NCBI RefSeq assembly: GCF_024347435.1
Contig: NZ_AP025480.1
Span: forward strand, 1,612,001-1,676,000
From: Vibrio cyclitrophicus
Lineage (GTDB): Bacteria; Pseudomonadota; Gammaproteobacteria; Enterobacterales; Vibrionaceae
Direction: 5' to 3'
Length of the DNA: 64,000 bases
Each line of letters begins with the position of its first letter. Position 1 is the stretch's first letter. Both the position numbers and the translations under genes were made by a program. Of this stretch, positions 1 through 64,000 are shown one piece after another. Under the pieces are notes generated by a model. It was not told where the DNA came from. It was given only the letters and a program-made list of their open reading frames with translations, and ran no database searches.

Positions 1-708
1 AGTATTCGTGAACTCGATAACATCTCAAGCTCTGAAGCTCAATACGAGTTGCTTTATCATGTACGCCGTACTCTTCGTCGACTCGCTCGTTGGTTGCTAA
101 GAAATCGTACAGGTAAGCAATCGGTGAATGCATTGATTGAGTTATACCAAGGTGATGTAGTTACGATAACTGAGAATCTGGATGAAAATCTTGTGGCTTT
201 AGAAGTAGAAGAGCATCAAGCAATGGCTCAAGTGTGGATTGACCAGGGCGTGAATGCAGAACTGGCTAATTCAGTCGCACGTTTGTCTAGCTTATACTCA
301 GCGCTGGATATATCCACAGTAGCTCGTGAAACCGGTAAAACAGTACAACAAGCGTCTAAGCTTTACTTCAACCTTGGCGACCGTTTGTCATTGCACTGGT
401 TCTTGAAGCAAATCAATGGCCAAGCTGTAGACAACAATTGGCAAGCACTGGCGCGTGCAGCATTCAGAGAAGATCTGGATTGGCAACAACGTCAGTTAAC
501 TGGCCAAGTACTCAACTGTGGTTGTGCTTCGGACATCGATGTGATTAAAGCGCTTGATGATTGGATGGAAAATAACTCTGTTTCTCTACATCGCTGGGAA
601 AGTATCTTGAACGAATTCAAAGTAGGTTCGGTTCACGAGTTTGCTAAGTTCTCAGTGGCATTGCGTGAATTGATGCTGTTAAATCTTAATTGTATGTCTA
701 AAGATTAG
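1..708 (+). CDS. NAD-dependent glutamate dehydrogenase, large type (3' end)
   Basis: C-terminal part of the roughly 1600-residue NAD-specific glutamate dehydrogenase, which oxidatively deaminates glutamate to 2-oxoglutarate and ammonia in the cytoplasm. The reading frame is open from base 1, so the start and catalytic core lie upstream of the window; about 235 residues are present. The visible part is the helical C-terminal region of the family, with an Arg-rich stretch (YHVRRTLRRLARWLLRNR) followed by alternating helices. The call rests on this recognisable tail alone. A strong terminator follows 24 bases after the stop, so the gene ends its transcript. Confidence 0.85.
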   Translation, partial: SIRELDNISSSEAQYELLYHVRRTLRRLARWLLRNRTGKQSVNALIELYQGDVVTITENLDENLVALEVEEHQAMAQVWIDQGVNAELANSVARLSSLYSALDISTVARETGKTVQQASKLYFNLGDRLSLHWFLKQINGQAVDNNWQALARAAFREDLDWQQRQLTGQVLNCGCASDIDVIKALDDWMENNSVSLHRWESILNEFKVGSVHEFAKFSVALRELMLLNLNCMSKD

Positions 709-731
709 CGATTAGATAAAGACAATAATAC

Positions 732-760
732 AAAGGCAGGCCATAAGGTCTGCCTTTTTT
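732..760 (+). terminator. Intrinsic terminator after glutamate dehydrogenase
   Basis: An 8-bp stem (732-739 pairing with 750-757) is followed by a T run, 24 bases after the stop codon. Confidence 0.85.
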
Positions 761-945
761 GTTTGGAAAAGTCGAACTACTCATTTGATTGAGTGATTAT
801 GCTTAGGTTAAGGGGAACAAAGTGAAGTAGTAGGGTGAAGGATACTCAAACTCAGCGAGTGTTTATAGAAACGGTATCGTTTGCTTAATAAAGAACCTCA
901 TTCGCTAACAAACTCGATTATCTTACCCCTACAGACAGTAATAGA

Positions 946-1014
946 TTGAATAGTTGAGTAAATAAGTAAATAATATCGCCCCGTTTACACGGGGCTTTTT
1001 TCTATCGGAGGCAC
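946..1014 (+). promoter_or_regulatory. pyrD promoter and hairpin leader
   Basis: TAATAT at 971-976 is a good -10 box; TTGAAT at 946-951 is a possible -35 with a long 19-bp spacer. The expected start falls in a C run at 979-982 followed by G983. Bases 978-983 (GCCCCG) pair with 990-995 (CGGGGC), followed by six T's, then the Shine-Dalgarno CGGAGG (1006-1011) and the ATG at 1016. In enterobacterial pyrC and pyrD, pyrimidine level sets whether transcripts start at C or at a downstream purine, and only the C-started RNA forms a leader hairpin. This layout fits that scheme, but attenuation at the T run is an alternative. The regulation is inferred. Confidence 0.55.
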
Positions 1015-1015
1015 A

Positions 1016-2026
1016 ATGCTTTACCGTCTAGCCAGAACTGGCTTTTTCCAACTTGATGCCGAAAAGGCACATGATCTTGCAATTCAAAATTTCAAACGCT
1101 TCACAGGCACACCTATTGATCTTTTGTATCGCCAACAGTTACCTCACCGACCTGTAGAATGCATGGGTCTTACTTTTAAAAACCCAGTTGGCCTTGCTGC
1201 TGGCCTAGATAAAAACGGCGAATGTATTGATGCATTTGGTGCAATGGGTTTTGGTTTCGTTGAAGTCGGGACTGTTACTCCTCGTCCACAAGCGGGTAAC
1301 GACAAACCTCGTTTATTCCGTCTTGTTGAGGCTGAAGGTATCATCAACCGCATGGGCTTCAATAACCTAGGCGTCGACAATCTGATTGAGAACGTTAAGA
1401 AGTCAAACTACGACGGTATCTTAGGTATCAATATCGGCAAGAACAAAGACACACCAATTGAAAAGGGCGCAGAAGATTACCTGATTTGTATGGAGAAGGT
1501 ATATCAATACGCGGGTTACATTGCTGTGAATATCTCTTCACCAAATACTCCTGGACTTCGTTCTCTGCAATACGGTGAAGCTCTAGACGATCTGTTGTCT
1601 GAACTTAAAGCGAAACAATCTGAACTGGAGGAGAAGCATGGCAAGTATGTTCCTCTTGCTCTTAAGATTGCTCCGGATCTAAGCGACGACGAGATTAAAC
1701 AAATTTGTGAATCATTGGTCAAAAATGAGATTGATGGTGTGATCGCAACCAACACGACGTTGGATCGTTCAATTGTTGAAGGCATGAAGCATTGCGATGA
1801 AGCGGGTGGCCTTAGTGGGCGTCCAGTTCAATCTCGTAGTACAGAAGTGGTTCGTAAACTTCACGAAGAACTTGGTGACAAACTGCCGATCATTGGGGTA
1901 GGTGGCATTGACTCTTATGTCGCAGCAAAAGAGAAAATGATGGCAGGTGCTAAACTTGTCCAAGTTTATTCTGGCTTTATCTATAAAGGCCCAGGTCTTG
2001 TAGGCGATATTGTCAAAAATCTATAG
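1016..2026 (+). CDS. pyrD: Dihydroorotate dehydrogenase (quinone), class 2
   Basis: Oxidises dihydroorotate to orotate in pyrimidine synthesis and passes electrons to membrane quinone. The 336-residue length is standard for class 2 enzymes. The N-terminal helices (about residues 1-40) are the membrane/quinone-tunnel segment. The FMN TIM barrel carries [14 protein letters not shown] near residue 60 and the catalytic-serine motif [14 protein letters not shown] near residue 175, and ends with the phosphate-binding GVGGI. The start is supported by CGGAGG five bases upstream. It is a single-gene transcript between terminators, with a hairpin leader that probably responds to pyrimidine supply. Confidence 0.97.
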
Positions 2027-2120
2027 TTCGTAAAATCGATCGTAGTCAAAGGCTATAATCCGGTATCGTCTTACTAAAAGAGACACTGTAACTCAATGAG
2101 TTGTAGAGAAAAGCGATAAG

Positions 2121-2149
2121 AAAGAGGAATTTATTTCCTCTTTTTTTTT
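2121..2149 (+). terminator. Intrinsic terminator after pyrD
   Basis: AAAGAGGAA (2121-2129) pairs with TTCCTCTTT (2135-2143) and runs into a long T tract. Confidence 0.8.
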
Positions 2150-2230
2150 GCCTATTGCTCAGTAAAATTACTGTAATTGAAGGTAATTTTGCGTTTTACC
2201 TAATGGAATGGTTCAACAGTGTGAGACGAA

Positions 2231-2779
2231 ATGATGCTTAAACCTAGCGATACATGGAATTGGTATTACGATGAGCAGCAATGTTCATTAATGCTAAGCC
2301 TCGGAGAGGATATGATTTTCAAAACGAATCTGGTCCGCAATAAGCTGGTGGACTGCGCGTTTAGAGATAATGAATTCACCGTTGATGACGCATCCTCATA
2401 CCAAACCTTCAAAGAACAAATTTCTGGCTTAGAACTGTCTGAGCCTCGTCAAGCTGAACTTGCACTTTATTGTGTGGCAGCAAAGCGCTTCCACAAGCCT
2501 GTGCAGCCTAAGAGTTGGTTTTTCGACTCACAAGGTACAGGCCATGAACACCCTCAAGAAGGGGACATAGTACAAATGAGTAACGAGCATAGCTTAGGTT
2601 ACTTCATCGTACTAGAAGTGGGAGAGTGTGCGAGCCTATGTGCTTTTGTAGACCTAGAAGAGTTCTTACTTACCCCTTCAAAAGGACTTCGATTTGGTGA
2701 CTCTATTAAGGTGATGCATGACAGAATGGTAAACGCGAACGCTATTCTTCATCACGGCCACATAGCGATGGTCGGTTAA
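2231..2779 (+). CDS. zapC: Cell division protein ZapC
   Basis: ZapC binds FtsZ and promotes bundling of FtsZ protofilaments at the cytoplasmic face of the division site. The 182 residues match the family length, and the N-terminus (KPSDTWNWYYDEQQ) with the acidic patch that follows is typical of ZapC (YcbW). No membrane segment or signal peptide is visible. Two ATGs stand in tandem at 2231 and 2234; the upstream ribosome site is weak, so either could be used. The gene lies between pyrD and rlmL, as in enterobacteria and other vibrios. Confidence 0.9.
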   Translation: MMLKPSDTWNWYYDEQQCSLMLSLGEDMIFKTNLVRNKLVDCAFRDNEFTVDDASSYQTFKEQISGLELSEPRQAELALYCVAAKRFHKPVQPKSWFFDSQGTGHEHPQEGDIVQMSNEHSLGYFIVLEVGECASLCAFVDLEEFLLTPSKGLRFGDSIKVMHDRMVNANAILHHGHIAMVG

Positions 2780-2843
2780 GCTCCAATCTAGAGCATTATT
2801 TCTAGCACATATTACAGCGCACAATTCACAAAACCTTCCTCAG

Positions 2844-2868
2844 AATCGGCTTAATAGCCGATTTTTTT
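2844..2868 (+). terminator. Intrinsic terminator after zapC
   Basis: AATCGGC (2844-2850), a six-base loop, GCCGATT (2857-2863), then T's. Confidence 0.85.
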
Positions 2869-3286
2869 GTGCCTAAAAAACCTCATTCTGATAAATACAT
2901 CACCTGTTATCCATTTAAATAGTGAACACTCGACTATTTTTTCGCCTTAATTCCTGCCTGTTTTTATCACCAAAAGTGTAAATAACTCGAATTTATTCCT
3001 TGTTTATTGTCATTTGTAGCTAACTTTCACTCATAAATTTAATCTGGTATATACCAATTTTGATGTGAATATAAATTCAAATCACCACTTTGGGCGATGT
3101 TAGGTCACAAATCATGTTGGTTTAGTAAGTCTTATGTCCTAAGGGAATGTGGGTAAGCGATCGCTTCGACACTGTGCACTTGCTAGCCAGTTAGTCGAAA
3201 GATTCAATGAAAAGACGAGTTTAGTGTGATGCTCTGGTAATAAATTCAGGTATAATCGAGCTCATTTTTATCAATAAAAGAACACT
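2869..3286. other. Gene-free stretch upstream of rlmL with two palindromes and a -10 box
   Basis: No coding ORF is convincing here. It holds a perfect 12-bp palindrome TGGTATATACCA (3045-3056), then an inverted repeat with 10-bp arms (3061-3070 and 3075-3084, nine of ten matched, four-base spacer). TATAAT at 3251-3256 is probably the rlmL -10 box, 30 bases before the ATG; no clear -35 was found. Confidence 0.5.
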
Positions 3287-5407
3287 ATGAATCAATATCT
3301 AGCGGTTACCTCAAATGGCCTTGAGAATTTATTAGTTGAAGAACTAACCCAACTAGGGATTACAAACGCAAAACCTGTTCAAGCAGGTGTTAAATTCAAA
3401 GCCACCAATGAGCAAATTTATCGTTGTTGTTTGTGGAGCCGTTTGGCTTCTCGATTTGTACGTGTCCTTTCTGAATTCACTTGTATGGACGACATGGATT
3501 TGTACCTATCAACCACAGCGGTTAACTGGGTAAATCAATTCCATAGCTCTAAGCGTTTTGTTGTTGACTTCAATGGTACGAACAACGAAATCCGTAATAG
3601 CCAATACGGTGCGATGAAAGTAAAAGATGCCGTTGTTGATTGCTTTGAGAAGAAGTCTTTACCTCGTCCTTCTATTAGCAAAGAGAACCCAGACATTCGT
3701 ATCCACGTTCGTTTACACCGTGATAAAGCGATTCTTGGTGTTGATATGGTAGGTAGCGGTCTTCACCAACGTGGTTACCGTCCTGAATCAGGTCGAGCAC
3801 CACTACGTGAAACTCTTGCTGCCGCGATTCTTCTTCGTAGTGGTTGGGACGCAACTAAGCCTTTCCTAGATCCAATGTGTGGTTCAGGTACGTTAGTGAT
3901 TGAAGCGGCGATGATGGCTGCAAACATGGCTCCAGGTGTTAAACGTCAGAAGTGGTGTTTTGAATCACTAGAAGATTTCGAACCAGAGCTATGGGCTGAA
4001 GTGAAAGCTGAAGCGAACGTTCAAGGTCGTCGTGGTGTTAAGAAAGTGGAATGTAAGTTCTATGGCTACGACAATGATGAACGTATGATCAAAACTGCGC
4101 GTGACAATGCTCGTCGTGCCGGTGTTGAAGAGTTGATTGAATTCGAAGTAGGCGATGCTGCAAAGCTTAAGCGTCCTACAGAGTTTACTGATGGTGTGAT
4201 TGTTTCTAACCCGCCTTACGGTGAACGTCTTGGTACCGAGCCGGGTCTTATTGCTCTTTACACAGCATTCGGCGCGCAGCTTAAAGCTGAATTTGGTGGT
4301 TGTAACGCGTCTATCTTTTCTAGTTCAGACGAACTACTTAGCTGTTTACGCATGCGTGCAGAAAAACAGTTCAAATTGAACAACGGTGCGTTACCGTGTC
4401 ACCAAAAAAACTATTCAATTTCAGATCGTCCGATGTCAGAACGTTCAACGGGCGAGCAAGAACAGCTGATTGCGCCTGATTTCGCAAACCGTCTTAAAAA
4501 GAACATCGGTAAAATTGGCAAGTGGGCTAAGAAAGAGCAATTAGATTGCTACCGTATCTATGATGCTGACTTACCAGAATACAATGTAGCGATTGATGTA
4601 TACCCAGGCCACCTTGTGATTCAAGAATACGCAGCGCCTAAAGATGTACCAGAAGATAAAGCAAAGCGCCGTCTAACCGACATTATCCGTGCTTCTATTC
4701 AAGTAACGGGCGTTGAAGCAAACAACGTGGTTCTTAAGGTTCGTCAGAAGCAGAAAGGCCGTTCTCAATATCAAAAAATGGCTCAAGATTCATCTAACCT
4801 AGAAGTGAACGAGTACGGCGTTAAACTCATTGTTAATCTTCATGATTACTTAGATACAGGCTTGTTCTTAGACCATAAGATCACTCGTCGTCGTATCGGT
4901 GAGATGGCTGCAGGTAAAGATTTCCTAAACCTGTTTGCTTACACTGGCAGTGCATCTGTTCATGCTGCAGTAGGTGGCGCACGCTCTACAACAACGGTTG
5001 ACATGTCGAATACCTACCTTGAGTGGGCAAAGCAGAACATGGAGCTTAATGGTCGTGTTGGTCGTCAACATCAGTTTGTGCAAGCTGACTGCTTACAATG
5101 GTTGGTTAAAGAGCAGGGTTCTTACGATCTGATTTTTATTGATCCACCTACGTTCTCAAACTCTAAGCGTATGGATCAATCTTTCGATGTTCAACGTGAT
5201 CACATTCAGTTGATGGAAAACCTTAAGCGTCTTCTTCGTGAAGAAGGTACGATTGTGTTTTCCAACAACAAGCGTCACTTTAAGATGGATCTAGAAGGTC
5301 TAGAAGCGTTAGGTCTTAAAGCTCAGAATATCTCAGCTAAGACGCTTCCATTAGATTTCTCTCGTAATAAGCATATTCATAACTGCTGGTTGATTACACA
5401 CAAATAA
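3287..5407 (+). CDS. rlmL: Bifunctional 23S rRNA methyltransferase RlmKL
   Basis: Methylates 23S rRNA at G2445 (N2, RlmL half) and G2069 (N7, RlmK half) in large-subunit assembly. The 706 residues fit the fused enzyme. Order: THUMP domain in about residues 45-155, RlmL methyltransferase with [14 protein letters not shown] near residue 195 and the catalytic NPPYGERLG near 310, then RlmK with its SAM-binding region near 545 and the [11 protein letters not shown] motif near 620. A glutaredoxin-like gene and uup follow at short distance on the same strand, so these three and the next gene probably form one operon. Confidence 0.96.
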
Positions 5408-5433
5408 TCAAAGAGATTGTATAAGGATATAGA

Positions 5434-5694
5434 GTGCTGACTCTCTACAGTACAGAAGGGTGCCATCTATGTGAGATGGCATTCAAACTCACGGAACAGT
5501 TAAACATTAGCCATCACGTCAACGTTGTCGACATTGCATTTGATGATGAGCTCTTTTCCCGTTACGGGGTCACTATTCCGGTGCTCAAATTTGAAAGCTC
5601 TGACTTTTCTCAAAGCTCAGAGCTTAACTGGCCATTTGGCTTGTTAGAACTTAATGATTGGTTAAAAAAGAATGGCATTACTTACAATTCATAA
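5434..5694 (+). CDS. Glutaredoxin family (DUF836-type) protein
   Basis: An 86-residue thioredoxin-fold protein. The CHLC motif near residue 10 (EGCHLCEMA) is the redox-active pair, and VTIPVLKF near residue 50 holds the cis-proline seen in glutaredoxins. The start is GTG, with an AAGGA ribosome site about seven bases upstream. The 3' end overlaps the start of uup by 23 bases, implying coupled translation. Members of this family commonly sit between rlmL and uup in gammaproteobacteria; the reduced substrate is not known from sequence. Cytoplasmic, with no signal peptide. Confidence 0.85.
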   Translation: MLTLYSTEGCHLCEMAFKLTEQLNISHHVNVVDIAFDDELFSRYGVTIPVLKFESSDFSQSSELNWPFGLLELNDWLKKNGITYNS

Positions 5695-7588
5695 CGGGCA
5701 ATTAGCGTTTGGCGATCACCCGTTATTAGATCGTGCGGACTTTGCACTGCAAGAAAATGAACGTGTGTGTTTAGTAGGGCGCAATGGCGCGGGTAAGTCT
5801 ACGTTGATGAAGATCCTGTCAGGGAATATCATCATGGACGACGGTAAGATGCAAATCACACAAGATGTAGTTGTATCTCGCTTAGAGCAAGATCCCCCGC
5901 GTAATGAGCAAGGTACCGTCTATGACTACGTTGCTGGTGGCTTAGCTGAAATTGGCGAGCAACTGAAGATCTATCATGATCTTTTGGATCTCATTGGTAC
6001 TGACCCAAGTGAAAAGAACCTAAACCGTCTTACTCGTGTTCAAGAGCAGTTAGATCACGCAAACGCATGGCGTTTCGAAGATCGTGTAAGTAACGTAATG
6101 GCGGCGCTTAAGCTGACTGCTGAAACCAAACTGACCGATTTGTCTGGTGGTTGGCAACGCAAAGCTGCGCTTGCGCGTGCATTAGTGTGTGATCCAGACG
6201 TTCTACTTCTAGACGAACCGACTAACCACTTGGATGTTGCAACTATTGAATGGTTAGAAGGCTTCCTGAAAGACTTCCGTGGTTCAATCATCTTTATCTC
6301 GCATGACCGTGCGTTCATTAAATCGATGGCAACACGTATCGTTGATCTTGATCGCGGCAAACTGAGCTCTTTCCCGGGGGATTACGAAAACTACCTATTA
6401 GAGAAAGAAGAAGCGTTGCGTGTTGAGGAAATGCAGAACGCTGAATTTGATAAAAAGCTTGCTCAAGAAGAAGTTTGGATTCGTCAGGGGATCAAAGCTC
6501 GTCGAACTCGTAACGAAGGCCGTGTGCGTGCTCTCAAGAAGCTGCGTGAAGAACGTATCAATCGTCGTGAAGTGCAGGGTAAAGCGGTTATCCAGATTGA
6601 TGATGGTCAACGCTCAGGCAAGATTGTATTCGAAGCAGAAAATCTTAACTTTGGTTTTGAAGGCAAAGAGATTGTTAAAGACTTTAGCTTCAACATCATG
6701 CGTGGTGATCGTATTGCTCTGATCGGTCCTAATGGCTGTGGTAAGAGTACGGTGCTTAAACTACTTCTTGATCAACTTAAGCCAGATTCAGGTCGCCTGC
6801 ATTGTGGTACTAAGCTGGAAGTGGCTTACTTCGACCAATATCGTGAAATCCTAGACCCTGAGAAGTCTGTAATTGATAATCTAGCGGATGGTAAGCAAGA
6901 AGTGACAGTAGGCGGCCGTGAGCGCCATGCACTGAGTTACCTGCAAGATTTCTTATTCTCTCCTAAACGTGCTCGTACTCCTGTAAAGGCACTATCTGGT
7001 GGTGAGAAAAACCGTCTGTTATTAGCTCGTATCTTCCTTAAGTCGAACAACTTATTGATTCTCGATGAGCCGACCAACGATCTAGATATAGAAACTTTGG
7101 AACTTTTAGAAGATTTGCTTGCCAACTATCAGGGTACACTTCTTTTAGTGAGCCACGATCGTCAGTTTGTTGATAATACGGTGATGACAAGTTGGATCTT
7201 TGAAGGTAATGGCGTTATTGAAGAATTTGTTGGTGGTTACCATGATGCCCAGCAGCAAAGAAAGCAGGCATTAGAGTACCGACAGGTTGAAAAGCCATCA
7301 AAGCCCGAGAAAGTAGTTGAGGAAACTCCCAAAACTGCGTCAGTTAAGGCTAAACCTAAGAAGTTATCGTATAAGCTACAACGAGAACTAGAAGCGCTAC
7401 CAATGCGTTTAGAAGAATTGGAAACTCAAATTGAAACTCTTCAGGAAGAAGTCAACGATCCCAGCTTCTTTTCAAAATCTGTAGAGCAGACACAACCAGT
7501 TTTAGATAAGCTATCTGCAGCAGAGCAGGAGCTTGAAGTTGCTTTTGAGCGCTGGGAAGAGCTCGAGGCACTACAACAGGAAAGTTAA
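5672..7588 (+). CDS. uup: ABC-F family ATPase Uup
   Basis: Soluble ABC-F protein with two ATPase domains and no membrane part; Uup acts at the ribosome and affects transposon precise excision. 638 residues is the usual size. First domain: Walker A GRNGAGKST near residue 37, signature LSGGW, Walker B LLLDEPTNHLD. A charged linker of about 80 residues follows. Second domain: GPNGCGKST near 352, LSGGEKNRL, LILDEPTNDLD. The C-terminal coiled coil (about 565-638), rich in E, L and Q, is the DNA-binding tail characteristic of Uup. It overlaps the glutaredoxin-like gene upstream and is nine bases from the DUF3466 gene downstream. Confidence 0.95.
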   Translation: MALLTIHNGQLAFGDHPLLDRADFALQENERVCLVGRNGAGKSTLMKILSGNIIMDDGKMQITQDVVVSRLEQDPPRNEQGTVYDYVAGGLAEIGEQLKIYHDLLDLIGTDPSEKNLNRLTRVQEQLDHANAWRFEDRVSNVMAALKLTAETKLTDLSGGWQRKAALARALVCDPDVLLLDEPTNHLDVATIEWLEGFLKDFRGSIIFISHDRAFIKSMATRIVDLDRGKLSSFPGDYENYLLEKEEALRVEEMQNAEFDKKLAQEEVWIRQGIKARRTRNEGRVRALKKLREERINRREVQGKAVIQIDDGQRSGKIVFEAENLNFGFEGKEIVKDFSFNIMRGDRIALIGPNGCGKSTVLKLLLDQLKPDSGRLHCGTKLEVAYFDQYREILDPEKSVIDNLADGKQEVTVGGRERHALSYLQDFLFSPKRARTPVKALSGGEKNRLLLARIFLKSNNLLILDEPTNDLDIETLELLEDLLANYQGTLLLVSHDRQFVDNTVMTSWIFEGNGVIEEFVGGYHDAQQQRKQALEYRQVEKPSKPEKVVEETPKTASVKAKPKKLSYKLQRELEALPMRLEELETQIETLQEEVNDPSFFSKSVEQTQPVLDKLSAAEQELEVAFERWEELEALQQES

Positions 7589-7597
7589 GAAGTAATA

Positions 7598-9349
7598 ATG
7601 ACTTGTACTAAATTTAAATTAACTACAGTTGCAGCCCTAGTTTTGGCGGCAACTCATGCTAACGCAGCGCTTTACAAGGTCGTTGAAGTCACTCCTTCAA
7701 TTACAGGTGCCTCTGAAATCTATGGTGTGGCGATTCAACCTGGTGTTGCGACAGACGGGAAGAATGAGCTTGCGTTAGGTTGCTTCGATTCAGCTGCGAC
7801 TAACTGTACCGATAGTGCATTTAAACTTGCTGGTGAGACTCGCGATACGCTTGAAGCGGTAAGTTATCGTGAAGAAGTACCATTCGCAATGGATGCACCA
7901 TTTCAGTACATTCAAGAGCGTGATGATTTCGAAAACTATTGTTATCGAGAGCTGAGATATTCTACATGTGAAAGTTGGGCAGATAATCGCTGGTACGACA
8001 CTTGGAATAAGGAAAGAAACGATCTTACTTATGTCAATGCGAAAGCCTTTGTTGAACATGACATAGTAGACGGAGAGCAAACGTTTGTAACATTTGAGAG
8101 CCGCAATACGGTTATTAACTCTCTAGATAATGACGCTAAACCACTAGGTGTTAAATCTGAAGGAAGTATACGTAATAATGCGCTGTTTACGACGGCTGTT
8201 GGGCCTGTTGGTACTTCTGAAACTCGTGCATGGAAAGCGATTACGGCAAGCAACGGTACTGTATATAATGTAGGTAGTGTATCTACGAAAGGCCCTGCTA
8301 CTGACACTTCGGACACAACATTTAGCTCAAAAGCAGCAATTTGGGACGAAACGAATACAAAGCAAATCGATTGGGTTAGAGGTGGCAATGCTCAGCAAGG
8401 TGATTATTTTGCCCAAGGTAGCATGCGATCAATCACAATTGATGAGACAAACTCAATTTTTTATGGCGTAGGTTACAACACAGTAGATGGTAATAGTAAT
8501 CTTCAAGACATGAACGCAAGTGTTTTTGTTAGTGATTCATTAGATCTTACTAGCGCAACATGGACGACTAAGCAGGTTAACGGCGCACAGGTTAATTCTG
8601 GCTCATCTAATGATGATGCTAGATACAGTAACTCTGTTGCAACGGATATAAACGATAACTTGTTTGCTGTAGGTTATTCTAAACGTAATGGCTATGTGCC
8701 AGAGAGCGGTAGTGCAGGCAACAAGATTTTTGTTGTGACTGATGCATCTGCAGTAACTCCAACTGCAACGTACTTATCTGGTGGTATTTTCTTTACTGGC
8801 GCAGGCGGTGAAGCAAAGGCCGTCAACAATTTCAACGAATTTGTTGGCCAGGTTGACGCTGAAACGATTCGTGAGGTTGATGGTAGCCAGCGTAGACATC
8901 GTGGTTTTATTTACCCGTATCAAGCCGCCGGCACTGATGCATCAAGAATTGCGCTGTTTGAGAGCAAAGCTTGGTGGATAGATGATCTAACAAACGGTGC
9001 AAACGCAGATGGGAAAAATTACTCTGACGCTAATAACTATTTCCGTATCATTGATGCAACAGATATTAATGATGCAGGTGTTATTTCGGGGACAGCCATT
9101 AAGTGTACTGTAGGCGGCGTGGCACAACCGTACGACACTACATCTCATAACTCATATTGCGGTGGCGCTGCGTCTAACGCGGTTGAAGAAGTCGTCGCGG
9201 TTAAGTTGGTTCCTATTAGCGGGGCTACTGAAAAGGATATTCAAACCCGTAGTACTGACACCGAGAAGGTCGATCGTCAAGGTGCCGGGCTAGGTTGGTT
9301 AACTTTGACTGTGCTTGGTCTGTTAGGGTTCCGTAGAAAATTTAAATAA
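7598..9349 (+). CDS. DUF3466 family envelope protein with C-terminal anchor-like tail
   Basis: A 583-residue exported protein of unknown role. It has a signal peptide (about residues 1-23, cleavage after THANA), a long beta-rich body with repeated GxxY and ATDIND-type motifs (near 350 and 490) suggesting a propeller-like repeat fold, and a C-terminus of Gly-containing motif, hydrophobic stretch and basic end (GAGLGWLTLTVLGLLGFRRK). That tail resembles GlyGly-CTERM sorting signals processed by rhombosortase, although the canonical GGSxG is only partly kept. The gene follows uup closely and is last before a terminator. The family name is recognised from length and operon position; function is not known. 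Confidence 0.8.
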   Translation: MTCTKFKLTTVAALVLAATHANAALYKVVEVTPSITGASEIYGVAIQPGVATDGKNELALGCFDSAATNCTDSAFKLAGETRDTLEAVSYREEVPFAMDAPFQYIQERDDFENYCYRELRYSTCESWADNRWYDTWNKERNDLTYVNAKAFVEHDIVDGEQTFVTFESRNTVINSLDNDAKPLGVKSEGSIRNNALFTTAVGPVGTSETRAWKAITASNGTVYNVGSVSTKGPATDTSDTTFSSKAAIWDETNTKQIDWVRGGNAQQGDYFAQGSMRSITIDETNSIFYGVGYNTVDGNSNLQDMNASVFVSDSLDLTSATWTTKQVNGAQVNSGSSNDDARYSNSVATDINDNLFAVGYSKRNGYVPESGSAGNKIFVVTDASAVTPTATYLSGGIFFTGAGGEAKAVNNFNEFVGQVDAETIREVDGSQRRHRGFIYPYQAAGTDASRIALFESKAWWIDDLTNGANADGKNYSDANNYFRIIDATDINDAGVISGTAIKCTVGGVAQPYDTTSHNSYCGGAASNAVEEVVAVKLVPISGATEKDIQTRSTDTEKVDRQGAGLGWLTLTVLGLLGFRRKFK

Positions 9350-9361
9350 TTTTATCTCTTG

Positions 9362-9397
9362 AGCCCGAGTTCACATTTCTGAATTCGGGCTTTTTTT
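9362..9397 (+). terminator. Intrinsic terminator after the DUF3466 gene
   Basis: AGCCCGA (from 9362) pairs with TCGGGCT (ending at 9391); inner bases also pair around one mismatch. Seven T's follow. Confidence 0.85.
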
Positions 9398-9509
9398 CGC
9401 CTTGAGAAAAGTAAAAAATTGTTCGATTCTTAAAGTTGGAGTCACAAAAACTCCGCTAAGTTGTAATCATTGTATGTTAGTAAATCAACACCCGTATGAG
9501 GACTGCACT

Positions 9510-9683
9510 ATGAAGAGACAAAAGCGTGATCGACTAGAACGAGCACAATCTCAAGGCTACAAAGCTGGTTTAAATGGTAGGTCGCAAGAAGCTTGCCCAT
9601 ACAGCCAAATGGATTCTCGGTCTTATTGGTTAGGTGGTTGGCGTGATGCCAAAGATGATAGAAATGCAGGACTCTATAAATAG
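9510..9683 (+). CDS. rmf: Ribosome modulation factor
   Basis: RMF binds 70S ribosomes in stationary phase and promotes the inactive 100S dimer. The ATG at 9510 gives 57 residues beginning MKRQKRDRLERAQSQGYKAG, the normal RMF length. An in-frame upstream start at 9402 would add 36 residues not found in the family and is rejected; TGAGGA just before 9510 is the ribosome site. Conserved features are the basic N-terminus, GYKAGLNGRS, and the YWLGGWRDA core. A single-gene transcript with its own terminator. Confidence 0.95.
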   Translation: MKRQKRDRLERAQSQGYKAGLNGRSQEACPYSQMDSRSYWLGGWRDAKDDRNAGLYK

Positions 9684-9706
9684 ATAGGGCGCAAAGAATT
9701 CAAGGT

Positions 9707-9750
9707 CAAGGCTCCATTGTTGATTGAAACATTGGAGCCTTGTTAGTTTC
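9707..9750 (+). terminator. Terminator hairpin after rmf
   Basis: CAAGGCTCCA (9707-9716) pairs perfectly with TGGAGCCTTG (9733-9742). The T tract afterwards is weak (TTAGTTTC). Confidence 0.6.
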
Positions 9751-9887
9751 AGACGAGTGCTAAGCTCCCCAGAGCTATAAAGTATTATAGTTTCGTTATC
9801 ACAAGAGCGTTTTTCTGGTGGATTTAACTTATTTCATATTTAGGTCTAGGTACCCTGATGCACTATAACTGATTTTATTGGAGCAAA

Positions 9888-9914
9888 AATAAAGCAGCCT
9901 TTGGCTGCTTTATT
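9888..9914 (-). terminator. Terminator after fabA
   Basis: AAAGCAGCC and GGCTGCTTT (9891-9911) form a near-perfect hairpin. On the minus strand it is followed by ATTTTT, 20 bases after the fabA stop. Confidence 0.8.
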
Positions 9915-9931
9915 AAAATACATCAAGCCGA

Positions 9932-10447
9932 TTAGAACGCTGACGTATCTTGGAAAAGGCCAACTTTCAAGTCTTTAGCAACATAGATCTCTTTACCATC
10001 AACAAGTACGCGACCATCAGCAAGGCCCATAACTAGGCGACGGTTAACAACACGCTTCATGTGGATCTCGTAAGTTACTTTTTTCGCTGTAGGTAGAATT
10101 TGACCTGTGAATTTCACTTCGCCTACACCTAAAGCTCGGCCTTTACCTTTGCCGCCAACCCAACCAAGGTAGAAGCCAACAAGCTGCCACATTGCGTCAA
10201 GGCCTAGACAACCAGGCATTACTGGATCACCAGGGAAGTGACAGTCGAAGAACCATAGGTCAGGAGTAATATCCAGTTCAGCAAGAATCAAACCTTTACC
10301 GAAATCACCTTCAGTTTCAGACATTTTAGTGATGCGATCCATCATCAACATGTTCGGTGCTGGTAGTTGAGGACCTTCTGGCCATAGTTCGCCTTGGCTT
10401 GATGCTAGAAGATCTTCGCGAGTGTAAGAATCACGTTTGTTTTGCAT
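9932..10447 (-). CDS. fabA: 3-hydroxydecanoyl-ACP dehydratase/isomerase FabA
   Basis: Dehydrates 3-hydroxydecanoyl-ACP and isomerises trans-2- to cis-3-decenoyl-ACP, the branch point to unsaturated fatty acids. With the ATG at 10447 the protein is 171 residues ([14 protein letters not shown]), the standard length; a TTG two codons earlier is rejected because GGAG sits nine bases before this ATG. The active-site histidine is in [20 protein letters not shown] near residue 70, with the partner Asp in the same motif. Regulation is visible: a FabR-type operator lies between the -35 and -10 boxes. It follows the Lon-like protease gene on the same strand but has its own promoter. Confidence 0.97.
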
Positions 10448-10476
10448 TATCAATTACTCCGATTTTTGATAGGTGC

Positions 10477-10505
10477 ATATTAGTGAACAGGTGTACGCTA
10501 AACAA
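10477..10505 (-). promoter_or_regulatory. fabA promoter with FabR-type operator in the spacer
   Basis: Reading the minus strand: TTGTTT (10505-10500), exactly 17 bases, TAATAT (10482-10477). The spacer contains AGCGTACACCTGTTCACT (10499-10482), one base from the enterobacterial FabR operator pattern AGCGTACANNNGTTCGCT. FabR represses fabA and fabB when unsaturated acyl chains are abundant. Placement inside the spacer fits repression by blocking polymerase. The pattern match is seen; FabR binding is inferred. Confidence 0.78.
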
Positions 10506-10517
10506 GTCCGATCAGTA

Positions 10518-12170
10518 CTAGACAAACCAGTTTTTGATGCGTCCAACAATTCCAATAGGGTGCTCATGTCTTTCAAAGTTTTCAATACGTTCCGCGATTT
10601 TACTCAGAACGCTTTCTTGTCCATCGTCTCTAAATGGTTTGTTCATAATCAGAGGAATCGCTTCATCTACATTAGAAACAGACCAAATATGGAATTCTTC
10701 ATTTTTGATGCTTTCAATAAGGTCAGGTTTAAGAGCCAGATGCCTTAAGTTAGATTTTGGAAGGATCACGCCTTGCTCGCCGGTTAAGCCATTGTGCTTA
10801 CACACATGATAGAATCCTTCGATTTTCTCGTTTAACCCACCAACCGCTTGTACACGACCAAACTGATCGACAGCCCCTGTTACCGCAATATGCTGATTGA
10901 TAGGGTACTCAGAAAGCGCACTCACTAGAGAGCACAGTTCAGCAAGAGAAGCGCTATCGCCATCAACTTCACAATACGACTGTTCAAACACCACAGAAGC
11001 TGCGTACGGTAGGGGATCTTCAAGGTTGAGTGCACTGCTAACAAAAGCTTGCATGATCATCATCCCTTTAGCGTGCAGGTTACCACCAAGCTCAGCTTTA
11101 CGTTCAACGTCAGCAATGTCGCCATCACCGAAGTGAATAACACAAGAAATACGAGCGGGTTCCCCATAAGAGACAGGGTGTCCAGGCACATCGATAACAG
11201 TTAATCCATTTACTTGACCAACTTGTTCACCTTCAGTTTCGATAATGACCTGTCCATCTCGAATATCATCAAGAGCGCGTTCAGGTAGATACGACTCTCG
11301 GTTATATTTGTGTTGTAATGCTTGTTGGATATGGTGAATATCAATCTCACCGTTGCTCGCTTCCACGAGTGCTTCGTTCAATAGCGCATTGTGCCAAATT
11401 GGGCACAGCGGGATATAACTTTGATCTTCAGTTTCTCTTGCTCCGGCGGTAAGAATCCCCGTCAACGCTTGCTGTGTGATGTTAGGTAATTCATAGCGTT
11501 GCTGAAGCCACTTTAGATATCCAAGATATTGCGTCAAAGTGTCTTGTGAAAGCTTGATGTCTTGCTCAATTTCACTGAACAGGCAAAACCCTGTTTGAAT
11601 ATCACTGTCGAGATAATCAAGGTCACCTAATTGGGCTCTGTCTCCAACAACAATGAGTTTAATGTTGTAGGCAAGGGGTAAAGTAGGTGATTGATTTAAG
11701 TGTTCAGGATTACTACTGACCGGCTCTACAGCTTCACCAAGCAGGGCTGATTTTAGCAACAACCAGCTTCCAGGATTCGCTAAGATCAAGTTAGCTGAAA
11801 CGATCAAATAGCCGTTGTTTGCTCTTGCGAGTAAGCCGGGTTTTGTCACGATGACTTTACCGTCTTTTGATTGAACTTGATCAAACAAAGAAACAGCATT
11901 TAAAGATTCGGTTTTTATAACCGGCAGAGTGTGATCATCTAATGCAGTGACTAAAGATTCAACAATCATTTGACGATAGATTGAGTTGTCCTGGGCGTTT
12001 ACAAGTAAAACACGCGAAAGGTTGGACAAGCGGACAAAGCGGGTTAGCGCATCGTTAAATCGATGTTGAATGTCTGAAAATGGGAAAGGCGAGATGTCAG
12101 GGAATTGCTCTAATTGAGCACTATATTCGTCATACTGAGGCGTTACATGTCGCCAATCTACTTGAGTCAT
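10518..12170 (-). CDS. Lon-like serine protease (LonH/YcbZ type)
   Basis: A 550-residue member of the S16 (Lon) peptidase group, close in size to E. coli YcbZ. The C-terminal protease domain holds the Ser-Lys dyad: Ser406 in EVDGDSASLAE and Lys449 in GGLNEKIEGFY, 43 residues apart as in Lon. The N-terminal half has the AAA-like layout but the expected Walker A is absent (LLVNAQDNSIYRQM), so ATP-driven unfolding is doubtful. The gene is divergent from matP and upstream of fabA, the same order as in enterobacteria. Substrates are unknown. Confidence 0.85.
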   Translation of the reverse strand: MTQVDWRHVTPQYDEYSAQLEQFPDISPFPFSDIQHRFNDALTRFVRLSNLSRVLLVNAQDNSIYRQMIVESLVTALDDHTLPVIKTESLNAVSLFDQVQSKDGKVIVTKPGLLARANNGYLIVSANLILANPGSWLLLKSALLGEAVEPVSSNPEHLNQSPTLPLAYNIKLIVVGDRAQLGDLDYLDSDIQTGFCLFSEIEQDIKLSQDTLTQYLGYLKWLQQRYELPNITQQALTGILTAGARETEDQSYIPLCPIWHNALLNEALVEASNGEIDIHHIQQALQHKYNRESYLPERALDDIRDGQVIIETEGEQVGQVNGLTVIDVPGHPVSYGEPARISCVIHFGDGDIADVERKAELGGNLHAKGMMIMQAFVSSALNLEDPLPYAASVVFEQSYCEVDGDSASLAELCSLVSALSEYPINQHIAVTGAVDQFGRVQAVGGLNEKIEGFYHVCKHNGLTGEQGVILPKSNLRHLALKPDLIESIKNEEFHIWSVSNVDEAIPLIMNKPFRDDGQESVLSKIAERIENFERHEHPIGIVGRIKNWFV

Positions 12171-12322
12171 TTAGGTTTCTGATTATGGTAATAAGATACG
12201 GAGTATATAGAAAAACCGATCTCGCTTGTAGCTCTATGTTGTAGTTACTAATCACTAAGCTAATATAAGTATGATCTTGGTCTATTCTTTCAAGACAATA
12301 ATTGTTAATTAGCCCGCTTTGG

Positions 12323-12335
12323 GTTACGCTGTCAC
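12323..12335. promoter_or_regulatory. matS-like site upstream of matP
   Basis: GTTACGCTGTCAC matches the MatP target GTGACRNYGTCAC at 12 of 13 positions and ends 24 bases before the matP start. It could let MatP act on its own promoter. About half a one-mismatch site is expected by chance per window of this size, so the position is the main argument. Confidence 0.35.
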
Positions 12336-12359
12336 TAGGTTTTACACTCGAGATTAGAC

Positions 12360-12815
12360 ATGAAATATCAGCAACTTGAAAACTTGGAATGTGGTTGGAA
12401 ATGGAACTATTTGGTCAAGAAATGGAAAGAAGGCGAATCGATCACTTGCCATATTGATTCAAGCGAAGCTGACGTTGCTGTACAAGCCTTATTGAAGCTT
12501 GAACACCAACCTACAGGCGTTCTCGAATGGATCTCTAACAACATGTCTCCTGAGCTCGATAACAAGCTTAAACAAGCGATCAGAGCGAAGCGAAAACGCC
12601 ATTTCAATGCTGAACAAGTTCACACAAAAAAGAAATCAATCGACCTTGATTACCGCGTCTGGGAAAAGTTATCTCAACGCGCGAACGAATTGGGCTGCAC
12701 GTTATCGGATGCCATTGAATACCTTGTGAGCGAAGCCTCTCGTAGTGAGCAGGCTAGTAAGACAGTAACAAGCCTTAAAGAAGACTTGAGTAAACTTCTT
12801 TCTGACGACAAGTAA
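12360..12815 (+). CDS. matP: Macrodomain Ter organiser MatP
   Basis: A 151-residue DNA-binding protein that binds matS sites in the replication-terminus region, condenses the Ter macrodomain and tethers it to the divisome through ZapB. The N-terminal four-helix region (about 1-90, with NLECGWKWNYLVKKW) is followed by a ribbon-helix-helix domain (KKKSIDLDYRVWEKLSQRANELGCTLSDAIEYLV, about 92-130) and a C-terminal coiled-coil tail. It is divergent from the Lon-like gene and 21 bases from a DUF3634 gene. Two perfect matS sites elsewhere in the window suit its function. Confidence 0.95.
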   Translation: MKYQQLENLECGWKWNYLVKKWKEGESITCHIDSSEADVAVQALLKLEHQPTGVLEWISNNMSPELDNKLKQAIRAKRKRHFNAEQVHTKKKSIDLDYRVWEKLSQRANELGCTLSDAIEYLVSEASRSEQASKTVTSLKEDLSKLLSDDK

Positions 12816-12836
12816 TCATCAATAAGTGGTGACATT

Positions 12837-13145
12837 ATGATGTATGTAATCTTAATCGGTGCAGTCTTGGTTTTTTGGTTAGTGGCAATAGATAGACCCG
12901 TATTGAAAATCAAATTCAACGACGGCGTTATTGAACAGGTTAAAGGTCATTTTCCTCCGAGTTTTAAGCATAACCTTCAAGAAATTGGTAATAACAACGC
13001 CTTTAAAGGTGAACTAAAAGTGTACGCAAAACGCTCTGGCTATAATCTTAAGTTCACTAAAGAGGTACCTAAAAATGTTCAACAACGTATTCGTAACGTG
13101 TTTCCGCACAACGGCTTCAAGTCTAGAGGTTCAAAGAAAGCGTAA
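12837..13145 (+). CDS. DUF3634 family small membrane-anchored protein
   Basis: A 102-residue protein with one N-terminal membrane segment (about residues 2-19, MYVILIGAVLVFWLVAI) and a basic, beta-rich soluble domain containing FNDGVIEQVKGHFPPSFKHNLQEI and a Lys-rich C-terminus. Length and sequence fit the Vibrio/Aeromonas DUF3634 family; function is unknown. It starts 21 bases after matP, so the two are probably co-transcribed. The soluble part likely faces the cytoplasm or periplasm close to the membrane; topology cannot be settled from sequence. Confidence 0.75.
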   Translation: MMYVILIGAVLVFWLVAIDRPVLKIKFNDGVIEQVKGHFPPSFKHNLQEIGNNNAFKGELKVYAKRSGYNLKFTKEVPKNVQQRIRNVFPHNGFKSRGSKKA

Positions 13146-13249
13146 TTGTCGAAAATTAAGCCTCGGTTGGTGAATAGCCATACTTAGTTAGTCCTCAATT
13201 TATCTCAATTACTTGCATACTGTTCTCCAACTTAATAATTGAGACCAGT

Positions 13250-13561
13250 ATGAAATACCTAATATTCTTTTTTTATTTCTTATCCTTACACGTACTCAGC
13301 GATGATGCATTGACTAATCCAGTAGCAAAGAAGATTAAAGCGACTGTCATCAAAGGAGTCAGCAAGAGCAATGTTGACGTAGTGGGCTATTGCGACCTGA
13401 TGATTGAGATGAAGCATTTCAAAGGCTATACAAGAATCAAAAGAGTAAGAACATCGGGCGATCCTCAAATCTGTAAACAGGCCAAAAAGCATTTACCAAA
13501 AAAGAAAAAGTACAAATACAGCTTTCCTGAGAAGTTTATCCGGTTACATATCACAGAATGA
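13250..13561 (+). CDS. Small secreted protein resembling TolA C-terminal domain
   Basis: 103 residues with a signal peptide (about 1-17) and a mature part that is nearly only one domain. It follows the pattern of TolA domain III: Cys48 in YCDLMIEM, a strand with Gly (FKGYTRIKRV), then SGDPQICKQAKKHLPKKKKY with Cys75. In TolA the matching strand, GDP..C motif and disulfide build the fold that binds TolB, Pal partners and phage g3p. Here there is no membrane anchor or long helical stalk. The resemblance is read by eye, so the fold is inferred and the function unknown. It has its own upstream gap of 104 bases. Confidence 0.6.
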   Translation: MKYLIFFFYFLSLHVLSDDALTNPVAKKIKATVIKGVSKSNVDVVGYCDLMIEMKHFKGYTRIKRVRTSGDPQICKQAKKHLPKKKKYKYSFPEKFIRLHITE

Positions 13562-13703
13562 TAGCTATAACGCACTATAACTAGATAACCTTAATTTAAT
13601 TGAAACAATTTCGTGAACCAATCTCTGATTTCCATTAATATTAGTTTTATTATAAAGGCAGAATATGCAGACGAAAAACACTTAGGGCAAAGGAAAGTCA
13701 CGG

Positions 13704-14924
13704 TTGTTGTTAGCAAATAAAAATTACACTCCGGAAGTCATTGAGATTTCTAGAAAGGTCTCAATTAATATTGAGGCTCGCTTTAATCGATGGTTAATCT
13801 CTCCAGAGTATAAGCTTGAGCAAGCCACAGTAGACACATTACTGAGTTTAGAAAATCGATACTGTGATAGCGTCATATTCGATGAGTGTGACCGAATATC
13901 TCACAATCAACGTGTTTTGCTGCGTTGTGAGCAGGACAGAGTTAATGCACATCGAGAGAAAGTCGTCGCGAAGCAACAAACATTGCGATACGTTATCGAT
14001 GATGTGAGCAATGTCGCCTCAGCTCTGATGCTGGAAAAGCTTCAAAGCACCTTAATAAGTTCTTTGTTTTCTGATCTACCAGATTACAATCAATTCGCTA
14101 GTACTGCTTATTCGCCATCCTTAAATTTTTCTAAGCTCCATGAGATATCGGCCAAAAGTAGGTCATTGAGCTCAAGCTTAATAGAGTTTGTTTCTAACCG
14201 TGAATTCACAGACAAGTACGGTAAGAAAGCAAAGGTCATTCTTGACCCCAAAGTTGCAGCACGACAGATAGGAATTGAAAATTGCCGTTTATTGTTTCCT
14301 TTACTGATGAGCCAGCAGCTTATCAAGTGGAATGATGGCAATATTAAACATATCGTCCCTAAGGTCTGGCAACATCTAGTAGTAACGTCAAACGTGACGC
14401 GACTTCGACTTCAAGAAACCTCAGTAAAAGAGCCTAATGTTGGTATCCTTCTTGGTGTGTTGAGAGTGCTGCCTTTGTTCTTAATTTGTAACCACTTTTC
14501 TTCAACGTTTGAAGATGCACTAGTGAAAACTATGTTGGGTTACCGAGATGCAAGTGACAAGCATGATGAATATTACGCTTGCACTGAAGTACTACCAAAC
14601 ACACAGTTTCTTGAGGCTATGGTAGAGCAATTGGAACTCAAATTATTTAAAAATCTTGTTGATTTCATTGACTGGAGCCCAAGTAACCAATTTATAAAGC
14701 GTGCGCTTCTTGAGGAAGTTAATGATATTCCTGCTCTTGAACGAACGGTTTATGGCGCAGCACTGGCTCAAGGAAGGAAGTTTTCTATATATGAGGCGTT
14801 GGATAATAGTGATTTGTTCAACGCTAAACATCGCCCGTATTGGTTCTCTACAGTGCAAATGGCAGCGGCGACGATTAGCCAGGTACAAAGCAAAGTTCCA
14901 GGCAAGTTAACGACTCATATGTAG
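13704..14924 (+). CDS. HDOD domain protein
   Basis: A 406-residue cytoplasmic protein with no membrane segment. An HDOD-like (HD-related, metal-dead) region spans roughly residues 125-330, with LPDYNQFASTAYSPSLNFSKLHEIS resembling the family's usual opening and ARQIGIENCRLLFPLLM its following helix. HDOD proteins are signalling adaptors that usually lack phosphodiesterase residues. The start chosen is TTG at 13704, seven bases after AAAGGAAAG. The only in-frame ATG upstream (13665) is closed by a TAG after six codons. No clear partner gene; the next region is decayed accessory DNA. Confidence 0.7.
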   Translation: MLLANKNYTPEVIEISRKVSINIEARFNRWLISPEYKLEQATVDTLLSLENRYCDSVIFDECDRISHNQRVLLRCEQDRVNAHREKVVAKQQTLRYVIDDVSNVASALMLEKLQSTLISSLFSDLPDYNQFASTAYSPSLNFSKLHEISAKSRSLSSSLIEFVSNREFTDKYGKKAKVILDPKVAARQIGIENCRLLFPLLMSQQLIKWNDGNIKHIVPKVWQHLVVTSNVTRLRLQETSVKEPNVGILLGVLRVLPLFLICNHFSSTFEDALVKTMLGYRDASDKHDEYYACTEVLPNTQFLEAMVEQLELKLFKNLVDFIDWSPSNQFIKRALLEEVNDIPALERTVYGAALAQGRKFSIYEALDNSDLFNAKHRPYWFSTVQMAAATISQVQSKVPGKLTTHM

Positions 14925-15012
14925 GTGTAGAAAACCAAAAGAGCCACAATTTATGTGGCGATTATTGTTGCGGTGTAACTTTTCATAATGCCATATTCCG
15001 TGACAGTAGAGC

Positions 15013-15627
15013 TTAGTTCATTGCTTGGAAAGTAAATGAATTCTGCTGAGCAATAGCATGCTTGACTGGAATGCCGAGGCTTTGGCATGTCATCAGAACT
15101 TTCAGTTTCCTATCAACAGGAGCGTGTTCCGAAAGAATCACAGATCTCAAGCATTCTCTATTCAGATACAATTTATGCCCGACAATCTCTTCATTAGGCA
15201 GTACCCATCGATATTCTTGTTCGTAACGCCAATTTGCATGCTTAATCTTAAACAGTTAGGCTCCCAGTTTAGCTGTTTTCAAATGAGTCTTGAAGTCGAT
15301 GATAGGAGACGAATTAAAAATGGTTGGGTCATCTTCATACTGGACTTCAAAGCAGTTGAGTTTAGCTTTGCCACGATAAAAATTAAGATCATATTCGATA
15401 CACATACCTTTAAAATTATCGCCATATTGTGACCACAATATAGGGTGGTCACTGGACTGAGAAAAGCACATGACTTTGAAATCGTTTTGAAGGTTTTCGT
15501 TGAACGCATGGTTAGATTCAAAAGGGTTATTAAAGGTTTTCGCGTAATCAAACCACAGCGAGCATTCAGATATCGATTGTATATTTCTATCATTAAGGGA
15601 TCTGAACTTATAAAGCTTGGGTAACAT
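15013..15627 (-). pseudogene. DUF2971 family gene interrupted by an in-frame stop
   Basis: The N-terminal part reads MLPKLYKFRSLNDRNIQSIS and continues with FNNPFESNH, VMCFSQSSDHPILWSQYGD and FKGMCIEYDL, the hallmark motifs of DUF2971. A TAA at 15258-15256 ends it after about 124 codons. Beyond it the same frame stays open for 80 codons and carries the rest of the domain (KHANWRYEQEYRWVLP, then LRSVILSEHAP) to a second stop at 15015-15013. So a single nonsense change, not a frameshift, has split a gene of about 204 codons. The ATG at 15627 has AGGTG six bases before it. DUF2971 proteins are often accessory; the function is unknown. Confidence 0.8.
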
Positions 15628-15636
15628 ATCAAACAC

Positions 15637-15959
15637 CTATTTTACAAAATTGCCTGATGTTAACATTTTAAATTACAATGTAAGTGCGAATGCATTGCAT
15701 TTGATTGCTTAAGTGCCTTGTTTGTTCTTATAACTGATTGATAGATCAAAGTTTAAACACAAAATAGCTTCTGTTGTTAGTAGTTTTTTTTGCATTGTTT
15801 ATCGTTAGCGTTGATGTATTGTGGAGAAAGATACAACGTAACGGAATAGAGTGCACAGGTAGGGTTAAAAAGCATGGATAAACTCAATTTAACGATTAAC
15901 TCAAAGCCGAACTAAATGAGTTCGGCTTAATTTGTATAGTTCTTCATATTGAAGGTGGT
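15637..15959. other. Gene-free stretch between DUF2971 remnant and outer-membrane gene
   Basis: AT-rich and without a credible ORF. It holds the hairpin at 15904-15928 and presumably the promoter of the DUF2971 gene; I see no other structure. Confidence 0.5.
15904..15928 (-). terminator. Hairpin downstream of the outer-membrane protein gene
   Basis: AAGCCGAACT (15904-15913) pairs perfectly with AGTTCGGCTT (15919-15928), about 32 bases past the minus-strand stop. The T tract is poor on both strands. Confidence 0.55.
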
Positions 15960-16559
15960 TTAAAAGTGGTACCTTGCGCCAAGGTAAGCAGTTTGAGGTG
16001 AGACATCTATAGATTCAATTTCGACCTGTGCAAAGCGATAGCCAACATGAATGTCAATATTGTCTGTAACTATGGCGCCAAACTCACCACCAACTTGGTA
16101 ACCAACTTCTGATTTAGAGTCGGAGGTTCCAAAGGCACGCGCTTCCATGTCCATAGAGCCTATACCAGCTAGAAGGGATACGTATAAATCTAATACATCA
16201 CCTTTAACAATGAATTTTGGTTTTACGTTTAAGAAGAAAGCTTGTCCTTCAATATCCATTACATCACTAAAGTTCACTTTACCTATTTTTCGGTATTCAG
16301 CTTCTACTCCTAGTTTTACAACATCGTGGGTATTGAATTCATAACCTCCAACTAAATTATAACTAAGGTCGGATAGGTCAGATGAATCTTCAATTGCACT
16401 CCCGCGATATTCTAATTCAGTTTCATTATAAAAACCGATATCAACTCCAGTATAAAAGCTACCAAGATCTTTAGAAGGTTTTTCATTGTCATTAGCAAGA
16501 GCCTGAGAGCTGATACCAAAAGCGGTGAAGAAGGATAGAGCGACCATGCGGATTTTCAT
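15960..16559 (-). CDS. Small outer-membrane beta-barrel protein
   Basis: A 199-residue protein with a signal peptide (about 1-22, ending SSQALA) and a mature part of alternating strands typical of 8-stranded OmpA/OmpX-like barrels: GSFYTGVDIGFYNE, YNLVGGYEF, VKLGVEAEYRKIG and VGYQVGGEFGAIV. It ends in YLGARYHF, the terminal aromatic recognised by the BAM complex. No peptidoglycan-binding OmpA domain follows, so it is barrel only. A specific role (pore, adhesin or other) cannot be read. It stands alone between two decayed genes. Confidence 0.8.
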   Translation of the reverse strand: MKIRMVALSFFTAFGISSQALANDNEKPSKDLGSFYTGVDIGFYNETELEYRGSAIEDSSDLSDLSYNLVGGYEFNTHDVVKLGVEAEYRKIGKVNFSDVMDIEGQAFFLNVKPKFIVKGDVLDLYVSLLAGIGSMDMEARAFGTSDSKSEVGYQVGGEFGAIVTDNIDIHVGYRFAQVEIESIDVSPQTAYLGARYHF

Positions 16560-16778
16560 ATTAAGCCTTTAATATAATGAGTTATTTATCTGGGGAATAT
16601 GTTATCAAATACAAGCTTTTTAAATCAATGAGAATGCCCGTTAACTATCTGATTTTTAATGCTTATCATTAATAAAAACATCAATACCGTAGTTTTTTAA
16701 CGGGTGAGATCAGGCAATTTAATTATGTTACGATGTAACTTATTGTCGGATGGTCATTTAGCAAATATCGTCGAGTTC

Positions 16779-17708
16779 TTACTTTGACTCTCGAACCTGA
16801 CGATGCATGTTTTTCAGGTATTGAGCGGGCTTAGCAAAGCGATGGATAAAATCGTCGATGAAGTAGGGAAGCCAGGCGTTGGCTTGTTCGATGGTGTCGA
16901 TACTTTGTAAGCGCATCTCTTTAACCAGTCGGTCTTGCAGCGTGAGGTTGGCTCGCTCAACGCGGCCTTTAGCTTGAGAGCTCTTGGCACAGATGAGTTC
17001 TATGGCCAGTTTTTTCAACACACGGCCGTATTGAGTTTGGCCAACTTGTTTGTGTTTCTCCTGGTTCACTCGAAAAATAGAGTGCTTGTCACTGTAAAAT
17101 GCGATGGGTTTACCGTGCTCATTAAGGTATTCATGCGTGGTCATCATGTAGTCAAACGCGGATTCTGTCTCGCTGAATCTTAGGTTCATCAGACGGCCAG
17201 TCGCATCATCAATGAACACCAATAGGCAGCATTTGTCACAGCGGCCTTCAAACCAGTCATGATGGGATCCGCCAATTTGGATAAGTTCACCCAAGCAATC
17301 ACGACGGTAACGAGGCTGATAGACCCGAGGTTTGCGTTGTGAATGTGGAAGCCACAGTCCGTCGGCGATCATCCATTGACGTAAAGTTTCGTTTGATATG
17401 GGCAAGTTGTGCAGCTCAGATAACTTTTCTTGAGTGAGTGTTGGTGAGAAGTCGCTGTAGTTTTCACGGACAAGGCTTAGCACCGAGTTTCGATAACCAC
17501 TTGAATAACGATGATTGCTAGGCTTACTGCGAGCGCGATGAGCCAATCCGCTCGCACCGTATTTACGAAGTCGGTTCATCAGGCGTTGGATGTGAAGGAC
17601 ATTCAAGCTGAGGATCTCGGCAGCATCGGCCCGACGTATCCGTCGCTGACACACATCTTCAATTACTTTAAAACGATTGATCTCTGAATCACTCATAGTC
17701 AGCAGCAT
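16779..17708 (-). pseudogene. ISNCY-type transposase remnant, catalytic Asp lost and C-terminus missing
   Basis: 309 residues resembling the N-terminal two thirds of ISNCY transposases, which are normally well over 400 long. An N-terminal helix-turn-helix region (INRFKVIEDVCQRRIRRADAAEIL) precedes the DDE core: LIQIGGSHHDWFEG, AFYSDKHSIFRVN, AKGRVERANLTLQD. The first motif is QIDGSHHDWFE in active relatives as I recall them; here the codon is GGC, so the first catalytic Asp is Gly. The frame stops at MHRQVRESK, continues in frame as ELDDI, then breaks up. This marks a dead, truncated copy. A possible outer end is GGGACATTTTAACTTTG near 17765, unpaired because the other end is gone. Confidence 0.8.
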
Positions 17709-17930
17709 GTGTTATGTCCATAGCGTTTACCAATATCAATTAAGCCTAGTGGTGATGATCTAAAGGGACATTTTAACTTTGCGCTTACAAGCTCAGTGCG
17801 TATTATGTATATTATGTTAAATTGAGTTTAACAAGCATAGTATTAGTCTCTTTCTATAACGCCCCATCATTCCATTAGGCTTCAAATTAGGAGTCTATTT
17901 AACAGTGAGGCTATTTACCATAAAATACCT

Positions 17931-17972
17931 AATAAACATATTTCCTAATCTTCGATTAAGAATACGTTTATT
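17931..17972 (-). terminator. Inverted repeat overlapping the kinase stop codon
   Basis: AATAAACATATT (17931-17942) pairs with AATACGTTTATT (17961-17972) with one mismatch; CTAATC and GATTAAG also pair toward the centre. It overlaps the stop codon of the hybrid kinase and may be its terminator. There is no clean T run. Confidence 0.4.
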
Positions 17973-19695
17973 AGATCTCAAGCATCAGTCTATCAATTGC
18001 CTCGGTGATTTCTTTGGTTCTCACTGGTTTGGTAACGAAATCATTCATACCAGCATCTAAGCAGGAATATTTATCTTCTATTGATGTGTGTGCTGTTAGC
18101 GCGACGATTGGCGTTTGAATGTTTGCGTCTCTCATACATTTGGTTGTGGTCAAGCCATCCATTACTGGCATAGAAACATCCATTAAAATAATGTCTATCG
18201 AATCATTGCCTCTTTCAACAAAGCCAATCGCTTCCTCACCGTTGCTTGCAATAAATACTTCGTGACCTTGTCGCGTTAGGATCAGTTTGATTACCATCTG
18301 ATTCGTTGGGTTGTCTTCGACAACTAATACTGAATAACGGCTTCTTAGTTCTTGTGCACATTCATTCTGTTCGTCGTTTACGAGATCGTTAATTACTCTG
18401 GTAAGTATCGGCAACTGTACTTCAAATTTCGAGCCTTTGTCCGGTTCACTTTCTACAGATATACGCCCACGCATGAGTTCAACAAGTCGTTTCGTGATGG
18501 CCAAACCCAAACCGGTGCCGCCAAATCTACGAGTTATTGTGCTATCGGCCTGAATGAACGGACTAAATAATGAAGAAAGTTTCTGTGAACTGATACCAAT
18601 CCCGGTGTCTTCAACTGTTATGTAGAATGAACTCTGTCGGTATTCAATAGAAACATGAACATGTCCGCGGTTAGTGAACTTAATCGCATTGCCAATTAGG
18701 TTAAAGAGAATCTGTGCCAAGCGGCTCGGGTCAATATAATGAAGTTCACCTTCAGGGATATCGCTGGTCACGGTGAGTTGAAGCCCTTTTTCGTCTGCTG
18801 CTTTTATTTGTTCAGATAAAACAAAAGTTACAGTGTCTCTAACATTGGTCCATTGAGGTGCAAGTGAGAAACATCCCGATTCTATTTTGGAAAAGTCCAA
18901 TACGTCACTAATGATCGCTAATAGAAGCTCAGATGATGTGCTCATATTAAGCAGTATAGATTGTTGTTCTTCATTTAACTGTGTGGATTTTAATGCGTCA
19001 ATCAATCCTATAATAGCGTTTAAAGGCGTTCTCAGTTCATGGCTCATCATAGCTAAGAATTCAGACTTTGCCTTGTTCGCTCGTTCCGCGTCTTTTCTTG
19101 CTGTAACAAGCTCTGCAGTACGTTCTCGAACAGTGGCTTCAAGCTTTTCTTTGTTCTCAATATCGAAAACAGCACGCTCTATCAGTGGTCGAAAACGGTT
19201 TAGGGTTGCTTTGGTCTCAATACTAAAGTGCTTGGTGTTGGAATGGACGAAAATAATAACAGATTGTGTCAGCCCACTATCAATACCTGTAATGAGAACT
19301 GAATTAATTTGGTCGAGAACGATGGGATGCAAAGAGTTGAATTCACCCAATGATTTGGGTTCAAAAAGGATGGCACATTCTCCGTTGATGACACGCGATA
19401 GCTTGCCACAATCAGTCCACAACATCTGTTCGAAGACTTTGTTATTGGTCAGCAGGGTTTTGAAATCACCTTCCTTCCCTACCCTTGATACCACAATAAA
19501 GTCATCAAACTTAATGTATTTTTTGAGTACATATTCCAAGCTTGAGAATATCTCTGATATGTTACTTGCCTTGCTGATCGCAGAGATAGTAGACAAGATC
19601 ACTCTATTCTCTTCAGCCAGTTTACGCTCACGGGATTTTAGCTTTTGCAGTTCAATACGAGCTTCTTGCAGTGCTTCTTGACCTTCAGAACTCAT
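17971..19695 (-). CDS. Hybrid histidine kinase, VpsS-like, paired with FIST protein
   Basis: A 574-residue cytoplasmic hybrid kinase without membrane segments. Order: coiled coil (1-40), a GAF-like sensor region (about 45-180), a second coiled coil, HisKA with the phosphorylated His in MMSHELRTPLNAIIG (about 218), HATPase motifs NLIGNAIKF, DTGIGIS and GGTGLGLAI, then a receiver domain (about 455-570) with EDN, the phospho-acceptor Asp in ILMDVSMPVMDG and Lys in FVTKPV. It has no Hpt domain, so phosphate must go to a separate Hpt protein. Its start overlaps the FIST stop by one base (TAATG). V. cholerae VpsS, which feeds LuxU, has the same layout and neighbour; orthology is inferred. Confidence 0.85.
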   Translation of the reverse strand: MSSEGQEALQEARIELQKLKSRERKLAEENRVILSTISAISKASNISEIFSSLEYVLKKYIKFDDFIVVSRVGKEGDFKTLLTNNKVFEQMLWTDCGKLSRVINGECAILFEPKSLGEFNSLHPIVLDQINSVLITGIDSGLTQSVIIFVHSNTKHFSIETKATLNRFRPLIERAVFDIENKEKLEATVRERTAELVTARKDAERANKAKSEFLAMMSHELRTPLNAIIGLIDALKSTQLNEEQQSILLNMSTSSELLLAIISDVLDFSKIESGCFSLAPQWTNVRDTVTFVLSEQIKAADEKGLQLTVTSDIPEGELHYIDPSRLAQILFNLIGNAIKFTNRGHVHVSIEYRQSSFYITVEDTGIGISSQKLSSLFSPFIQADSTITRRFGGTGLGLAITKRLVELMRGRISVESEPDKGSKFEVQLPILTRVINDLVNDEQNECAQELRSRYSVLVVEDNPTNQMVIKLILTRQGHEVFIASNGEEAIGFVERGNDSIDIILMDVSMPVMDGLTTTKCMRDANIQTPIVALTAHTSIEDKYSCLDAGMNDFVTKPVRTKEITEAIDRLMLEI

Positions 19696-20879
19696 TACTT
19701 TTTTAACCTATAGAAAGTTGCAGATGACACCATTAAATTTCCGTGTGCATTTTCGCCACCAGAGAGTCTTCCTTGCTCGCCAAAAGTAAATGGGCATATG
19801 TATGGCAGCCCATTAAGTGCTTGATTTATTTGATCGCAAACCTCGTCCATGTCTTGTTTCAGATGTAGCATAGGTCCTGCACAAAATATGTTGATAGCGC
19901 CTAATTTTTCCTCGAGATCCATATCATTATAGTAAGAAGAATGGATTATGTTTGCAGCTCGGCTGATTAACTGTTGCTTAGAACCTTGCATCAAATAAAT
20001 AGTATCGCCCTTATTGATGTCAGTGAACAGCTCGATTCCATTGCATTCTGTTTCTCTAATTGAATGTGATAATTTGAAATATGGATAATCGTATGAAGAG
20101 CCGACTTTTCTGCCCAGTGGATAGACAGAGGATTTTTCGAAAATATATCCATCATCGCTACCGCCTAAATGGAAGTTTGTCCATTCGTTGTAAACGGTTG
20201 TGGCCGGCCGGTGGTCTATTTCCAGCAAAATTCTGTTTCTTACTTTGGTCACTATACCTGAATAACCAGTGGGAGTATGACCAGCACTGAAGGATGAGTA
20301 GATAGACTGAGAGGCAAAAATGACGGTTAGTGACAAGCCATTGATAGAGATCGATTCTTCAGTAAATATGCTCCAATTTCCAGAAACCTGGTTGTCGGCA
20401 GCGCTTCCACCAATAATAGGCACCTCAGTACCGAATTTCTTATCGATCGCTGTCATCACTTTTTCTTCATTGCCAGGCGTCGAGTGAAGCAAGATGAGGT
20501 CGGGTATTTCACCTTCTCGATTGGCGTTCTGTAGTGCTTTATCGATGGCGTTGAAGGTACTGTGCTCTATGGTTTCACCAAAGTGCTCAATACCAGTACC
20601 ATAAGCGTTGATCCCTGAGTCATAGATGATAAGTACACCAATCACAGGTCCAGAATGGAACCCAGTTTCGGTCATGATACCGTGGCAGGTGGTACATCCG
20701 TGTATCGGACTGTTTGGAAGAGCATCTACTAAATAGCGCTGTACAGCGAGCGTCGAGTACTCTTCTGTGCAGTAGCAAATAAGACAAGCAATTTCCTCGG
20801 CGTTTTCGACCCCGCTGAGCAACTCATCTATCGCGATATTTTCACTTAAGGCATAAGAGACTTTTGATAGAAATTTCAT
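19695..20879 (-). CDS. FIST domain sensor protein (NosP/VpsV-like)
   Basis: 394 residues made of FIST_N (about 25-220) and FIST_C (about 230-375) domains. Visible family marks are PIHGCTTCHGIMT near residue 57, PIIGGSAADN near 155 and the C-terminal PFTFGEQGRLSGGENAHGNLMVS. FIST proteins of the NosP group bind heme and nitric oxide and control a kinase encoded beside them; V. cholerae VpsV-VpsS is such a pair. Here the kinase is translationally coupled (one-base overlap). Heme binding is inferred from family and context, since a specific ligand residue cannot be assigned by eye. No signal peptide; cytoplasmic. Confidence 0.85.
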   Translation of the reverse strand: MKFLSKVSYALSENIAIDELLSGVENAEEIACLICYCTEEYSTLAVQRYLVDALPNSPIHGCTTCHGIMTETGFHSGPVIGVLIIYDSGINAYGTGIEHFGETIEHSTFNAIDKALQNANREGEIPDLILLHSTPGNEEKVMTAIDKKFGTEVPIIGGSAADNQVSGNWSIFTEESISINGLSLTVIFASQSIYSSFSAGHTPTGYSGIVTKVRNRILLEIDHRPATTVYNEWTNFHLGGSDDGYIFEKSSVYPLGRKVGSSYDYPYFKLSHSIRETECNGIELFTDINKGDTIYLMQGSKQQLISRAANIIHSSYYNDMDLEEKLGAINIFCAGPMLHLKQDMDEVCDQINQALNGLPYICPFTFGEQGRLSGGENAHGNLMVSSATFYRLKK

Positions 20880-20994
20880 AGATTTCTGGAAACTTTATTA
20901 ATGCACTCTTTATAACACTTAAATGCATTGTGTTTCACTGATTTGGTACATATTTCTATCAAAAGAACCGAGGAGTAACTCAGTTTTGGCCTTA

Positions 20995-21360
20995 TTACTC
21001 TTTTGAAAGGTTTACAGAAAACGTACTTACCTGTTGTGGAAATGTAACTGTTATTGAGGAGGTCTTAGCACTAGTTTGTAAAAGCCAATTGGTTGGGCTT
21101 TTTTCTTCTAAAATTTCGCTTCCATTATTACTAATGATAAATTTGCCAGTTTCAGATGTTTCAATTGAATACCCTAGGCTATCACCCGAAATCAAAACAT
21201 TATGTTTATCAATACCAAATTCACAAGGTTTTGAAATTATACAGTTCACCGTCTTGTCGTTGTTGTATGTTACTGTTCTCCAAGTAAATGCAGCTATTAA
21301 AATAACCAACATGACGATAATTTGAACAAGCCTGCCCTTTGTTAGCTTTTGTGCCGCCAT
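20995..21360 (-). CDS. Hypothetical single-pass membrane protein
   Basis: 121 residues: a basic N-terminus (MAAQKLTKGRL), one membrane helix (about residues 11-28) and a beta-rich exported domain with two cysteines in VNCIISKPCEFGID that could form a disulfide. The start ATG at 21360 is preceded by AAGGAGT about eight bases upstream. I do not recognise a family. It is divergent from ccoN and 115 bases upstream of the FIST gene on the same strand, so it could be co-transcribed with the FIST/kinase pair, but no link to them is shown. Confidence 0.6.
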   Translation of the reverse strand: MAAQKLTKGRLVQIIVMLVILIAAFTWRTVTYNNDKTVNCIISKPCEFGIDKHNVLISGDSLGYSIETSETGKFIISNNGSEILEEKSPTNWLLQTSAKTSSITVTFPQQVSTFSVNLSKE

Positions 21361-21618
21361 TATAATCTTTACTCCTTGTTACAAAGTTCAAAGTTTTTAA
21401 ATAAAAATCCAATTCCAGACCAAGCGTAAGGTTACTACTCTGTCATTGATTTGTTAATTCAAGTATAGTGTCGCGTTGAAAATGCCACTTTTTTTTAAAA
21501 TCAGCAAGTGGAAATAAAGCCCTGAATAGGCTGAATTTCCTTTTCTAATTTGGGTGGCATTACGACGTGAGTCGTGTTGGAAGTAAAGTGTAGTAAATAA
21601 GAAATTGGAAGCATGCAA

Positions 21619-23046
21619 ATGAGCCAAGAAAAGCAGCTTGAACAAAACTACAACTATACGGTCGTCCGTCAATTTACCCTCGTTACAATTTTGTGGGGTA
21701 TTGTCGGTATGGGCGTTGGTGTTTTGATTGCCGCTCAATTAGTTTGGCCACAGCTAAACTTTGATACGCCGTGGCTGACGTACAGTCGTTTACGTCCCCT
21801 GCATACTAATGCGGTTATTTTTGCGTTCGGTACAAGTGCGCTGTTTGCAACATCATATTATGTTGTACAACGTACCTGTCAGACGCGTCTCTTTGGTGGT
21901 CCTCTCGTAGCCTTTACCTTTTGGGGTTGGCAAGCGATTATCCTGTCCGCTGCAATTACTTTACCGTTAGGTTTAACCTCTGGTAAAGAATACGCAGAAC
22001 TTGAATGGCCAATCGATATTGCTATTACTCTTGTGTGGGTAGCTTATGCGGTCGTGTTCTTCGGAACCATGATTAAGCGTAAGACATCGCACATTTATGT
22101 AGCTAACTGGTTCTTCGGAGCCTTCATCATCACGGTTGCCGTGTTGCACATCGTTAACAGCCTGGCAGTTCCTGTATCTGCGTTTAAATCGTACTCGATT
22201 TACTCCGGTGCGATCGATGCAATGGTGCAATGGTGGTACGGACACAATGCGGTAGGCTTCCTATTGACAGCTGGTTTCCTAGGTATGATGTATTACTTCG
22301 TCCCTAAACAAGCTGGTCGCCCTGTTTACTCTTACCGTTTGTCGATTGTTCACTTCTGGGCTCTTGTGTCATTGTATATCTGGGCTGGTCCTCACCACCT
22401 ACACTACACTGCACTTCCAGACTGGACTCAATCTCTAGGTATGGTTATGTCTTTGGTACTGTTTGCTCCATCTTGGGGTGGCATGATCAACGGTATCATG
22501 ACTCTATCTGGTGCGTGGCATAAGCTACGTTACGATCCGATCCTACGTTTCCTAATCGTTTCTCTATCATTCTACGGCATGTCGACTTTCGAAGGCCCTA
22601 TGATGGCAATTAAAACGGTTAACGCACTATCTCACTACACGGACTGGACTATCGGTCACGTTCACTCTGGTGCGTTAGGTTGGGTTGCTATGGTTTCTAT
22701 CGGTTCGGTTTACCACTTAGTTCCTAAACTATTTGGTCAAGAGCGTATGTACTCTGTATCTCTAATTAATGTTCACTTCTGGTTAGCAACGATTGGTACG
22801 GTTTTCTACATTGTTGCAATGTGGATTTCTGGTGTGATGCAAGGTCTGATGTGGCGTGCAGTTAACTCTGACGGTACATTGACTTACAGCTTTGTAGAGT
22901 CTGTAGAAGCCTCTTACCCGTTCTACTTTGTACGTTTCTTAGGTGGTTTCATCTTCCTATCTGGTATGTTCTTATTGGCATACAACACGTACAAAACTGT
23001 TTCAGCACCTAAAGATAGCCTTAAAGCTATCCCTCAACCGGCTTAA
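21619..23046 (+). CDS. ccoN: cbb3-type cytochrome c oxidase subunit I
   Basis: Catalytic subunit of the high-affinity cbb3 oxidase, which reduces O2 to water and pumps protons in the inner membrane. About 475 residues with twelve membrane segments. Heme and CuB ligands are visible: His in [23 protein letters not shown], the [12 protein letters not shown] motif with adjacent histidines, and [13 protein letters not shown]. ATGs at 21613 and 21619 are in frame; GGAAG at 21607 is seven bases before the second, so that start is preferred. First gene of ccoNOQP. I found no good FNR box in the 250 bases upstream. Confidence 0.97.
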
Positions 23047-23057
23047 GGAGATTTAGA

Positions 23058-23678
23058 ATGAGCTCAAATTCAAATAATCGCCATGAGTTGGTCGAGAAAA
23101 ACGTTGGCTTACTAGCGATCTTGATCGTTATTGCTATCAGCTTTGGTGCTTTAGTAGAAATCACCCCTCTTATTTTCCAAAAGCAGACAACAGAACCTGT
23201 AGAAAACCTACGCGTTTACTCTGCTCTGGAAATGGAAGGTCGTGATATCTATATCCGCGAAGGTTGTAACGTATGTCACAGTCAAATGATTCGCCCTTTC
23301 CGCTCTGAAACTGAACGTTATGGTCACTACTCTGTAGCTGGCGAAAGCGTTTGGGAACACCCATTCTTATGGGGTTCTAAGCGTACAGGTCCTGATCTGG
23401 CGCGTGTTGGTGATCGTTACTCTGATGAGTGGCACCGTGTTCACCTTCTAGACCCTCGAGAACTTGTTCCTGAATCAAACATGCCTGGTTTCCCATGGCT
23501 TGCTGAGAACGTACTTGATGGCAAATTGACTAAACAGAAGCTTGAACTCTTCCGTAATCAATTTGGTGTTCCTTACACAGACGAACAAATTGCTAACGCT
23601 AAACAAGATGTTGAAGGAAAAACAGAGATGGATGCAATCATCGCTTACCTTCAATCGCTTGGCCACGCAATGAAATAA
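23058..23678 (+). CDS. ccoO: cbb3-type cytochrome c oxidase subunit II (monoheme cytochrome c)
   Basis: 206 residues with an N-terminal membrane anchor (about 16-40) and a periplasmic cytochrome c domain. The heme site is [12 protein letters not shown] near residue 73, with the axial Met expected in [11 protein letters not shown] near 140. It carries electrons from CcoP to CcoN. GGAG precedes the start and the gene follows ccoN by 11 bases. Confidence 0.97.
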
Positions 23679-23687
23679 GGAATAATT

Positions 23688-23864
23688 ATGGATATTATTA
23701 CATTTCAAAGTGTTTGGACTGTTACTGTTTTTGCTTGTTTCATTGGCATCGTTTGGTGGGCATATGGCAAGAATCGTAAATCACGTTTCGACGAAGACGC
23801 GAACCTTGTGTTCGCAGACGACGAGCCGGCAACAAGTTCTAAAAATCAAGGAGTGACAAAGTAA
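23688..23864 (+). CDS. ccoQ: cbb3-type oxidase small subunit CcoQ
   Basis: A 58-residue protein beginning MDIITFQSVWTVTVFACFIG: one membrane helix (about 8-28), then a charged tail with RKSRFDEDANLVFADDE. This is the size and plan of CcoQ, which stabilises the complex, especially in the presence of oxygen. AAGGAAT lies seven bases before the ATG. The stop overlaps the ccoP start (TAATG), so the two are coupled. Confidence 0.93.
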   Translation: MDIITFQSVWTVTVFACFIGIVWWAYGKNRKSRFDEDANLVFADDEPATSSKNQGVTK

Positions 23865-24838
23865 TGAGTACATTCTGGAGTATCTGGGTTAGTGCGATTA
23901 CGATTGGTACCCTAATTGGTTGTGCGGTCTTACTTCGTTGGTGTTTTAAAGATAGAACAGGCGTAGAAGAAGGTCATGATATGGGCCACGAATACGATGG
24001 TATTCGCGAGCTTAATAACCCACTACCAAAATGGTGGACATACCTTTTCATCAGTACAATTGTGTTTGCAGCGGTTTACCTTGCTCTATACCCTGGCCTT
24101 GGCAACTTTAAAGGCCTACTCGGTTGGACAAGTTCAAACCAAGAAGTTCGCAGTATCGAAGAGTCTCGCTCTTCAATCGCTGCGGCTCAAGCAAACAAAC
24201 AATTAGACGAGTACGCGAAAGAGCTTGATGATGCTAACACCTACTTTGGTGAAGCGTTCAAAAAGCTAGCTCACGACGAAAATGGTTTACGTTCTGTCCC
24301 TGACATTGCATCAGACTCTGACGCAATCAAAGTAGGCCAACGTTTATTCTTGCAAAACTGTTCTCAGTGTCACGGCTCTGATGCTCGTGGTCAGAAAGGT
24401 TTTCCTAACCTAACTGATGACGCATGGCTATATGGTGGTGAACCACAAGCTATCGTTACGACGATCATGCACGGTCGTGTTGGTCAAATGCCAGCGTGGA
24501 AAGACGCTCTAGGCGAGCAAGGTGTTAAAGAAGTAGTTAGCTATACTCTTAGCCTTTCTGGTCGTAGTGTTAATGTACGTGAAGCTGAAGCAGGTAAAGC
24601 ACGTTTCGTCGTGTGTGCTGCATGTCACGGTACTGATGGTAAGGGTAACCCTGCAGTAGGTGCACCTGACCTAACAGACCGCGATTGGTTGTTCGGCGAT
24701 TCTCGTGCTGATGTAACTGAAACAGTAATGAACGGACGTTCTGGCGTAATGCCCGCTTGGAAAGATATTCTAGGCGAAGACAAAGTTCAGCTTGTTGCAT
24801 CGTACGTTTGGAGCTTAAGCAACTCGGATAATAAGTAA
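23864..24838 (+). CDS. ccoP: cbb3-type cytochrome c oxidase subunit III (diheme cytochrome c)
   Basis: 324 residues: N-terminal membrane segments (about 5-27 and 58-78), then two periplasmic cytochrome c domains with CSQCHGSD (near 168) and CAACHGTD (near 251). Each has a following Met ligand in GQMPAWKD and GVMPAWKD. It accepts electrons from soluble cytochromes and passes them to CcoO. The start overlaps the ccoQ stop. A hairpin follows before ccoH. Confidence 0.97.
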   Translation: MSTFWSIWVSAITIGTLIGCAVLLRWCFKDRTGVEEGHDMGHEYDGIRELNNPLPKWWTYLFISTIVFAAVYLALYPGLGNFKGLLGWTSSNQEVRSIEESRSSIAAAQANKQLDEYAKELDDANTYFGEAFKKLAHDENGLRSVPDIASDSDAIKVGQRLFLQNCSQCHGSDARGQKGFPNLTDDAWLYGGEPQAIVTTIMHGRVGQMPAWKDALGEQGVKEVVSYTLSLSGRSVNVREAEAGKARFVVCAACHGTDGKGNPAVGAPDLTDRDWLFGDSRADVTETVMNGRSGVMPAWKDILGEDKVQLVASYVWSLSNSDNK

Positions 24839-24848
24839 CATTTCAATA

Positions 24849-24880
24849 ACAGCCTCTTTCTAAGGGGCTGTCTTTCCTTT
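24849..24880 (+). terminator. Hairpin between ccoP and ccoH
   Basis: ACAGCCTC (24849-24856) pairs with GGGGCTGT (24864-24871, one G-T pair), followed by a T-rich tract. It probably lowers readthrough from the structural genes into the assembly genes. Confidence 0.6.
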
Positions 24881-24923
24881 ATTTTATAACCCCTTCTTTT
24901 TATTCTTTTTTGAGATATTTTTT

Positions 24924-25403
24924 ATGGTAAAGCCTTGGTATAAACAGTTTTGGCCGTGGTTCTTAATCGCGTTGCCGGCGACAGTTGTGATTTGGACGAT
25001 TATGACGGTGATTGTGTTCACTCAAAACTCTGTCGATTTAGTGACTGAGGATTACTATAAAAAAGGAAAAGGCATTAACGTCGATATTTCAAAAGTAAAT
25101 ATTGCAAAGGAACTCGGCCTATCAGCTACCGTTAACGAGAAAGGTAACTCAGTTGTCATTACTCTCGACAAAGGTAAGCTTGACCACTTCCCTGCTATTA
25201 ACGCTATGTTCGTGCACAGAACATTGCCTGACCGCGATTTCACGCAGCTTCTTACTGCTGATGCGAAGGGTAACTATACGCTGACTCTAGACCACGAAAT
25301 GCAAGGTCCATGGTTTATTGAACTATCTCCGCATGACTCTGAATGGTTGGTGCAAGGCCGCATGAACTTTCCTATTGATACACCTACTCAACTAACGAAT
25401 TAA
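24924..25403 (+). CDS. ccoH: cbb3 oxidase assembly protein CcoH (FixH family)
   Basis: 159 residues with one N-terminal membrane helix (about 10-32, WPWFLIALPATVVIWTIMTVIVF) followed by SVDLVTEDYYKKGKGIN, the diagnostic FixH motif, and a periplasmic beta domain. It is needed for assembly of the cbb3 complex, probably by interacting with CcoN and CcoI. CcoG, commonly located between ccoP and ccoH, is absent here and must be elsewhere if present. ccoI begins five bases after the stop. Confidence 0.93.
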   Translation: MVKPWYKQFWPWFLIALPATVVIWTIMTVIVFTQNSVDLVTEDYYKKGKGINVDISKVNIAKELGLSATVNEKGNSVVITLDKGKLDHFPAINAMFVHRTLPDRDFTQLLTADAKGNYTLTLDHEMQGPWFIELSPHDSEWLVQGRMNFPIDTPTQLTN

Positions 25404-25408
25404 AGCTT

Positions 25409-27781
25409 ATGTGTGAATCCTGTTATCACTGCGGTGATGATGTACCAGCGGAAACGGATTTTGAAGTTGAGATTCTAGGATCGGCTCGTAAGATGTGTTG
25501 TCCGGGCTGCGAGACCGTAGCTCAGACCATCGTTGATAGCGGTTTGGTTTCTTATTATCAATACCGCACCGCTCCAGCTGAGAAAGCTGATCTCGTGCCA
25601 GAGCAACTTCTAGCACTCAGTCATTATGATAATGAAGATGTTCAATTAGAGTTCGTTCGTAACTCAGAAAACACCTCAGAAGTGACACTGTCACTTGATG
25701 GTGTGTCTTGTGCTGCCTGTGCATGGCTGATTGAGAAGCAAGTATCCTCAAAACATGGTGTTGGCAGTATTCGTGTAAATACAACCACTAATCGTGCTTT
25801 GCTTAGCTGGGATAATACGCAAGTGAAACTTAGCGAGTTGTTATCGGCAATACATACACTAGGTTACAAAGCTGCACCTTTTGAAGCCGATCAACAAGAA
25901 GCCGCCTATCATCGCTCGATGAAAAACTATCTCTATCGTCTTGGTGTTGCTGGTTTGGCGACCATGCAAGTCATGATGCTGGCTGTGGCACTTTATCTTG
26001 AAGTGTTTGGTAGCTTGGAACCTGAATTCAAAAGTTACTTCCGCTGGGTTAGTTTGATCTTTGCAACGCCTGTACTGCTCTATTCTGCGTTACCTTTCTA
26101 TGTCAATGCTTGGCGCAGTATTAAAGGCCGAACACTGGGTATGGATGTTCCGGTGTCGATCGCTTTGCTATTTGCCTACATCGCGAGTTTAGTGGCAACG
26201 GTAACCGAGCAAGGTGAAGTATTCTTCGAATCGATTTCGATGTTCACCTTCTTTTTATTGCTTGGCCGTTTCCTTGAAATGCGAGCACGCCGAAAAGCTG
26301 CGGCTGCGAGCGGAAACCTACTAAAGCTAGTTCCTGCTATGGCGACAACGCTAGACGGTGAACAAGTTCCGGTTAAAACTTTGAAGGTTGGCGATCAAAT
26401 TCGCGTTCTACCGGGTGAACATATTCCCGCAGATGGCAAAGTATTGTCTGGCAGAATTCATATCGATGAATCCATGCTGACAGGCGAATCTATCCATGTG
26501 TTTAAGAATGAGGGTGATACGGTCTTCGCTGGTACATTGAATGGCGATGAATCGTTTGAATTGGAAGTGATGACGTCAAAAGCGGACTCAGTGATTTCCA
26601 ATATAGTTCGCCTTCAAGATGAAGCTCAACTTTCTAAACCTAGAATTGCTGAAATTGCCGATGTAGTGGCTAGATACTTTGTGGCGGTAATTTTAATTAT
26701 CTCATTCGGTACCTGGTTTTACTGGCACCAAACACGTCCAGAAGATGCTTTCTGGATCATGCTTTCAGTTTTAGTAGCGACGTGCCCTTGTGCTCTCTCT
26801 CTTGCGACACCTACAGCGATTACGTGTTCAACTTCCCGCATGGGTAACTTCGGTATTTTGCTGCGCAAAGGCCACGTATTTGAAACGCTTTGCAAAGTGA
26901 ATCACTTGATCATTGATAAGACGGGAACCTTAACTGAAGGTGATATTCGTATCAGCCAAGTTGAAACTTTTGCAAATCTCGATAAAGACACTTGTTTACA
27001 AATAGCAGCTAGTCTCGAACAACACGCTAACCACCCTATTGCCAAAGCGTTCAAAGCCTTCATTGCAGATGATGTTGAAGTTGAATCTGTTAACAACGTG
27101 ATTGGCTCAGGCATCACTGGTGAATGGAACGGACAAAAAGTTGCGATTGGCAGTAGCGAGTTTATTCTAGGTGAATCTCAACCATCTAAAAGCAATGGTA
27201 TTTATTTGTCGATGACAGGTCGTCATATCGCAACGTTTACTTATGAAGACCCAATTCGTAAAGAAAGTATTGAGTTTATAAAAAAGTTCAAAGAAGCAGG
27301 TATCAAAACTACGTTGCTTACTGGGGATTCTTTGATTAACGCGAAACCTGTTGCGGAAGAAATTGGTATTGCCGATATTGTTGCTAACGCGAAACCAGAA
27401 GATAAGCTTGCTTACCTCAACTCTAGAGACGCAAGCGACATCACAATGATGGTTGGCGATGGCATTAATGATGCGCCTATCCTTGCTGGCGCCCACCTAT
27501 CCGTTGCGATGGGTGGCGGTACGGATGTAGCGAAAGCCTCGGCTGACATGGTGCTCTTAGGTGATAAACTCGATAGATTACTTAAGTCGCGTACATTGGC
27601 ACTAAAAACGCGTAAGATAATCCGTGAAAACTTAGCGTGGTCATTGGGATACAACTTACTTATCCTTCCACTGGCTGTCGCAGGTTTGGTTGCTCCATAC
27701 ATTGCCGTTGTTGGCATGTCTGCTAGCTCTATTATTGTTGTGTCTAACTCGTTAAGGCTTTTAAAAGAGCAAGGTAAATAA
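25409..27781 (+). CDS. ccoI: Copper-exporting P-type ATPase for cbb3 assembly
   Basis: A 790-residue P1B-type ATPase that supplies copper for the CuB centre of the oxidase. Order: N-terminal Cys-rich segment (CESCYHCGDDV, with MCCPGCE near residue 30), a heavy-metal-associated domain with SCAACAW (about 100), membrane helices, the actuator TGES motif (about 355), the intramembrane CPCALSLATP (about 455), phosphorylation motif DKTGTLTEG (about 505), HP motif in NHPIAKAF, and GDGINDAPIL. The last base overlaps the first of ccoS. The gene contains a perfect matS site (25682-25694). Confidence 0.95.
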   Translation: MCESCYHCGDDVPAETDFEVEILGSARKMCCPGCETVAQTIVDSGLVSYYQYRTAPAEKADLVPEQLLALSHYDNEDVQLEFVRNSENTSEVTLSLDGVSCAACAWLIEKQVSSKHGVGSIRVNTTTNRALLSWDNTQVKLSELLSAIHTLGYKAAPFEADQQEAAYHRSMKNYLYRLGVAGLATMQVMMLAVALYLEVFGSLEPEFKSYFRWVSLIFATPVLLYSALPFYVNAWRSIKGRTLGMDVPVSIALLFAYIASLVATVTEQGEVFFESISMFTFFLLLGRFLEMRARRKAAAASGNLLKLVPAMATTLDGEQVPVKTLKVGDQIRVLPGEHIPADGKVLSGRIHIDESMLTGESIHVFKNEGDTVFAGTLNGDESFELEVMTSKADSVISNIVRLQDEAQLSKPRIAEIADVVARYFVAVILIISFGTWFYWHQTRPEDAFWIMLSVLVATCPCALSLATPTAITCSTSRMGNFGILLRKGHVFETLCKVNHLIIDKTGTLTEGDIRISQVETFANLDKDTCLQIAASLEQHANHPIAKAFKAFIADDVEVESVNNVIGSGITGEWNGQKVAIGSSEFILGESQPSKSNGIYLSMTGRHIATFTYEDPIRKESIEFIKKFKEAGIKTTLLTGDSLINAKPVAEEIGIADIVANAKPEDKLAYLNSRDASDITMMVGDGINDAPILAGAHLSVAMGGGTDVAKASADMVLLGDKLDRLLKSRTLALKTRKIIRENLAWSLGYNLLILPLAVAGLVAPYIAVVGMSASSIIVVSNSLRLLKEQGK
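25682..25694. promoter_or_regulatory. matS site (MatP target) inside ccoI
   Basis: GTGACACTGTCAC fits GTGACRNYGTCAC at all 13 positions. About 0.015 perfect matches are expected by chance in 64 kb, and a second perfect site lies at 62571. Binding by MatP is inferred. Confidence 0.75.
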
Positions 27782-28053
27782 TGGAAAGTTTATATATCCT
27801 CATTCCAATCGCGATCGTGCTTGTTTGTATCGCTGTCGGAATCTTTCTATGGGCCGTTAAAAGTGAGCAGTTTGAAGACCTTGAACGCCAAGGCCACAAT
27901 ATTCTTTTTGATGAAGACAGCCATGCTCACAATAACTCCGACAGCAAACCTGTTGTGAAAAGAAAAGCCGAAGTGATTACTCTTACCTCTGAGGAAAATC
28001 ACGTTGACTTAGAAATCCAAACAGACTTAGAAAAAAAGAATGATGACGCCTGA
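27781..28053 (+). CDS. ccoS: cbb3 oxidase assembly protein CcoS
   Basis: 90 residues with one membrane helix at the N-terminus (about 3-23) and the family motif FLWAVKSEQFEDLERQGHNILFDED. The C-terminal 40 residues are a charged extension longer than the typical CcoS tail. It is required for insertion of redox cofactors into cbb3. It overlaps ccoI by one base and the next gene by 14. Confidence 0.95.
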   Translation: MESLYILIPIAIVLVCIAVGIFLWAVKSEQFEDLERQGHNILFDEDSHAHNNSDSKPVVKRKAEVITLTSEENHVDLEIQTDLEKKNDDA

Positions 28054-28717
28054 TTGGATCGGAGCCTTTCTTGTTGGGTTGATCGGTGCAGGCCATTGCA
28101 TGGGAATGTGTGGTGGTATTGCTTCGCTTCTATCGATTGGCAACGCTAAACCTTCTCCTTTCATTCCCCTACTTTACAACCTCGGCCGTTTATCAAGTTA
28201 TGCCGTTATTGGCGGTCTGATTGGTGGTGCCATTTCTTCTATTGGACAGTTGAGCGATTTCAATACCTTGTTAGCTTGGCTTCGCCTGTTTGCTGCGGTG
28301 TTCATGATCATCTTGGGACTATATATTGGTAAGTGGTGGTTTGGTTTGCTGTTCTTTGAAAAAGTTGGGCAAAAACTATGGCGCTATATATCTCCTCTTG
28401 GGAAATCATTTTTGCCGCTAAAACACCCTAGTCATGCGTTGCCGTTTGGCTTCATTTGGGGTTGGTTACCATGTGGCCTTGTTTACTCAATGCTTACGTG
28501 GGCTGCGGTATCAGGAAGTTGGTATAACGGAGCGGGACTTATGCTCGCATTTGGCTTAGGCACTCTTCCTGCCATGTTAACGGTGGGAATGGGCGCTAGT
28601 TTTCTCAAGAAACTGCAACAAGCTGACTTATTTCGCCAACTAGGCGCAATTTTAATCCTCATTTATGGCATCTATAGCGGATATATGGCGCTACAGCTCA
28701 TTATTTATACCGTATAG
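28040..28717 (+). CDS. SafE/UreH-like membrane protein of the cbb3 assembly cluster
   Basis: 225 residues with about six membrane helices. The first carries AGHCMGMCGGIASL, and the second half has LPFGFIWGWLPCGLVYSML, the paired Cys/Pro motifs of the sulfite exporter TauE/SafE (UreH, DsbD-like) group. It overlaps ccoS by 14 bases and in many proteobacteria sits in the same cco cluster, so a role in copper or thiol handling during oxidase assembly is likely. The sulfite exporter name is a family label only; transport has not been shown for this type. Confidence 0.85.
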   Translation: MMTPDWIGAFLVGLIGAGHCMGMCGGIASLLSIGNAKPSPFIPLLYNLGRLSSYAVIGGLIGGAISSIGQLSDFNTLLAWLRLFAAVFMIILGLYIGKWWFGLLFFEKVGQKLWRYISPLGKSFLPLKHPSHALPFGFIWGWLPCGLVYSMLTWAAVSGSWYNGAGLMLAFGLGTLPAMLTVGMGASFLKKLQQADLFRQLGAILILIYGIYSGYMALQLIIYTV

Positions 28718-28773
28718 AGCTTCCTTTAATCCAGTTTTTTTACTACCCAACCGGGTGAAGGAATGCTAAAATA

Positions 28774-28787
28774 TTGACGTATATCAA
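28774..28787 (+). promoter_or_regulatory. FNR box upstream of fnr
   Basis: TTGACGTATATCAA matches TTGATNNNNATCAA with one change and is centred about 23 bases before the fnr ATG. That position would overlap the start of transcription and fits negative autoregulation as in E. coli fnr. Confidence 0.7.
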
Positions 28788-28803
28788 ATAGTGAAAGATT
28801 GTT

Positions 28804-29550
28804 ATGATTTCTGAAAAGCCTGTGACGAAACGAGTTCAGTCTGGTGGCTGTGCAATCCACTGCCAGGATTGTAGTATTAGCCAGCTCTGTATCCCATTTA
28901 CTTTGAATGAATCTGAACTCGATCAACTTGATCAGATCATTGAGAGAAAGAAACCTATTCAAAAAGGCCAAGAGCTATTTAAAGCCGGCGACGAGCTTAA
29001 ATCTCTATACGCTATTCGCTCTGGAACGATCAAGAGCTACACGATTACCGAACAAGGTGATGAGCAGATTACTGCATTCCACCTAGCGGGCGATCTTGTT
29101 GGCTTTGACGCGATTACGGGTGATGTACACCCTAGTTTCGCTCAAGCACTAGAAACTTCTATGGTATGTGAAATTCCATATGAGATTCTTGATGACTTGT
29201 CAGGGAAAATGCCTAAATTGCGTCAGCAAATTATGCGCTTGATGAGTAATGAAATTAAAGGTGACCAAGAAATGATTCTGCTTCTTTCTAAGAAGAACGC
29301 GGAAGAACGTCTTGCAGCATTCCTTTACAACCTTTCTACACGCTTCTCTCAACGTGGTTTCAGCCCTAGAGAGTTCCGCTTAACGATGACTCGTGGCGAC
29401 ATTGGTAACTACTTAGGTCTAACTGTCGAGACAATTAGCCGTCTTTTAGGTCGTTTCCAAAAAGCAGACATCTTGAGCGTTAAAGGCAAATACATCACTA
29501 TCGAAGATCACGATGCGCTGATGGAACTTGCTGGCGTTTCAAAAGAATAG
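28804..29550 (+). CDS. fnr: Oxygen-sensing transcription regulator FNR
   Basis: A 248-residue Crp/Fnr protein. Cluster ligands are present: Cys20, Cys23 and Cys29 in the N-terminal [14 protein letters not shown], plus the internal Cys in SMVCEIPYE near residue 122, the set that holds the [4Fe-4S] cluster in E. coli. The cNMP-type beta roll (30-140), dimer helix and HTH with [13 protein letters not shown] (recognition helix, about 209-221) follow. It activates anaerobic respiration genes and probably controls parts of this locus. A box at its own promoter suggests autoregulation. Confidence 0.96.
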
Positions 29551-29561
29551 TCTAGATATCA

Positions 29562-29600
29562 ATGATGTAGTTCAATAATGAGCTACATCATGTTTCTCTC
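29562..29600 (+). terminator. Terminator hairpin after fnr
   Basis: ATGATGTAG (29562-29570) pairs with CTACATCAT (29583-29591), followed by a T/C-rich tract. Confidence 0.65.
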
Positions 29601-29682
29601 TTAAAACCTCTTATATTTCTCTTAATCTCCCCATAACTACGCTACATTATTTATATGTTCGGTCTAAAAAGTAGGCTTAGTT

Positions 29683-30633
29683 ATGAGTATCTATAACAAA
29701 ATTCTAGTTGTCGCAGACATTAATCACGATGAGCAACCTGCTCTGGTTCGTGCTATCCAACTCGCCAAGAAAAGCACTTCAACGAGTCGTATCACTTTCT
29801 TTTTGTCTATCTATGATTTCTCATATGAGATGACATCGATGCTTTCTGTCGACGAAAGAGACGCAATGCGCAAAGGTGTCATTCATCAGCGTGAAATCTG
29901 GATGAATAAAGTCGCAGAACCTTACCTTGATGATGCTATCGAATTCAACGTTCAAGTGGTCTGGCATAATCGCCCTTATGAGGCCATCATTGCAGAAATC
30001 TACAGTGGTGAGCACGATATTTTGATCAAAGGCACGCGTAAGCACGATACCTTAGAATCCGTGATCTTCACTCCAACGGATTGGCATCTATTGCGAAAAT
30101 GCCCTAGCCCAGTGCTACTGGTTAAGAATGAGTTCTGGCCAGAGCATGCGAAGATTTTTGCTTCCGTTCACGTAGGTTCTGAAACTGAAGCTCACTTAGA
30201 GCTTAATGATACAATGGTCGACCGATTACTTGAGATCACTGGTCGTTTGGATGCTGAACCGTTCTTGGTTAACGCCTACCCGGTCACACCAGCGAATATC
30301 ACAATCGAATTGCCCGAGTTTGACCCAACCTCTTATACTGATGCAGTTCGTGGCCATCACTTAACCGCGATGAAAGCACTACGCCAGAAACACGGTATGT
30401 GTGAAGAGCAAACCGTGGTTGAGCAAGGCTTGCCTGAAGATGTTATCCCACGTGTTGCGTCTGAAAACAGCGCTGCGATGGTTATTCTTGGTACAACTGG
30501 CCGTACTGGCTTGTCTGCTGTGTTTATCGGTAACACCGCGGAACATGTTATCGACAAGATTAACTGTGACGTGTTGGCTCTTAAACCGTCAGGTTACGTG
30601 AGCCCACTAGACCCTAACCTTTCGAAAGGTTAA
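29683..30633 (+). CDS. uspE: Universal stress protein UspE (tandem Usp domains)
   Basis: 316 residues, two Usp domains in tandem (about 1-150 and 155-310). The second has the ATP-binding signature GTTGRTGLSAVFIGNTAEHV near residue 270; the first is more diverged (GTRKHDTLE). UspE is linked to stress resistance, motility and aggregation in E. coli. The order fnr-uspE-ttcA is kept from enterobacteria. Cytoplasmic and single-gene between terminators. Confidence 0.95.
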   Translation: MSIYNKILVVADINHDEQPALVRAIQLAKKSTSTSRITFFLSIYDFSYEMTSMLSVDERDAMRKGVIHQREIWMNKVAEPYLDDAIEFNVQVVWHNRPYEAIIAEIYSGEHDILIKGTRKHDTLESVIFTPTDWHLLRKCPSPVLLVKNEFWPEHAKIFASVHVGSETEAHLELNDTMVDRLLEITGRLDAEPFLVNAYPVTPANITIELPEFDPTSYTDAVRGHHLTAMKALRQKHGMCEEQTVVEQGLPEDVIPRVASENSAAMVILGTTGRTGLSAVFIGNTAEHVIDKINCDVLALKPSGYVSPLDPNLSKG

Positions 30634-30655
30634 GTCAGCGGCAAATTTAACTTAT

Positions 30656-30691
30656 AAAAAACGCCTCAAGCATTGCTTGAGGCGTTTTTGT
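30656..30691. terminator. Bidirectional terminator between uspE and ttcA
   Basis: AAAAACGCCTCAAGC and GCTTGAGGCGTTTTT form a long stem with A and T runs on either side, between convergent genes. Confidence 0.9.
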
Positions 30692-30753
30692 TTATCTAGA
30701 GCTGTGCCATTCCAAATACGAATGGTTAACATCGTCTTTATCGACTCAAATGG

Positions 30754-31647
30754 CTAAACATTTGTTACGTCGATGAACATAGACTCATCAATGTTTGAAG
30801 ATGAAATTTCAGCTTCTTCGAATTCGTACGCTTTACGGTCTTCACTACGGTCTAGTGGAAGATTCACGAAGTCAAACAACTCGCGGTCAGCTAGTTGGCT
30901 TGGGCTTACGTTTTGAATTGACTTGAAGATCTTCTCAACACGACCTGGCGTTTTAGTATCCCAATCAATTAGCATTGCTTTAATATTCTGACGCTGTAGG
31001 TTCTCTTGAGAGCCACACAGGTTACAAGGAATAATCGGAAACTCTTTGTGCTCAGCGTATTGGATTAGGTCCGTTTCACGGCAGTAAGTCAGTGGACGAA
31101 TAACAACGTTACGTCCATCATCTGAACGAAGCTTTGGTGGCATAGCCTTTAAGCGTGCACCGTGGAACATATTCAGGAACATGGTCTCAACGATGTCGTC
31201 CAGGTGGTGACCTAGTGCGATCTTAGTTGCGCCAATCTTTTCTGCGAACGAGTACAAAGTACCACGACGAAGACGAGAACATAGGCCACACGTTGTTTTG
31301 CCTTCTGGCACTTTCTCTTTAACCACTGAATACGTATCTTTATCTACGATGTAGTAAGGAATGTTCAGCGTTTCAAAGTACTCAGGAAGAATGTGTTCAG
31401 GGAACCCAGGTTGTTTTTGATCTAGGTTTACTGCCACAACATCAAATTTGATAGGTGCTGCTTCACGTAAACGTAGCAAAATGTCTAGCATCGCAAATGA
31501 ATCTTTACCACCACTAATACATGCCATTACCACGTCATTCTCTTCGATCATGTTGTAGTCGATGATGGCATTTCCAACATTTCTTCTCAGACGTTTCTGA
31601 AGTTTGTTGAATTCAAGTGTTTCTTTTCTATTATCGTTTTGGTTCAT
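30754..31647 (-). CDS. ttcA: tRNA 2-thiocytidine synthetase TtcA
   Basis: Thiolates C32 of certain tRNAs using ATP and a [4Fe-4S] cluster. From the ATG at 31647 it has 297 residues; an in-frame GTG at 31659 is rejected because GAGAG lies at the right distance for the ATG. The PP-loop [13 protein letters not shown] is near residue 45. The cluster cysteines are in [11 protein letters not shown] (near 120) and CNLCGSQ (near 206). The gene is convergent with uspE. Confidence 0.96.
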
Positions 31648-31967
31648 TGCGACTCTCACACCGTCGTATTACCGACTGTAGATTGCTAGTGGGACTGTTT
31701 TAGGGCGTGGATTATACGGATTTTTATTTCATGTTGAAATAGTAACGGTAGGATAAACAAGCTGAGTAATAGAAAGTTTCTGCTTTTATTATTCGATAAG
31801 CTCCCTAAACGGCTAGAGAAACGCGTCTAGGCCAGATTTAGGTTTGTATTGCTGATAAAGAAAAGCAGCCTGCTCTAATTCGACGGGGCTGCTTAAGGGT
31901 ATGTCATGAAAGCTTAGGGGAAGGATTCTGCTAACGCTTACCCCATTAACAAAGATTCCGTTTAAAA
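31648..31967. other. Intergenic stretch between DUF2987 gene and ttcA
   Basis: Contains the DUF2987 gene's downstream hairpin (31863-31894) and the presumed ttcA promoter. No ORF or other structure stands out. Confidence 0.5.
31863..31894 (-). terminator. Terminator after the DUF2987 gene
   Basis: AAGCAGCC (31863-31870) pairs with GGCTGCTT (31887-31894); the minus strand continues TTCTTTAT. Confidence 0.65.
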
Positions 31968-32618
31968 TTATTGCGCGGGAATGTACGGCAATACGCGAAC
32001 CGTTGGCTCTGGCAACGTGATTCTGTCACTACCGTTCAGCTCTTCTAAAGTGAATTTAGCACGCCCTTGTGTGATTGGGATTTGCTTACCGTTAGACAGC
32101 GCGATGTTGCCTTCAAGCTTGTTATCAAATTCCAAGGTTAACCCTTCAACATCTGGCGTGAACCAACTAGAGAACATGCCGCTGACGTCTTCTAACATCG
32201 CTTGCATCTGTGGTAACAGGCTTTCCAGTAGTGCAACCTCAACTGTTCCAGCCAAAGGTTCTTGAGTCATTACAACCAAAGAATACGCACACTCTTGCTC
32301 TTGAGTTTGAACAAAGATAAGCGGGTTTGCTGAACGAAGGTTTTGATCTACAGGTAAAAGTAATTCATGTGTTGGAGATACTTTTAGCTCTTCGTAGTGC
32401 TCTTCTTTTTCCATCCACGCTTTGCTGATGTGGCAAATTGTTTGAGCTTGTTGATCAACAAAGAAGACCGCAACTTTGACGTCATCGTGCCCTTCTTTGG
32501 TATTGTTCTTAAGTTGTGTGTAGAGCTTAGAATACGTGAACATGTACTCTTGCGCTGCAGCGGGTAAAGAGACCCCAAGGCTTAATGAGGCTAATAAAGC
32601 GAGTGCTGTCTTTTTCAT
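31968..32618 (-). CDS. DUF2987 domain exported protein
   Basis: 216 residues with a clear signal peptide (about 1-22, cleaved after LPAAA) and no later membrane segment, so probably periplasmic. The motif AAQEYMFTYSKLYTQLKNN begins the mature protein, as in the DUF2987 family of vibrios and shewanellae. Two cysteines (near residues 61 and 110) could pair. Function is unknown. It stands alone, flanked by hairpins on both sides. Confidence 0.8.
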   Translation of the reverse strand: MKKTALALLASLSLGVSLPAAAQEYMFTYSKLYTQLKNNTKEGHDDVKVAVFFVDQQAQTICHISKAWMEKEEHYEELKVSPTHELLLPVDQNLRSANPLIFVQTQEQECAYSLVVMTQEPLAGTVEVALLESLLPQMQAMLEDVSGMFSSWFTPDVEGLTLEFDNKLEGNIALSNGKQIPITQGRAKFTLEELNGSDRITLPEPTVRVLPYIPAQ

Positions 32619-32655
32619 TATTATAATCTTGTTAAAGTTGAGCGTTTATAAATAG

Positions 32656-32680
32656 AAAGAGCAGCCATAAGCTGCTCTTT
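32656..32680 (-). terminator. Terminator after the bax-like gene
   Basis: AAAGAGCAG and CTGCTCTTT (32657-32680) form the stem; the minus strand continues CTATTTAT. Confidence 0.75.
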
Positions 32681-32739
32681 ATGTAATGCCGATTGGTCAT
32701 AACCTACTATGAAAGGCAACCAACTGATATCAAATCGAG

Positions 32740-33588
32740 TTACTTTTTCCAGTATACCGCGTTATGACGGATCATAGCTTGTAAATCAGTCACATAGTCT
32801 GAACCTCGCTCAGAATATTTTAACAAGCCATTGGTGAGCTCTGTCGCTGTCTCGGTTGTTAAAATATCATCACCTTGCGCAGCAAGTTTTGCACGAATCG
32901 CTCTTAGAGCTGCGTAAGCACGATTGCGATTAAGGTTCATGAAGTAACGGTGCACGGATTCTTGGCTTGAAGAGAATGTGGCGACTTCATGCGAGCTACC
33001 TTCGCTACGTTGTAGCGGAACAAGGCCACAACCCTTGGTATAACACCAGTGTCCGAAATAGTTGTTTGCTTTGGTGGCAAAACGCGATGTTCCCCAAGCC
33101 GATTCATTAGCAGCCTGTGTGAGCACAAGCGCTTCTGGCAGTACGTTTACGCGGTTCAGCATTTCAGTTAGCCAAGATTGATCTAAACCTGAAGATGGCA
33201 CTGGTAAACTGTACAATTTCCCTAGCCTTTTTGCATACGACGTACCTTCAGCGTCAATATTGCTCAAACCTGACTCTGAAATCTTGGTCAAAAATACACG
33301 CTCTTTCGTAATACGTTTATTTTCAATATTGATGCTTGGACGTAAGAACGAAAAGAAAGTGTCTTTTTTCTCGTTTACATCTTCGATAGCAGCAAAATCA
33401 GGTGCGCTTGAAGAAACCGACAAGTCACCAAATTGATTGATTGAATTAGAACTTTGCTCTGTTGTGCGTCGACGCTCTTCTTCTTGGTAAATGTATGGGC
33501 CAACTAATGAGATAGAACCAACGATCGCCAGTGCGGTTACTTTCAACGCCAGAGATTTTCCAACGCCTGCTTGAGCATTATTACGCAT
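32740..33588 (-). CDS. bax: Bax-like glucosaminidase domain protein
   Basis: A peptidoglycan glucosaminidase-family protein (Bax) of 282 residues from the ATG at 33588, which overlaps the upstream gene by eight bases (ATGCGTAA). An in-frame extension upstream is Thr/Met-rich low complexity and is rejected. An N-terminal membrane anchor or signal (about 11-32) is followed by a linker and the glucosaminidase domain (about 135-280). The domain includes LVLTQAANESAWGTSRFATKANNYFGHWCY, with the catalytic Glu in ANESAWG. It likely trims peptidoglycan at the outer face of the inner membrane. Confidence 0.88.
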   Translation of the reverse strand: MRNNAQAGVGKSLALKVTALAIVGSISLVGPYIYQEEERRRTTEQSSNSINQFGDLSVSSSAPDFAAIEDVNEKKDTFFSFLRPSINIENKRITKERVFLTKISESGLSNIDAEGTSYAKRLGKLYSLPVPSSGLDQSWLTEMLNRVNVLPEALVLTQAANESAWGTSRFATKANNYFGHWCYTKGCGLVPLQRSEGSSHEVATFSSSQESVHRYFMNLNRNRAYAALRAIRAKLAAQGDDILTTETATELTNGLLKYSERGSDYVTDLQAMIRHNAVYWKK

Positions 33589-34420
33589 CGAACACCTGTG
33601 GATTTTTGTTGTTATCGTCGCTGTTACTGTTGTTGCCATCATTGTTACTGTCGTCATCGTTACTTGGACGATCTGACGCAATAAGCTTCAACTTGATGCC
33701 AAACATTTCACGATAAAGAATACCTTTCACGTGGAAAAAGAATGGAAGTACGAAGATCAAACCAATGCCGTACATCATCGCTGCAACAATAAACATCAAC
33801 ATCACCATTAAATAAATAGACGCAACGGTGAAGATTTTCTTATTTACTGCTCGTAGAGAAAGCAATAAAGATTGCATAGGAGGCACTTTCTTATCACAAA
33901 TCAACAGAATTGAATGGCTGAAAGCTAATGAGAAGTAGATAGAAAGAAACGGTAATAGCATACCTGCGATACCTTGCAACATTAGGCTGAACAAGGTCAC
34001 TAAGATGACAGGCACAGTAAATTGCAAACCTTTACCAATATGACGCGTTTTGGTTCGCAAGCCTGCCGCATGGCTCATTGCCATTAGGCTGATGCCTGCG
34101 TAAATAGGTGCACTCACTACTTCATAGCTAAAGTTAGCAATGAAAATAGATTCAACAATCTGTGGTGTAAACGCTTCTGGGTCGATAACGGCATCTAGGA
34201 TGATGGCAGGATCACCCAGTTGTAATTTCAATGCTATATAGAAAATAGCCAGTTGCACGAACATAAGAGCAACAATCGCAGGAGAAAACGAAAGAAAGTG
34301 ACTAACGGTATGCTTCCAAGCTTCTTGGAATACAGCTGTTGCTTTAAGCTCATAATCCCCTGAAAGAGCACGGTTGATATTACCGCCTAAATTAAAATCT
34401 TTTTCGATGTCGTTGTTCAT
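33581..34420 (-). CDS. Multi-pass membrane protein co-encoded with bax
   Basis: 279 residues with about five or six membrane helices between residues 40 and 235 (for example FSPAIVALMFVQLAIFYIAL and VPVILVTLFSLMLQGIAGMLLPFL). It has a hydrophilic tail of about 25 residues, mostly Asp, Asn and Ser, before VFDA. The tail is encoded by a run of near-repeated GAT/AAC/AGT triplets, which may vary in length between strains. It overlaps the bax start by eight bases, so the two are translated together. A family without known function; vibrio annotations name it by its link to bax. Confidence 0.75.
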   Translation of the reverse strand: MNNDIEKDFNLGGNINRALSGDYELKATAVFQEAWKHTVSHFLSFSPAIVALMFVQLAIFYIALKLQLGDPAIILDAVIDPEAFTPQIVESIFIANFSYEVVSAPIYAGISLMAMSHAAGLRTKTRHIGKGLQFTVPVILVTLFSLMLQGIAGMLLPFLSIYFSLAFSHSILLICDKKVPPMQSLLLSLRAVNKKIFTVASIYLMVMLMFIVAAMMYGIGLIFVLPFFFHVKGILYREMFGIKLKLIASDRPSNDDDSNNDGNNSNSDDNNKNPQVFDA

Positions 34421-34750
34421 AATGATACCTAGGTGTGCTTACTTTATCGAAGCTACCTAACTTATTGATAAAAAATTGGCTTCATTATACTCATATGTCG
34501 AATACAAACTAAAATATGAATCTGTAACAAGCCTTGCTTTTATGCCTTAATGGTTAATAATTAGACACTTATTGGGATGTAAACCTTGTAAATTACAGTA
34601 TGGTAAAGGATGTTTACTTTTACCTGCGAAATTTTTTGTCTTCTAATAACAAAAAAGGCTTTGAATTCACGTTTTTGGTGATTATGATGCGCGCCTTAAA
34701 AGTGTATAGCAACAGGTCTCAAAAAGAACCAAGGTGGAGAAAAACAGACG
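34421..34750. other. Divergent intergenic region before potA
   Basis: Promoters of the bax pair and of potABC must lie here, but no clear boxes or operators were identified. AAGGTGGAG at 34730-34738 is the potA ribosome site. Confidence 0.5.
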
Positions 34751-35866
34751 TTGAACGCTAAAAAATCAGTAGGAAAGCCAGTCGTACAGCTTACTGGCAT
34801 TAGTAAAAGTTTCGATGGCAAAGAAGTCATCGGCAATCTTGATCTAAATGTAAATCATGGTGAGTTTCTCACGATCTTAGGCCCATCAGGTTGTGGTAAA
34901 ACAACCGTACTAAGAATGATTGCGGGTTTTGAAACGGCAGATAGTGGTCAAATACTATTAGCTGATCAGAATGTAACACAAGTTCCTGCTGAACAAAGGC
35001 ATGTTAACACTGTATTCCAAAGCTATGCCCTATTCCCACATATGACCGTTTTCGACAATGTGGCGTTTGGCTTACGCATGCAGAAAGTTCCAAGTACCGA
35101 GATTGAACCTCGCGTAATGGACGCTTTGAAAATGGTGCGCTTAGAACAAATGGCACAACGAAAGCCACACCAGTTATCTGGTGGTCAACAGCAACGTATC
35201 GCAATCGCTCGTGCTGTCGTTAATAAGCCTAAAGTTCTTTTACTGGACGAATCTCTTTCTGCTCTTGATTACAAACTTCGTAAACAAATGCAGATCGAAC
35301 TTAAGCAACTGCAACGCCAACTTGGTATCACGTTTATTTTTGTAACACATGACCAAGAAGAAGCGTTGTCCATGTCAGACCGTATTATAGTTATGCGTGA
35401 TGGTGTGATTGAACAAGATGGAACACCAAGAGAAATTTACGAAGAGCCTAAGAACTTATTTGTTGCTCGTTTCATTGGTGAAATTAACGTATTCGAAGCG
35501 ACAGCGAAATCTCGTCAAGATGAAAAACGCATTGTTGCGACAATCGAAGGTGAAGAATCCATTATCTATCACGATAAAGACGTAACACCGGGCCAAAAAC
35601 TGCAAGTATTGCTTCGCCCTGAAGATCTTCGTATCGAAGAAATCAAAGAGTCGGAGCAACGCGGTATTGTTGGCCACATTGTCGAGCGAACCTATAAAGG
35701 AATGACACTAGATTCAGTGGTAGAACTTGAATCTGGTATGCGTGTCATGGTTAGCGAATTCTTCAACGAAGATGACCCTGATGTTGATCACTCACTGGGC
35801 CAAAAAGTTGCAGTAACTTGGGTTGAGAGCTGGGAAGTGGTACTAGAAGATGAGCAAGAAGTTTAA
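34751..35866 (+). CDS. potA: Spermidine/putrescine ABC transporter ATPase
   Basis: 371 residues. ABC domain with Walker [10 protein letters not shown] near residue 40, Q-loop in [11 protein letters not shown], signature [14 protein letters not shown] near 140, Walker [13 protein letters not shown] and switch His in THDQEE. A TOBE domain follows (about 290-365). The start is TTG at 34751, 12 bases after the AAGGTGGAG core. It overlaps potB by 17 bases, which fits tight coupling of the complex. The complex imports polyamines using periplasmic PotD. Confidence 0.96.
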
Positions 35867-36707
35867 TTTACAAAGCGCGATTGTTGCTTTAATTACAGGG
35901 TGGCTGGTTTTGTTCGTGATGATTCCAAACATCATGATCATCGGGACGAGCTTTTTAACTCGTGATGAAGCAAACTTGATCGAGATGACTTTCACTCTCG
36001 ATAACTACTTGCGTTTGGCTGACCCGCTGTATTTTAAAGTGTTAATGCACTCTTTCTATATGGCAATTGTCGCAACCCTACTTTGTTTAATTGTTGGTTA
36101 CCCGTTCGCTTACATCGTGGCAAAAATGCCTGTGAAGTGGCGTCCGATCATGTTGTTCCTAGTGATAGTGCCATTCTGGACTAACTCTTTGATTCGTACA
36201 TACGGATTGAAGATTGTACTGGGTACGCAAGGTGTCTTAAACAAAGGCTTGTTAGCGTTAGACATTATCGATAAGCCGCTACGTATCATGTACTCAGAAA
36301 CAGCAGTAATGATCGGTTTGGTGTATATCCTACTTCCGTTTATGATTCTGCCGTTGTATTCAGCGATTGAAAAACTGGATGATACGTATTTAGAAGCCGC
36401 GAAAGATTTAGGCGCGAACAAACTGCAAACGCTATTGAAAGTGGTACTTCCTTTGACAATGCCAGGCATCATCGGTGGTTGTTTATTAGTACTTCTTCCT
36501 GCGTTAGGCATGTTCTACATCTCTGACCTATTAGGCGGAGCTAAAAACCTATTGATTGGTAATGTGATTAAGAGCCAGGTGCTCAACGCTCGAGACTGGC
36601 CGTTTGGCGCAGCGACGAGTATCGCACTGACCATGGCAATGGCTGTGATGCTGTATGCCTACTACCGAGCAGGTAAGCTATTGAACAAGAAAGTGGAGCT
36701 AGACTAA
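35850..36707 (+). CDS. potB: Spermidine/putrescine ABC transporter permease PotB
   Basis: 285 residues, six membrane helices, with the permease EAA-type loop [21 protein letters not shown] near residue 182 that contacts PotA. It starts inside potA and its stop overlaps the potC start by one base. Confidence 0.96.
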
Positions 36708-37477
36708 TGGGTCGCACAGTTAAGTTCAGCTTTATGGCGCTGGTATACGCCTTTCTATACCTACCTATTGTCGTATTGATTGCTAACTCGTTTAATGCCA
36801 ATAAGTTTGGTATGAAATGGGGTGGTTTCACGACTAAATGGTATGACGCGCTTATTAACAACGACAGCCTAATGCAGGCAGCATGGCACTCGATCAACGT
36901 AGCGGTATTCTCAGCAACAGCTGCCACAATTGTAGGGAGCCTAACTGCGGTTGCCCTATTCCGTTACCAGTTTAAAGGTAAAGGCATCGTCAATGGCATG
37001 TTGTTCATCGTGATGATGTCACCAGATATCGTAATGGCGATTTCGCTTCTTGCGCTATTCTTGGTAATGGGTGCACAACTTGGGTTCTTTACCCTGCTTG
37101 CAGCACATATTACTTTCTGTCTGCCGTTTGTTGTTGTAACGGTCTACAGTCGCTTGAATGGCTTTGATGTGAAGATGCTAGAAGCCGCAAAAGACTTAGG
37201 GGCAAGCGAGTGGACGATTCTAAAACAGATCATCCTTCCACTTGCTAAGCCAGCGGTTGCTGCGGGTTGGTTATTGAGCTTCACTCTGTCTTTGGACGAT
37301 GTGATCATAAGCTCTTTCGTAACTGGCCCAACCTATGAAATATTACCACTGAAGATTTACTCAATGGTTAAAGTGGGTATCTCTCCTGAGGTCAACGCCC
37401 TAGCAACAGTGATGTTAGTGGTGTCGTTAGTACTGGTGATTATTTCCCAGTTGTTAGCAAGAGAGAAAATCAAGTAA
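36707..37477 (+). CDS. potC: Spermidine/putrescine ABC transporter permease PotC
   Basis: 256 residues, six membrane helices, with the EAA loop [22 protein letters not shown] near residue 163. It pairs with PotB to form the channel. A terminator hairpin lies between this gene and potD. Confidence 0.96.
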   Translation: MGRTVKFSFMALVYAFLYLPIVVLIANSFNANKFGMKWGGFTTKWYDALINNDSLMQAAWHSINVAVFSATAATIVGSLTAVALFRYQFKGKGIVNGMLFIVMMSPDIVMAISLLALFLVMGAQLGFFTLLAAHITFCLPFVVVTVYSRLNGFDVKMLEAAKDLGASEWTILKQIILPLAKPAVAAGWLLSFTLSLDDVIISSFVTGPTYEILPLKIYSMVKVGISPEVNALATVMLVVSLVLVIISQLLAREKIK

Positions 37478-37550
37478 GTCTCCTACTCTATACAAAGGCT
37501 GACTTGATAAGAAGTTAAGATACTTGAAGTTTAACAAAAGTGTTATTCAT

Positions 37551-37584
37551 AAACAGAATGGTAAATTGCCATTCTGTTTTTCTA
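37551..37584 (+). terminator. Internal terminator between potC and potD
   Basis: AAACAGAATGG (37551-37561) pairs with CCATTCTGTTT (37569-37579), then T's. It should separate or dampen expression of the binding protein gene from potABC, or serve as a 3' RNA-protecting hairpin. Confidence 0.75.
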
Positions 37585-37625
37585 TCTACTGCCTTCGGGC
37601 AACGTTTAGTTTGGAGCTAACGTCA

Positions 37626-38660
37626 ATGAAAAAATGGGCTACTCTATTAGCTGGTAGTGCATGTGCGCTTTCAATGTTATCTGCACCATCGTTTGCAAAA
37701 GATAACAAAGAGTTGGTATTCATGAACTGGGGACCTTACATCAACAGTGAGATCTTAGAACAGTTCACTGATGAAACTGGCATCAAAGTGATTTACTCGA
37801 CTTACGAATCGAATGAAACTTTGTACGCAAAATTGAAAACGCACAATAAAGGTTACGACCTTGTGGTTCCTTCAACTTACTTCGTGTCTAAAATGCGCGA
37901 CGAAGGCATGCTTCAAAAGATCGACAAAACCAAGCTAAACAATTTTGCGAACCTAGATACAAATTACTTAGATAAGCCATATGACCCGAACAACGACTAC
38001 TCTATTCCACATGTTGTCGCTATTACGGGCCTAGCTGTTAACACTGATATGTACGATCCAGAAGATTTCCAAAGCTGGGCTGATTTATGGAAGCCTGAGC
38101 TTGAAGGTCAACTGATGATGATGGACGACACTCGTGAAGTGTTCCACATTGCGCTACGTAAGTTAGGTTACTCTGGTAACACAACAAACGAGAAAGAGAT
38201 CGACGAAGCCTACGCTGAGCTAAAAAAGCTAATGCCAAACGTTCTAGTATTTAACTCAGACAACCCAGGCTCGCCTTACATGTCTGGTGAAGTGGGTCTT
38301 GGTATGCTGTGGAACGGTTCTGCTGCTGCTGCGCAAAACGAAGGTCTACCAATTCAATTGGTTTTCCCTAAAGAAGGTGGCATCGGTTGGGTTGATAACT
38401 TTGCCATCAGTTCTGGCGCGGTAAACGTAGAAGCAGCTCATAAGATGATTGACTTCCTACTTCGCCCTGAAATTGCTGAGCAAATCTCTCGTGATACAGG
38501 CTACCTAACAGCCGTTAAAGCGTCTAATGAGAAGTTCAAAGACAGCCCGGCTCTGTTCCCATCGCAAGAAGACCTTGACCGCGTTGAATGGCAAGCTGCG
38601 GTTGGCGACAAGACTGTGAAGTACGAAGATTACTTCATGAAGCTTAAAGCCGGTCAGTAA
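37626..38660 (+). CDS. potD: Polyamine-binding periplasmic protein PotD (first copy)
   Basis: 344 residues from the ATG at 37626, which begins a good signal peptide (MKKWATLLAGSACALSMLSA, cleavage near 23). A longer in-frame start at 37524 would spoil the signal and overlap the terminator. The mature domain starts KELVFMNWGPYINSEILEQF; PSTYFVSKMR and MLWNGSAAAAQ are conserved binding-pocket regions of PotD/PotF. It differs from the second copy at ligand-contact regions (VVAITGLAVN versus IWGATGIGIN), so the two may prefer different polyamines. Confidence 0.94.
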   Translation: MKKWATLLAGSACALSMLSAPSFAKDNKELVFMNWGPYINSEILEQFTDETGIKVIYSTYESNETLYAKLKTHNKGYDLVVPSTYFVSKMRDEGMLQKIDKTKLNNFANLDTNYLDKPYDPNNDYSIPHVVAITGLAVNTDMYDPEDFQSWADLWKPELEGQLMMMDDTREVFHIALRKLGYSGNTTNEKEIDEAYAELKKLMPNVLVFNSDNPGSPYMSGEVGLGMLWNGSAAAAQNEGLPIQLVFPKEGGIGWVDNFAISSGAVNVEAAHKMIDFLLRPEIAEQISRDTGYLTAVKASNEKFKDSPALFPSQEDLDRVEWQAAVGDKTVKYEDYFMKLKAGQ

Positions 38661-38761
38661 ATTAACTCGTTTGGCCGTTATCCAATTGGTTGTAAGCCAC
38701 TGGTTTACATAACAACCCAACCTAGATAATTAATAAGTTAAAAAGAAGAATAACAATGAAC

Positions 38762-38787
38762 AGGCAGCTTAGGCTGCCTATTTTGTT
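38762..38787 (+). terminator. Terminator between the two potD genes
   Basis: AGGCAGC (38762-38768), loop TTAG, GCTGCCT (38773-38779), then ATTTTGTT. Confidence 0.75.
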
Positions 38788-38797
38788 ATATCACTGC

Positions 38798-38803
38798 TAT
38801 AAT
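38798..38803 (+). promoter_or_regulatory. Possible -10 box of the second potD
   Basis: TATAAT directly after the terminator hairpin and about 76 bases before the start codon. No convincing -35 box was found. Confidence 0.45.
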
Positions 38804-38879
38804 ATAGCGCGATTTTTAGAAATCCTTTTACTTTGGGTTCACTACCCAGCTCCAAATCAAACAAATGAACGGAACAGTA

Positions 38880-39917
38880 ATGAAAAAAACACTGTATACC
38901 GGCGCATTGTGTGCTGCTACTTTACTTTCTACACCCTCTTTCGCAGCTGACCAAGAACTGTATTTTTACAACTGGTCTGAATATATTCCAAATGAAGTTT
39001 TAGAAGACTTCACAGAAGAGACTGGCATCAAAGTCTATTACTCAACTTATGAGTCTAACGAAAGCATGTACGCTAAGTTAAAAACTCAAGGTACGGGTTA
39101 CGACTTAGTGGTTCCTTCTACTTACTTCGTTTCTAAGATGCGTAAAGAAGGCATGCTTCAAGAGCTTGATAAAACTAAGCTAAGCCACTTTGCTGATTTG
39201 GATCCAAATTACTTAGATAAGCCATTTGACCCAAACAACAACTACTCGATCCCATACATCTGGGGCGCAACGGGTATTGGTATCAACTCAGATATGCTAG
39301 ACAAGTCTTCAGTTAAAAACTGGGGCGATCTGTGGGATACGCAGTGGGAAGGTCAATTGATGATGATGGATGACTCTCGTGAGGTTTTCCATATCGCTCT
39401 ATCTAAACTGGGCTACTCTCCAAACACGACTAACCCTGAAGAAATCAAAGAAGCCTACGAAGAACTTCGTAAGCTAATGCCAAACGTATTGGTATTTAAC
39501 TCAGATTTCCCAGCGAACCCTTACCTAGCTGGTGAAGTGTCTCTTGGTATGCTTTGGAATGGCTCTGCTTACATGGCACGCCAAGAAGGCGCAACGATTG
39601 ACATTATCTGGCCAGAAAAAGGCGCTATCTTCTGGATGGACAGCCTGGCGATTCCGTCAGGCGCTAAGAACATCGAATCGGCACATAAGATGATCGACTT
39701 TCTTCTTCGCCCTGAGAATGCAGCGAAGATTGCTCTAGAGATCGGCTACCCAACGCCAGTTAAAACAGCTTACCCTCTTCTTCCGAAAGAATTTTCTGAA
39801 GATAAGAACGTTTTTCCACCACAGTCAATAATGGATAACGGTGTATGGCAAGATGAAGTTGGTGAAGCGAGCGTTATCTACGACGAGTATTTCCAAAAAC
39901 TTAAAGTGAATAACTAA
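38880..39917 (+). CDS. Polyamine-binding periplasmic protein PotD (second copy)
   Basis: 345 residues with a signal peptide (MKKTLYTGALCAATLLSTPSFA, cleaved near 22). The mature start QELYFYNWSEYIPNEVLEDF, the YESNESMYAKLKT segment and the motifs PSTYFVSKMR and MLWNGSAYMARQ identify a spermidine/putrescine binding protein. The pocket region IPYIWGATGIGIN is nearer the classic E. coli PotD form than the first copy is. An in-frame ATG five codons earlier (38865) is possible but gives a poorer signal sequence. It has its own likely promoter and terminator. Confidence 0.94.
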   Translation: MKKTLYTGALCAATLLSTPSFAADQELYFYNWSEYIPNEVLEDFTEETGIKVYYSTYESNESMYAKLKTQGTGYDLVVPSTYFVSKMRKEGMLQELDKTKLSHFADLDPNYLDKPFDPNNNYSIPYIWGATGIGINSDMLDKSSVKNWGDLWDTQWEGQLMMMDDSREVFHIALSKLGYSPNTTNPEEIKEAYEELRKLMPNVLVFNSDFPANPYLAGEVSLGMLWNGSAYMARQEGATIDIIWPEKGAIFWMDSLAIPSGAKNIESAHKMIDFLLRPENAAKIALEIGYPTPVKTAYPLLPKEFSEDKNVFPPQSIMDNGVWQDEVGEASVIYDEYFQKLKVNN

Positions 39918-39947
39918 GTTTTTGTTAGGTAATCAGTTAAGTAAATA

Positions 39948-39974
39948 AAGCGGCGTAAGCCGCTTTATTTTTTC
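39948..39974. terminator. Terminator between second potD and cobB
   Basis: AAAGCGGC, loop GTAA, GCCGCTTT (39949-39968), then ATTTTTT on the plus strand; A-rich on the other side, so it may serve both convergent genes. Confidence 0.8.
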
Positions 39975-40011
39975 AGATTAAGAAACTGATGTGCTTTATT
40001 AAAGACAAGGC

Positions 40012-40746
40012 CTAGGCCGTTAAAGAACCCTTCTCTGTACATAATAACTCACCCACCAGTTTAGGCACTTCAATGCTTGCCTTACCGTAACGCTTCTCTT
40101 CAAACTCACTCTCTACTGCACTTGGTTCAAGGTTGATTTCTATTGTATGTGCACCATGCATTTTCGCATCATGTACAAATCCTGCCGCTGGGTAGACGAC
40201 GCCAGATGTACCAATCGAGATAAAAAGGTCTGCTTCTTCTAATGCCGAGTAGATATCCCCCATTCTTAATGGCATTTCACCAAACCAAACAATATGTGGA
40301 CGCATCTGTGCGGGAATCTGACAGCAGTGACAAAGCTCGCCTGTCTCGATGTTGTCTTTATGGTCGATAACCTGATTCGACTCACTGCAGCGCGCTTTAA
40401 GCAGTTCACCGTGCATGTGAATAATGTTGTTGCTACCGCCTCTCTCGTGCAGATTGTCGATATTCTGTGTGATGATTGTTACTTTTCCATCAAGTTTGTC
40501 TTCAAGCTCGCCTAGCGCCTTATGGGCCGAATTTGGTTGGATGTTTTCGCTTTGCAGGCCGTGACGACGCTTGTTATAGAACGCTTGTACCAAATCCGGA
40601 TCTTTCTCGAACCCTTCAGGTGTCGCAACGTCTTCGATTTTATGGTTTTCCCATAATCCGTCTTGTGCTCGGAATGTTTGTATTCCTGATTCCGCAGAGA
40701 TGCCGGCGCCAGTAAGAATTACGATATTTCGATATGGGAAATGCAT
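40012..40746 (-). CDS. cobB: NAD-dependent protein deacylase CobB (Sir2 family)
   Basis: 244 residues, class III sirtuin removing acetyl and succinyl groups from protein lysines. Motifs: [18 protein letters not shown] (NAD site), the YxxR pair in AFYNKRR that favours acidic acyl groups, [12 protein letters not shown], catalytic His in HMHGEL, zinc-region cysteines in ARCSES and [10 protein letters not shown], and [11 protein letters not shown] near the end. The sparse cysteine pattern matches E. coli CobB. Transcribed alone, convergent with potD. Confidence 0.95.
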
Positions 40747-40925
40747 ATAACGTCCTTTTCAATATGTCACTTTGTAACAGCTTAGCACTGTTCAAATTCC
40801 AACAATAGTTTTAGGGATTAGACCATAGTCTTAGCCAACTGAATTCATTAGTTATTTGTGACAGAACTCGCTTGTCTATCATTTGGCTCTGTTATTAAAA
40901 CTCTTAGTTGTTTTCACCAGACACA

Positions 40926-40948
40926 AAAAAAGCGACCGAAGCCGCTTA
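40926..40948 (-). terminator. Terminator after amtB with UUCG loop
   Basis: On the minus strand AAGCGGC, loop TTCG, GTCGCTT, then five T's. UUCG closed by C-G is an extra-stable tetraloop. Confidence 0.85.
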
Positions 40949-41002
40949 GTTTTTTCACTGATATTGATTCGAAGAGTCTATGAATCTTCGAAGTGACCAA
41001 CG

Positions 41003-42223
41003 TTAGTCTTCGTTGATCGATGAGATCTTATGAATTGAAAGGTCAGCACCGTTGAATTCATCTTCTTCACTCAAGCGTAGACCTGTCACTTTGCTAAGTA
41101 CGCCATAAACAATCAAAGCGCCAATCAGAGCAACAGCGATACCCGCTAATGTACCAACAACCTGAGACGCGAAACTCACACCCCCTAGCCCCCAGAATGC
41201 TTGCTGACCGAAGATACCTGCCGCAATGCCACCCCAAGCGCCACATACGCCGTGTAGAGGCCAAACACCCAGTACATCATCAATCTGAGTTTTGTTTTGC
41301 ATGTAAGTAAATAAGTAAACAAACAGCGCGCCTGCCACGCCGCCAGTCACTAAAGCGCCAAGTGGGTGCATTAAGTCAGAACCGGCACAAATAGCGACTA
41401 AGCCAGCCAAAGGTCCATTATGGATGAAGCCTGGGTCATTTTTACCTGCGACTAGAGCCGCAAGAATACCGCCAACCATTGCCATTAATGAGTTCATCGC
41501 TACTAGGCCACTGATCCCATTAATAGCTTGAGCAGACATCACGTTAAAGCCAAACCAACCTACGCATAAAATCCAAGAACCTAACGCTAAGAATGGAATG
41601 TTCGATGGCGCGAAGTTGGTGTGCTTACCTGCACGGATTCGACCTCTGCGCATGCCAAGGAAGTAAACTGCGACCAATGCAATCCAACCGCCAACACCGT
41701 GAACCACAACAGAGCCTGCGAAGTCATGGAATCCATGACCAAACTGATTTTCTAGCCAAGCTTGGAAACCAAAATTGCCGTTCCAGATGATGCCTTCGAA
41801 GAATGGGTAAACGAAACCAACGGTAAACAAAGTTGCGATAAGGATTGGATAGAAACGAGCACGCTCTGCAATACCACCAGAAACAATGGCAGGAATGGCG
41901 GCTGCAAACGTCATTAAGAAAAAGAACTTAACCAACTCATACCCATTGCCTTGCGATAACGTCTCTGCGTCAGCAAAGAAATGCGCGCCGTAAGCGACCC
42001 AATAACCGATAAAGAAATAAGCTATAGCAGAGACGCCAAAATCAGAGAGGATTTTAACTAATGCATTAACTTGGTTTTTCTTTCTTACTGTACCAACTTC
42101 CAAAAATGCAAAGCCTGCGTGCATTAAGAAGACCATGATCGCGCCTAATAATAGAAATAGAGTGTCTGAACTCTGCGTCAAGCTTTCTACTGCGCTATTA
42201 ACTTGGGTAACCGTTTGACTCAT
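41003..42223 (-). CDS. amtB: Ammonium transporter AmtB
   Basis: 406 residues from the ATG at 42223 (MSQTVTQVNS), eleven membrane helices, no strong signal peptide. An in-frame start 12 codons earlier is less likely. Pore features: HDFAGSVVVHGVGGW holds the first pore His, and GVWPLHGVCGAWGGI the second. AmtB conducts ammonia from ammonium when nitrogen is scarce. No glnK gene is adjacent, which is unusual since amtB normally follows it. Upstream lie a sigma-54-like promoter and NtrC-like motifs. Confidence 0.95.
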   Translation of the reverse strand: MSQTVTQVNSAVESLTQSSDTLFLLLGAIMVFLMHAGFAFLEVGTVRKKNQVNALVKILSDFGVSAIAYFFIGYWVAYGAHFFADAETLSQGNGYELVKFFFLMTFAAAIPAIVSGGIAERARFYPILIATLFTVGFVYPFFEGIIWNGNFGFQAWLENQFGHGFHDFAGSVVVHGVGGWIALVAVYFLGMRRGRIRAGKHTNFAPSNIPFLALGSWILCVGWFGFNVMSAQAINGISGLVAMNSLMAMVGGILAALVAGKNDPGFIHNGPLAGLVAICAGSDLMHPLGALVTGGVAGALFVYLFTYMQNKTQIDDVLGVWPLHGVCGAWGGIAAGIFGQQAFWGLGGVSFASQVVGTLAGIAVALIGALIVYGVLSKVTGLRLSEEDEFNGADLSIHKISSINED

Positions 42224-42334
42224 TAAAGCTTTCTCCCTTAGCTTTTGTCTCAATTGCACTAGATTCGTGCGAATTGATGCTGCAATTAATTAAAGACTCA
42301 ACAGTAAACGCAAGATGCGTTCCAACTTGGTTAC

Positions 42335-42349
42335 GCAAAAAACGTGCAA
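42335..42349 (-). promoter_or_regulatory. Sigma-54-like promoter of amtB
   Basis: On the minus strand TTGCACGTTTTTTGC fits TGGCACGN4TTGC with one change (T for G in the -24 element). It lies about 110 bases before the amtB ATG. Confidence 0.6.
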
Positions 42350-42459
42350 CAGAGTTTGATTTTAAGTTATTGATTTTTCGTGGTTAATTTCTAAAGTGCA
42401 CTTTATTGGTTCTCAGGTAGAGAAAATATTTGATAACTGATTGCACCAATTGAGGGATT

Positions 42460-42476
42460 TGCACCATATTGATGCG
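42460..42476 (-). promoter_or_regulatory. NtrC-like binding site
   Basis: TGCACCATATTGATGCG (plus strand) matches TGCACCAN3TGGTGCA except at two bases. A second half site TGCACCA is at 42442-42448. The distance of about 110 bases from the -24/-12 element suits an NtrC enhancer. Confidence 0.5.
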
Positions 42477-42520
42477 GTCATTGTAGGGCATTAGATCAGT
42501 TACCTAGCGACCAAATGACA

Positions 42521-42552
42521 AAAAGCCCAGAGAAATGAATCACTGGGCTTTT
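42521..42552 (-). terminator. Terminator after the fdh operon
   Basis: AAAAGCCCAG (42521-42530) pairs with CTGGGCTTTT (42543-42552); T's follow on the minus strand. Confidence 0.85.
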
Positions 42553-42636
42553 AATGTCTTTCGCTGATTAGAGTTAACTCATCGACAAAGGAGTTATTAT
42601 CGAGTTTGGTAACCCAAACGACTTACATATAAACGC

Positions 42637-43053
42637 TTAAAGGTTTGGACCTGTTGTCGGGTTTTGCGGTAGGTTTTGACTTAAACGCTGCATGCCTTGA
42701 TACATACGAATAAACCAAACCACAATCGCCACACCACCAAATAACATGCCTACATATGGAATGTAGTAAGCGATGTCATCGATAATATGGTTTTGATACC
42801 AGTAATCGTTCACACCGATCAATACGCCGTTAGAGGTCGCTACCGTGACGATAAGCACAACAAAAAACGTCAAGTTCAAGAAGAACGAGCGAATCAAGCC
42901 GTAGTAATGGGTATCCACGACTTCGCCGTCTTCGCCTTTATCTAAACGATAGCCCGCGTAGATAATGGCAATCACACCAGAGAGAAGACAAGTAAATGGT
43001 GTAAAGCAGCTTAGGATGTAAGCAACCCAAATACCCTTATGAGGTTTGTTCAT
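42637..43053 (-). CDS. Small membrane protein at the end of the fdh operon
   Basis: 138 residues with three membrane helices (about 8-32, 51-70 and 92-112). The N-terminal part (GIWVAYILSCFTPFTCLLSGVIAIIYAGYRLDK) resembles DUF4870-type membrane proteins. It overlaps the start of the upstream fdhC frame by 17 bases, so it is translated with the formate dehydrogenase gamma subunit. Function is unknown. Confidence 0.6.
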   Translation of the reverse strand: MNKPHKGIWVAYILSCFTPFTCLLSGVIAIIYAGYRLDKGEDGEVVDTHYYGLIRSFFLNLTFFVVLIVTVATSNGVLIGVNDYWYQNHIIDDIAYYIPYVGMLFGGVAIVVWFIRMYQGMQRLSQNLPQNPTTGPNL

Positions 43054-44110
43054 TCTTATTCACCCCTTCCGTTTTCTCTGTTGCTACGTTAGCGCTTTGT
43101 TCAACGCCGTTTTTCTCTTGTTCCATCACTTCTTTGTACCAAAGGTCATGGTGCTCTTTAGCCCAGGTTTCATCAACTTCGCCTGTTACCATACCTTCTA
43201 ATGCGCCTTCCATACCGAACAAACCGATATAAATGTGGAACACAAAGCCACAAATAAGGATAAGAGCGGCGATCATATGAACAAGGTTTGAAAGTTCCAT
43301 ATGGCGGCGTGTTTGACCGAATATTGGGAAATCCAACACCAAACCACTGATTGCCGCCACACTGCCCATCACAATTAACAGCCAAAACAGCGCTTTTTCA
43401 CCCGCGTTCGAGAATTCTGCCGATGGATGAGAACCTTTATGTTTCCCGACCATACCACCCAGTTTGATGAACCACTGGACATCCACCATCTTAAATATCG
43501 ACTTGCGCCACCACTTGATAAGAACAGCCATCAACAGCACATAGAAAATCGGGCCGATGTAGTTGTGGTATTGCTTCGCCAATAGAACGATAAAGCCCCA
43601 AAGGTCAGTCGGAATGTAGGGTTTCAAAAAGTGCTTGCCGTAAACCAACATCAAACCACTGAACGCGAGCGTTAAGAAAGTAAACGCCATGCTCCAGTGC
43701 AACGCACGATCCAGTCGAGACCAACGTTTGATCTTACGACCCGTTCTTGGCGCACTTAGCATTAATGGGCCAATCACAACGTACATTAAAGTAACGAAAG
43801 CAATACTGCCAAATATAGCAACAGCACCGGCTGGCGACATCCACTTCTCTTTCAATATGTACCACGTTTGACCTGGAGTACTGATCAACACACCGTGCTC
43901 AGCAGATTGAGAGGTGGTGTAACCTTCCTCACCGTTTCTTACTTGTCGCCAAAAATCAGCGCCAGCAAGTTGTGTGATTTCTCTTTCAGCAGAGCTCGAT
44001 TGAGTTTGTGATGAGTTCGTCTCAGATGCATGACTCAAAGGAGACAGCATTGTTAGTGCTGCCAACATCGGCAGCACAACAAGGAAGAGACGCTTAAACA
44101 TTGTAAGCAT
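43037..44110 (-). CDS. Formate dehydrogenase gamma subunit (cytochrome b556)
   Basis: 357 residues, the membrane cytochrome b that passes electrons from the beta subunit to quinone. A signal peptide (about 1-28, ending LSHAS) comes first, then a periplasmic stretch, a helix near 95-115, and the four-helix cytochrome b core with heme-ligand His in RALHWSMAFTFLTLAFSGL (about 140), KQYHNYIGPIFY and LVHMIAALILICGFVFHIY. The start at 44110 has GGAG six bases upstream. The gene lies in the order beta-gamma, as in FDH clusters of shewanellae and vibrios. Confidence 0.9.
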   Translation of the reverse strand: MLTMFKRLFLVVLPMLAALTMLSPLSHASETNSSQTQSSSAEREITQLAGADFWRQVRNGEEGYTTSQSAEHGVLISTPGQTWYILKEKWMSPAGAVAIFGSIAFVTLMYVVIGPLMLSAPRTGRKIKRWSRLDRALHWSMAFTFLTLAFSGLMLVYGKHFLKPYIPTDLWGFIVLLAKQYHNYIGPIFYVLLMAVLIKWWRKSIFKMVDVQWFIKLGGMVGKHKGSHPSAEFSNAGEKALFWLLIVMGSVAAISGLVLDFPIFGQTRRHMELSNLVHMIAALILICGFVFHIYIGLFGMEGALEGMVTGEVDETWAKEHHDLWYKEVMEQEKNGVEQSANVATEKTEGVNKNEQTS

Positions 44111-44123
44111 ATGTCTCTCCTAA

Positions 44124-44732
44124 CTAGCTCTTCATCGCATCGTAAGAAAGGTCGTTGCCGTCTGTCCAGCCAGCACCTTTCGCACCGCGTTCTACAACAC
44201 GCTGACGGAAGATATCAGAGACTTGCTCAGCATCACCGGCAAGCAGCGCTTTTGTCGAACAAAGCGAAGCACACATTGGCAGTTTGCCTTCAGCAATACG
44301 GTTCGCACCGTACTTCTGACGCTCTTCCACAGAACCAGGCTCTGTTTCTGGGCCGCCAGCACAGAAGGTACATTTGTCCATCTTACCGCGCTCACCAAAT
44401 GCTTCCTGTTTAGGGAATTGAGGTGCGCCAAACGGACAAGCAAACAAACAGTAACCACAACCGATACACAGATCTTTATTGTGAAGTACGATGCCGTCTT
44501 CTGTATGTTCAAAACAGTCTGCTGGGCACACAGCCATACAAGGTGCATCAGTACAGTGCATACATGCTACTGAGATAGAGTTTTCACCCGGTTCACCGTC
44601 GTTCAGTGTTACAACGCGGCGACGTTGAATACCCCATTCCAGAGCATCATCATTTTCATTCTTACATGCAGTGACACAACCGTTACATTCAATACAACGT
44701 TTGGTGTCACAAAGAAATTTCATTCTAGCCAT
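44124..44732 (-). CDS. Formate dehydrogenase iron-sulfur (beta) subunit
   Basis: 202 residues of the FDH3-type beta family, holding four [4Fe-4S] clusters. Cysteine groups: CDTKRCIECNGCVTAC, CMHCTDAPCMAVCPADC, CIGCGYCLFACPFGAP and CTFCAGGPET. It transfers electrons from the alpha to the gamma subunit on the periplasmic side. It lacks the C-terminal membrane helix of E. coli FdnH. It starts 11 bases after the alpha gene. Confidence 0.94.
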   Translation of the reverse strand: MARMKFLCDTKRCIECNGCVTACKNENDDALEWGIQRRRVVTLNDGEPGENSISVACMHCTDAPCMAVCPADCFEHTEDGIVLHNKDLCIGCGYCLFACPFGAPQFPKQEAFGERGKMDKCTFCAGGPETEPGSVEERQKYGANRIAEGKLPMCASLCSTKALLAGDAEQVSDIFRQRVVERGAKGAGWTDGNDLSYDAMKS

Positions 44733-44743
44733 TTTAAGACTCC

Positions 44744-47599
44744 TTACGCTTTACGAATATTACAAAGGGTTACTTTCGTTTCCTGCATCAACGTGACAGG
44801 GTCGTAACCATATGTGGTTGCGGTATTGGCTGATTCACCAATAACGTAAGGATCAGTGCCTTCAGGGTACTTAGAACGCAAATCTTCGCCTTCGAACTTA
44901 CCACCGAAGTGGAACGGCAAGAACGCTAAACCCGGTTTAACACGACGAGTCACCATCGCTTTGACCTTGATACGGCCTTTCTCTGCACCTTCAACCCAAA
45001 CATCATCGCCATCTTTGAAGCCAATGTCGTTTGCGTCTTTCGGGTTCACTTCAACAAACATCTCTTGTTGAAGTTCTGCTAGCCAAGGGTTAGAACGTGT
45101 TTCTTCACCACCACCTTCGTACTCAACCAGACGACCAGAAGTCAGAATGATTGGGTATTCACCAGACTTGTCTTGGTCTTGAATTGACTTGTACAACGTA
45201 GGAACACGGAAAATCGCTTCTTTGTCATCCCAAGTTGGGTAATCAGCAACAAGGTCACGACGTGGTGTGTAAAGTGGCTCACGGTGTAGAGGTACGCGAT
45301 CTGGGAATGTCCAAACAATTGCACGTGCTTTCGCATTACCAAACGGGATACAACCATGCTTGATAGCCACACGTTGGATGCCACCAGAAACGTCGGTCTT
45401 CCAGTTCTTACCTTCCGCTGAAGCTTTCTCTTCTGCGGTTAGATCGTCCCACCAACCCAGTTGCTTCAGAAGTTTGTCACTGAATTCTGGGTAACCGTCT
45501 TTGATTTCGCTGCCTTTCGAGTAGCTGTCTTCCGCCAAGATACTTTGACCTTCGAACTCCACACCGAAACGAGTACGGAAGTTACCGCCGCCCTCTGCTA
45601 CCGGTTTAGACGTATCGTAAAGGATGTGCGTACCTGGGTGTTTCATTTCTGGGTTGCCCCAACATGGCCACGGAAGACCGTAAGTCTCGCCATTTGCTGG
45701 ACCGCCTTCTGCTGCAAGCGTGGTTTTGTGGAACGTGTGCCAGTTTTGTTGGTGCTCTTTCAAACGTTCTGGGCTTTGACCTGTGTAGCCGATTGTCCAC
45801 ATACCCTTGTTGAATTCACGAGTGATGTCTTCAATCAGTGGTTGGTTGTTCTCAACACGGATGTTTTTGAACAACTGATCAGAGAAACCAAGCTTCTTAG
45901 AAAGAAGGTACATAATTTCGTGGTCAGGTTTAGATTCGAACAGAGGATCAACAACCTTGTCACGCCACTGTAGAGAACGGTTTGACGCCGTTACACTGCC
46001 GTAGGTTTCAAATTGAGTGGTTGCTGGAAGCAAGTAAACGCCGTCGGAGCGATCGTTCATTACTGCCGCGACTGTTGGGTATGGGTCAACAATAACCATC
46101 ATATCCAGCTTCTGCATCGCCTTCTTCATCTCTGGACCACGAGTCTGAGAGTTCACCGCGTGACCCCAGTAGAACATGGCGCGGATGTTTTCGCGTTGGC
46201 GAATCTTGTCTTTGTCTTCAAGCACACCATCAACCCAACGAGATACAGGAATACCTGCACTGTTCATTGGTTTTTGACCGCCGTATGCGTTGTCGTCAAA
46301 GCGTCCTTTGATCCAGTCAAAGTCAACTTCCCAGACTTTAGACCAGTGACGCCAAGAACCTTCAGACAAGCCGTAGTAGCCTGGAAGTGTGTCAGACAGT
46401 ACGCCAAGGTCAGTTGCGCCTTGTACGTTATCGTGTCCACGGAAAATGTTTGCACCGCCGCCTGATTTACCGATGTTACCTAGCGCAAGCTCAAGGACAC
46501 AGTAAGCACGTGTGTTGTTGTTACCAGTAGTATGTTGAGTACCACCCATACACCAAACAATACACCCCGGGCGGTTTTCAGAAAGTAGTTTCGCAGTTTG
46601 GTAAACGTCTTCTTCGCTTACGCCTGTCACACGTTCAACTTCTGCTGGGTTCCATTTCGCCACTTCTTCACGGATTTCTTCCATACCGAATACACGTTGG
46701 CGAATGAACTCTTTGTCTTCCCATTGGTTTCCAAATACATGCCATAAGATGCCCCAAATGAAGGCAACATCTGAACCCGGGCGAAGAGAAACATAGTGAT
46801 CAGATTTCGCAGCAGTACGCGTACGGCGAGGATCCGCAACTACGATTTTACAGTTGTTCTTCTCTTTCGCGATCAGGATGTGTTGCATCGCAACCGGGTG
46901 AGCTTCTGCAGGGTTCGAGCCAATGAATAGCATTGATTTACAGTTGTGCATGTCATTGAACGAGTTTGTCATCGCACCGTAACCCCAAGTGTTCGCAACA
47001 CCGGCTACTGTGGTTGAGTGACAAATACGAGCTTGATGGTCAACGTTGTTTGTTCCCCACAAAGACGCCATCTTACGGAATGCGTAAGCTTGCTCGTTAC
47101 TGTGTTTTGCACTGCCGAGGAAGTAAACCGAATCAGGGCCAGATTCCTTACGCAGTTCTAGCGCCTTGTTGCCGATTTCTTCAATCGCTTGTTCCCAGGA
47201 AAGCTTCTTCCACTTACCGCCTTCCAATTTCATTGGGTACTTAAGACGACGTTCACCGTGGCCGTGCTCACGTAGTGCTGCACCTTTCGCACAGTGTCCA
47301 CCAGCGTTAAATGGGTGATCGAAAGCAGGCTCTTGACCCGTCCATACACCATTTTGAACTTCAGCGTAGATACCACAACCTACGGAGCAGTGAGAACAGA
47401 TAGTACGTTTTACTTCTGTTTTCGCTTCTGGGTCGACTGATTTAGCCTGTGCTTTCTTCATCATGCCCGGTGCGAATAGACTTGCGCCTACAACCGCGCC
47501 ACCAGCAGCAAGTGAAGTGTTTTTCATGAAGGCGCGACGAGACACACCTAGCTGATTCGTTTCTTTGCTCACACTATCGGAGCGTTTGACAAGTTTCAT
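44744..47599 (-). CDS. Formate dehydrogenase catalytic (alpha) subunit, Cys-type
   Basis: 951 residues, molybdenum/tungsten bis-MGD enzyme oxidising formate to CO2. A Tat signal (SRRAFMKNTSLAAGGAVVGAS, about 20-45) exports it folded. The N-terminal [4Fe-4S] motif is CSHCSVGCGIYAEV near 68. The metal ligand is cysteine, not selenocysteine: the codon in RICHSTTVAGVANTWGYG (near 190) is TGT. Molybdopterin contacts include GSNPAEAHPVAMQHI and GGTQHTTGNNNTRAY. A small Tat-motif gene lies 10 bases upstream. Confidence 0.96.
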   Translation of the reverse strand: MKLVKRSDSVSKETNQLGVSRRAFMKNTSLAAGGAVVGASLFAPGMMKKAQAKSVDPEAKTEVKRTICSHCSVGCGIYAEVQNGVWTGQEPAFDHPFNAGGHCAKGAALREHGHGERRLKYPMKLEGGKWKKLSWEQAIEEIGNKALELRKESGPDSVYFLGSAKHSNEQAYAFRKMASLWGTNNVDHQARICHSTTVAGVANTWGYGAMTNSFNDMHNCKSMLFIGSNPAEAHPVAMQHILIAKEKNNCKIVVADPRRTRTAAKSDHYVSLRPGSDVAFIWGILWHVFGNQWEDKEFIRQRVFGMEEIREEVAKWNPAEVERVTGVSEEDVYQTAKLLSENRPGCIVWCMGGTQHTTGNNNTRAYCVLELALGNIGKSGGGANIFRGHDNVQGATDLGVLSDTLPGYYGLSEGSWRHWSKVWEVDFDWIKGRFDDNAYGGQKPMNSAGIPVSRWVDGVLEDKDKIRQRENIRAMFYWGHAVNSQTRGPEMKKAMQKLDMMVIVDPYPTVAAVMNDRSDGVYLLPATTQFETYGSVTASNRSLQWRDKVVDPLFESKPDHEIMYLLSKKLGFSDQLFKNIRVENNQPLIEDITREFNKGMWTIGYTGQSPERLKEHQQNWHTFHKTTLAAEGGPANGETYGLPWPCWGNPEMKHPGTHILYDTSKPVAEGGGNFRTRFGVEFEGQSILAEDSYSKGSEIKDGYPEFSDKLLKQLGWWDDLTAEEKASAEGKNWKTDVSGGIQRVAIKHGCIPFGNAKARAIVWTFPDRVPLHREPLYTPRRDLVADYPTWDDKEAIFRVPTLYKSIQDQDKSGEYPIILTSGRLVEYEGGGEETRSNPWLAELQQEMFVEVNPKDANDIGFKDGDDVWVEGAEKGRIKVKAMVTRRVKPGLAFLPFHFGGKFEGEDLRSKYPEGTDPYVIGESANTATTYGYDPVTLMQETKVTLCNIRKA

Positions 47600-47609
47600 C
47601 CGTTATCTC

Positions 47610-47813
47610 CTAAAGTGTGTCGTAGTAATCGCGAATATGTTGCGTTTCACGATAGCCCGTCTTCTTCACGTCTTTTTCAGGTATTTCAACCGTTTCTGAA
47701 GCGGTTGCCACTTTGGTTGTACCAGCGACAACGGCACCAGCAACGGCTGCAGTCGTTAAACCTTTGAGTAAGTCTCTACGGCTTGTATCTATTTCTTTAT
47801 TATCTTTCATCAT
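47610..47813 (-). CDS. Small Tat-signal protein of the fdh operon
   Basis: 67 residues starting with a Tat signal (TSRRDLLKGLTTAAVAGAVVAG), then only about 35 mature residues ending HIRDYYDTL. Such tiny Tat proteins commonly precede fdhA in this cluster type; they may help assembly or export. Two ATGs in tandem (47813 and 47810) are both reachable from AAGGA; the second gives better spacing. The gap to the fdhA start is 10 bases. Confidence 0.85.
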   Translation of the reverse strand: MMKDNKEIDTSRRDLLKGLTTAAVAGAVVAGTTKVATASETVEIPEKDVKKTGYRETQHIRDYYDTL

Positions 47814-47886
47814 TGCTTCCTTACCTTGCGGTAGATCTTTTTGGAGGCTTCATGCCCCTCTATCGATATAATCGCGTACTGCTCGA

Positions 47887-48525
47887 TTACTCGTAATCAG
47901 TGACGTTTTTCACATCAATCTTTAATTTGTGTTTACTACTTTTTGTATTCACGCTGAAACGAACCTGCTCCAACGTTAAGAATGCTTCACATAGCTGAGC
48001 TGCAGATTTGTAGAAGTTGGCACTCTCTGCTGCTTCAAGCTGACGTGTAAATGAGTTAAACCAAGGACCGATATGTTTATTGAAAACGGCTTGTTGTAAC
48101 GCGTCTTCTTCATCGGTTAGCATCGCCATTACTTCACAAAGAGCCGCGATATGATCTTCAGGCTCTTTAACCTGCTCATCACGCTCAATGCCAAGCAATT
48201 CAAGATCGTGACGGATCTCAGCTAATGGTTTCTCCATCATCGATCCTGTTCTATGCCAAGACCCAAATGGAACAATCTCCCCACGACCAATGCCAATGAA
48301 CAAGTCTTGATATTCGTCTTCAAGAGCTTCACGGTTTGATTCTGTTGCCGCTTGTTGAATGGTAATCCAAGCCTTTTGCATAGCGCTTTCAGACGCTTCA
48401 ATATCTAGTGTTTTTAGAAAGTCGATCACCTCTTCAGAAGGTGCGCTACGAAACAGTGCAGATAGAACTAAATAGATCTCGGTTCTTAGTGTCTGTTCTT
48501 GTGCCTGATCTAAATTCGTTTCCAA
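47887..48525 (-). CDS. TorD/DmsD-family molybdoenzyme chaperone
   Basis: 212 residues, all helical. It has the pattern of TorD chaperones: LSALFRSAPSEEVIDFL near the start, the YQDLFIGIGRGEIVPFGSWHRTG motif near 90 and PEDHIAALCEVMAML near 145. It most likely binds the FdhA Tat signal and guards cofactor insertion before export. It starts nine bases after the polyferredoxin gene. Confidence 0.9.
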   Translation of the reverse strand: METNLDQAQEQTLRTEIYLVLSALFRSAPSEEVIDFLKTLDIEASESAMQKAWITIQQAATESNREALEDEYQDLFIGIGRGEIVPFGSWHRTGSMMEKPLAEIRHDLELLGIERDEQVKEPEDHIAALCEVMAMLTDEEDALQQAVFNKHIGPWFNSFTRQLEAAESANFYKSAAQLCEAFLTLEQVRFSVNTKSSKHKLKIDVKNVTDYE

Positions 48526-48534
48526 GGCTAACTC

Positions 48535-50196
48535 CTAGTATTTCAATTGTTTCAATGGGTCTTGAGCCATTGAATCGAACATATCCACCACACGACAGTC
48601 TTCACACATCGCAATACGATTAATCGCTGCTTCATCTGAAAAGTGAGAGTGACCGCGTAACTTGTTCTGTAACATGTCAATCATAGATTGAGGTGCGAAT
48701 GGTTTATGGCAACGCACACATTCCGCTGCTTTCTCTTCATGAATCACAACCGCTTTCTGACGTTCTTCTTTCACCCAATTCATACGAGGCGTTAGCGTCA
48801 GAACATTCTCAGGACATGCTTTTTCACACAGACCACATTGAATACAGTCTTGTTCGACAAACTTAAGCGATGGAGATGCGCCATCGGTATGCAGAGCACG
48901 TGTCGGACACACAGCCACACAACTCATACACAAAGTACAATCTTTGCTTTCACACGAAACCGTGCCGTATGGTGCATTCGAAGGAAGCTCAACAATGTTC
49001 TCAACTGGAATACGAGACGTAGACATAGCATCAAGTGCTGTGAACAAACGTTGACGCTTATTGCCTTGAAGATCGCCAAGTGCAAGGTCGAATGAATCAA
49101 CACATAGTGTCGGAGGACCTTCGCGAAGCGATTCTAGGTAAAGGATATCGATGGTTTCTTTCGGAATACCAATCTGGTCAAGAAGCTCTTGAGCGATCCC
49201 TACTTCGTTATTAAGAACGCGAATGATGGTTTCTGGCATAAAACGAGAAGCTGCAAACAGAACCTGAGTCGCGCCATTTACTAGAGCTGCAAACCAAGTA
49301 TCGATACCAATAGAAGGCAGTTCTTCGACAACAATCGGAATCACATTATCTGGTAGCGCTTTAAGAGCCATCACGTTGTAAGTTTCATGACGTGAGCTAC
49401 AAATAAGCACGATTGGATCCAGACCGCCCGCTTGCTCGTAGTTAGCTAGTGTACGTTCAATGAATTTTTGAGTATCGTCGGGATTAGGCAATGCGTAAGA
49501 GATTGCTTCTGTCGGACAGCTTGTTGCACAAGTCCCCACGCCTTGGCATAGGTAAGGGTTAATCTCGATCTTATGACCCGTCTTATCCGAGCCCTCACTT
49601 GATAGTGCGCCAGCAGGACAAGCATCTACACAACGCTCACAGCCTTTTACGCCACGAGAACTGTGCGCACATAGGTCTGTGTCCAAACGGAAGAACTTAG
49701 GCTTATCAAATGTGCCCATTAGCGTTGGAATCTCTTCCAGTGCTTCAGCCAGTTTTGGATAACCGCGCCCTACTGGGTAATAACCCGGTACAGGTACTTC
49801 TTCTGTCATGCAACTATTCAGGCAAAGGTCTAAAACCACATCGAAACAATCGTGATTAATGGCCACTTTCGCTAGGTTGCTCGATGTGCCTTTACTTTCG
49901 ATCACAACTTCAAACGTGCCAAGGAAACCGGATACTTGAACCGAATTCGCGAAATACAGTTCAGGGTTTGTGCCCTTTTCGCCGTCTGTTGACAATAAGG
50001 TTAGGCTCGTTAATTGAGGTAATTGAGCCGCAGCACTTTCAATGATCGCAGTTGGACCAATAATAAGAGTGTTACCGCCGCTTTCGTAGCTAACAGTAGG
50101 TGGAATCAGATTTGTTAACTCAACTGTATTTTCAAAGGCATACAGTCTTGCTTTAGCGTTATTTGAAGTTGCTTGTTCTAATAATTGTTTAAGCAT
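48535..50196 (-). CDS. Polyferredoxin (4Fe-4S) of the fdh operon
   Basis: 553 residues with several [4Fe-4S] motifs: CAHSSRGVKGCERCVDACP (about 170), CQGVGTCATSCP, CESKDCTLCMSCVAVCP (about 415), CIQCGLCEKACP and a CxxC pair late (CVRCHKPF with CEDCRV). Between the clusters lies a region (about 265-395) with CSSRHETYNV. Cytoplasmic, with no signal or membrane helix. Likely an electron carrier or maturation factor for formate dehydrogenase; the exact partner is unknown. It heads the structural part of the operon after a gap with a terminator and an FNR-like palindrome. Confidence 0.85.
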   Translation of the reverse strand: MLKQLLEQATSNNAKARLYAFENTVELTNLIPPTVSYESGGNTLIIGPTAIIESAAAQLPQLTSLTLLSTDGEKGTNPELYFANSVQVSGFLGTFEVVIESKGTSSNLAKVAINHDCFDVVLDLCLNSCMTEEVPVPGYYPVGRGYPKLAEALEEIPTLMGTFDKPKFFRLDTDLCAHSSRGVKGCERCVDACPAGALSSEGSDKTGHKIEINPYLCQGVGTCATSCPTEAISYALPNPDDTQKFIERTLANYEQAGGLDPIVLICSSRHETYNVMALKALPDNVIPIVVEELPSIGIDTWFAALVNGATQVLFAASRFMPETIIRVLNNEVGIAQELLDQIGIPKETIDILYLESLREGPPTLCVDSFDLALGDLQGNKRQRLFTALDAMSTSRIPVENIVELPSNAPYGTVSCESKDCTLCMSCVAVCPTRALHTDGASPSLKFVEQDCIQCGLCEKACPENVLTLTPRMNWVKEERQKAVVIHEEKAAECVRCHKPFAPQSMIDMLQNKLRGHSHFSDEAAINRIAMCEDCRVVDMFDSMAQDPLKQLKY

Positions 50197-50284
50197 TGCT
50201 CAGCTCCATCTTTGGACATGGATAATCTGTTCAACCTTCATTGTAGTTAGCGTTCGAGAACTTGCTGAGTAATCGCTTAACCGT

Positions 50285-50298
50285 TTGAGATTGCTCAA
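50285..50298 (-). promoter_or_regulatory. FNR-like palindrome upstream of the fdh operon
   Basis: TTGAGATTGCTCAA has perfect 5-bp arms with a 4-base spacer. It differs from the FNR box by one base in each arm and lies about 90 bases before the polyferredoxin start. Confidence 0.45.
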
Positions 50299-50435
50299 CA
50301 AGTCAATCTTACTCAGGCTATCTACAAAAAAGTTGATAATAAACGTTATTTAGCAAATGCCATGCCAATTTAATATCCATTTTATTTCAATAGGTTAGAG
50401 TGAATTCTTGCGTAATTATCATTTGAATTAAGAAT

Positions 50436-50471
50436 AAAAAAACCGCTTGGGACATTTTGTCGCAAGCGGTT
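50436..50471 (-). terminator. Terminator after the DUF3306 gene
   Basis: AACCGCTTG (50441-50449) pairs with CAAGCGGTT (50463-50471); eight T's follow on the minus strand. It splits the DUF3305-DUF3306 unit from the fdh operon. Confidence 0.85.
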
Positions 50472-50496
50472 CATTGAGTGTTTAGTCAAAATGTAC

Positions 50497-51168
50497 CTAT
50501 TCTTTGTGTGGTATATTTTGTCCCATTTTTTTCAGGTCAGCTTCGTCTGATATTGCAGCGCCAATATCGGGAACTGTGTTTTTATACAGTTCTTTTTCTT
50601 CTTCGGCTATTTCGGCACTTTCTGACGTTTCAAGTTCATTGTCAGAGACCTCAAGATCGCTTTCAGTACCTTCTAAAACGTCACCCTCATCTTTATTATC
50701 AATGACTTGCTCTTCTTCTAGCGTAGTTTCTTCTTCTGTTTTATCTTTAACCCAATCACGCAAGGTTTCTGCAACCCCTTCAGAAAGAGACTTCAAATTA
50801 CTGTAATCATCGTCGTAATCATCTAAACCATCACGAACGTTGAACTCTTCTGAGAGGAATAATTTACGCAACGCCGCTTTTTTTACGCTTTCTGATGCTT
50901 CTGAAACCAATAATTGAGCAACAGAAACGTCTTCTTCTGGCGCTAAACCTTGAACATCAGTCGCCTCTTCAGCGCCTGCTGATGACAACGTCGTTTCAGT
51001 AGAAGCTTCAGTATCGACTTGTTCGATCTCAGAGGATGCATTTGACTGACCTGACGAAATCTCAGAAGAAGATTCAGTTATCTCAAGCGTTTGTTCTGTT
51101 TCCTGAGACTCGTCAGTAGATTCATCAAGCTTTCGTTGAGACCAACGACTAAAAAAGTTAGTTGCCAT
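50497..51168 (-). CDS. DUF3306 family acidic protein
   Basis: 223 residues with no membrane segment. The start FFSRWSQRKLDE is the family's usual N-terminal motif. A Glu/Ser-rich acidic, disordered stretch (20-80) is followed by the core VAQLLVSEASESVKKAALRKLFLSEEFNVRDGLDDYDDDY (about 82-122) and a second acidic region. The tail AAISDEADLKKMGQNIPHKE is like other members. It overlaps the DUF3305 gene by 11 bases; both regularly sit beside formate dehydrogenase genes. Role unknown. Confidence 0.85.
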   Translation of the reverse strand: MATNFFSRWSQRKLDESTDESQETEQTLEITESSSEISSGQSNASSEIEQVDTEASTETTLSSAGAEEATDVQGLAPEEDVSVAQLLVSEASESVKKAALRKLFLSEEFNVRDGLDDYDDDYSNLKSLSEGVAETLRDWVKDKTEEETTLEEEQVIDNKDEGDVLEGTESDLEVSDNELETSESAEIAEEEKELYKNTVPDIGAAISDEADLKKMGQNIPHKE

Positions 51169-51622
51169 TTGATCGACCCGCGCCTTTGCGTTTTTTACGT
51201 CTTGCTTCTAATAACTCGCCATGACGACCGATAAACGCTTCCATCCAAGCTTGTACAGGCAACGGAATGTCGTATGAAAGTACTTGGTTGTCACCGTCCA
51301 TGTATTGCCCTGCAACGGTTTGTGATGCCGTAAGTAACTGAATCACAGGCTTAACACCAGAATCGACGTTATCCATCACTAAGAATAGCTTAGGTTGCTG
51401 AGAGCTTAGGTTGAAACGGTAGTCTGTACGCTCGTCTTTATGTAATTGAAGCAAACAAACGTCTTGGGTATCGTATTCTGGCGACAGTTCAAATCCCGTC
51501 AATTCCCATTGCGTGGTTACCCAGATACCTGTTTTGATCTCTTTCTCTATTCTTTGGACACCGATTGGCCAAGCTGCTTCAGTTTTTTCATATTGTTCTT
51601 TGAATTCTTTTGTCTCAGACAT
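51158..51622 (-). CDS. DUF3305 family protein
   Basis: 154 residues, soluble, with no signal. The motif WPIGVQRIEKEIKTGIWVTTQWELTGFE is typical for DUF3305, and the basic C-terminus (LEARRKKRKGAGR) ends it. It precedes and overlaps DUF3306. Its start lies four bases after the stop of a 43-codon ORF. Function is unknown; context ties it to formate dehydrogenase maturation or use. Confidence 0.85.
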   Translation of the reverse strand: MSETKEFKEQYEKTEAAWPIGVQRIEKEIKTGIWVTTQWELTGFELSPEYDTQDVCLLQLHKDERTDYRFNLSSQQPKLFLVMDNVDSGVKPVIQLLTASQTVAGQYMDGDNQVLSYDIPLPVQAWMEAFIGRHGELLEARRKKRKGAGRSNGN

Positions 51623-51625
51623 ACT

Positions 51626-51757
51626 TCACCCAATTGATTTTCTTTGGTCTGAATGCACTTTGGACATTTTGTACTGTGCGCAATCATATACACCCCATAA
51701 AGCAATAAACACGCCAATATGGATTAATTGCGAGAGCGTATCTATAGCGTCCGCCAT
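51626..51757 (-). CDS. Possible 43-residue protein upstream of DUF3305
   Basis: A 44-codon frame starting MADAIDTLSQLIHIGVFIAL, then WGVYDCAQYK and a hydrophilic tail. One short hydrophobic stretch (about 11-22) could be a membrane helix. Its stop is three bases before the DUF3305 start, so translation could be coupled. No strong ribosome site precedes the ATG (51757). I do not recognise a family; it may be a leader peptide or small subunit. Confidence 0.45.
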   Translation of the reverse strand: MADAIDTLSQLIHIGVFIALWGVYDCAQYKMSKVHSDQRKSIG

Positions 51758-51974
51758 CAAGTTGTCACTATAACGTTAGTTGATAGCGGTTGTTTCATAC
51801 AACTCCACACGATGAACTCTCATATTTTGCGCTATTTTAATCTAATGCTTCATGTTTCCATCAATCCCCGTTATTTTGGAATGAGATTTGCTTAAGTATG
51901 AACTAAAGAATCAATTAACAGAGCGGTGCTAGACCTCCTTGTTACAAACCTATCTCATTAAGTAGGAAGTGATT

Positions 51975-52820
51975 GTGGTAAAACCAAACATAATAAAAAC
52001 CAGCGAAAACCCACTTCAGACAATCGAAGTTGAAGTGTTCGACGAATATGGTGAGAAACTAACTAAACAGATCGCTTGCGAACGCCCTCTTACCGTGATG
52101 TTGAACTGGAAAGAGATCGTAACCCTGATGACACTCGGCTCTCGTCCTGAGTCATTAGTATTAGGTTATTTGAAAAACCAGAGCTTCCTTTCCGATCCCG
52201 AAGCGGTTGAATCTATCATCATCGATTGGGAAACCAGCTCTGCTGCGGTTATTACCAAAGAAGATACGAGCCAACTTGAGCAAGCGCTTAAGAAGAAAAC
52301 AGTGACCTCTGGCTGTGGTCAAGGCACCATGTATGGCAACGTAATGAAGCAGTTGGAAGATTACCAGGTGCCTCAAAACAAGATTAAGCAATCTGAAATC
52401 TATACAGCGCTTGAAGCATTGACTCATTACAACGATACCTACAAGAAAGCCGGTGCGGTGCACGGTTGTGCGGTTTGCAAAGATGACAAGGTTCTATCGT
52501 TTGTTGAAGATGTTGGCCGACACAATGCCGTTGATACCTTAGCTGGTGAGATGTGGCTTAACAAAGAGTCAGGTGAAGACAAGATCTTCTATACCACAGG
52601 TCGTTTAACCTCTGAAATGGTCATCAAAGTAGCGCAGATGGGTATTCCTGTTCTGCTATCACGCTCTGGCGTAACGCAAATGGGCTTAGATTTGGCTCAA
52701 AAGTTCGGCATCACAACGATTGCTCGCGCTAAAGGCCTGCGTTTCCAAGTGTTCACGGGTGCAGACAAGATCGATTTTGATGTGAAAGGTGAACAATCAG
52801 CACCCGGACAAAAAGCGTGA
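51975..52820 (+). CDS. fdhD: Formate dehydrogenase sulfurtransferase FdhD
   Basis: 281 residues. FdhD moves sulfur from IscS to the molybdenum cofactor of formate dehydrogenase. The catalytic loop is TSGCGQGTMYG (near 112), with one cysteine where E. coli FdhD has CxxC. Other motifs are AGAVHGCAVCKDD, EDVGRHNAVDTLAGE and TTGRLTSEMVIKVAQMG. The start GTG at 51975 lies five bases after AGGAAG; a GTG two codons earlier is possible. Divergent from the fdh genes. Confidence 0.93.
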   Translation: MVKPNIIKTSENPLQTIEVEVFDEYGEKLTKQIACERPLTVMLNWKEIVTLMTLGSRPESLVLGYLKNQSFLSDPEAVESIIIDWETSSAAVITKEDTSQLEQALKKKTVTSGCGQGTMYGNVMKQLEDYQVPQNKIKQSEIYTALEALTHYNDTYKKAGAVHGCAVCKDDKVLSFVEDVGRHNAVDTLAGEMWLNKESGEDKIFYTTGRLTSEMVIKVAQMGIPVLLSRSGVTQMGLDLAQKFGITTIARAKGLRFQVFTGADKIDFDVKGEQSAPGQKA

Positions 52821-52900
52821 GTTTGACTTGGTGATTCACTAACTGCTTTTAATGTGAAATTCTGATGTGAAGAGTTAGTGGCTCACAATATATAGATACA

Positions 52901-52936
52901 AAAACGCCGTCATGCTTTTCAGTATGACGGCGTTTT
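52901..52936. terminator. Bidirectional terminator between fdhD and ybiT
   Basis: AAAACGCCGTCAT and ATGACGGCGTTTT (52901-52936) form a 13-bp stem between convergent genes. Confidence 0.9.
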
Positions 52937-52994
52937 CTTAGTTAAAGCTTCAGTTTCCCACCTGCTGAGTAGGAAACTAAGGTCAGCTTAATGC

Positions 52995-54578
52995 TTAGCC
53001 ACGAGCTTTCAAGAATTCAGCGTATGTACCGCGGAAGTCGTTGATCTTGCCATCTTTGATTTCAAGAACACGGGTCGCTAGCGAGTCTACAAATACACGG
53101 TCGTGAGATACGAAGAACAATGTGCCTTTGTAGTTCTCAAGAGCCAAGTTAAGCGCTTCGATAGACTCCATATCCATGTGGTTTGTTGGTTCATCCATTA
53201 GTAGGATGTTTGGCTTATGCATCATAATCTTACCAAGAAGCATACGACCTTGCTCACCACCAGAAATAACCTTTACAGATTTCTTAATGTCATCTTGACC
53301 AAACAACATACGACCTAGGAAACCACGAACAACCTGCTCGTCTTCACCTTCTTGGCGCCATTGACTCATCCAATCAAACAGGTTCATGTCTTCTTCGAAA
53401 TCATGAGCATGATCTTGAGCGTAGTAACCGATGTTTGAGTTTTCAGACCACTTGTACTCACCAGTGCGAGGCTCAAGAGCGCCAGCTAGTGTGTTAAGTA
53501 GTGTTGTTTTACCTACACCGTTTTCACCGATGATAGCAACACGCTCACCAACTTCGAAAATTGCATCGAACTTGCTGTATAGGTCTTCTTCAAAACCTTG
53601 GGATAGGTTTTCAACCACAAGCGCGTTACGGAATAGCTCTTTTGACTGTTCGAAACGGATAAATGGGTTTTGACGGCTAGACGCTTTAACTTCGTCTAGT
53701 TGAATTTTATCGATTTGTTTAGCACGAGACGTCGCTTGTTTCGCTTTAGATGCGTTAGCAGAGAAACGAGAAACGAACGTTTGAAGTTCAGCGATTTGTG
53801 CTTTCTTCTTAGCATTGTCTGACAGTAGACGCTCACGAGCCTGAGTCGCAGCCGTCATGTACTCATCGTAGTTACCTGGGAATAGACGAAGTTCGCCGTA
53901 ATCAAGGTCAGCCATGTGTGTACAAACAGAGTTTAGGAAGTGACGGTCGTGCGAAATGATGATCATTGTGCAGTTACGTTGGTTTAGCGTATCTTCCAAC
54001 CACTTGATCGTGTCCATGTCCAAGTTGTTCGTTGGTTCGTCAAGAAGCATGATATGCGGGTCTGCAAACAGTACTTGAGACAATAGAACACGAAGTTTCC
54101 AACCCGGTGCTACTTCGCTCATCAGGCCGAAGTGCATTGATTCTTCAATACCTACCGCAAGAAGAAGCTCACCCGCTTTCGCTTCTGCCATATAGCCGTC
54201 CATTTCAGCGAACTGAACTTCAAGGTCAGCCACTTTCATGCCGTCTTCTTCGCTCATTTCTGGCAAAGAGTAAATGCGGTCACGCTCTTGTTTAATAGCC
54301 CAAAGCTCTTTGTGACCCATGATAACCGTGTCGATTACCGTGAATTCTTCGTAAGCGAATTGGTCTTGGTTTAGTTTTGCAACGCGCTCGTTTGGATCGT
54401 AGCTTACGTTACCGGCAGTCGGCTCAAGTTCACCTGATAGGATCTTCATGAATGTCGATTTACCACAGCCATTCGCGCCGATTAGACCGTAGCGGTTGCC
54501 TTCGCCGAACTTAACTGAAATATTTTCGAAAAGTGGCTTAGCGCCGAATTGTTGGGTGATATTTGCTGTGGAGATCAA
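52995..54578 (-). CDS. ybiT: ABC-F ATPase YbiT
   Basis: 527 residues, soluble, two ABC domains: [18 protein letters not shown] near residue 34 with [13 protein letters not shown], and [14 protein letters not shown] near 352 with [16 protein letters not shown] and [13 protein letters not shown]. The linker ([33 protein letters not shown]) is characteristic of the YbiT group rather than EttA, Uup or YheS. ABC-F proteins act on ribosomes. Translated alone. Confidence 0.95.
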
Positions 54579-55039
54579 TGCCGTTACCTTTTTAATGTGA
54601 AAAACGCCGCAACGTTACTTGTTCAGGGCTTTAACTGCAAGTATTGATTGCAATTACTGACCATTAAGTGAGTGATAACCTTGCCAAATCATAGTTTGAG
54701 CTGACTCACACTTTTGATTTTCTATTTTGCAGAGAAAAAACGTCTTTCTTCAAGAGAAACAAAGTAGCGAACACCAGTCGTTATTGGGTTTTATATTACG
54801 ACTGATGTAATGCTGATAATTGAATATATCGCATGGCGCATTGTTACAGTTGAACCTGCTTTCAGACTAGCAACCAGCGACATAGCTAACTGCTCAAATA
54901 CTAGCCCAACCCCTGACAATTTCATGACAATGATGAAAGAAACAGGAATAAAGTACTCTCCCCCGAAAAGTGGTTAGATTTCACAAAGCAAGATTAACTA
55001 ACTATAGTAATCCTAACCTCATAATTCTAAGAGATTTTT
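54579..55039. other. Divergent gap between ybiT and the P-loop membrane gene
   Basis: No ORF of note. CAGTCGT and ACGACTG near 54776-54803 form an imperfect inverted repeat. Promoters for both flanking genes are presumed here; none is clear. Confidence 0.4.
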
Positions 55040-57385
55040 ATGCGTTCACTATCGCGCTTCTTATTGCTTTTATTAGCCATGCTCTCTTGGCCCAGTCATG
55101 CCAACTTGGAATATGACTTACAATCACAACCTCAGGTATCGAACGCAGTCAAAGCTCTGGACAACCGTATCAATGCCCTACCCGATCCTTTGTTTATGGA
55201 TGAATTGGATAAACGCAAAGTCAACACTCTATTGGCTGAAGTGCTTCGAGTTCAAAATCAGCAAATCACGACATTTGACCAGCAGTTGTTAGCCTACAAA
55301 GAAAACAACAATGTCGATTTGTGGTTTGCGGTTGAGTCAAGCTACGTGACATTGAATAGTTTGAACGTCAGTAAGCAGCACCTGCTTGAACAGACGACCA
55401 CTGCAAACAAAGAACGCCTGACAGGTTTTGGCCCTTATGGGGTAACTCAGTTTAAACAAGAGTGGGATCTGACTAAGCTCAACGTTGAATATCTGGTCTA
55501 TTTTCAGATCCGTAGCTTCAAGGCGTTAGTTAACGATATCTTTATTTCGCCCGTACCTGTGATTGGCGCGTCGTTAAAAGTGTTGTTCATCTACTTCGGT
55601 TTAGTGTGGTGGCTTGCCAACAGCACTCGCTTGATTGAGTTGTTTCGAATTAACTTTCTTGAAGCGAAAACGAACCCTCCTTTCCTAGTTCGCGTGATTT
55701 GGTATATCAGCCGCGCTGATCGAGCGATTGCTTGGCTAATTGCCATTACACTTTCATTGAGAGTACTTTCTAGCATCTCTAGCCTGCAACACCTGATTTT
55801 CCTTGAGATCTTCACATGGTGGATTCTTGGTGGCTCGATTGCGATTAGCTTTATCCTCGAATTTGCTTACCGTTTAGGCCGCACATCTAATCAAGAAGTG
55901 ATTGCTCTGCGTCTATCAACAATTCGCCGTTATGTGTGGAGCTTCATTATTGCGGGTGTGATTCTGCAAATATCGAGCATAACCCTGGGCAAAGGCACGA
56001 TCTACAGTTGGATATACAGCGTTCTGTTTTTCTGGTTTGTGTTGGTTACTATCTCAGTTCTTCGATTATGGCGAGCAAAAGTATTCGATACATTACAACA
56101 CATCTCCGATCGACCAGTATGGGTCAATTGGGCGGTAAACCGTAAGGACACTTTTCTCCTTAATATTGTTGCAACAGCGCTGGGGATCGCTTGGTTGAGT
56201 GTTTATAACTTTCAGCATCGAATCATGGCTCTACTTTCTAACTACACTCTGTTTAGTCAAGCCTTAGCTTATTTGTTTCGAATTGAAGTGGCGAAACAGT
56301 CTGACCTTGATAAGAACCAACAGAATTTAGTGAGGATAAAAGGCGACCAAACCTTTGAATACATTTTACCGGGTTCAATAGACAGCACGCTTATTGATTA
56401 TGCCGGCGACGAGGTGAAACAGCTTTCTCGCTACCTCATGTCAGATAGCCCTGCAATTTGTATCGTGTCTGGCGAGCGTGGTGTTGGCTCAACGACTCTG
56501 CTTTATACCCTGCTGCACAAGGTGTCAAATGCCGAGCCAGTCTACGTAAGCTGCCCATATGCGGGGTACCAAGAGTTCCTAGCCCATCTAGCAGTGAGTA
56601 TTGGTTTGGATGAGGAAGCCACCGAGATTCAGATTTTGGCGCATCTACGTAAAAGCGAAACCACTTATCTTATTGCGATTGATAATGCACAGCGCTTAGT
56701 CAAGCCTATGGTGGGCGGATTATCTGATCTTATCCGCCTAACAAACTTGCTTCGTCGTTCTAAAAAAAATCACCGTGTAGTCATGTCGATTGCCAAATCA
56801 AGCTGGCGCTTTGTTGATCGAGCTCGTGGTGAGCGCTTGTTGTTTGACCTGGTTTGCTTCCTTCCTCGTTGGACAGAAAAACAAGTGAGTGAGCTTTTAA
56901 CGAGTCGCATCAACAACGAGTTAGAAAAGCCGTTGTCATTTGATGGCTTGGTGGTTCCTAAGCAGTGGGATCAAGATGACATGACAGAAGAGGAACGCGC
57001 TCGTAAAGGGTTTTATCGAATTCTATGGCATTACTCCGATGGTAACCCTACCGTTGCCCTGCGCTTCTTCCGTTTATCTCTGAATCGAAATAAAGAGACA
57101 GATCAAGCCGTGGTACGCTTGTTCCACGTACCAGAAGCTCAAGAGCTAGAAAACATGCCTAAACCTATGCTGGCTGTGCTTCGTTCTATCGTGCAGTTGG
57201 AAATCGCGTCGCCAGAAGTGCTGTCTGAATGTACTCAGTTGAGTATTGCTGAGATTACCGGGATTCTGCGTTATTTCGAAAGTCGCGGTTACATTGGTTG
57301 GAATGAAGACAAGGCTAAGATATCGGATCACTGGTTCCGTCACATTACTAACGTTCTCGACCGTCAACATTTATTGGTGAAGTGA
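55040..57385 (+). CDS. Membrane-anchored protein with degenerate P-loop domain, paired with MscS
   Basis: 781 residues. A signal peptide (1-22) precedes a helical exported region (about 25-165), then at least six hydrophobic helices (about 170-415) and a cytoplasmic C-terminal half. This half has the shape of an AAA/STAND-type NTPase, but the P-loop reads GERGVGSTT (478-486) with Ser in place of the essential Lys, and Walker B reads LIAIDNAQRL with Asn after Asp548. A winged-helix-like segment (about 715-775, SPEVLSECTQLSIAEITGILRYFESRGYIGW) ends it. One base separates its stop from the mscS start. I do not recognise a named family; it may gate or assemble the channel. Confidence 0.65.
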   Translation: MRSLSRFLLLLLAMLSWPSHANLEYDLQSQPQVSNAVKALDNRINALPDPLFMDELDKRKVNTLLAEVLRVQNQQITTFDQQLLAYKENNNVDLWFAVESSYVTLNSLNVSKQHLLEQTTTANKERLTGFGPYGVTQFKQEWDLTKLNVEYLVYFQIRSFKALVNDIFISPVPVIGASLKVLFIYFGLVWWLANSTRLIELFRINFLEAKTNPPFLVRVIWYISRADRAIAWLIAITLSLRVLSSISSLQHLIFLEIFTWWILGGSIAISFILEFAYRLGRTSNQEVIALRLSTIRRYVWSFIIAGVILQISSITLGKGTIYSWIYSVLFFWFVLVTISVLRLWRAKVFDTLQHISDRPVWVNWAVNRKDTFLLNIVATALGIAWLSVYNFQHRIMALLSNYTLFSQALAYLFRIEVAKQSDLDKNQQNLVRIKGDQTFEYILPGSIDSTLIDYAGDEVKQLSRYLMSDSPAICIVSGERGVGSTTLLYTLLHKVSNAEPVYVSCPYAGYQEFLAHLAVSIGLDEEATEIQILAHLRKSETTYLIAIDNAQRLVKPMVGGLSDLIRLTNLLRRSKKNHRVVMSIAKSSWRFVDRARGERLLFDLVCFLPRWTEKQVSELLTSRINNELEKPLSFDGLVVPKQWDQDDMTEEERARKGFYRILWHYSDGNPTVALRFFRLSLNRNKETDQAVVRLFHVPEAQELENMPKPMLAVLRSIVQLEIASPEVLSECTQLSIAEITGILRYFESRGYIGWNEDKAKISDHWFRHITNVLDRQHLLVK

Positions 57386-57386
57386 A

Positions 57387-58274
57387 ATGAAGAAGTTATT
57401 TGTCCTATTACTTGTTGGCTTAGCGACTACCGTGAGTTTTCCGACCTATGCAACGGAAGAGTTAGCCAACGTAGAGAACATCTCTAAGATTGCAAGCTTG
57501 GTACGATGGAGCGGTGTGTTCTTCTCCATGATCGTTATTGCAGCAATGTGGCTGTTGCTTAAGTTCATCAATTCGTTGGTGACCAGCTTTGGTAGCCAGT
57601 TTGTGCAATATAGAATGTTGCTACAAAAACTGCAGTCGTTTACTCAGTTCTTTATCTACGTAAGCACGGGTCTTATCGTGTTCATGATGAGTTTTAGAAT
57701 TAACGACCAAATACTGGCTTTGATTGGGGGTACTCTTGCTGTTTCAGTAGGCTTTGCGCTTAAAGACTTGGCAGCATCATTTATCGCGGGTATCACGGTG
57801 ATGATCGATAGACCCTTTCAAGTTGGTGATCGCGTCACGTTTGAAGGTAATTACGGCGACATAATTACGATTGGTTTGCGTTCTGTGCGCATGAGAACTT
57901 TGAATGATGACATCATCACAATTCCAAACAACAAGTTCTTAAATGAAGTCACTACCAGTGGTAACTATGGTGCGTTGGATATGCAGGTGGTGATTCCGTT
58001 TTACGTCGGAATGAATGAAGACATCACTCTAGCCCGTGACTTAATCCAAGAAGCGGCTTCTTCAAGTCGCTATATTCATTTACCTAAGCCGGTCACGGTT
58101 TTAGTAAAACAGACGATTACGGATAACTACTTAGCGATACAACTAACTTGTAAAGCTTACGTAGTGGACACCGCATATGAGAAGTTGTTTGAAACCGACA
58201 TTACTTTGCGTGTAATGAAGGAGTTCAGAAAGCACAATATCAACCCTCCGAAAATTTCAGTGGCTGCGCATTAA
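57387..58274 (+). CDS. MscS-family mechanosensitive channel
   Basis: 295 residues. N-terminal signal-like sequence (1-22), two membrane helices (about 38-60 and 85-108), and the pore-lining TM3 (about 112-138, GGTLAVSVGFALKDLAASFIAGI). The beta domain has DRPFQVGDRVTFEGNYGDI and ITIPNNKFL, the MscS hallmark motifs, and an alpha/beta C-terminal domain follows. The size is near E. coli MscS (286). The start lies one base beyond the stop of the preceding gene, so channel and partner are made together. Confidence 0.9.
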   Translation: MKKLFVLLLVGLATTVSFPTYATEELANVENISKIASLVRWSGVFFSMIVIAAMWLLLKFINSLVTSFGSQFVQYRMLLQKLQSFTQFFIYVSTGLIVFMMSFRINDQILALIGGTLAVSVGFALKDLAASFIAGITVMIDRPFQVGDRVTFEGNYGDIITIGLRSVRMRTLNDDIITIPNNKFLNEVTTSGNYGALDMQVVIPFYVGMNEDITLARDLIQEAASSSRYIHLPKPVTVLVKQTITDNYLAIQLTCKAYVVDTAYEKLFETDITLRVMKEFRKHNINPPKISVAAH

Positions 58275-58329
58275 TCGAAGTCGGTTTAACGCTTGGAGAG
58301 TGAATTAACCTTCTCGTTATCGATAAACA

Positions 58330-58370
58330 AAAACACCTCCTAACTTATCTCAAGTGCGGAGGTGTTTTTT
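58330..58370. terminator. Terminator between mscS and the chemoreceptor
   Basis: AAAACACCTCC (58330-58340) pairs with GGAGGTGTTTT (58358-58368), then T's, between convergent genes. Confidence 0.85.
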
Positions 58371-58417
58371 TATGAGGTTTCTATGTGCGGAAAGACTAAG
58401 AGTAAGAGTTGTTGGGT

Positions 58418-60037
58418 TTATACCTTAAAGTATTTCAACTGTTCTGTTAGGTACTCTGTGGTGTTAGCCATTTTCTGACTGTCTTCTGCCAGTGATTGTG
58501 ATGCTTGTAGAACTTCATTCGCGGCTAAATGAATGCCAGTGACACTTTCACTCATTTCTGTTGCTACCGCACTCTGCTGCTCCGAGGCTGCAGCAATCTG
58601 TGCCACCATGTCGTTCGCGTTATGTAATTCAGTAACAATCACATCAAGTTGTTGGCGCGTGTCATTGGAAGCGACGACACTATGATCGACCTTCTCATTA
58701 CTGCTTTGCATCGCTTTGTAGGTTCGTTCTGCTTGCTGAGTGAGTTTCTCTATTGTGTGTTGGACTTCGTTGGTTGAATTTTGAGTACGACTCGCAAGGT
58801 TACGAACTTCATCTGCAACCACTGCAAACCCTCTTCCTTGTTCACCAGCACGTGCCGCTTCAATCGCAGCATTTAGCGCCAATAAGTTGGTTTGTTCGGA
58901 TACATCACGTATCACACTCACCACTTGGCTTATCTCAGTCACACCGGATTGTAGGTCTCTCACAAGGTCATTCGCTGTCGAAATGTTTTCTGAAACTTGA
59001 GATATCGTTTTGGAGGTCACCTGCATGTTTTGGTCGTTTTGATTCGCATGATCCACCACTTTATTGGTGCTCTCTGCTGTGTTTTCGGCATTTACGGCAA
59101 CATCAGAAATGGTCGCACTCATTTCTGTCATCGCGGTAGACAATAACTCAAGTTGTGCATGTTGAGAGTTAACACTGGTTGCGGCTTCTTCACTCGCTTG
59201 AGCTATGTGGCTCGCCATATTGCTGGATAAGTCGGCAGACTCATTCGCGGTTCGCAACGTACTTTGAAGTTTATCTAACATGGTATCGATCTGATGGCTC
59301 ATATCGCCGAGTTCATCTTTTCGCATCATGTTCATGCGGACACGAAGATCGCCATCGGCAATTTTATGAGTGTTACCGATAAGCTTGTCGAGTGGTACAA
59401 GAATATTATTGGAAATCGCATAACCCATCGCAAACAAAAGGACTGAGAACACCACGGCAACCAGCCCTTCTTTGATTGCTAATGCGTAAAATGCCTCTTG
59501 TATGTCTGCGACTAATATTCCAGAGCCAACCACCCAGTTCCATTCAGGAAATAATTGTACATATGAAATCTTGTCTTTGAGTTCACCTTGAGGGCTCATC
59601 CATTGATAATCGAGAAAGCCTTTTTCCGCAGGAGAACGAGAAATGGTGACCATTTCGCGCCAGTGATGTTTACCCGCACCATCTTTTAAGTTGCCCGCAT
59701 TCGTATCGTTCAGTTCGGGCTTTAATGGGTGGCTAATAATGTTGAGCTGCTGATTTAAGATCCAGAAATAGTTGGTGCTGTCATAGCGAAGTGTCTCGAT
59801 TGCGCGTAGAGCCTGTTCTTTTGCGACTGCTTCGCCAAGCACGTTACGTTGGCTGTAATAGTAGCTCGCCAAACTGACTGCAGTTTCAACTTGAGCACTT
59901 AGCTTATTTTGCCGTTCCTCCATGGAGCTCGCGCGCTGCTGTATTAGATTAAAAGTAGACGTCATTACCAAGAGAACAACCGATAAGATGACAATGGATA
60001 CGAGTTTTGATTTGATAGAAAGGTTACTTAATTTCAT
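58418..60037 (-). CDS. Methyl-accepting chemotaxis protein with single Cache domain
   Basis: 539 residues: membrane helix (about 11-30), periplasmic single-Cache (sCache_2) domain (about 32-185, [20 protein letters not shown] and the closing WVVGSGILV), second helix (about 190-210), HAMP (about 212-262), then the signalling coil with the conserved hairpin [23 protein letters not shown] near 390. The ligand is unknown; sCache_2 receptors often bind small carboxylates. No C-terminal CheR pentapeptide is visible. It is transcribed after the kinase/regulator pair but with a 298-base gap. Confidence 0.9.
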
Positions 60038-60258
60038 AGCTGACTGACTTTATTATTTGTTTTGATTATGAATTTTCGATCAAGGTATCAAAATTTCATA
60101 CAGTTCAGATGATATGCATCAAGACTGAAGAATATACACTGTGTTACATAATCAAAAAGAGGCGCTCGTCAAACAGGCAGAGGTTGAGATTTGGCTTGTG
60201 ATAGATTAGTAGGACGTGATTTGCGTGCCTGGGCAGAAAAAAGAGAGAAGCCCAGGAA

Positions 60259-60289
60259 CGTTAGAGGTCTAATTAGGTAACCTCTAACG
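60259..60289. repeat. Inverted repeat downstream of the sensor kinase
   Basis: CGTTAGAGGT (60259-60268) and ACCTCTAACG (60280-60289) pair perfectly over 10 bp. No T run follows directly, so a terminator role is uncertain; it could be an operator or mRNA-end structure. Confidence 0.5.
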
Positions 60290-60335
60290 GAGGATCGAAT
60301 CTAAGCGTAAGTAACGGTTCGATCAGGTATTTAGT

Positions 60336-62363
60336 TTAGAGGTTGGACACCAGCAATTGCGGTTTTGCTTTTTGTTGAAGGTAGATACTAAAGCAACTTC
60401 CCTTGCCTACCTCAGATTCAACTCGGATTTCACCACCAGTCTGACTCAAGATACTTTGAGAGACTGATAAGCCTAAGCCTGTACCGTCGCGTTTGGTGGT
60501 ATAAAAAGGCGAGAAAATACGTTTTAGTTGTTCTTCTTTAATACCACAGCCTTCATCTTTAACATGAACGATAGCGCCATGAGACACACCATTTTCAACC
60601 CAATCTTCACTTGAAATCGTCAATGTACCTTGCCCATCCATGGCATGAATCGCGTTCATTTGTAAGTTCACGAGGATCTGTAGCAGTTGATTTCGATTAA
60701 CTTCAACAGATGTTTTTGCACTAAGGTTAGAGACATAAACAATACCTTTCTTCTTAGCGCCCGTTTTCACTAATGTGATGCTCTCATCTACTATCGGGTT
60801 GATATGTTGCCATGTGACTTCGTCTTGAACACCGCCATGTCGGCTGTATTGAAGCAGGCTTCGTGTGATGTTTCGAATTCGATCGATTTGTTCCATGATA
60901 GCTTGGACTTCTTCGTTGACTCGACCAATGTCATCTCCTAGTTCAAACTTCATCAACTCTACGTTGCCTAAAATCACGGCTGTTGGGTTATTAATCTCGT
61001 GCGCAATTCCTGCGGTTAACTCGCCTAGTGCTGCCAACTTTTCATTGACCACCAGCTTATCTCTCGCTTGGTTGAGTAGTTGAATGTGAAGCTCAAGCTC
61101 TTCAGTTTTCTCTTTCAAACTCGCGGTACGAGAATGAACTTTGCATTCCAATTCTGACGCCGCTTGTTGAATCTCTTGATTACGCTCGTGTAGAAGATCC
61201 AACATCTTGTCAAACTGTTTAGCGAGCAGTGTCAGTTCGTGTTGATCATCCAATCCTAGCGTACCAATTCGCTTGTCTTGCCCCATTTGGACAAGCTTGA
61301 CGACTTTATGAATGCGTTCAATTGGGTTGAAAAGATCACGCGCGCCACGATGGACGATCAAACCCGAAGCTAGCAATAGCAATACAATGGTAATGCTTAT
61401 TTCACCAAGATTAGTTAAATAAGTTTGTATGAGAGGCCAAATTAGATAACCGGTGTAAAGCATGCCAATGACGTTGTCGAATTGGTCATGGATCGGCTGG
61501 TAAGCGGTGATGTACCACGCATCGTAAACATATGCACGGTCAAGCCACTCTTTGCCTTCATTGAGCACTTTTGTGTGAACTTCGTTGGAGACGCGAGTAC
61601 CAATAGCGCGTCCTGCACTGTCCTCGCTACTTAGCGGAACGTTCGTGCTAACGCGAAGATCATCTAGAAATACAGTAACGGTACCAATACGTCGATTAAA
61701 ACCATCGCGTTGTGGGTATATCAGATTGCTGATCTGATCAACTAATTGGGTACTATTATTGAGTAAAATACCGCCATCAAGAAAACCAATTACATGGTCA
61801 TGTTTGTCTCTAATTGACACAACAGTGCGACTGACCAAACCTCGAGTTTCGACATCGTGCCCGTTGAGCATTGGTACTTCGGCTTGTTTCGCTAGATTGC
61901 GATCGAGTTCATTCAGTTCATCTTGAGTAAGCACATTAAAAAAGGACTCTTTGTGCGTAAGATCAAGGTATTCAAGCTTTTTGTCCATTTGCTCAACACT
62001 GCGCCAGCGTAGAAAATCGAGCTTATAGCGTTTCTTGTTCTCTGACACCCAGCGAGTGAAGTCTTCTTTCGAACCATTACTGGTGAGCTTTACTCGGAAA
62101 TTGTAAGATTCAGCAAACGCTTGAACATTATAAGCTTGTTGGCTTTGAATCAAATGAATACTGTTGTCTGCGACATCCAAACGCTCATCGACATCAATTA
62201 ACGCGCCCTGCCACGTATAATGAACCGACCAATACAAGGTAATGGCAACCAATGCGCAGAGCGTTAAGATAATCGGAGCGGATGTCAGGAACAATAAGCG
62301 ATAACGTACCATTGTTTTGAAACGGAACGTCCACTTAGACCACCAAAGACGTCTAATCGGCAT
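60336..62363 (-). CDS. Sensor histidine kinase of a sigma-54 two-component pair
   Basis: 675 residues. Membrane helix (about 27-48), large periplasmic Cache-like sensor (about 50-320, SFFNVLTQDELNELDRN and RDKHDHVIGFLDGGILL), second helix (about 322-342), HAMP, coiled coil (about 400-445), HisKA with His in GELTAGIAHEINNPTAVI (about 460), then HATPase with NLQMNAIHAM, DEGCGI, FSPFYTTK and GTGLGLSVSQSI. The sequence type is that of NtrB/DctB kinases. It overlaps the regulator gene by 11 bases. The signal is unknown. Confidence 0.9.
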   Translation of the reverse strand: MPIRRLWWSKWTFRFKTMVRYRLLFLTSAPIILTLCALVAITLYWSVHYTWQGALIDVDERLDVADNSIHLIQSQQAYNVQAFAESYNFRVKLTSNGSKEDFTRWVSENKKRYKLDFLRWRSVEQMDKKLEYLDLTHKESFFNVLTQDELNELDRNLAKQAEVPMLNGHDVETRGLVSRTVVSIRDKHDHVIGFLDGGILLNNSTQLVDQISNLIYPQRDGFNRRIGTVTVFLDDLRVSTNVPLSSEDSAGRAIGTRVSNEVHTKVLNEGKEWLDRAYVYDAWYITAYQPIHDQFDNVIGMLYTGYLIWPLIQTYLTNLGEISITIVLLLLASGLIVHRGARDLFNPIERIHKVVKLVQMGQDKRIGTLGLDDQHELTLLAKQFDKMLDLLHERNQEIQQAASELECKVHSRTASLKEKTEELELHIQLLNQARDKLVVNEKLAALGELTAGIAHEINNPTAVILGNVELMKFELGDDIGRVNEEVQAIMEQIDRIRNITRSLLQYSRHGGVQDEVTWQHINPIVDESITLVKTGAKKKGIVYVSNLSAKTSVEVNRNQLLQILVNLQMNAIHAMDGQGTLTISSEDWVENGVSHGAIVHVKDEGCGIKEEQLKRIFSPFYTTKRDGTGLGLSVSQSILSQTGGEIRVESEVGKGSCFSIYLQQKAKPQLLVSNL

Positions 62364-63816
62364 ATTCAGAACCTTCTGTGTTCCAATCTTTGTACTTACG
62401 TTCTAACGTTTTTCGTGCAACACCGAGATCTCTCGCTGCAGCAGATTTGTTGCCATCGTGAAAACTCACTAGTTGCTCAATATGTGCTTTTTCCACTTCT
62501 TTGAGTGTCCAACTGTTTGGATACCCTTCTGCCGCGTCATAGTTTTCCAAGTTAGGCACTTCAGACCCATGTGACACCGTCACTGATATACTCGTTGGTG
62601 CTGGATCACCGTTAATCTCACGCCAATAGTGAGCTGGTGGCTTGTCTAATAGAATGCATCGTTCGACTAAGTTTTTAAGCTCACGGATATTCCCCGGCCA
62701 TTCGTACGCGTTCATTGCCAAGATATCTTCATGCGCCCAATTAGGGACAGGCATACCAAGTTCACTTGATAATAAACGTGTAAAGTACGGAACAAGCTCA
62801 ATCAAATCAGATGGACGTTCTCTAAGAGGAACAACATCTATCTTAAGTACATTGAGTCGATAGAAGAGATCACGGCGAAAATGTCCTTTGTCGACCTCAT
62901 CCTGTAAGTTTCGGTTGGTCGCAGCGACAACTCGAACGTCGACGGCGATCTCTTTCTCGCTGCCGACAGGACGAATCGTACGTTGCTCTAAAACTCGTAA
63001 TAAAGCTGCTTGCATTGGTAATGGCATCTCACCTATTTCGTCAAGGAACAGTGTGCCACCACTTGCGACTCTAAAGAGACCCTCTCTATTTTTTTTCGCG
63101 CCAGTAAATGCACCTGATGTATGACCAAACAACTCACTTTCTAAAAGCTCTGGTGCAATCGCGCCGCAGTTAATCGGTACAAATGGCCCCGTACGTTTGC
63201 TGGCTTCATGTACACCACGCGCGACCAGTTCCTTACCTGTTCCGGATTCACCTTCGATAAGCACTGAGGCTCTTGATGGCGCAAACTGACTAATAAGTTG
63301 TTTAAGCTGTTTGGTTTTGTCTGAATTACCGATCAATTCGGTTTTAATATGACGGCTAACATCTCGCTTTAGCGCATATTGCATTCGTTGGTCTAAGCGC
63401 TTATCCATGCAGCGAAGTACGGCTTGTATCATCTGCTCCAAATTGAACGGCTTTAGAATGAAATCAGAAGCGCCAAGCTTAAGCGCTGATATGGTCATCT
63501 CTAGATCGGCGTAACCAGTCATGAAAATGACATCTGCACGCTTATCTGCATCATTAAAGGCTTCTTCCCACTCAATACCAGAACGACCTGGAAGATTAAT
63601 ATCGAGAACGATCAGATCAAAATGCTCATTGCAACGGAGGACCTCAGCCTCTTCTACAGAACCCGCACTTGAGACCTTACCAAAGAACTTACCTAGTGCT
63701 TTTTTCAAAATGGCCTGCATGCCAATTTCATCGTCGACCACCAAGACAGAAAATGCTTGATATTGAGTCAATGTGTTTGGGTTGAGATTAGATGCAGTTG
63801 AACTAGGTAAAGACAT
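62353..63816 (-). CDS. Sigma-54-dependent response regulator (NtrC/DctD type)
   Basis: 487 residues. Receiver (about 25-145) with DDE, Asp in LIVLDINLPGRSG and Lys in FILKPFN; AAA+ domain (about 165-400) with Walker A GESGTGKELV, the sigma-54 loop GAFTGA and Walker B GGTLFLDEIGEM; C-terminal Fis-type HTH (about 445-482, GNKSAAARDLGVARKTLERKYKDW). It activates a sigma-54 promoter when phosphorylated by the overlapping kinase. Target genes cannot be read here; the chemoreceptor has no visible -24/-12. A perfect matS site lies within (62571). Confidence 0.94.
   Translation of the reverse strand: MSLPSSTASNLNPNTLTQYQAFSVLVVDDEIGMQAILKKALGKFFGKVSSAGSVEEAEVLRCNEHFDLIVLDINLPGRSGIEWEEAFNDADKRADVIFMTGYADLEMTISALKLGASDFILKPFNLEQMIQAVLRCMDKRLDQRMQYALKRDVSRHIKTELIGNSDKTKQLKQLISQFAPSRASVLIEGESGTGKELVARGVHEASKRTGPFVPINCGAIAPELLESELFGHTSGAFTGAKKNREGLFRVASGGTLFLDEIGEMPLPMQAALLRVLEQRTIRPVGSEKEIAVDVRVVAATNRNLQDEVDKGHFRRDLFYRLNVLKIDVVPLRERPSDLIELVPYFTRLLSSELGMPVPNWAHEDILAMNAYEWPGNIRELKNLVERCILLDKPPAHYWREINGDPAPTSISVTVSHGSEVPNLENYDAAEGYPNSWTLKEVEKAHIEQLVSFHDGNKSAAARDLGVARKTLERKYKDWNTEGSEYAD
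62571..62583. promoter_or_regulatory. matS site (MatP target) inside the sigma-54 regulator gene
   Basis: GTGACACCGTCAC fits GTGACRNYGTCAC at every position. It lies about 37 kb from the first perfect site, close to the spacing known in the E. coli Ter region. Confidence 0.75.
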
Positions 63817-64000
63817 ATTGATAAGCCCACAGTGAAAGTTGGGACAGAGTGTACCAATTAACCTTTTGTGCTACAGGGGCAATATGCGACATTTTGTCCT
63901 AGCTCATGTTTTGGTTCAATTTTTCGCGTCAAATGGCGCAACTTAGTCCGAAATAACAGTAATTTAATGAAATCTGATGCATGATTTATTGGCATCAAGC
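63817..64000. other. Upstream region of the regulator gene, window edge
   Basis: No ORF. GACATTTTGTC at 63888-63898 is nearly palindromic and recurs at 50451. Promoter of the kinase/regulator operon presumed. Confidence 0.4.

What the first reader, a model, noticed from the sequence alone, without database searches (positions are those of the whole stretch)
55040..58274. MscS channel translationally paired with a membrane protein bearing a broken P-loop
A 781-residue protein combines signal peptide, exported helical region, many membrane helices, an NTPase-like cytoplasmic domain and a winged-helix-like end, and is one base from an MscS gene. The P-loop lost its Lys (GERGVGSTT) and Walker B its Glu. 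This looks like a channel with a dedicated sensing or gating partner that may bind but not hydrolyse nucleotide. I know of no described system of this form.
Basis: partly seen in the sequence, partly recalled or inferred. Interest (0 to 1): 0.72.

Follow-up and report, generated by a model that had tools for sequence, protein, structure and literature searches.

The report
Mechanosensitive channel with dead-ATPase partner
In a Vibrio genome a gene for a channel of the MscS pressure-valve family sits one base after a gene for a membrane protein built like an ATP-driven switch that lacks the key ATP-handling lysine, and related pairs recur across Proteobacteria; the switch-like protein is predicted to control the channel, a two-part valve for which we found no description.

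Summary
Gene A (55040-57385, 781 aa) has a predicted signal peptide, exported helices, a membrane module, an AAA_22/ORC-STAND-like domain and a winged-helix-like end. Gene B (57387-58274) is an MscS channel. Walker A lacks Lys (GERGVGSTT); Walker B is DN. The pair is wide: 36 of 36 full-length A loci of an order survey have B beside them, all 23 B-clade genomes of a phylum survey (398 genomes) have an A-family neighbour, and 16 of 17 of a class survey do. Six Vibrio genomes without A also lack B; one holds relics of both; one keeps B with only A's tail. Within Shewanella two cassette types never mix (13 and 16 genomes). Lys is lost in the Vibrio-type clade but intact in a sister family, other Gammaproteobacteria, Novosphingobium and Caulobacter, beside MscS in each. 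Lys state needs at least three changes on the channel tree; one branch has no P-loop at all. Best reading: A is a dedicated STAND-derived subunit, likely gating the channel, whose hydrolysis is dispensable. Contact and gating are untested. Eight paper searches listed no such module.

The parts
54980..55008 (+). sigma-70-like promoter match TTCACA-17-TATAGT, about 30 bases before gene A (weak, may be chance)
   Evidence: 10 of 12; the region holds fewer matches than its shuffles, so no evidence by itself
55040..57385 (+). gene A: 781-aa membrane protein with AAA_22/ORC-STAND-like domain (channel partner)
55040..55105 (+). predicted signal peptide of A (residues 1-22)
   Evidence: my reading of the sequence; low-pLDDT break at 21-27; cleavage not tested
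55106..55549 (+). exported helical domain of A (residues 23-170), least conserved part
   Evidence: helices 35-45, 55-88, 92-118, 132-169; 42% mean identity to the window over the 53 other rows
55550..56329 (+). membrane module of A (residues 171-430), six hydrophobic segments plus a last helix 403-427
56330..57139 (+). AAA+/STAND-like domain of A (residues 431-700)
56471..56497 (+). degenerate P-loop GERGVGSTT (residues 478-486), Ser at the Lys position
56681..56686 (+). Walker B remnant D548-N549 (Asp kept, Asn at the Glu position)
57041..57049 (+). GNP (residues 668-670), STAND-like GxP motif; Gly in 25 of 25 lineages compared
   Evidence: the motif's name is recalled
57140..57382 (+). winged-helix-like C-terminus of A (residues 701-781), most conserved part
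57387..58274 (+). gene B: 295-aa MscS-family channel with predicted signal peptide and MscS-type membrane, beta and C-terminal parts
58332..58371 (+). likely intrinsic terminator: 9-bp perfect stem AACACCTCC/GGAGGTGTT, 17-base loop, T run
   Evidence: read directly; the scan allows loops of at most 8 and does not list it

Best explanation
Gene A likely encodes a dedicated regulatory subunit of the MscS-type channel encoded by gene B, and it would hold and release the channel gate through a STAND/ORC-like AAA+ domain that probably no longer hydrolyses ATP. Shown: the two genes form a rarely broken, closely spaced cassette across Gamma- and Alphaproteobacteria; profile comparison ties all partner types to one family with a common core and C-terminus; the Lys of the P-loop is absent in whole clades whose domain stays under purifying selection. 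Inferred: A and B bind each other, perhaps in matching copy number around the heptamer; the exported helices and membrane module of A sense envelope or membrane state and the AAA-WH module passes this to the channel's cytoplasmic cage; in the Vibrio clade the pocket likely still holds nucleotide as a structural or sensory ligand, while in the branch without a P-loop the subunit works without nucleotide.
For: Adjacency in 36 of 36 full-length A loci, 80 of 80 kept named-genome loci, 80 kept of 127 relatives (A's frame is broken in L108, and the best A segment covers only residues 316-781 in L109 and 240-781 in L125), 23 of 23 B-clade genomes among 398 surveyed, 16 of 17 in the class survey, and 3 of 3 alphaproteobacterial plasmids, two annotated 'AAA family ATPase' or 'ATP-binding protein' + 'mechanosensitive ion channel'. 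Joint loss: 6 of 32 Vibrio lack both and one has relics of both. Two cassette types in one genus never mix: 13, 16, 0 mixed. Flanking genes vary: 44 of 88 loci show neither tested neighbour within the flank held. Homology of partner types: A3-A5 prob 99.4, E 1e-21; A4-A5 97.9, 4.7e-13; A4-A3 95.4, 1.8e-8. Fold: Cdc6/Orc1, TnsC, NLRs. G481, G483, T485, D548 in 54 of 54; Lys column T36 A6 S4 K4 V3 L1. AAA-part dN/dS 0.014, 0.018, 0.019 and 0.074 in four of six comparisons.
Against: No physical contact, current or phenotype was tested. In G307 B is 96% identical while A is reduced to its last 58 residues, so B may keep a use without A, or that loss is recent. L190 (G631), the weakest B-like hit of the class survey, has no partner. 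No A-B fusion appeared in the listed homologues. The same operon pattern would arise if A helped assembly or insertion of B. Many dS values are above 1 or not computable, so dN/dS is rough.
Confidence: 0.55

Rival explanations
1. A is an assembly or insertion factor for B, not a standing gating subunit: its AAA+ module acts as a chaperone-like platform during heptamer formation.
For: Order A then B with near-zero spacing suits an assembly factor; B remains intact without A in G307; AAA+ folds often remodel complexes (general knowledge).
Against: Chaperone-type AAA+ work normally needs ATP hydrolysis (general knowledge), yet Lys and Glu are gone in whole clades and the P-loop is absent in another. 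Long exported and membrane parts are not needed for such a role.
Confidence: 0.2
2. A is a true nucleotide sensor: it binds ATP or ADP without hydrolysis and couples cell energy state to channel opening, like a bacterial analogue of K-ATP.
For: T485, D548, G481 and G483 invariant in 54 of 54 of the long clade; Lys-intact relatives exist beside the same channel.
Against: One large branch has no P-loop and still keeps the partner; loss of Lys usually weakens binding (recalled).
Confidence: 0.25
3. The pair is a conflict or defence module: STAND-like sensor plus pore-forming effector.
For: STAND ATPases serve in defence (recalled); 8dgc (Avs3) is among the fold matches at rank 47.
Against: PADLOC gave only weak hits for A, best E 0.0037, and none for B; 24 of 32 Vibrio genomes carry the intact pair; AAA and WH parts are under purifying selection. 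Diversity of a sensor domain was not tested as such; the exported part is the least conserved.
Confidence: 0.07
4. The genes only share an operon; A is unrelated to channel function.
For: No direct contact evidence.
Against: Adjacency kept over many families in different neighbourhoods and with unmixed cassette types.
Confidence: 0.06
5. A uses its ORC/TnsC-like fold and winged helix to tether the channel to DNA.
For: Best fold matches are Cdc6/Orc1 and TnsC, many solved with DNA.
Confidence: 0.03

Closest known systems
E. coli MscS (small-conductance mechanosensitive channel)
   Same: The B-family profile aligns over most of its length to solved MscS chains (E about 1e-25 to 1e-27); B has both MscS Pfam domains.
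   Different: E. coli MscS has no dedicated AAA/STAND partner gene (recalled). B belongs to a sharp clade: 294-375 bits against 133 bits or less for other MscS proteins.
MscK (KefA), 11-TM potassium-dependent MscS-family channel
   Same: An exported helical domain and extra membrane helices accompany an MscS core; its periplasmic ring takes part in gating (PMC9653487, passages seen). MscK gives the top two Foldseek matches of A's N-terminal half.
   Different: MscK is one polypeptide; here sensor-like part and channel are two genes, and A ends in an AAA+/WH domain. The match is not significant (E 0.073 and 0.083) and profile comparison gives prob 12.5 over 25 columns.
STAND / ORC-Cdc6 / TnsC AAA+ ATPases (AAA_22, AAA_16)
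   Same: AAA_22 above cut-off, like fold including the winged-helix end, GxP-like GNP motif.
   Different: Membrane-bound, paired with a channel; Walker A Lys and Walker B Glu missing in the window's clade.
Pseudomonas aeruginosa cmaX-cfrX-cmpX operon (CmpX is MscS-like, recalled)
   Same: An MscS-like channel gene in an operon with another membrane protein (PMC7641640, search listing only; details recalled).
   Different: The partner is CorA-like (recalled), not AAA/STAND.
K-ATP channel (Kir6 with SUR)
   Same: Works-like analogy only: a channel run by a separate ATPase-derived subunit (recalled).
   Different: Unrelated proteins (recalled); not tested here.

Membership tests
MscS channel family (gene B) | MscS beta domain and C-terminal domain | tested here: met
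   PF00924 61.6 bits (cut-off 20.2), PF21082 30.7 bits (cut-off 21)
MscS channel family (gene B) | alignment of the family to solved MscS heptamer chains | tested here: met
   46 distinct PDB sequences at E up to 0.001, best 1.6e-27 (3udc)
MscS channel family (gene B) | opens under membrane tension | not testable with these tools
   needs patch-clamp
MscK | single chain with periplasmic domain, eleven TM helices and MscS core | tested here: not met
   two separate genes; MscK layout from PMC9653487 passages
MscK (N-terminal half of A as relative) | homology to MscK periplasmic and outer TM region | tested here: inconclusive
   Foldseek ranks 1 and 2, E 0.073 and 0.083; hhalign prob 12.5, 25 columns
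AAA_22 / AAA+ P-loop proteins (gene A) | domain score above Pfam cut-off and AAA+ fold | tested here: met
   39.2 bits, cut-off 27
STAND NTPases (gene A) | AAA+ core, GxP motif and winged helix | tested here: met
active STAND/AAA+ NTPase (gene A) | Walker A Lys and Walker B acidic catalytic residue | tested here: not met
   S484 and N549; so A is not filed as an active NTPase
ORC/Cdc6 or TnsC | origin or transposon DNA function | not tested
   fold match only
GspA/ExeA-type secretion ATPases | AAA_22 with a periplasmic peptidoglycan-binding domain (recalled) | tested here: not met
   no peptidoglycan-binding domain among Pfam hits at E up to 1
known anti-phage systems (PADLOC) | clear hit to a described system protein | tested here: not met
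   best E 0.0037 for A, none for B

The most novel reading that the evidence does not exclude
A widespread, unnamed class of MscS channels (Proteobacteria, perhaps Planctomycetes) is permanently run by a STAND-derived subunit that matches the heptamer. It began as an ATP-driven switch, with Lys and Glu intact in some lineages, and lost catalysis about three times. In the Vibrio line it became a nucleotide-clamped, membrane-sensing gate, and in another line a purely mechanical one with no P-loop: a bacterial counterpart of K-ATP whose 'ATPase' has died without the partnership ending.
Probability: 0.3. Interest if true: 0.85.

Novelty: new variant of a known kind. Interest (0 to 1): 0.68.

Why it matters
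MscS channels are the textbook tension valves that open by themselves. A clade that is almost never found without a dedicated ATPase-derived partner would mean that many bacteria put such channels under protein control. It also offers a natural series (intact ATPase, Lys lost, P-loop gone) beside one channel clade, in which the need for nucleotide can be tested directly. The P-loop-less partners have 180 relatives at E up to 1e-10; none of the 120 listed carries a Pfam domain and most named ones are called 'hypothetical protein' (their neighbours were not checked there), so the finding would put a role to a dark protein family.

Tried and rejected
Foldseek and VIA on the whole A model filled up with AAA+ folds, so the N-terminal half was folded alone (pLDDT 86.2, pTM 0.73) and searched: no significant match. 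MscK ranks first, but E is 0.07; VIA did not list MscK among its best 50 rows. A profile of A's N-terminal half against PDB sequences gave only weak matches, mostly coiled coils, best E 0.014. hhalign against 11 MscK/MscM-like proteins gave no support. Search for A-B fusions: none in the listed proteins (120 of 236; 60 of 60; 120 of 180). The class search with the A profile gave 65 of 369 genomes, but apart from the own genome and G521 the hits were short AAA_22-level matches (35.4 bits or less), not taken as members. A reverse search with the P-loop-less profile found 5 of 293 genomes; all five are loci already known to lie beside B and used to build the model, so it adds little. A plasmid search with a Roseovarius P-loop-less protein found nothing. 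NCBIfam and PADLOC gave no function for A. Defence, DNA tether and plain co-expression were considered and rated low.

Rows dropped: for alignment A3 (54 rows) near-duplicates by shared 5-mers and six loci (L084, L091, L108, L109, L125, L021), for which the script found no usable full frame or start, were left out. L189 was left out of the tree because its partner lies in two frames; L190 was kept without a partner label. In one search two of the six AAA-part comparisons had no computable dS and most dS values exceed 1. The P-loops of L244 and L256 were not read by the pattern. The models A3, A4 and A5 match their own members by construction; loci outside them are L176, L177, L188, L189, L222-L229 and L273-L275. 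The tree root is weak (69/77) and the outgroup branches are long, so three losses is a fewest-changes reading, not a proof. In one search the flanks held were mostly 4 kb and some loci end at contig ends, so the count of missing neighbours is an upper bound.

Literature: (listings and abstract starts only; passages of PMC9653487). None listed an MscS channel with an AAA/STAND partner; the library holds open-licence papers only.
Full report
WHAT IS THERE. The window lies at 1612001-1676000 of contig 1 of a 5.28-Mb, three-contig genome. Its closest homologues are named Vibrio, among them V. splendidus. Gene A (55040-57385) and gene B (57387-58274) lie head to tail with one base between stop and start. 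A stem of nine perfect pairs followed by a T run at 58332-58371 closes the unit (read directly). The neighbours are an ABC-F-like ATPase gene and a chemotaxis-receptor-like gene, both on the other strand (names by my reading).

THE P-LOOP. G478-E-R-G-V-G-S-T-T lacks Lys, and D548-N549 lacks the Glu. In 120 of 120 listed close homologues the Lys is absent. In 54 diverse rows G481, G483, T485 and D548 are invariant, while the Lys column reads T36 A6 S4 K4 V3 L1. The AAA and winged-helix parts are the most conserved of A (67 and 77% mean identity to the window, against 42% for the exported part). dN/dS of the AAA part is 0.014, 0.018, 0.019 and 0.074 in four of six comparisons and not computable in two. 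The site is therefore kept by selection without its catalytic Lys.

IS THE PAIR REAL? Order survey: 39 of 394 genomes match A. Of these, 35 hold full-length copies (36 loci), and 36 of 36 have B adjacent. The other four are G307 (A tail only, B intact), G167 (relics of both), G005 (a shorter A-type with B) and G366 (an AAA-level match without B). Among 32 Vibrio genomes, 24 have the intact pair, one has relics of both, one has B with an A remnant, and six have neither; in those six the best MscS match is 58.6 bits or less, against 289 or more for the copies beside full-length A. In named genomes 80 of 80 kept loci (of 127 relatives) show the pair: Vibrio, Aliivibrio, Photobacterium, Shewanella and Psychromonas. 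In L108 A's frame is broken, and in L109 and L125 the best A segment covers residues 316-781 and 240-781 only. The flanking genes are not the cause: of 88 loci, 44 show neither the ABC-F gene nor the receptor of the window within the flank held.

THE FAMILY IS WIDER. A class survey with the B profile found 17 of 369 genomes at E up to 1e-25. Neighbourhoods of the 16 others were fetched. Thirteen have a single A-family ORF directly upstream, two (L188, L189) have it in two overlapping frames, one (L190) has none; with the own genome that is 16 of 17. A phylum survey with a broader B profile gave a clean gap: 23 of 398 genomes have a hit of 294 bits or more, and the next is 132.7. All 23 have an A-family partner next to B, that of G755 in two frames; the eight newly fetched ones (L222-L229) were in no model. 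Three alphaproteobacterial plasmids add full-length long A proteins with B beside them, two bases apart in Novosphingobium pentaromativorans pLA3 and overlapping by four in Caulobacter sp. NIBR2454.

THREE KINDS OF PARTNER. Long membrane forms (window type, A3), short forms of about 390-470 residues with an AAA domain (A5), and short forms of about 400 residues with no recognisable P-loop and no AAA Pfam hit in the four scanned (A4). Profile comparison ties them: A3-A5 prob 99.4, E 1e-21 over 322 columns; A4-A5 97.9, 4.7e-13 over 352; A4-A3 95.4, 1.8e-8 over 316. Motifs: Lys and DE in G521 (GDKGGGKTT) and G923 (GEKGAGKSL); Lys with other Walker B letters in G709, G494, G823, the f7 family of the same order (GERGIGKTT, SERGLGKTT), Novosphingobium (GERGLGKSS) and Caulobacter (GERGAGKTS); Arg in G474 and G598; no Lys in the Vibrio type, Shewanella, G655 and G525; no P-loop in G753, G520, G431, G663, G670, G641, G1023, G1083, G1051, G958 and G840. 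On a tree of the channels (38 rows) presence of Lys or Arg needs at least three changes; the Vibrio-type clade without Lys (99/97) is sister to a Lys-bearing clade (100/100) within a 100/99 group. The root is weak, but Lys is the common state of P-loop NTPases (general knowledge), so losses are the natural reading.

UNMIXED CASSETTES. Within one genus (Shewanella, by the title of L102) 29 of 97 genomes hold B. Thirteen have the long-type B with A3-type A, sixteen have the short-type B with A5-type A, none is mixed. None of the 27 P-loops read, of 29, has Lys. The two genes appear to travel as one unit.

HOW IT MOST LIKELY WORKS. Shown: rarely broken pairing, one partner family by profile, lost catalytic residues under purifying selection. 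Inferred: A is a subunit that controls B. In the long forms the exported and membrane parts would sense the envelope, and the AAA-WH module would act on the channel. Because partners without a P-loop persist, hydrolysis is unlikely to be essential to the shared function. In the Vibrio clade the invariant Thr and Asp suggest that nucleotide may still be bound. MscK offers the nearest model of a periplasmic helical part that takes part in gating an MscS core (PMC9653487, passages seen), and it is the top structural match of A's N-terminal half, but not significantly so.

NOVELTY. Searches of the paper library listed no description of an MscS channel with such a partner. The parts are known folds; the module appears undescribed. 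I score it a new variant of a known kind because function is untested.

Noticed in passing
L099 and L113, L105 and L116, L115 and L128, L101 and L114: Several Aliivibrio genomes hold two A-B cassettes; L099 and L113 lie on one contig about 76 kb apart.
   Followed up: no
L037 (G307), 5550-6680: A Vibrio with A cut to its last 58 residues, upstream ABC-F gene and B intact; the one case of B kept without A among 32 Vibrio genomes.
   Followed up: partly
L274 5966-7021, L229 5680-7700, L226 6617-8481: Further MscS-type genes beside some A-B cassettes (Caulobacter plasmid, G840, G823), from other MscS clades by score.
   Followed up: no
L190 (G631) 5156-6025: The only B-like channel in the class survey without an A-family neighbour; long branch in the tree.
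   Followed up: partly
proteins P0181-P0300: P-loop-less partner family: 180 proteins at E up to 1e-10, none of the 120 listed has a Pfam domain; named members include Kushneria, Salinisphaera, Methylobacterium, Roseovarius and the planctomycetes Rubripirellula and Roseiconus (phylum recalled).
   Followed up: partly
window 60336-62363: A histidine-kinase-like gene downstream also lies near B in several other Vibrio loci (L082, L083, L094, L037, L038, L109).
   Followed up: no
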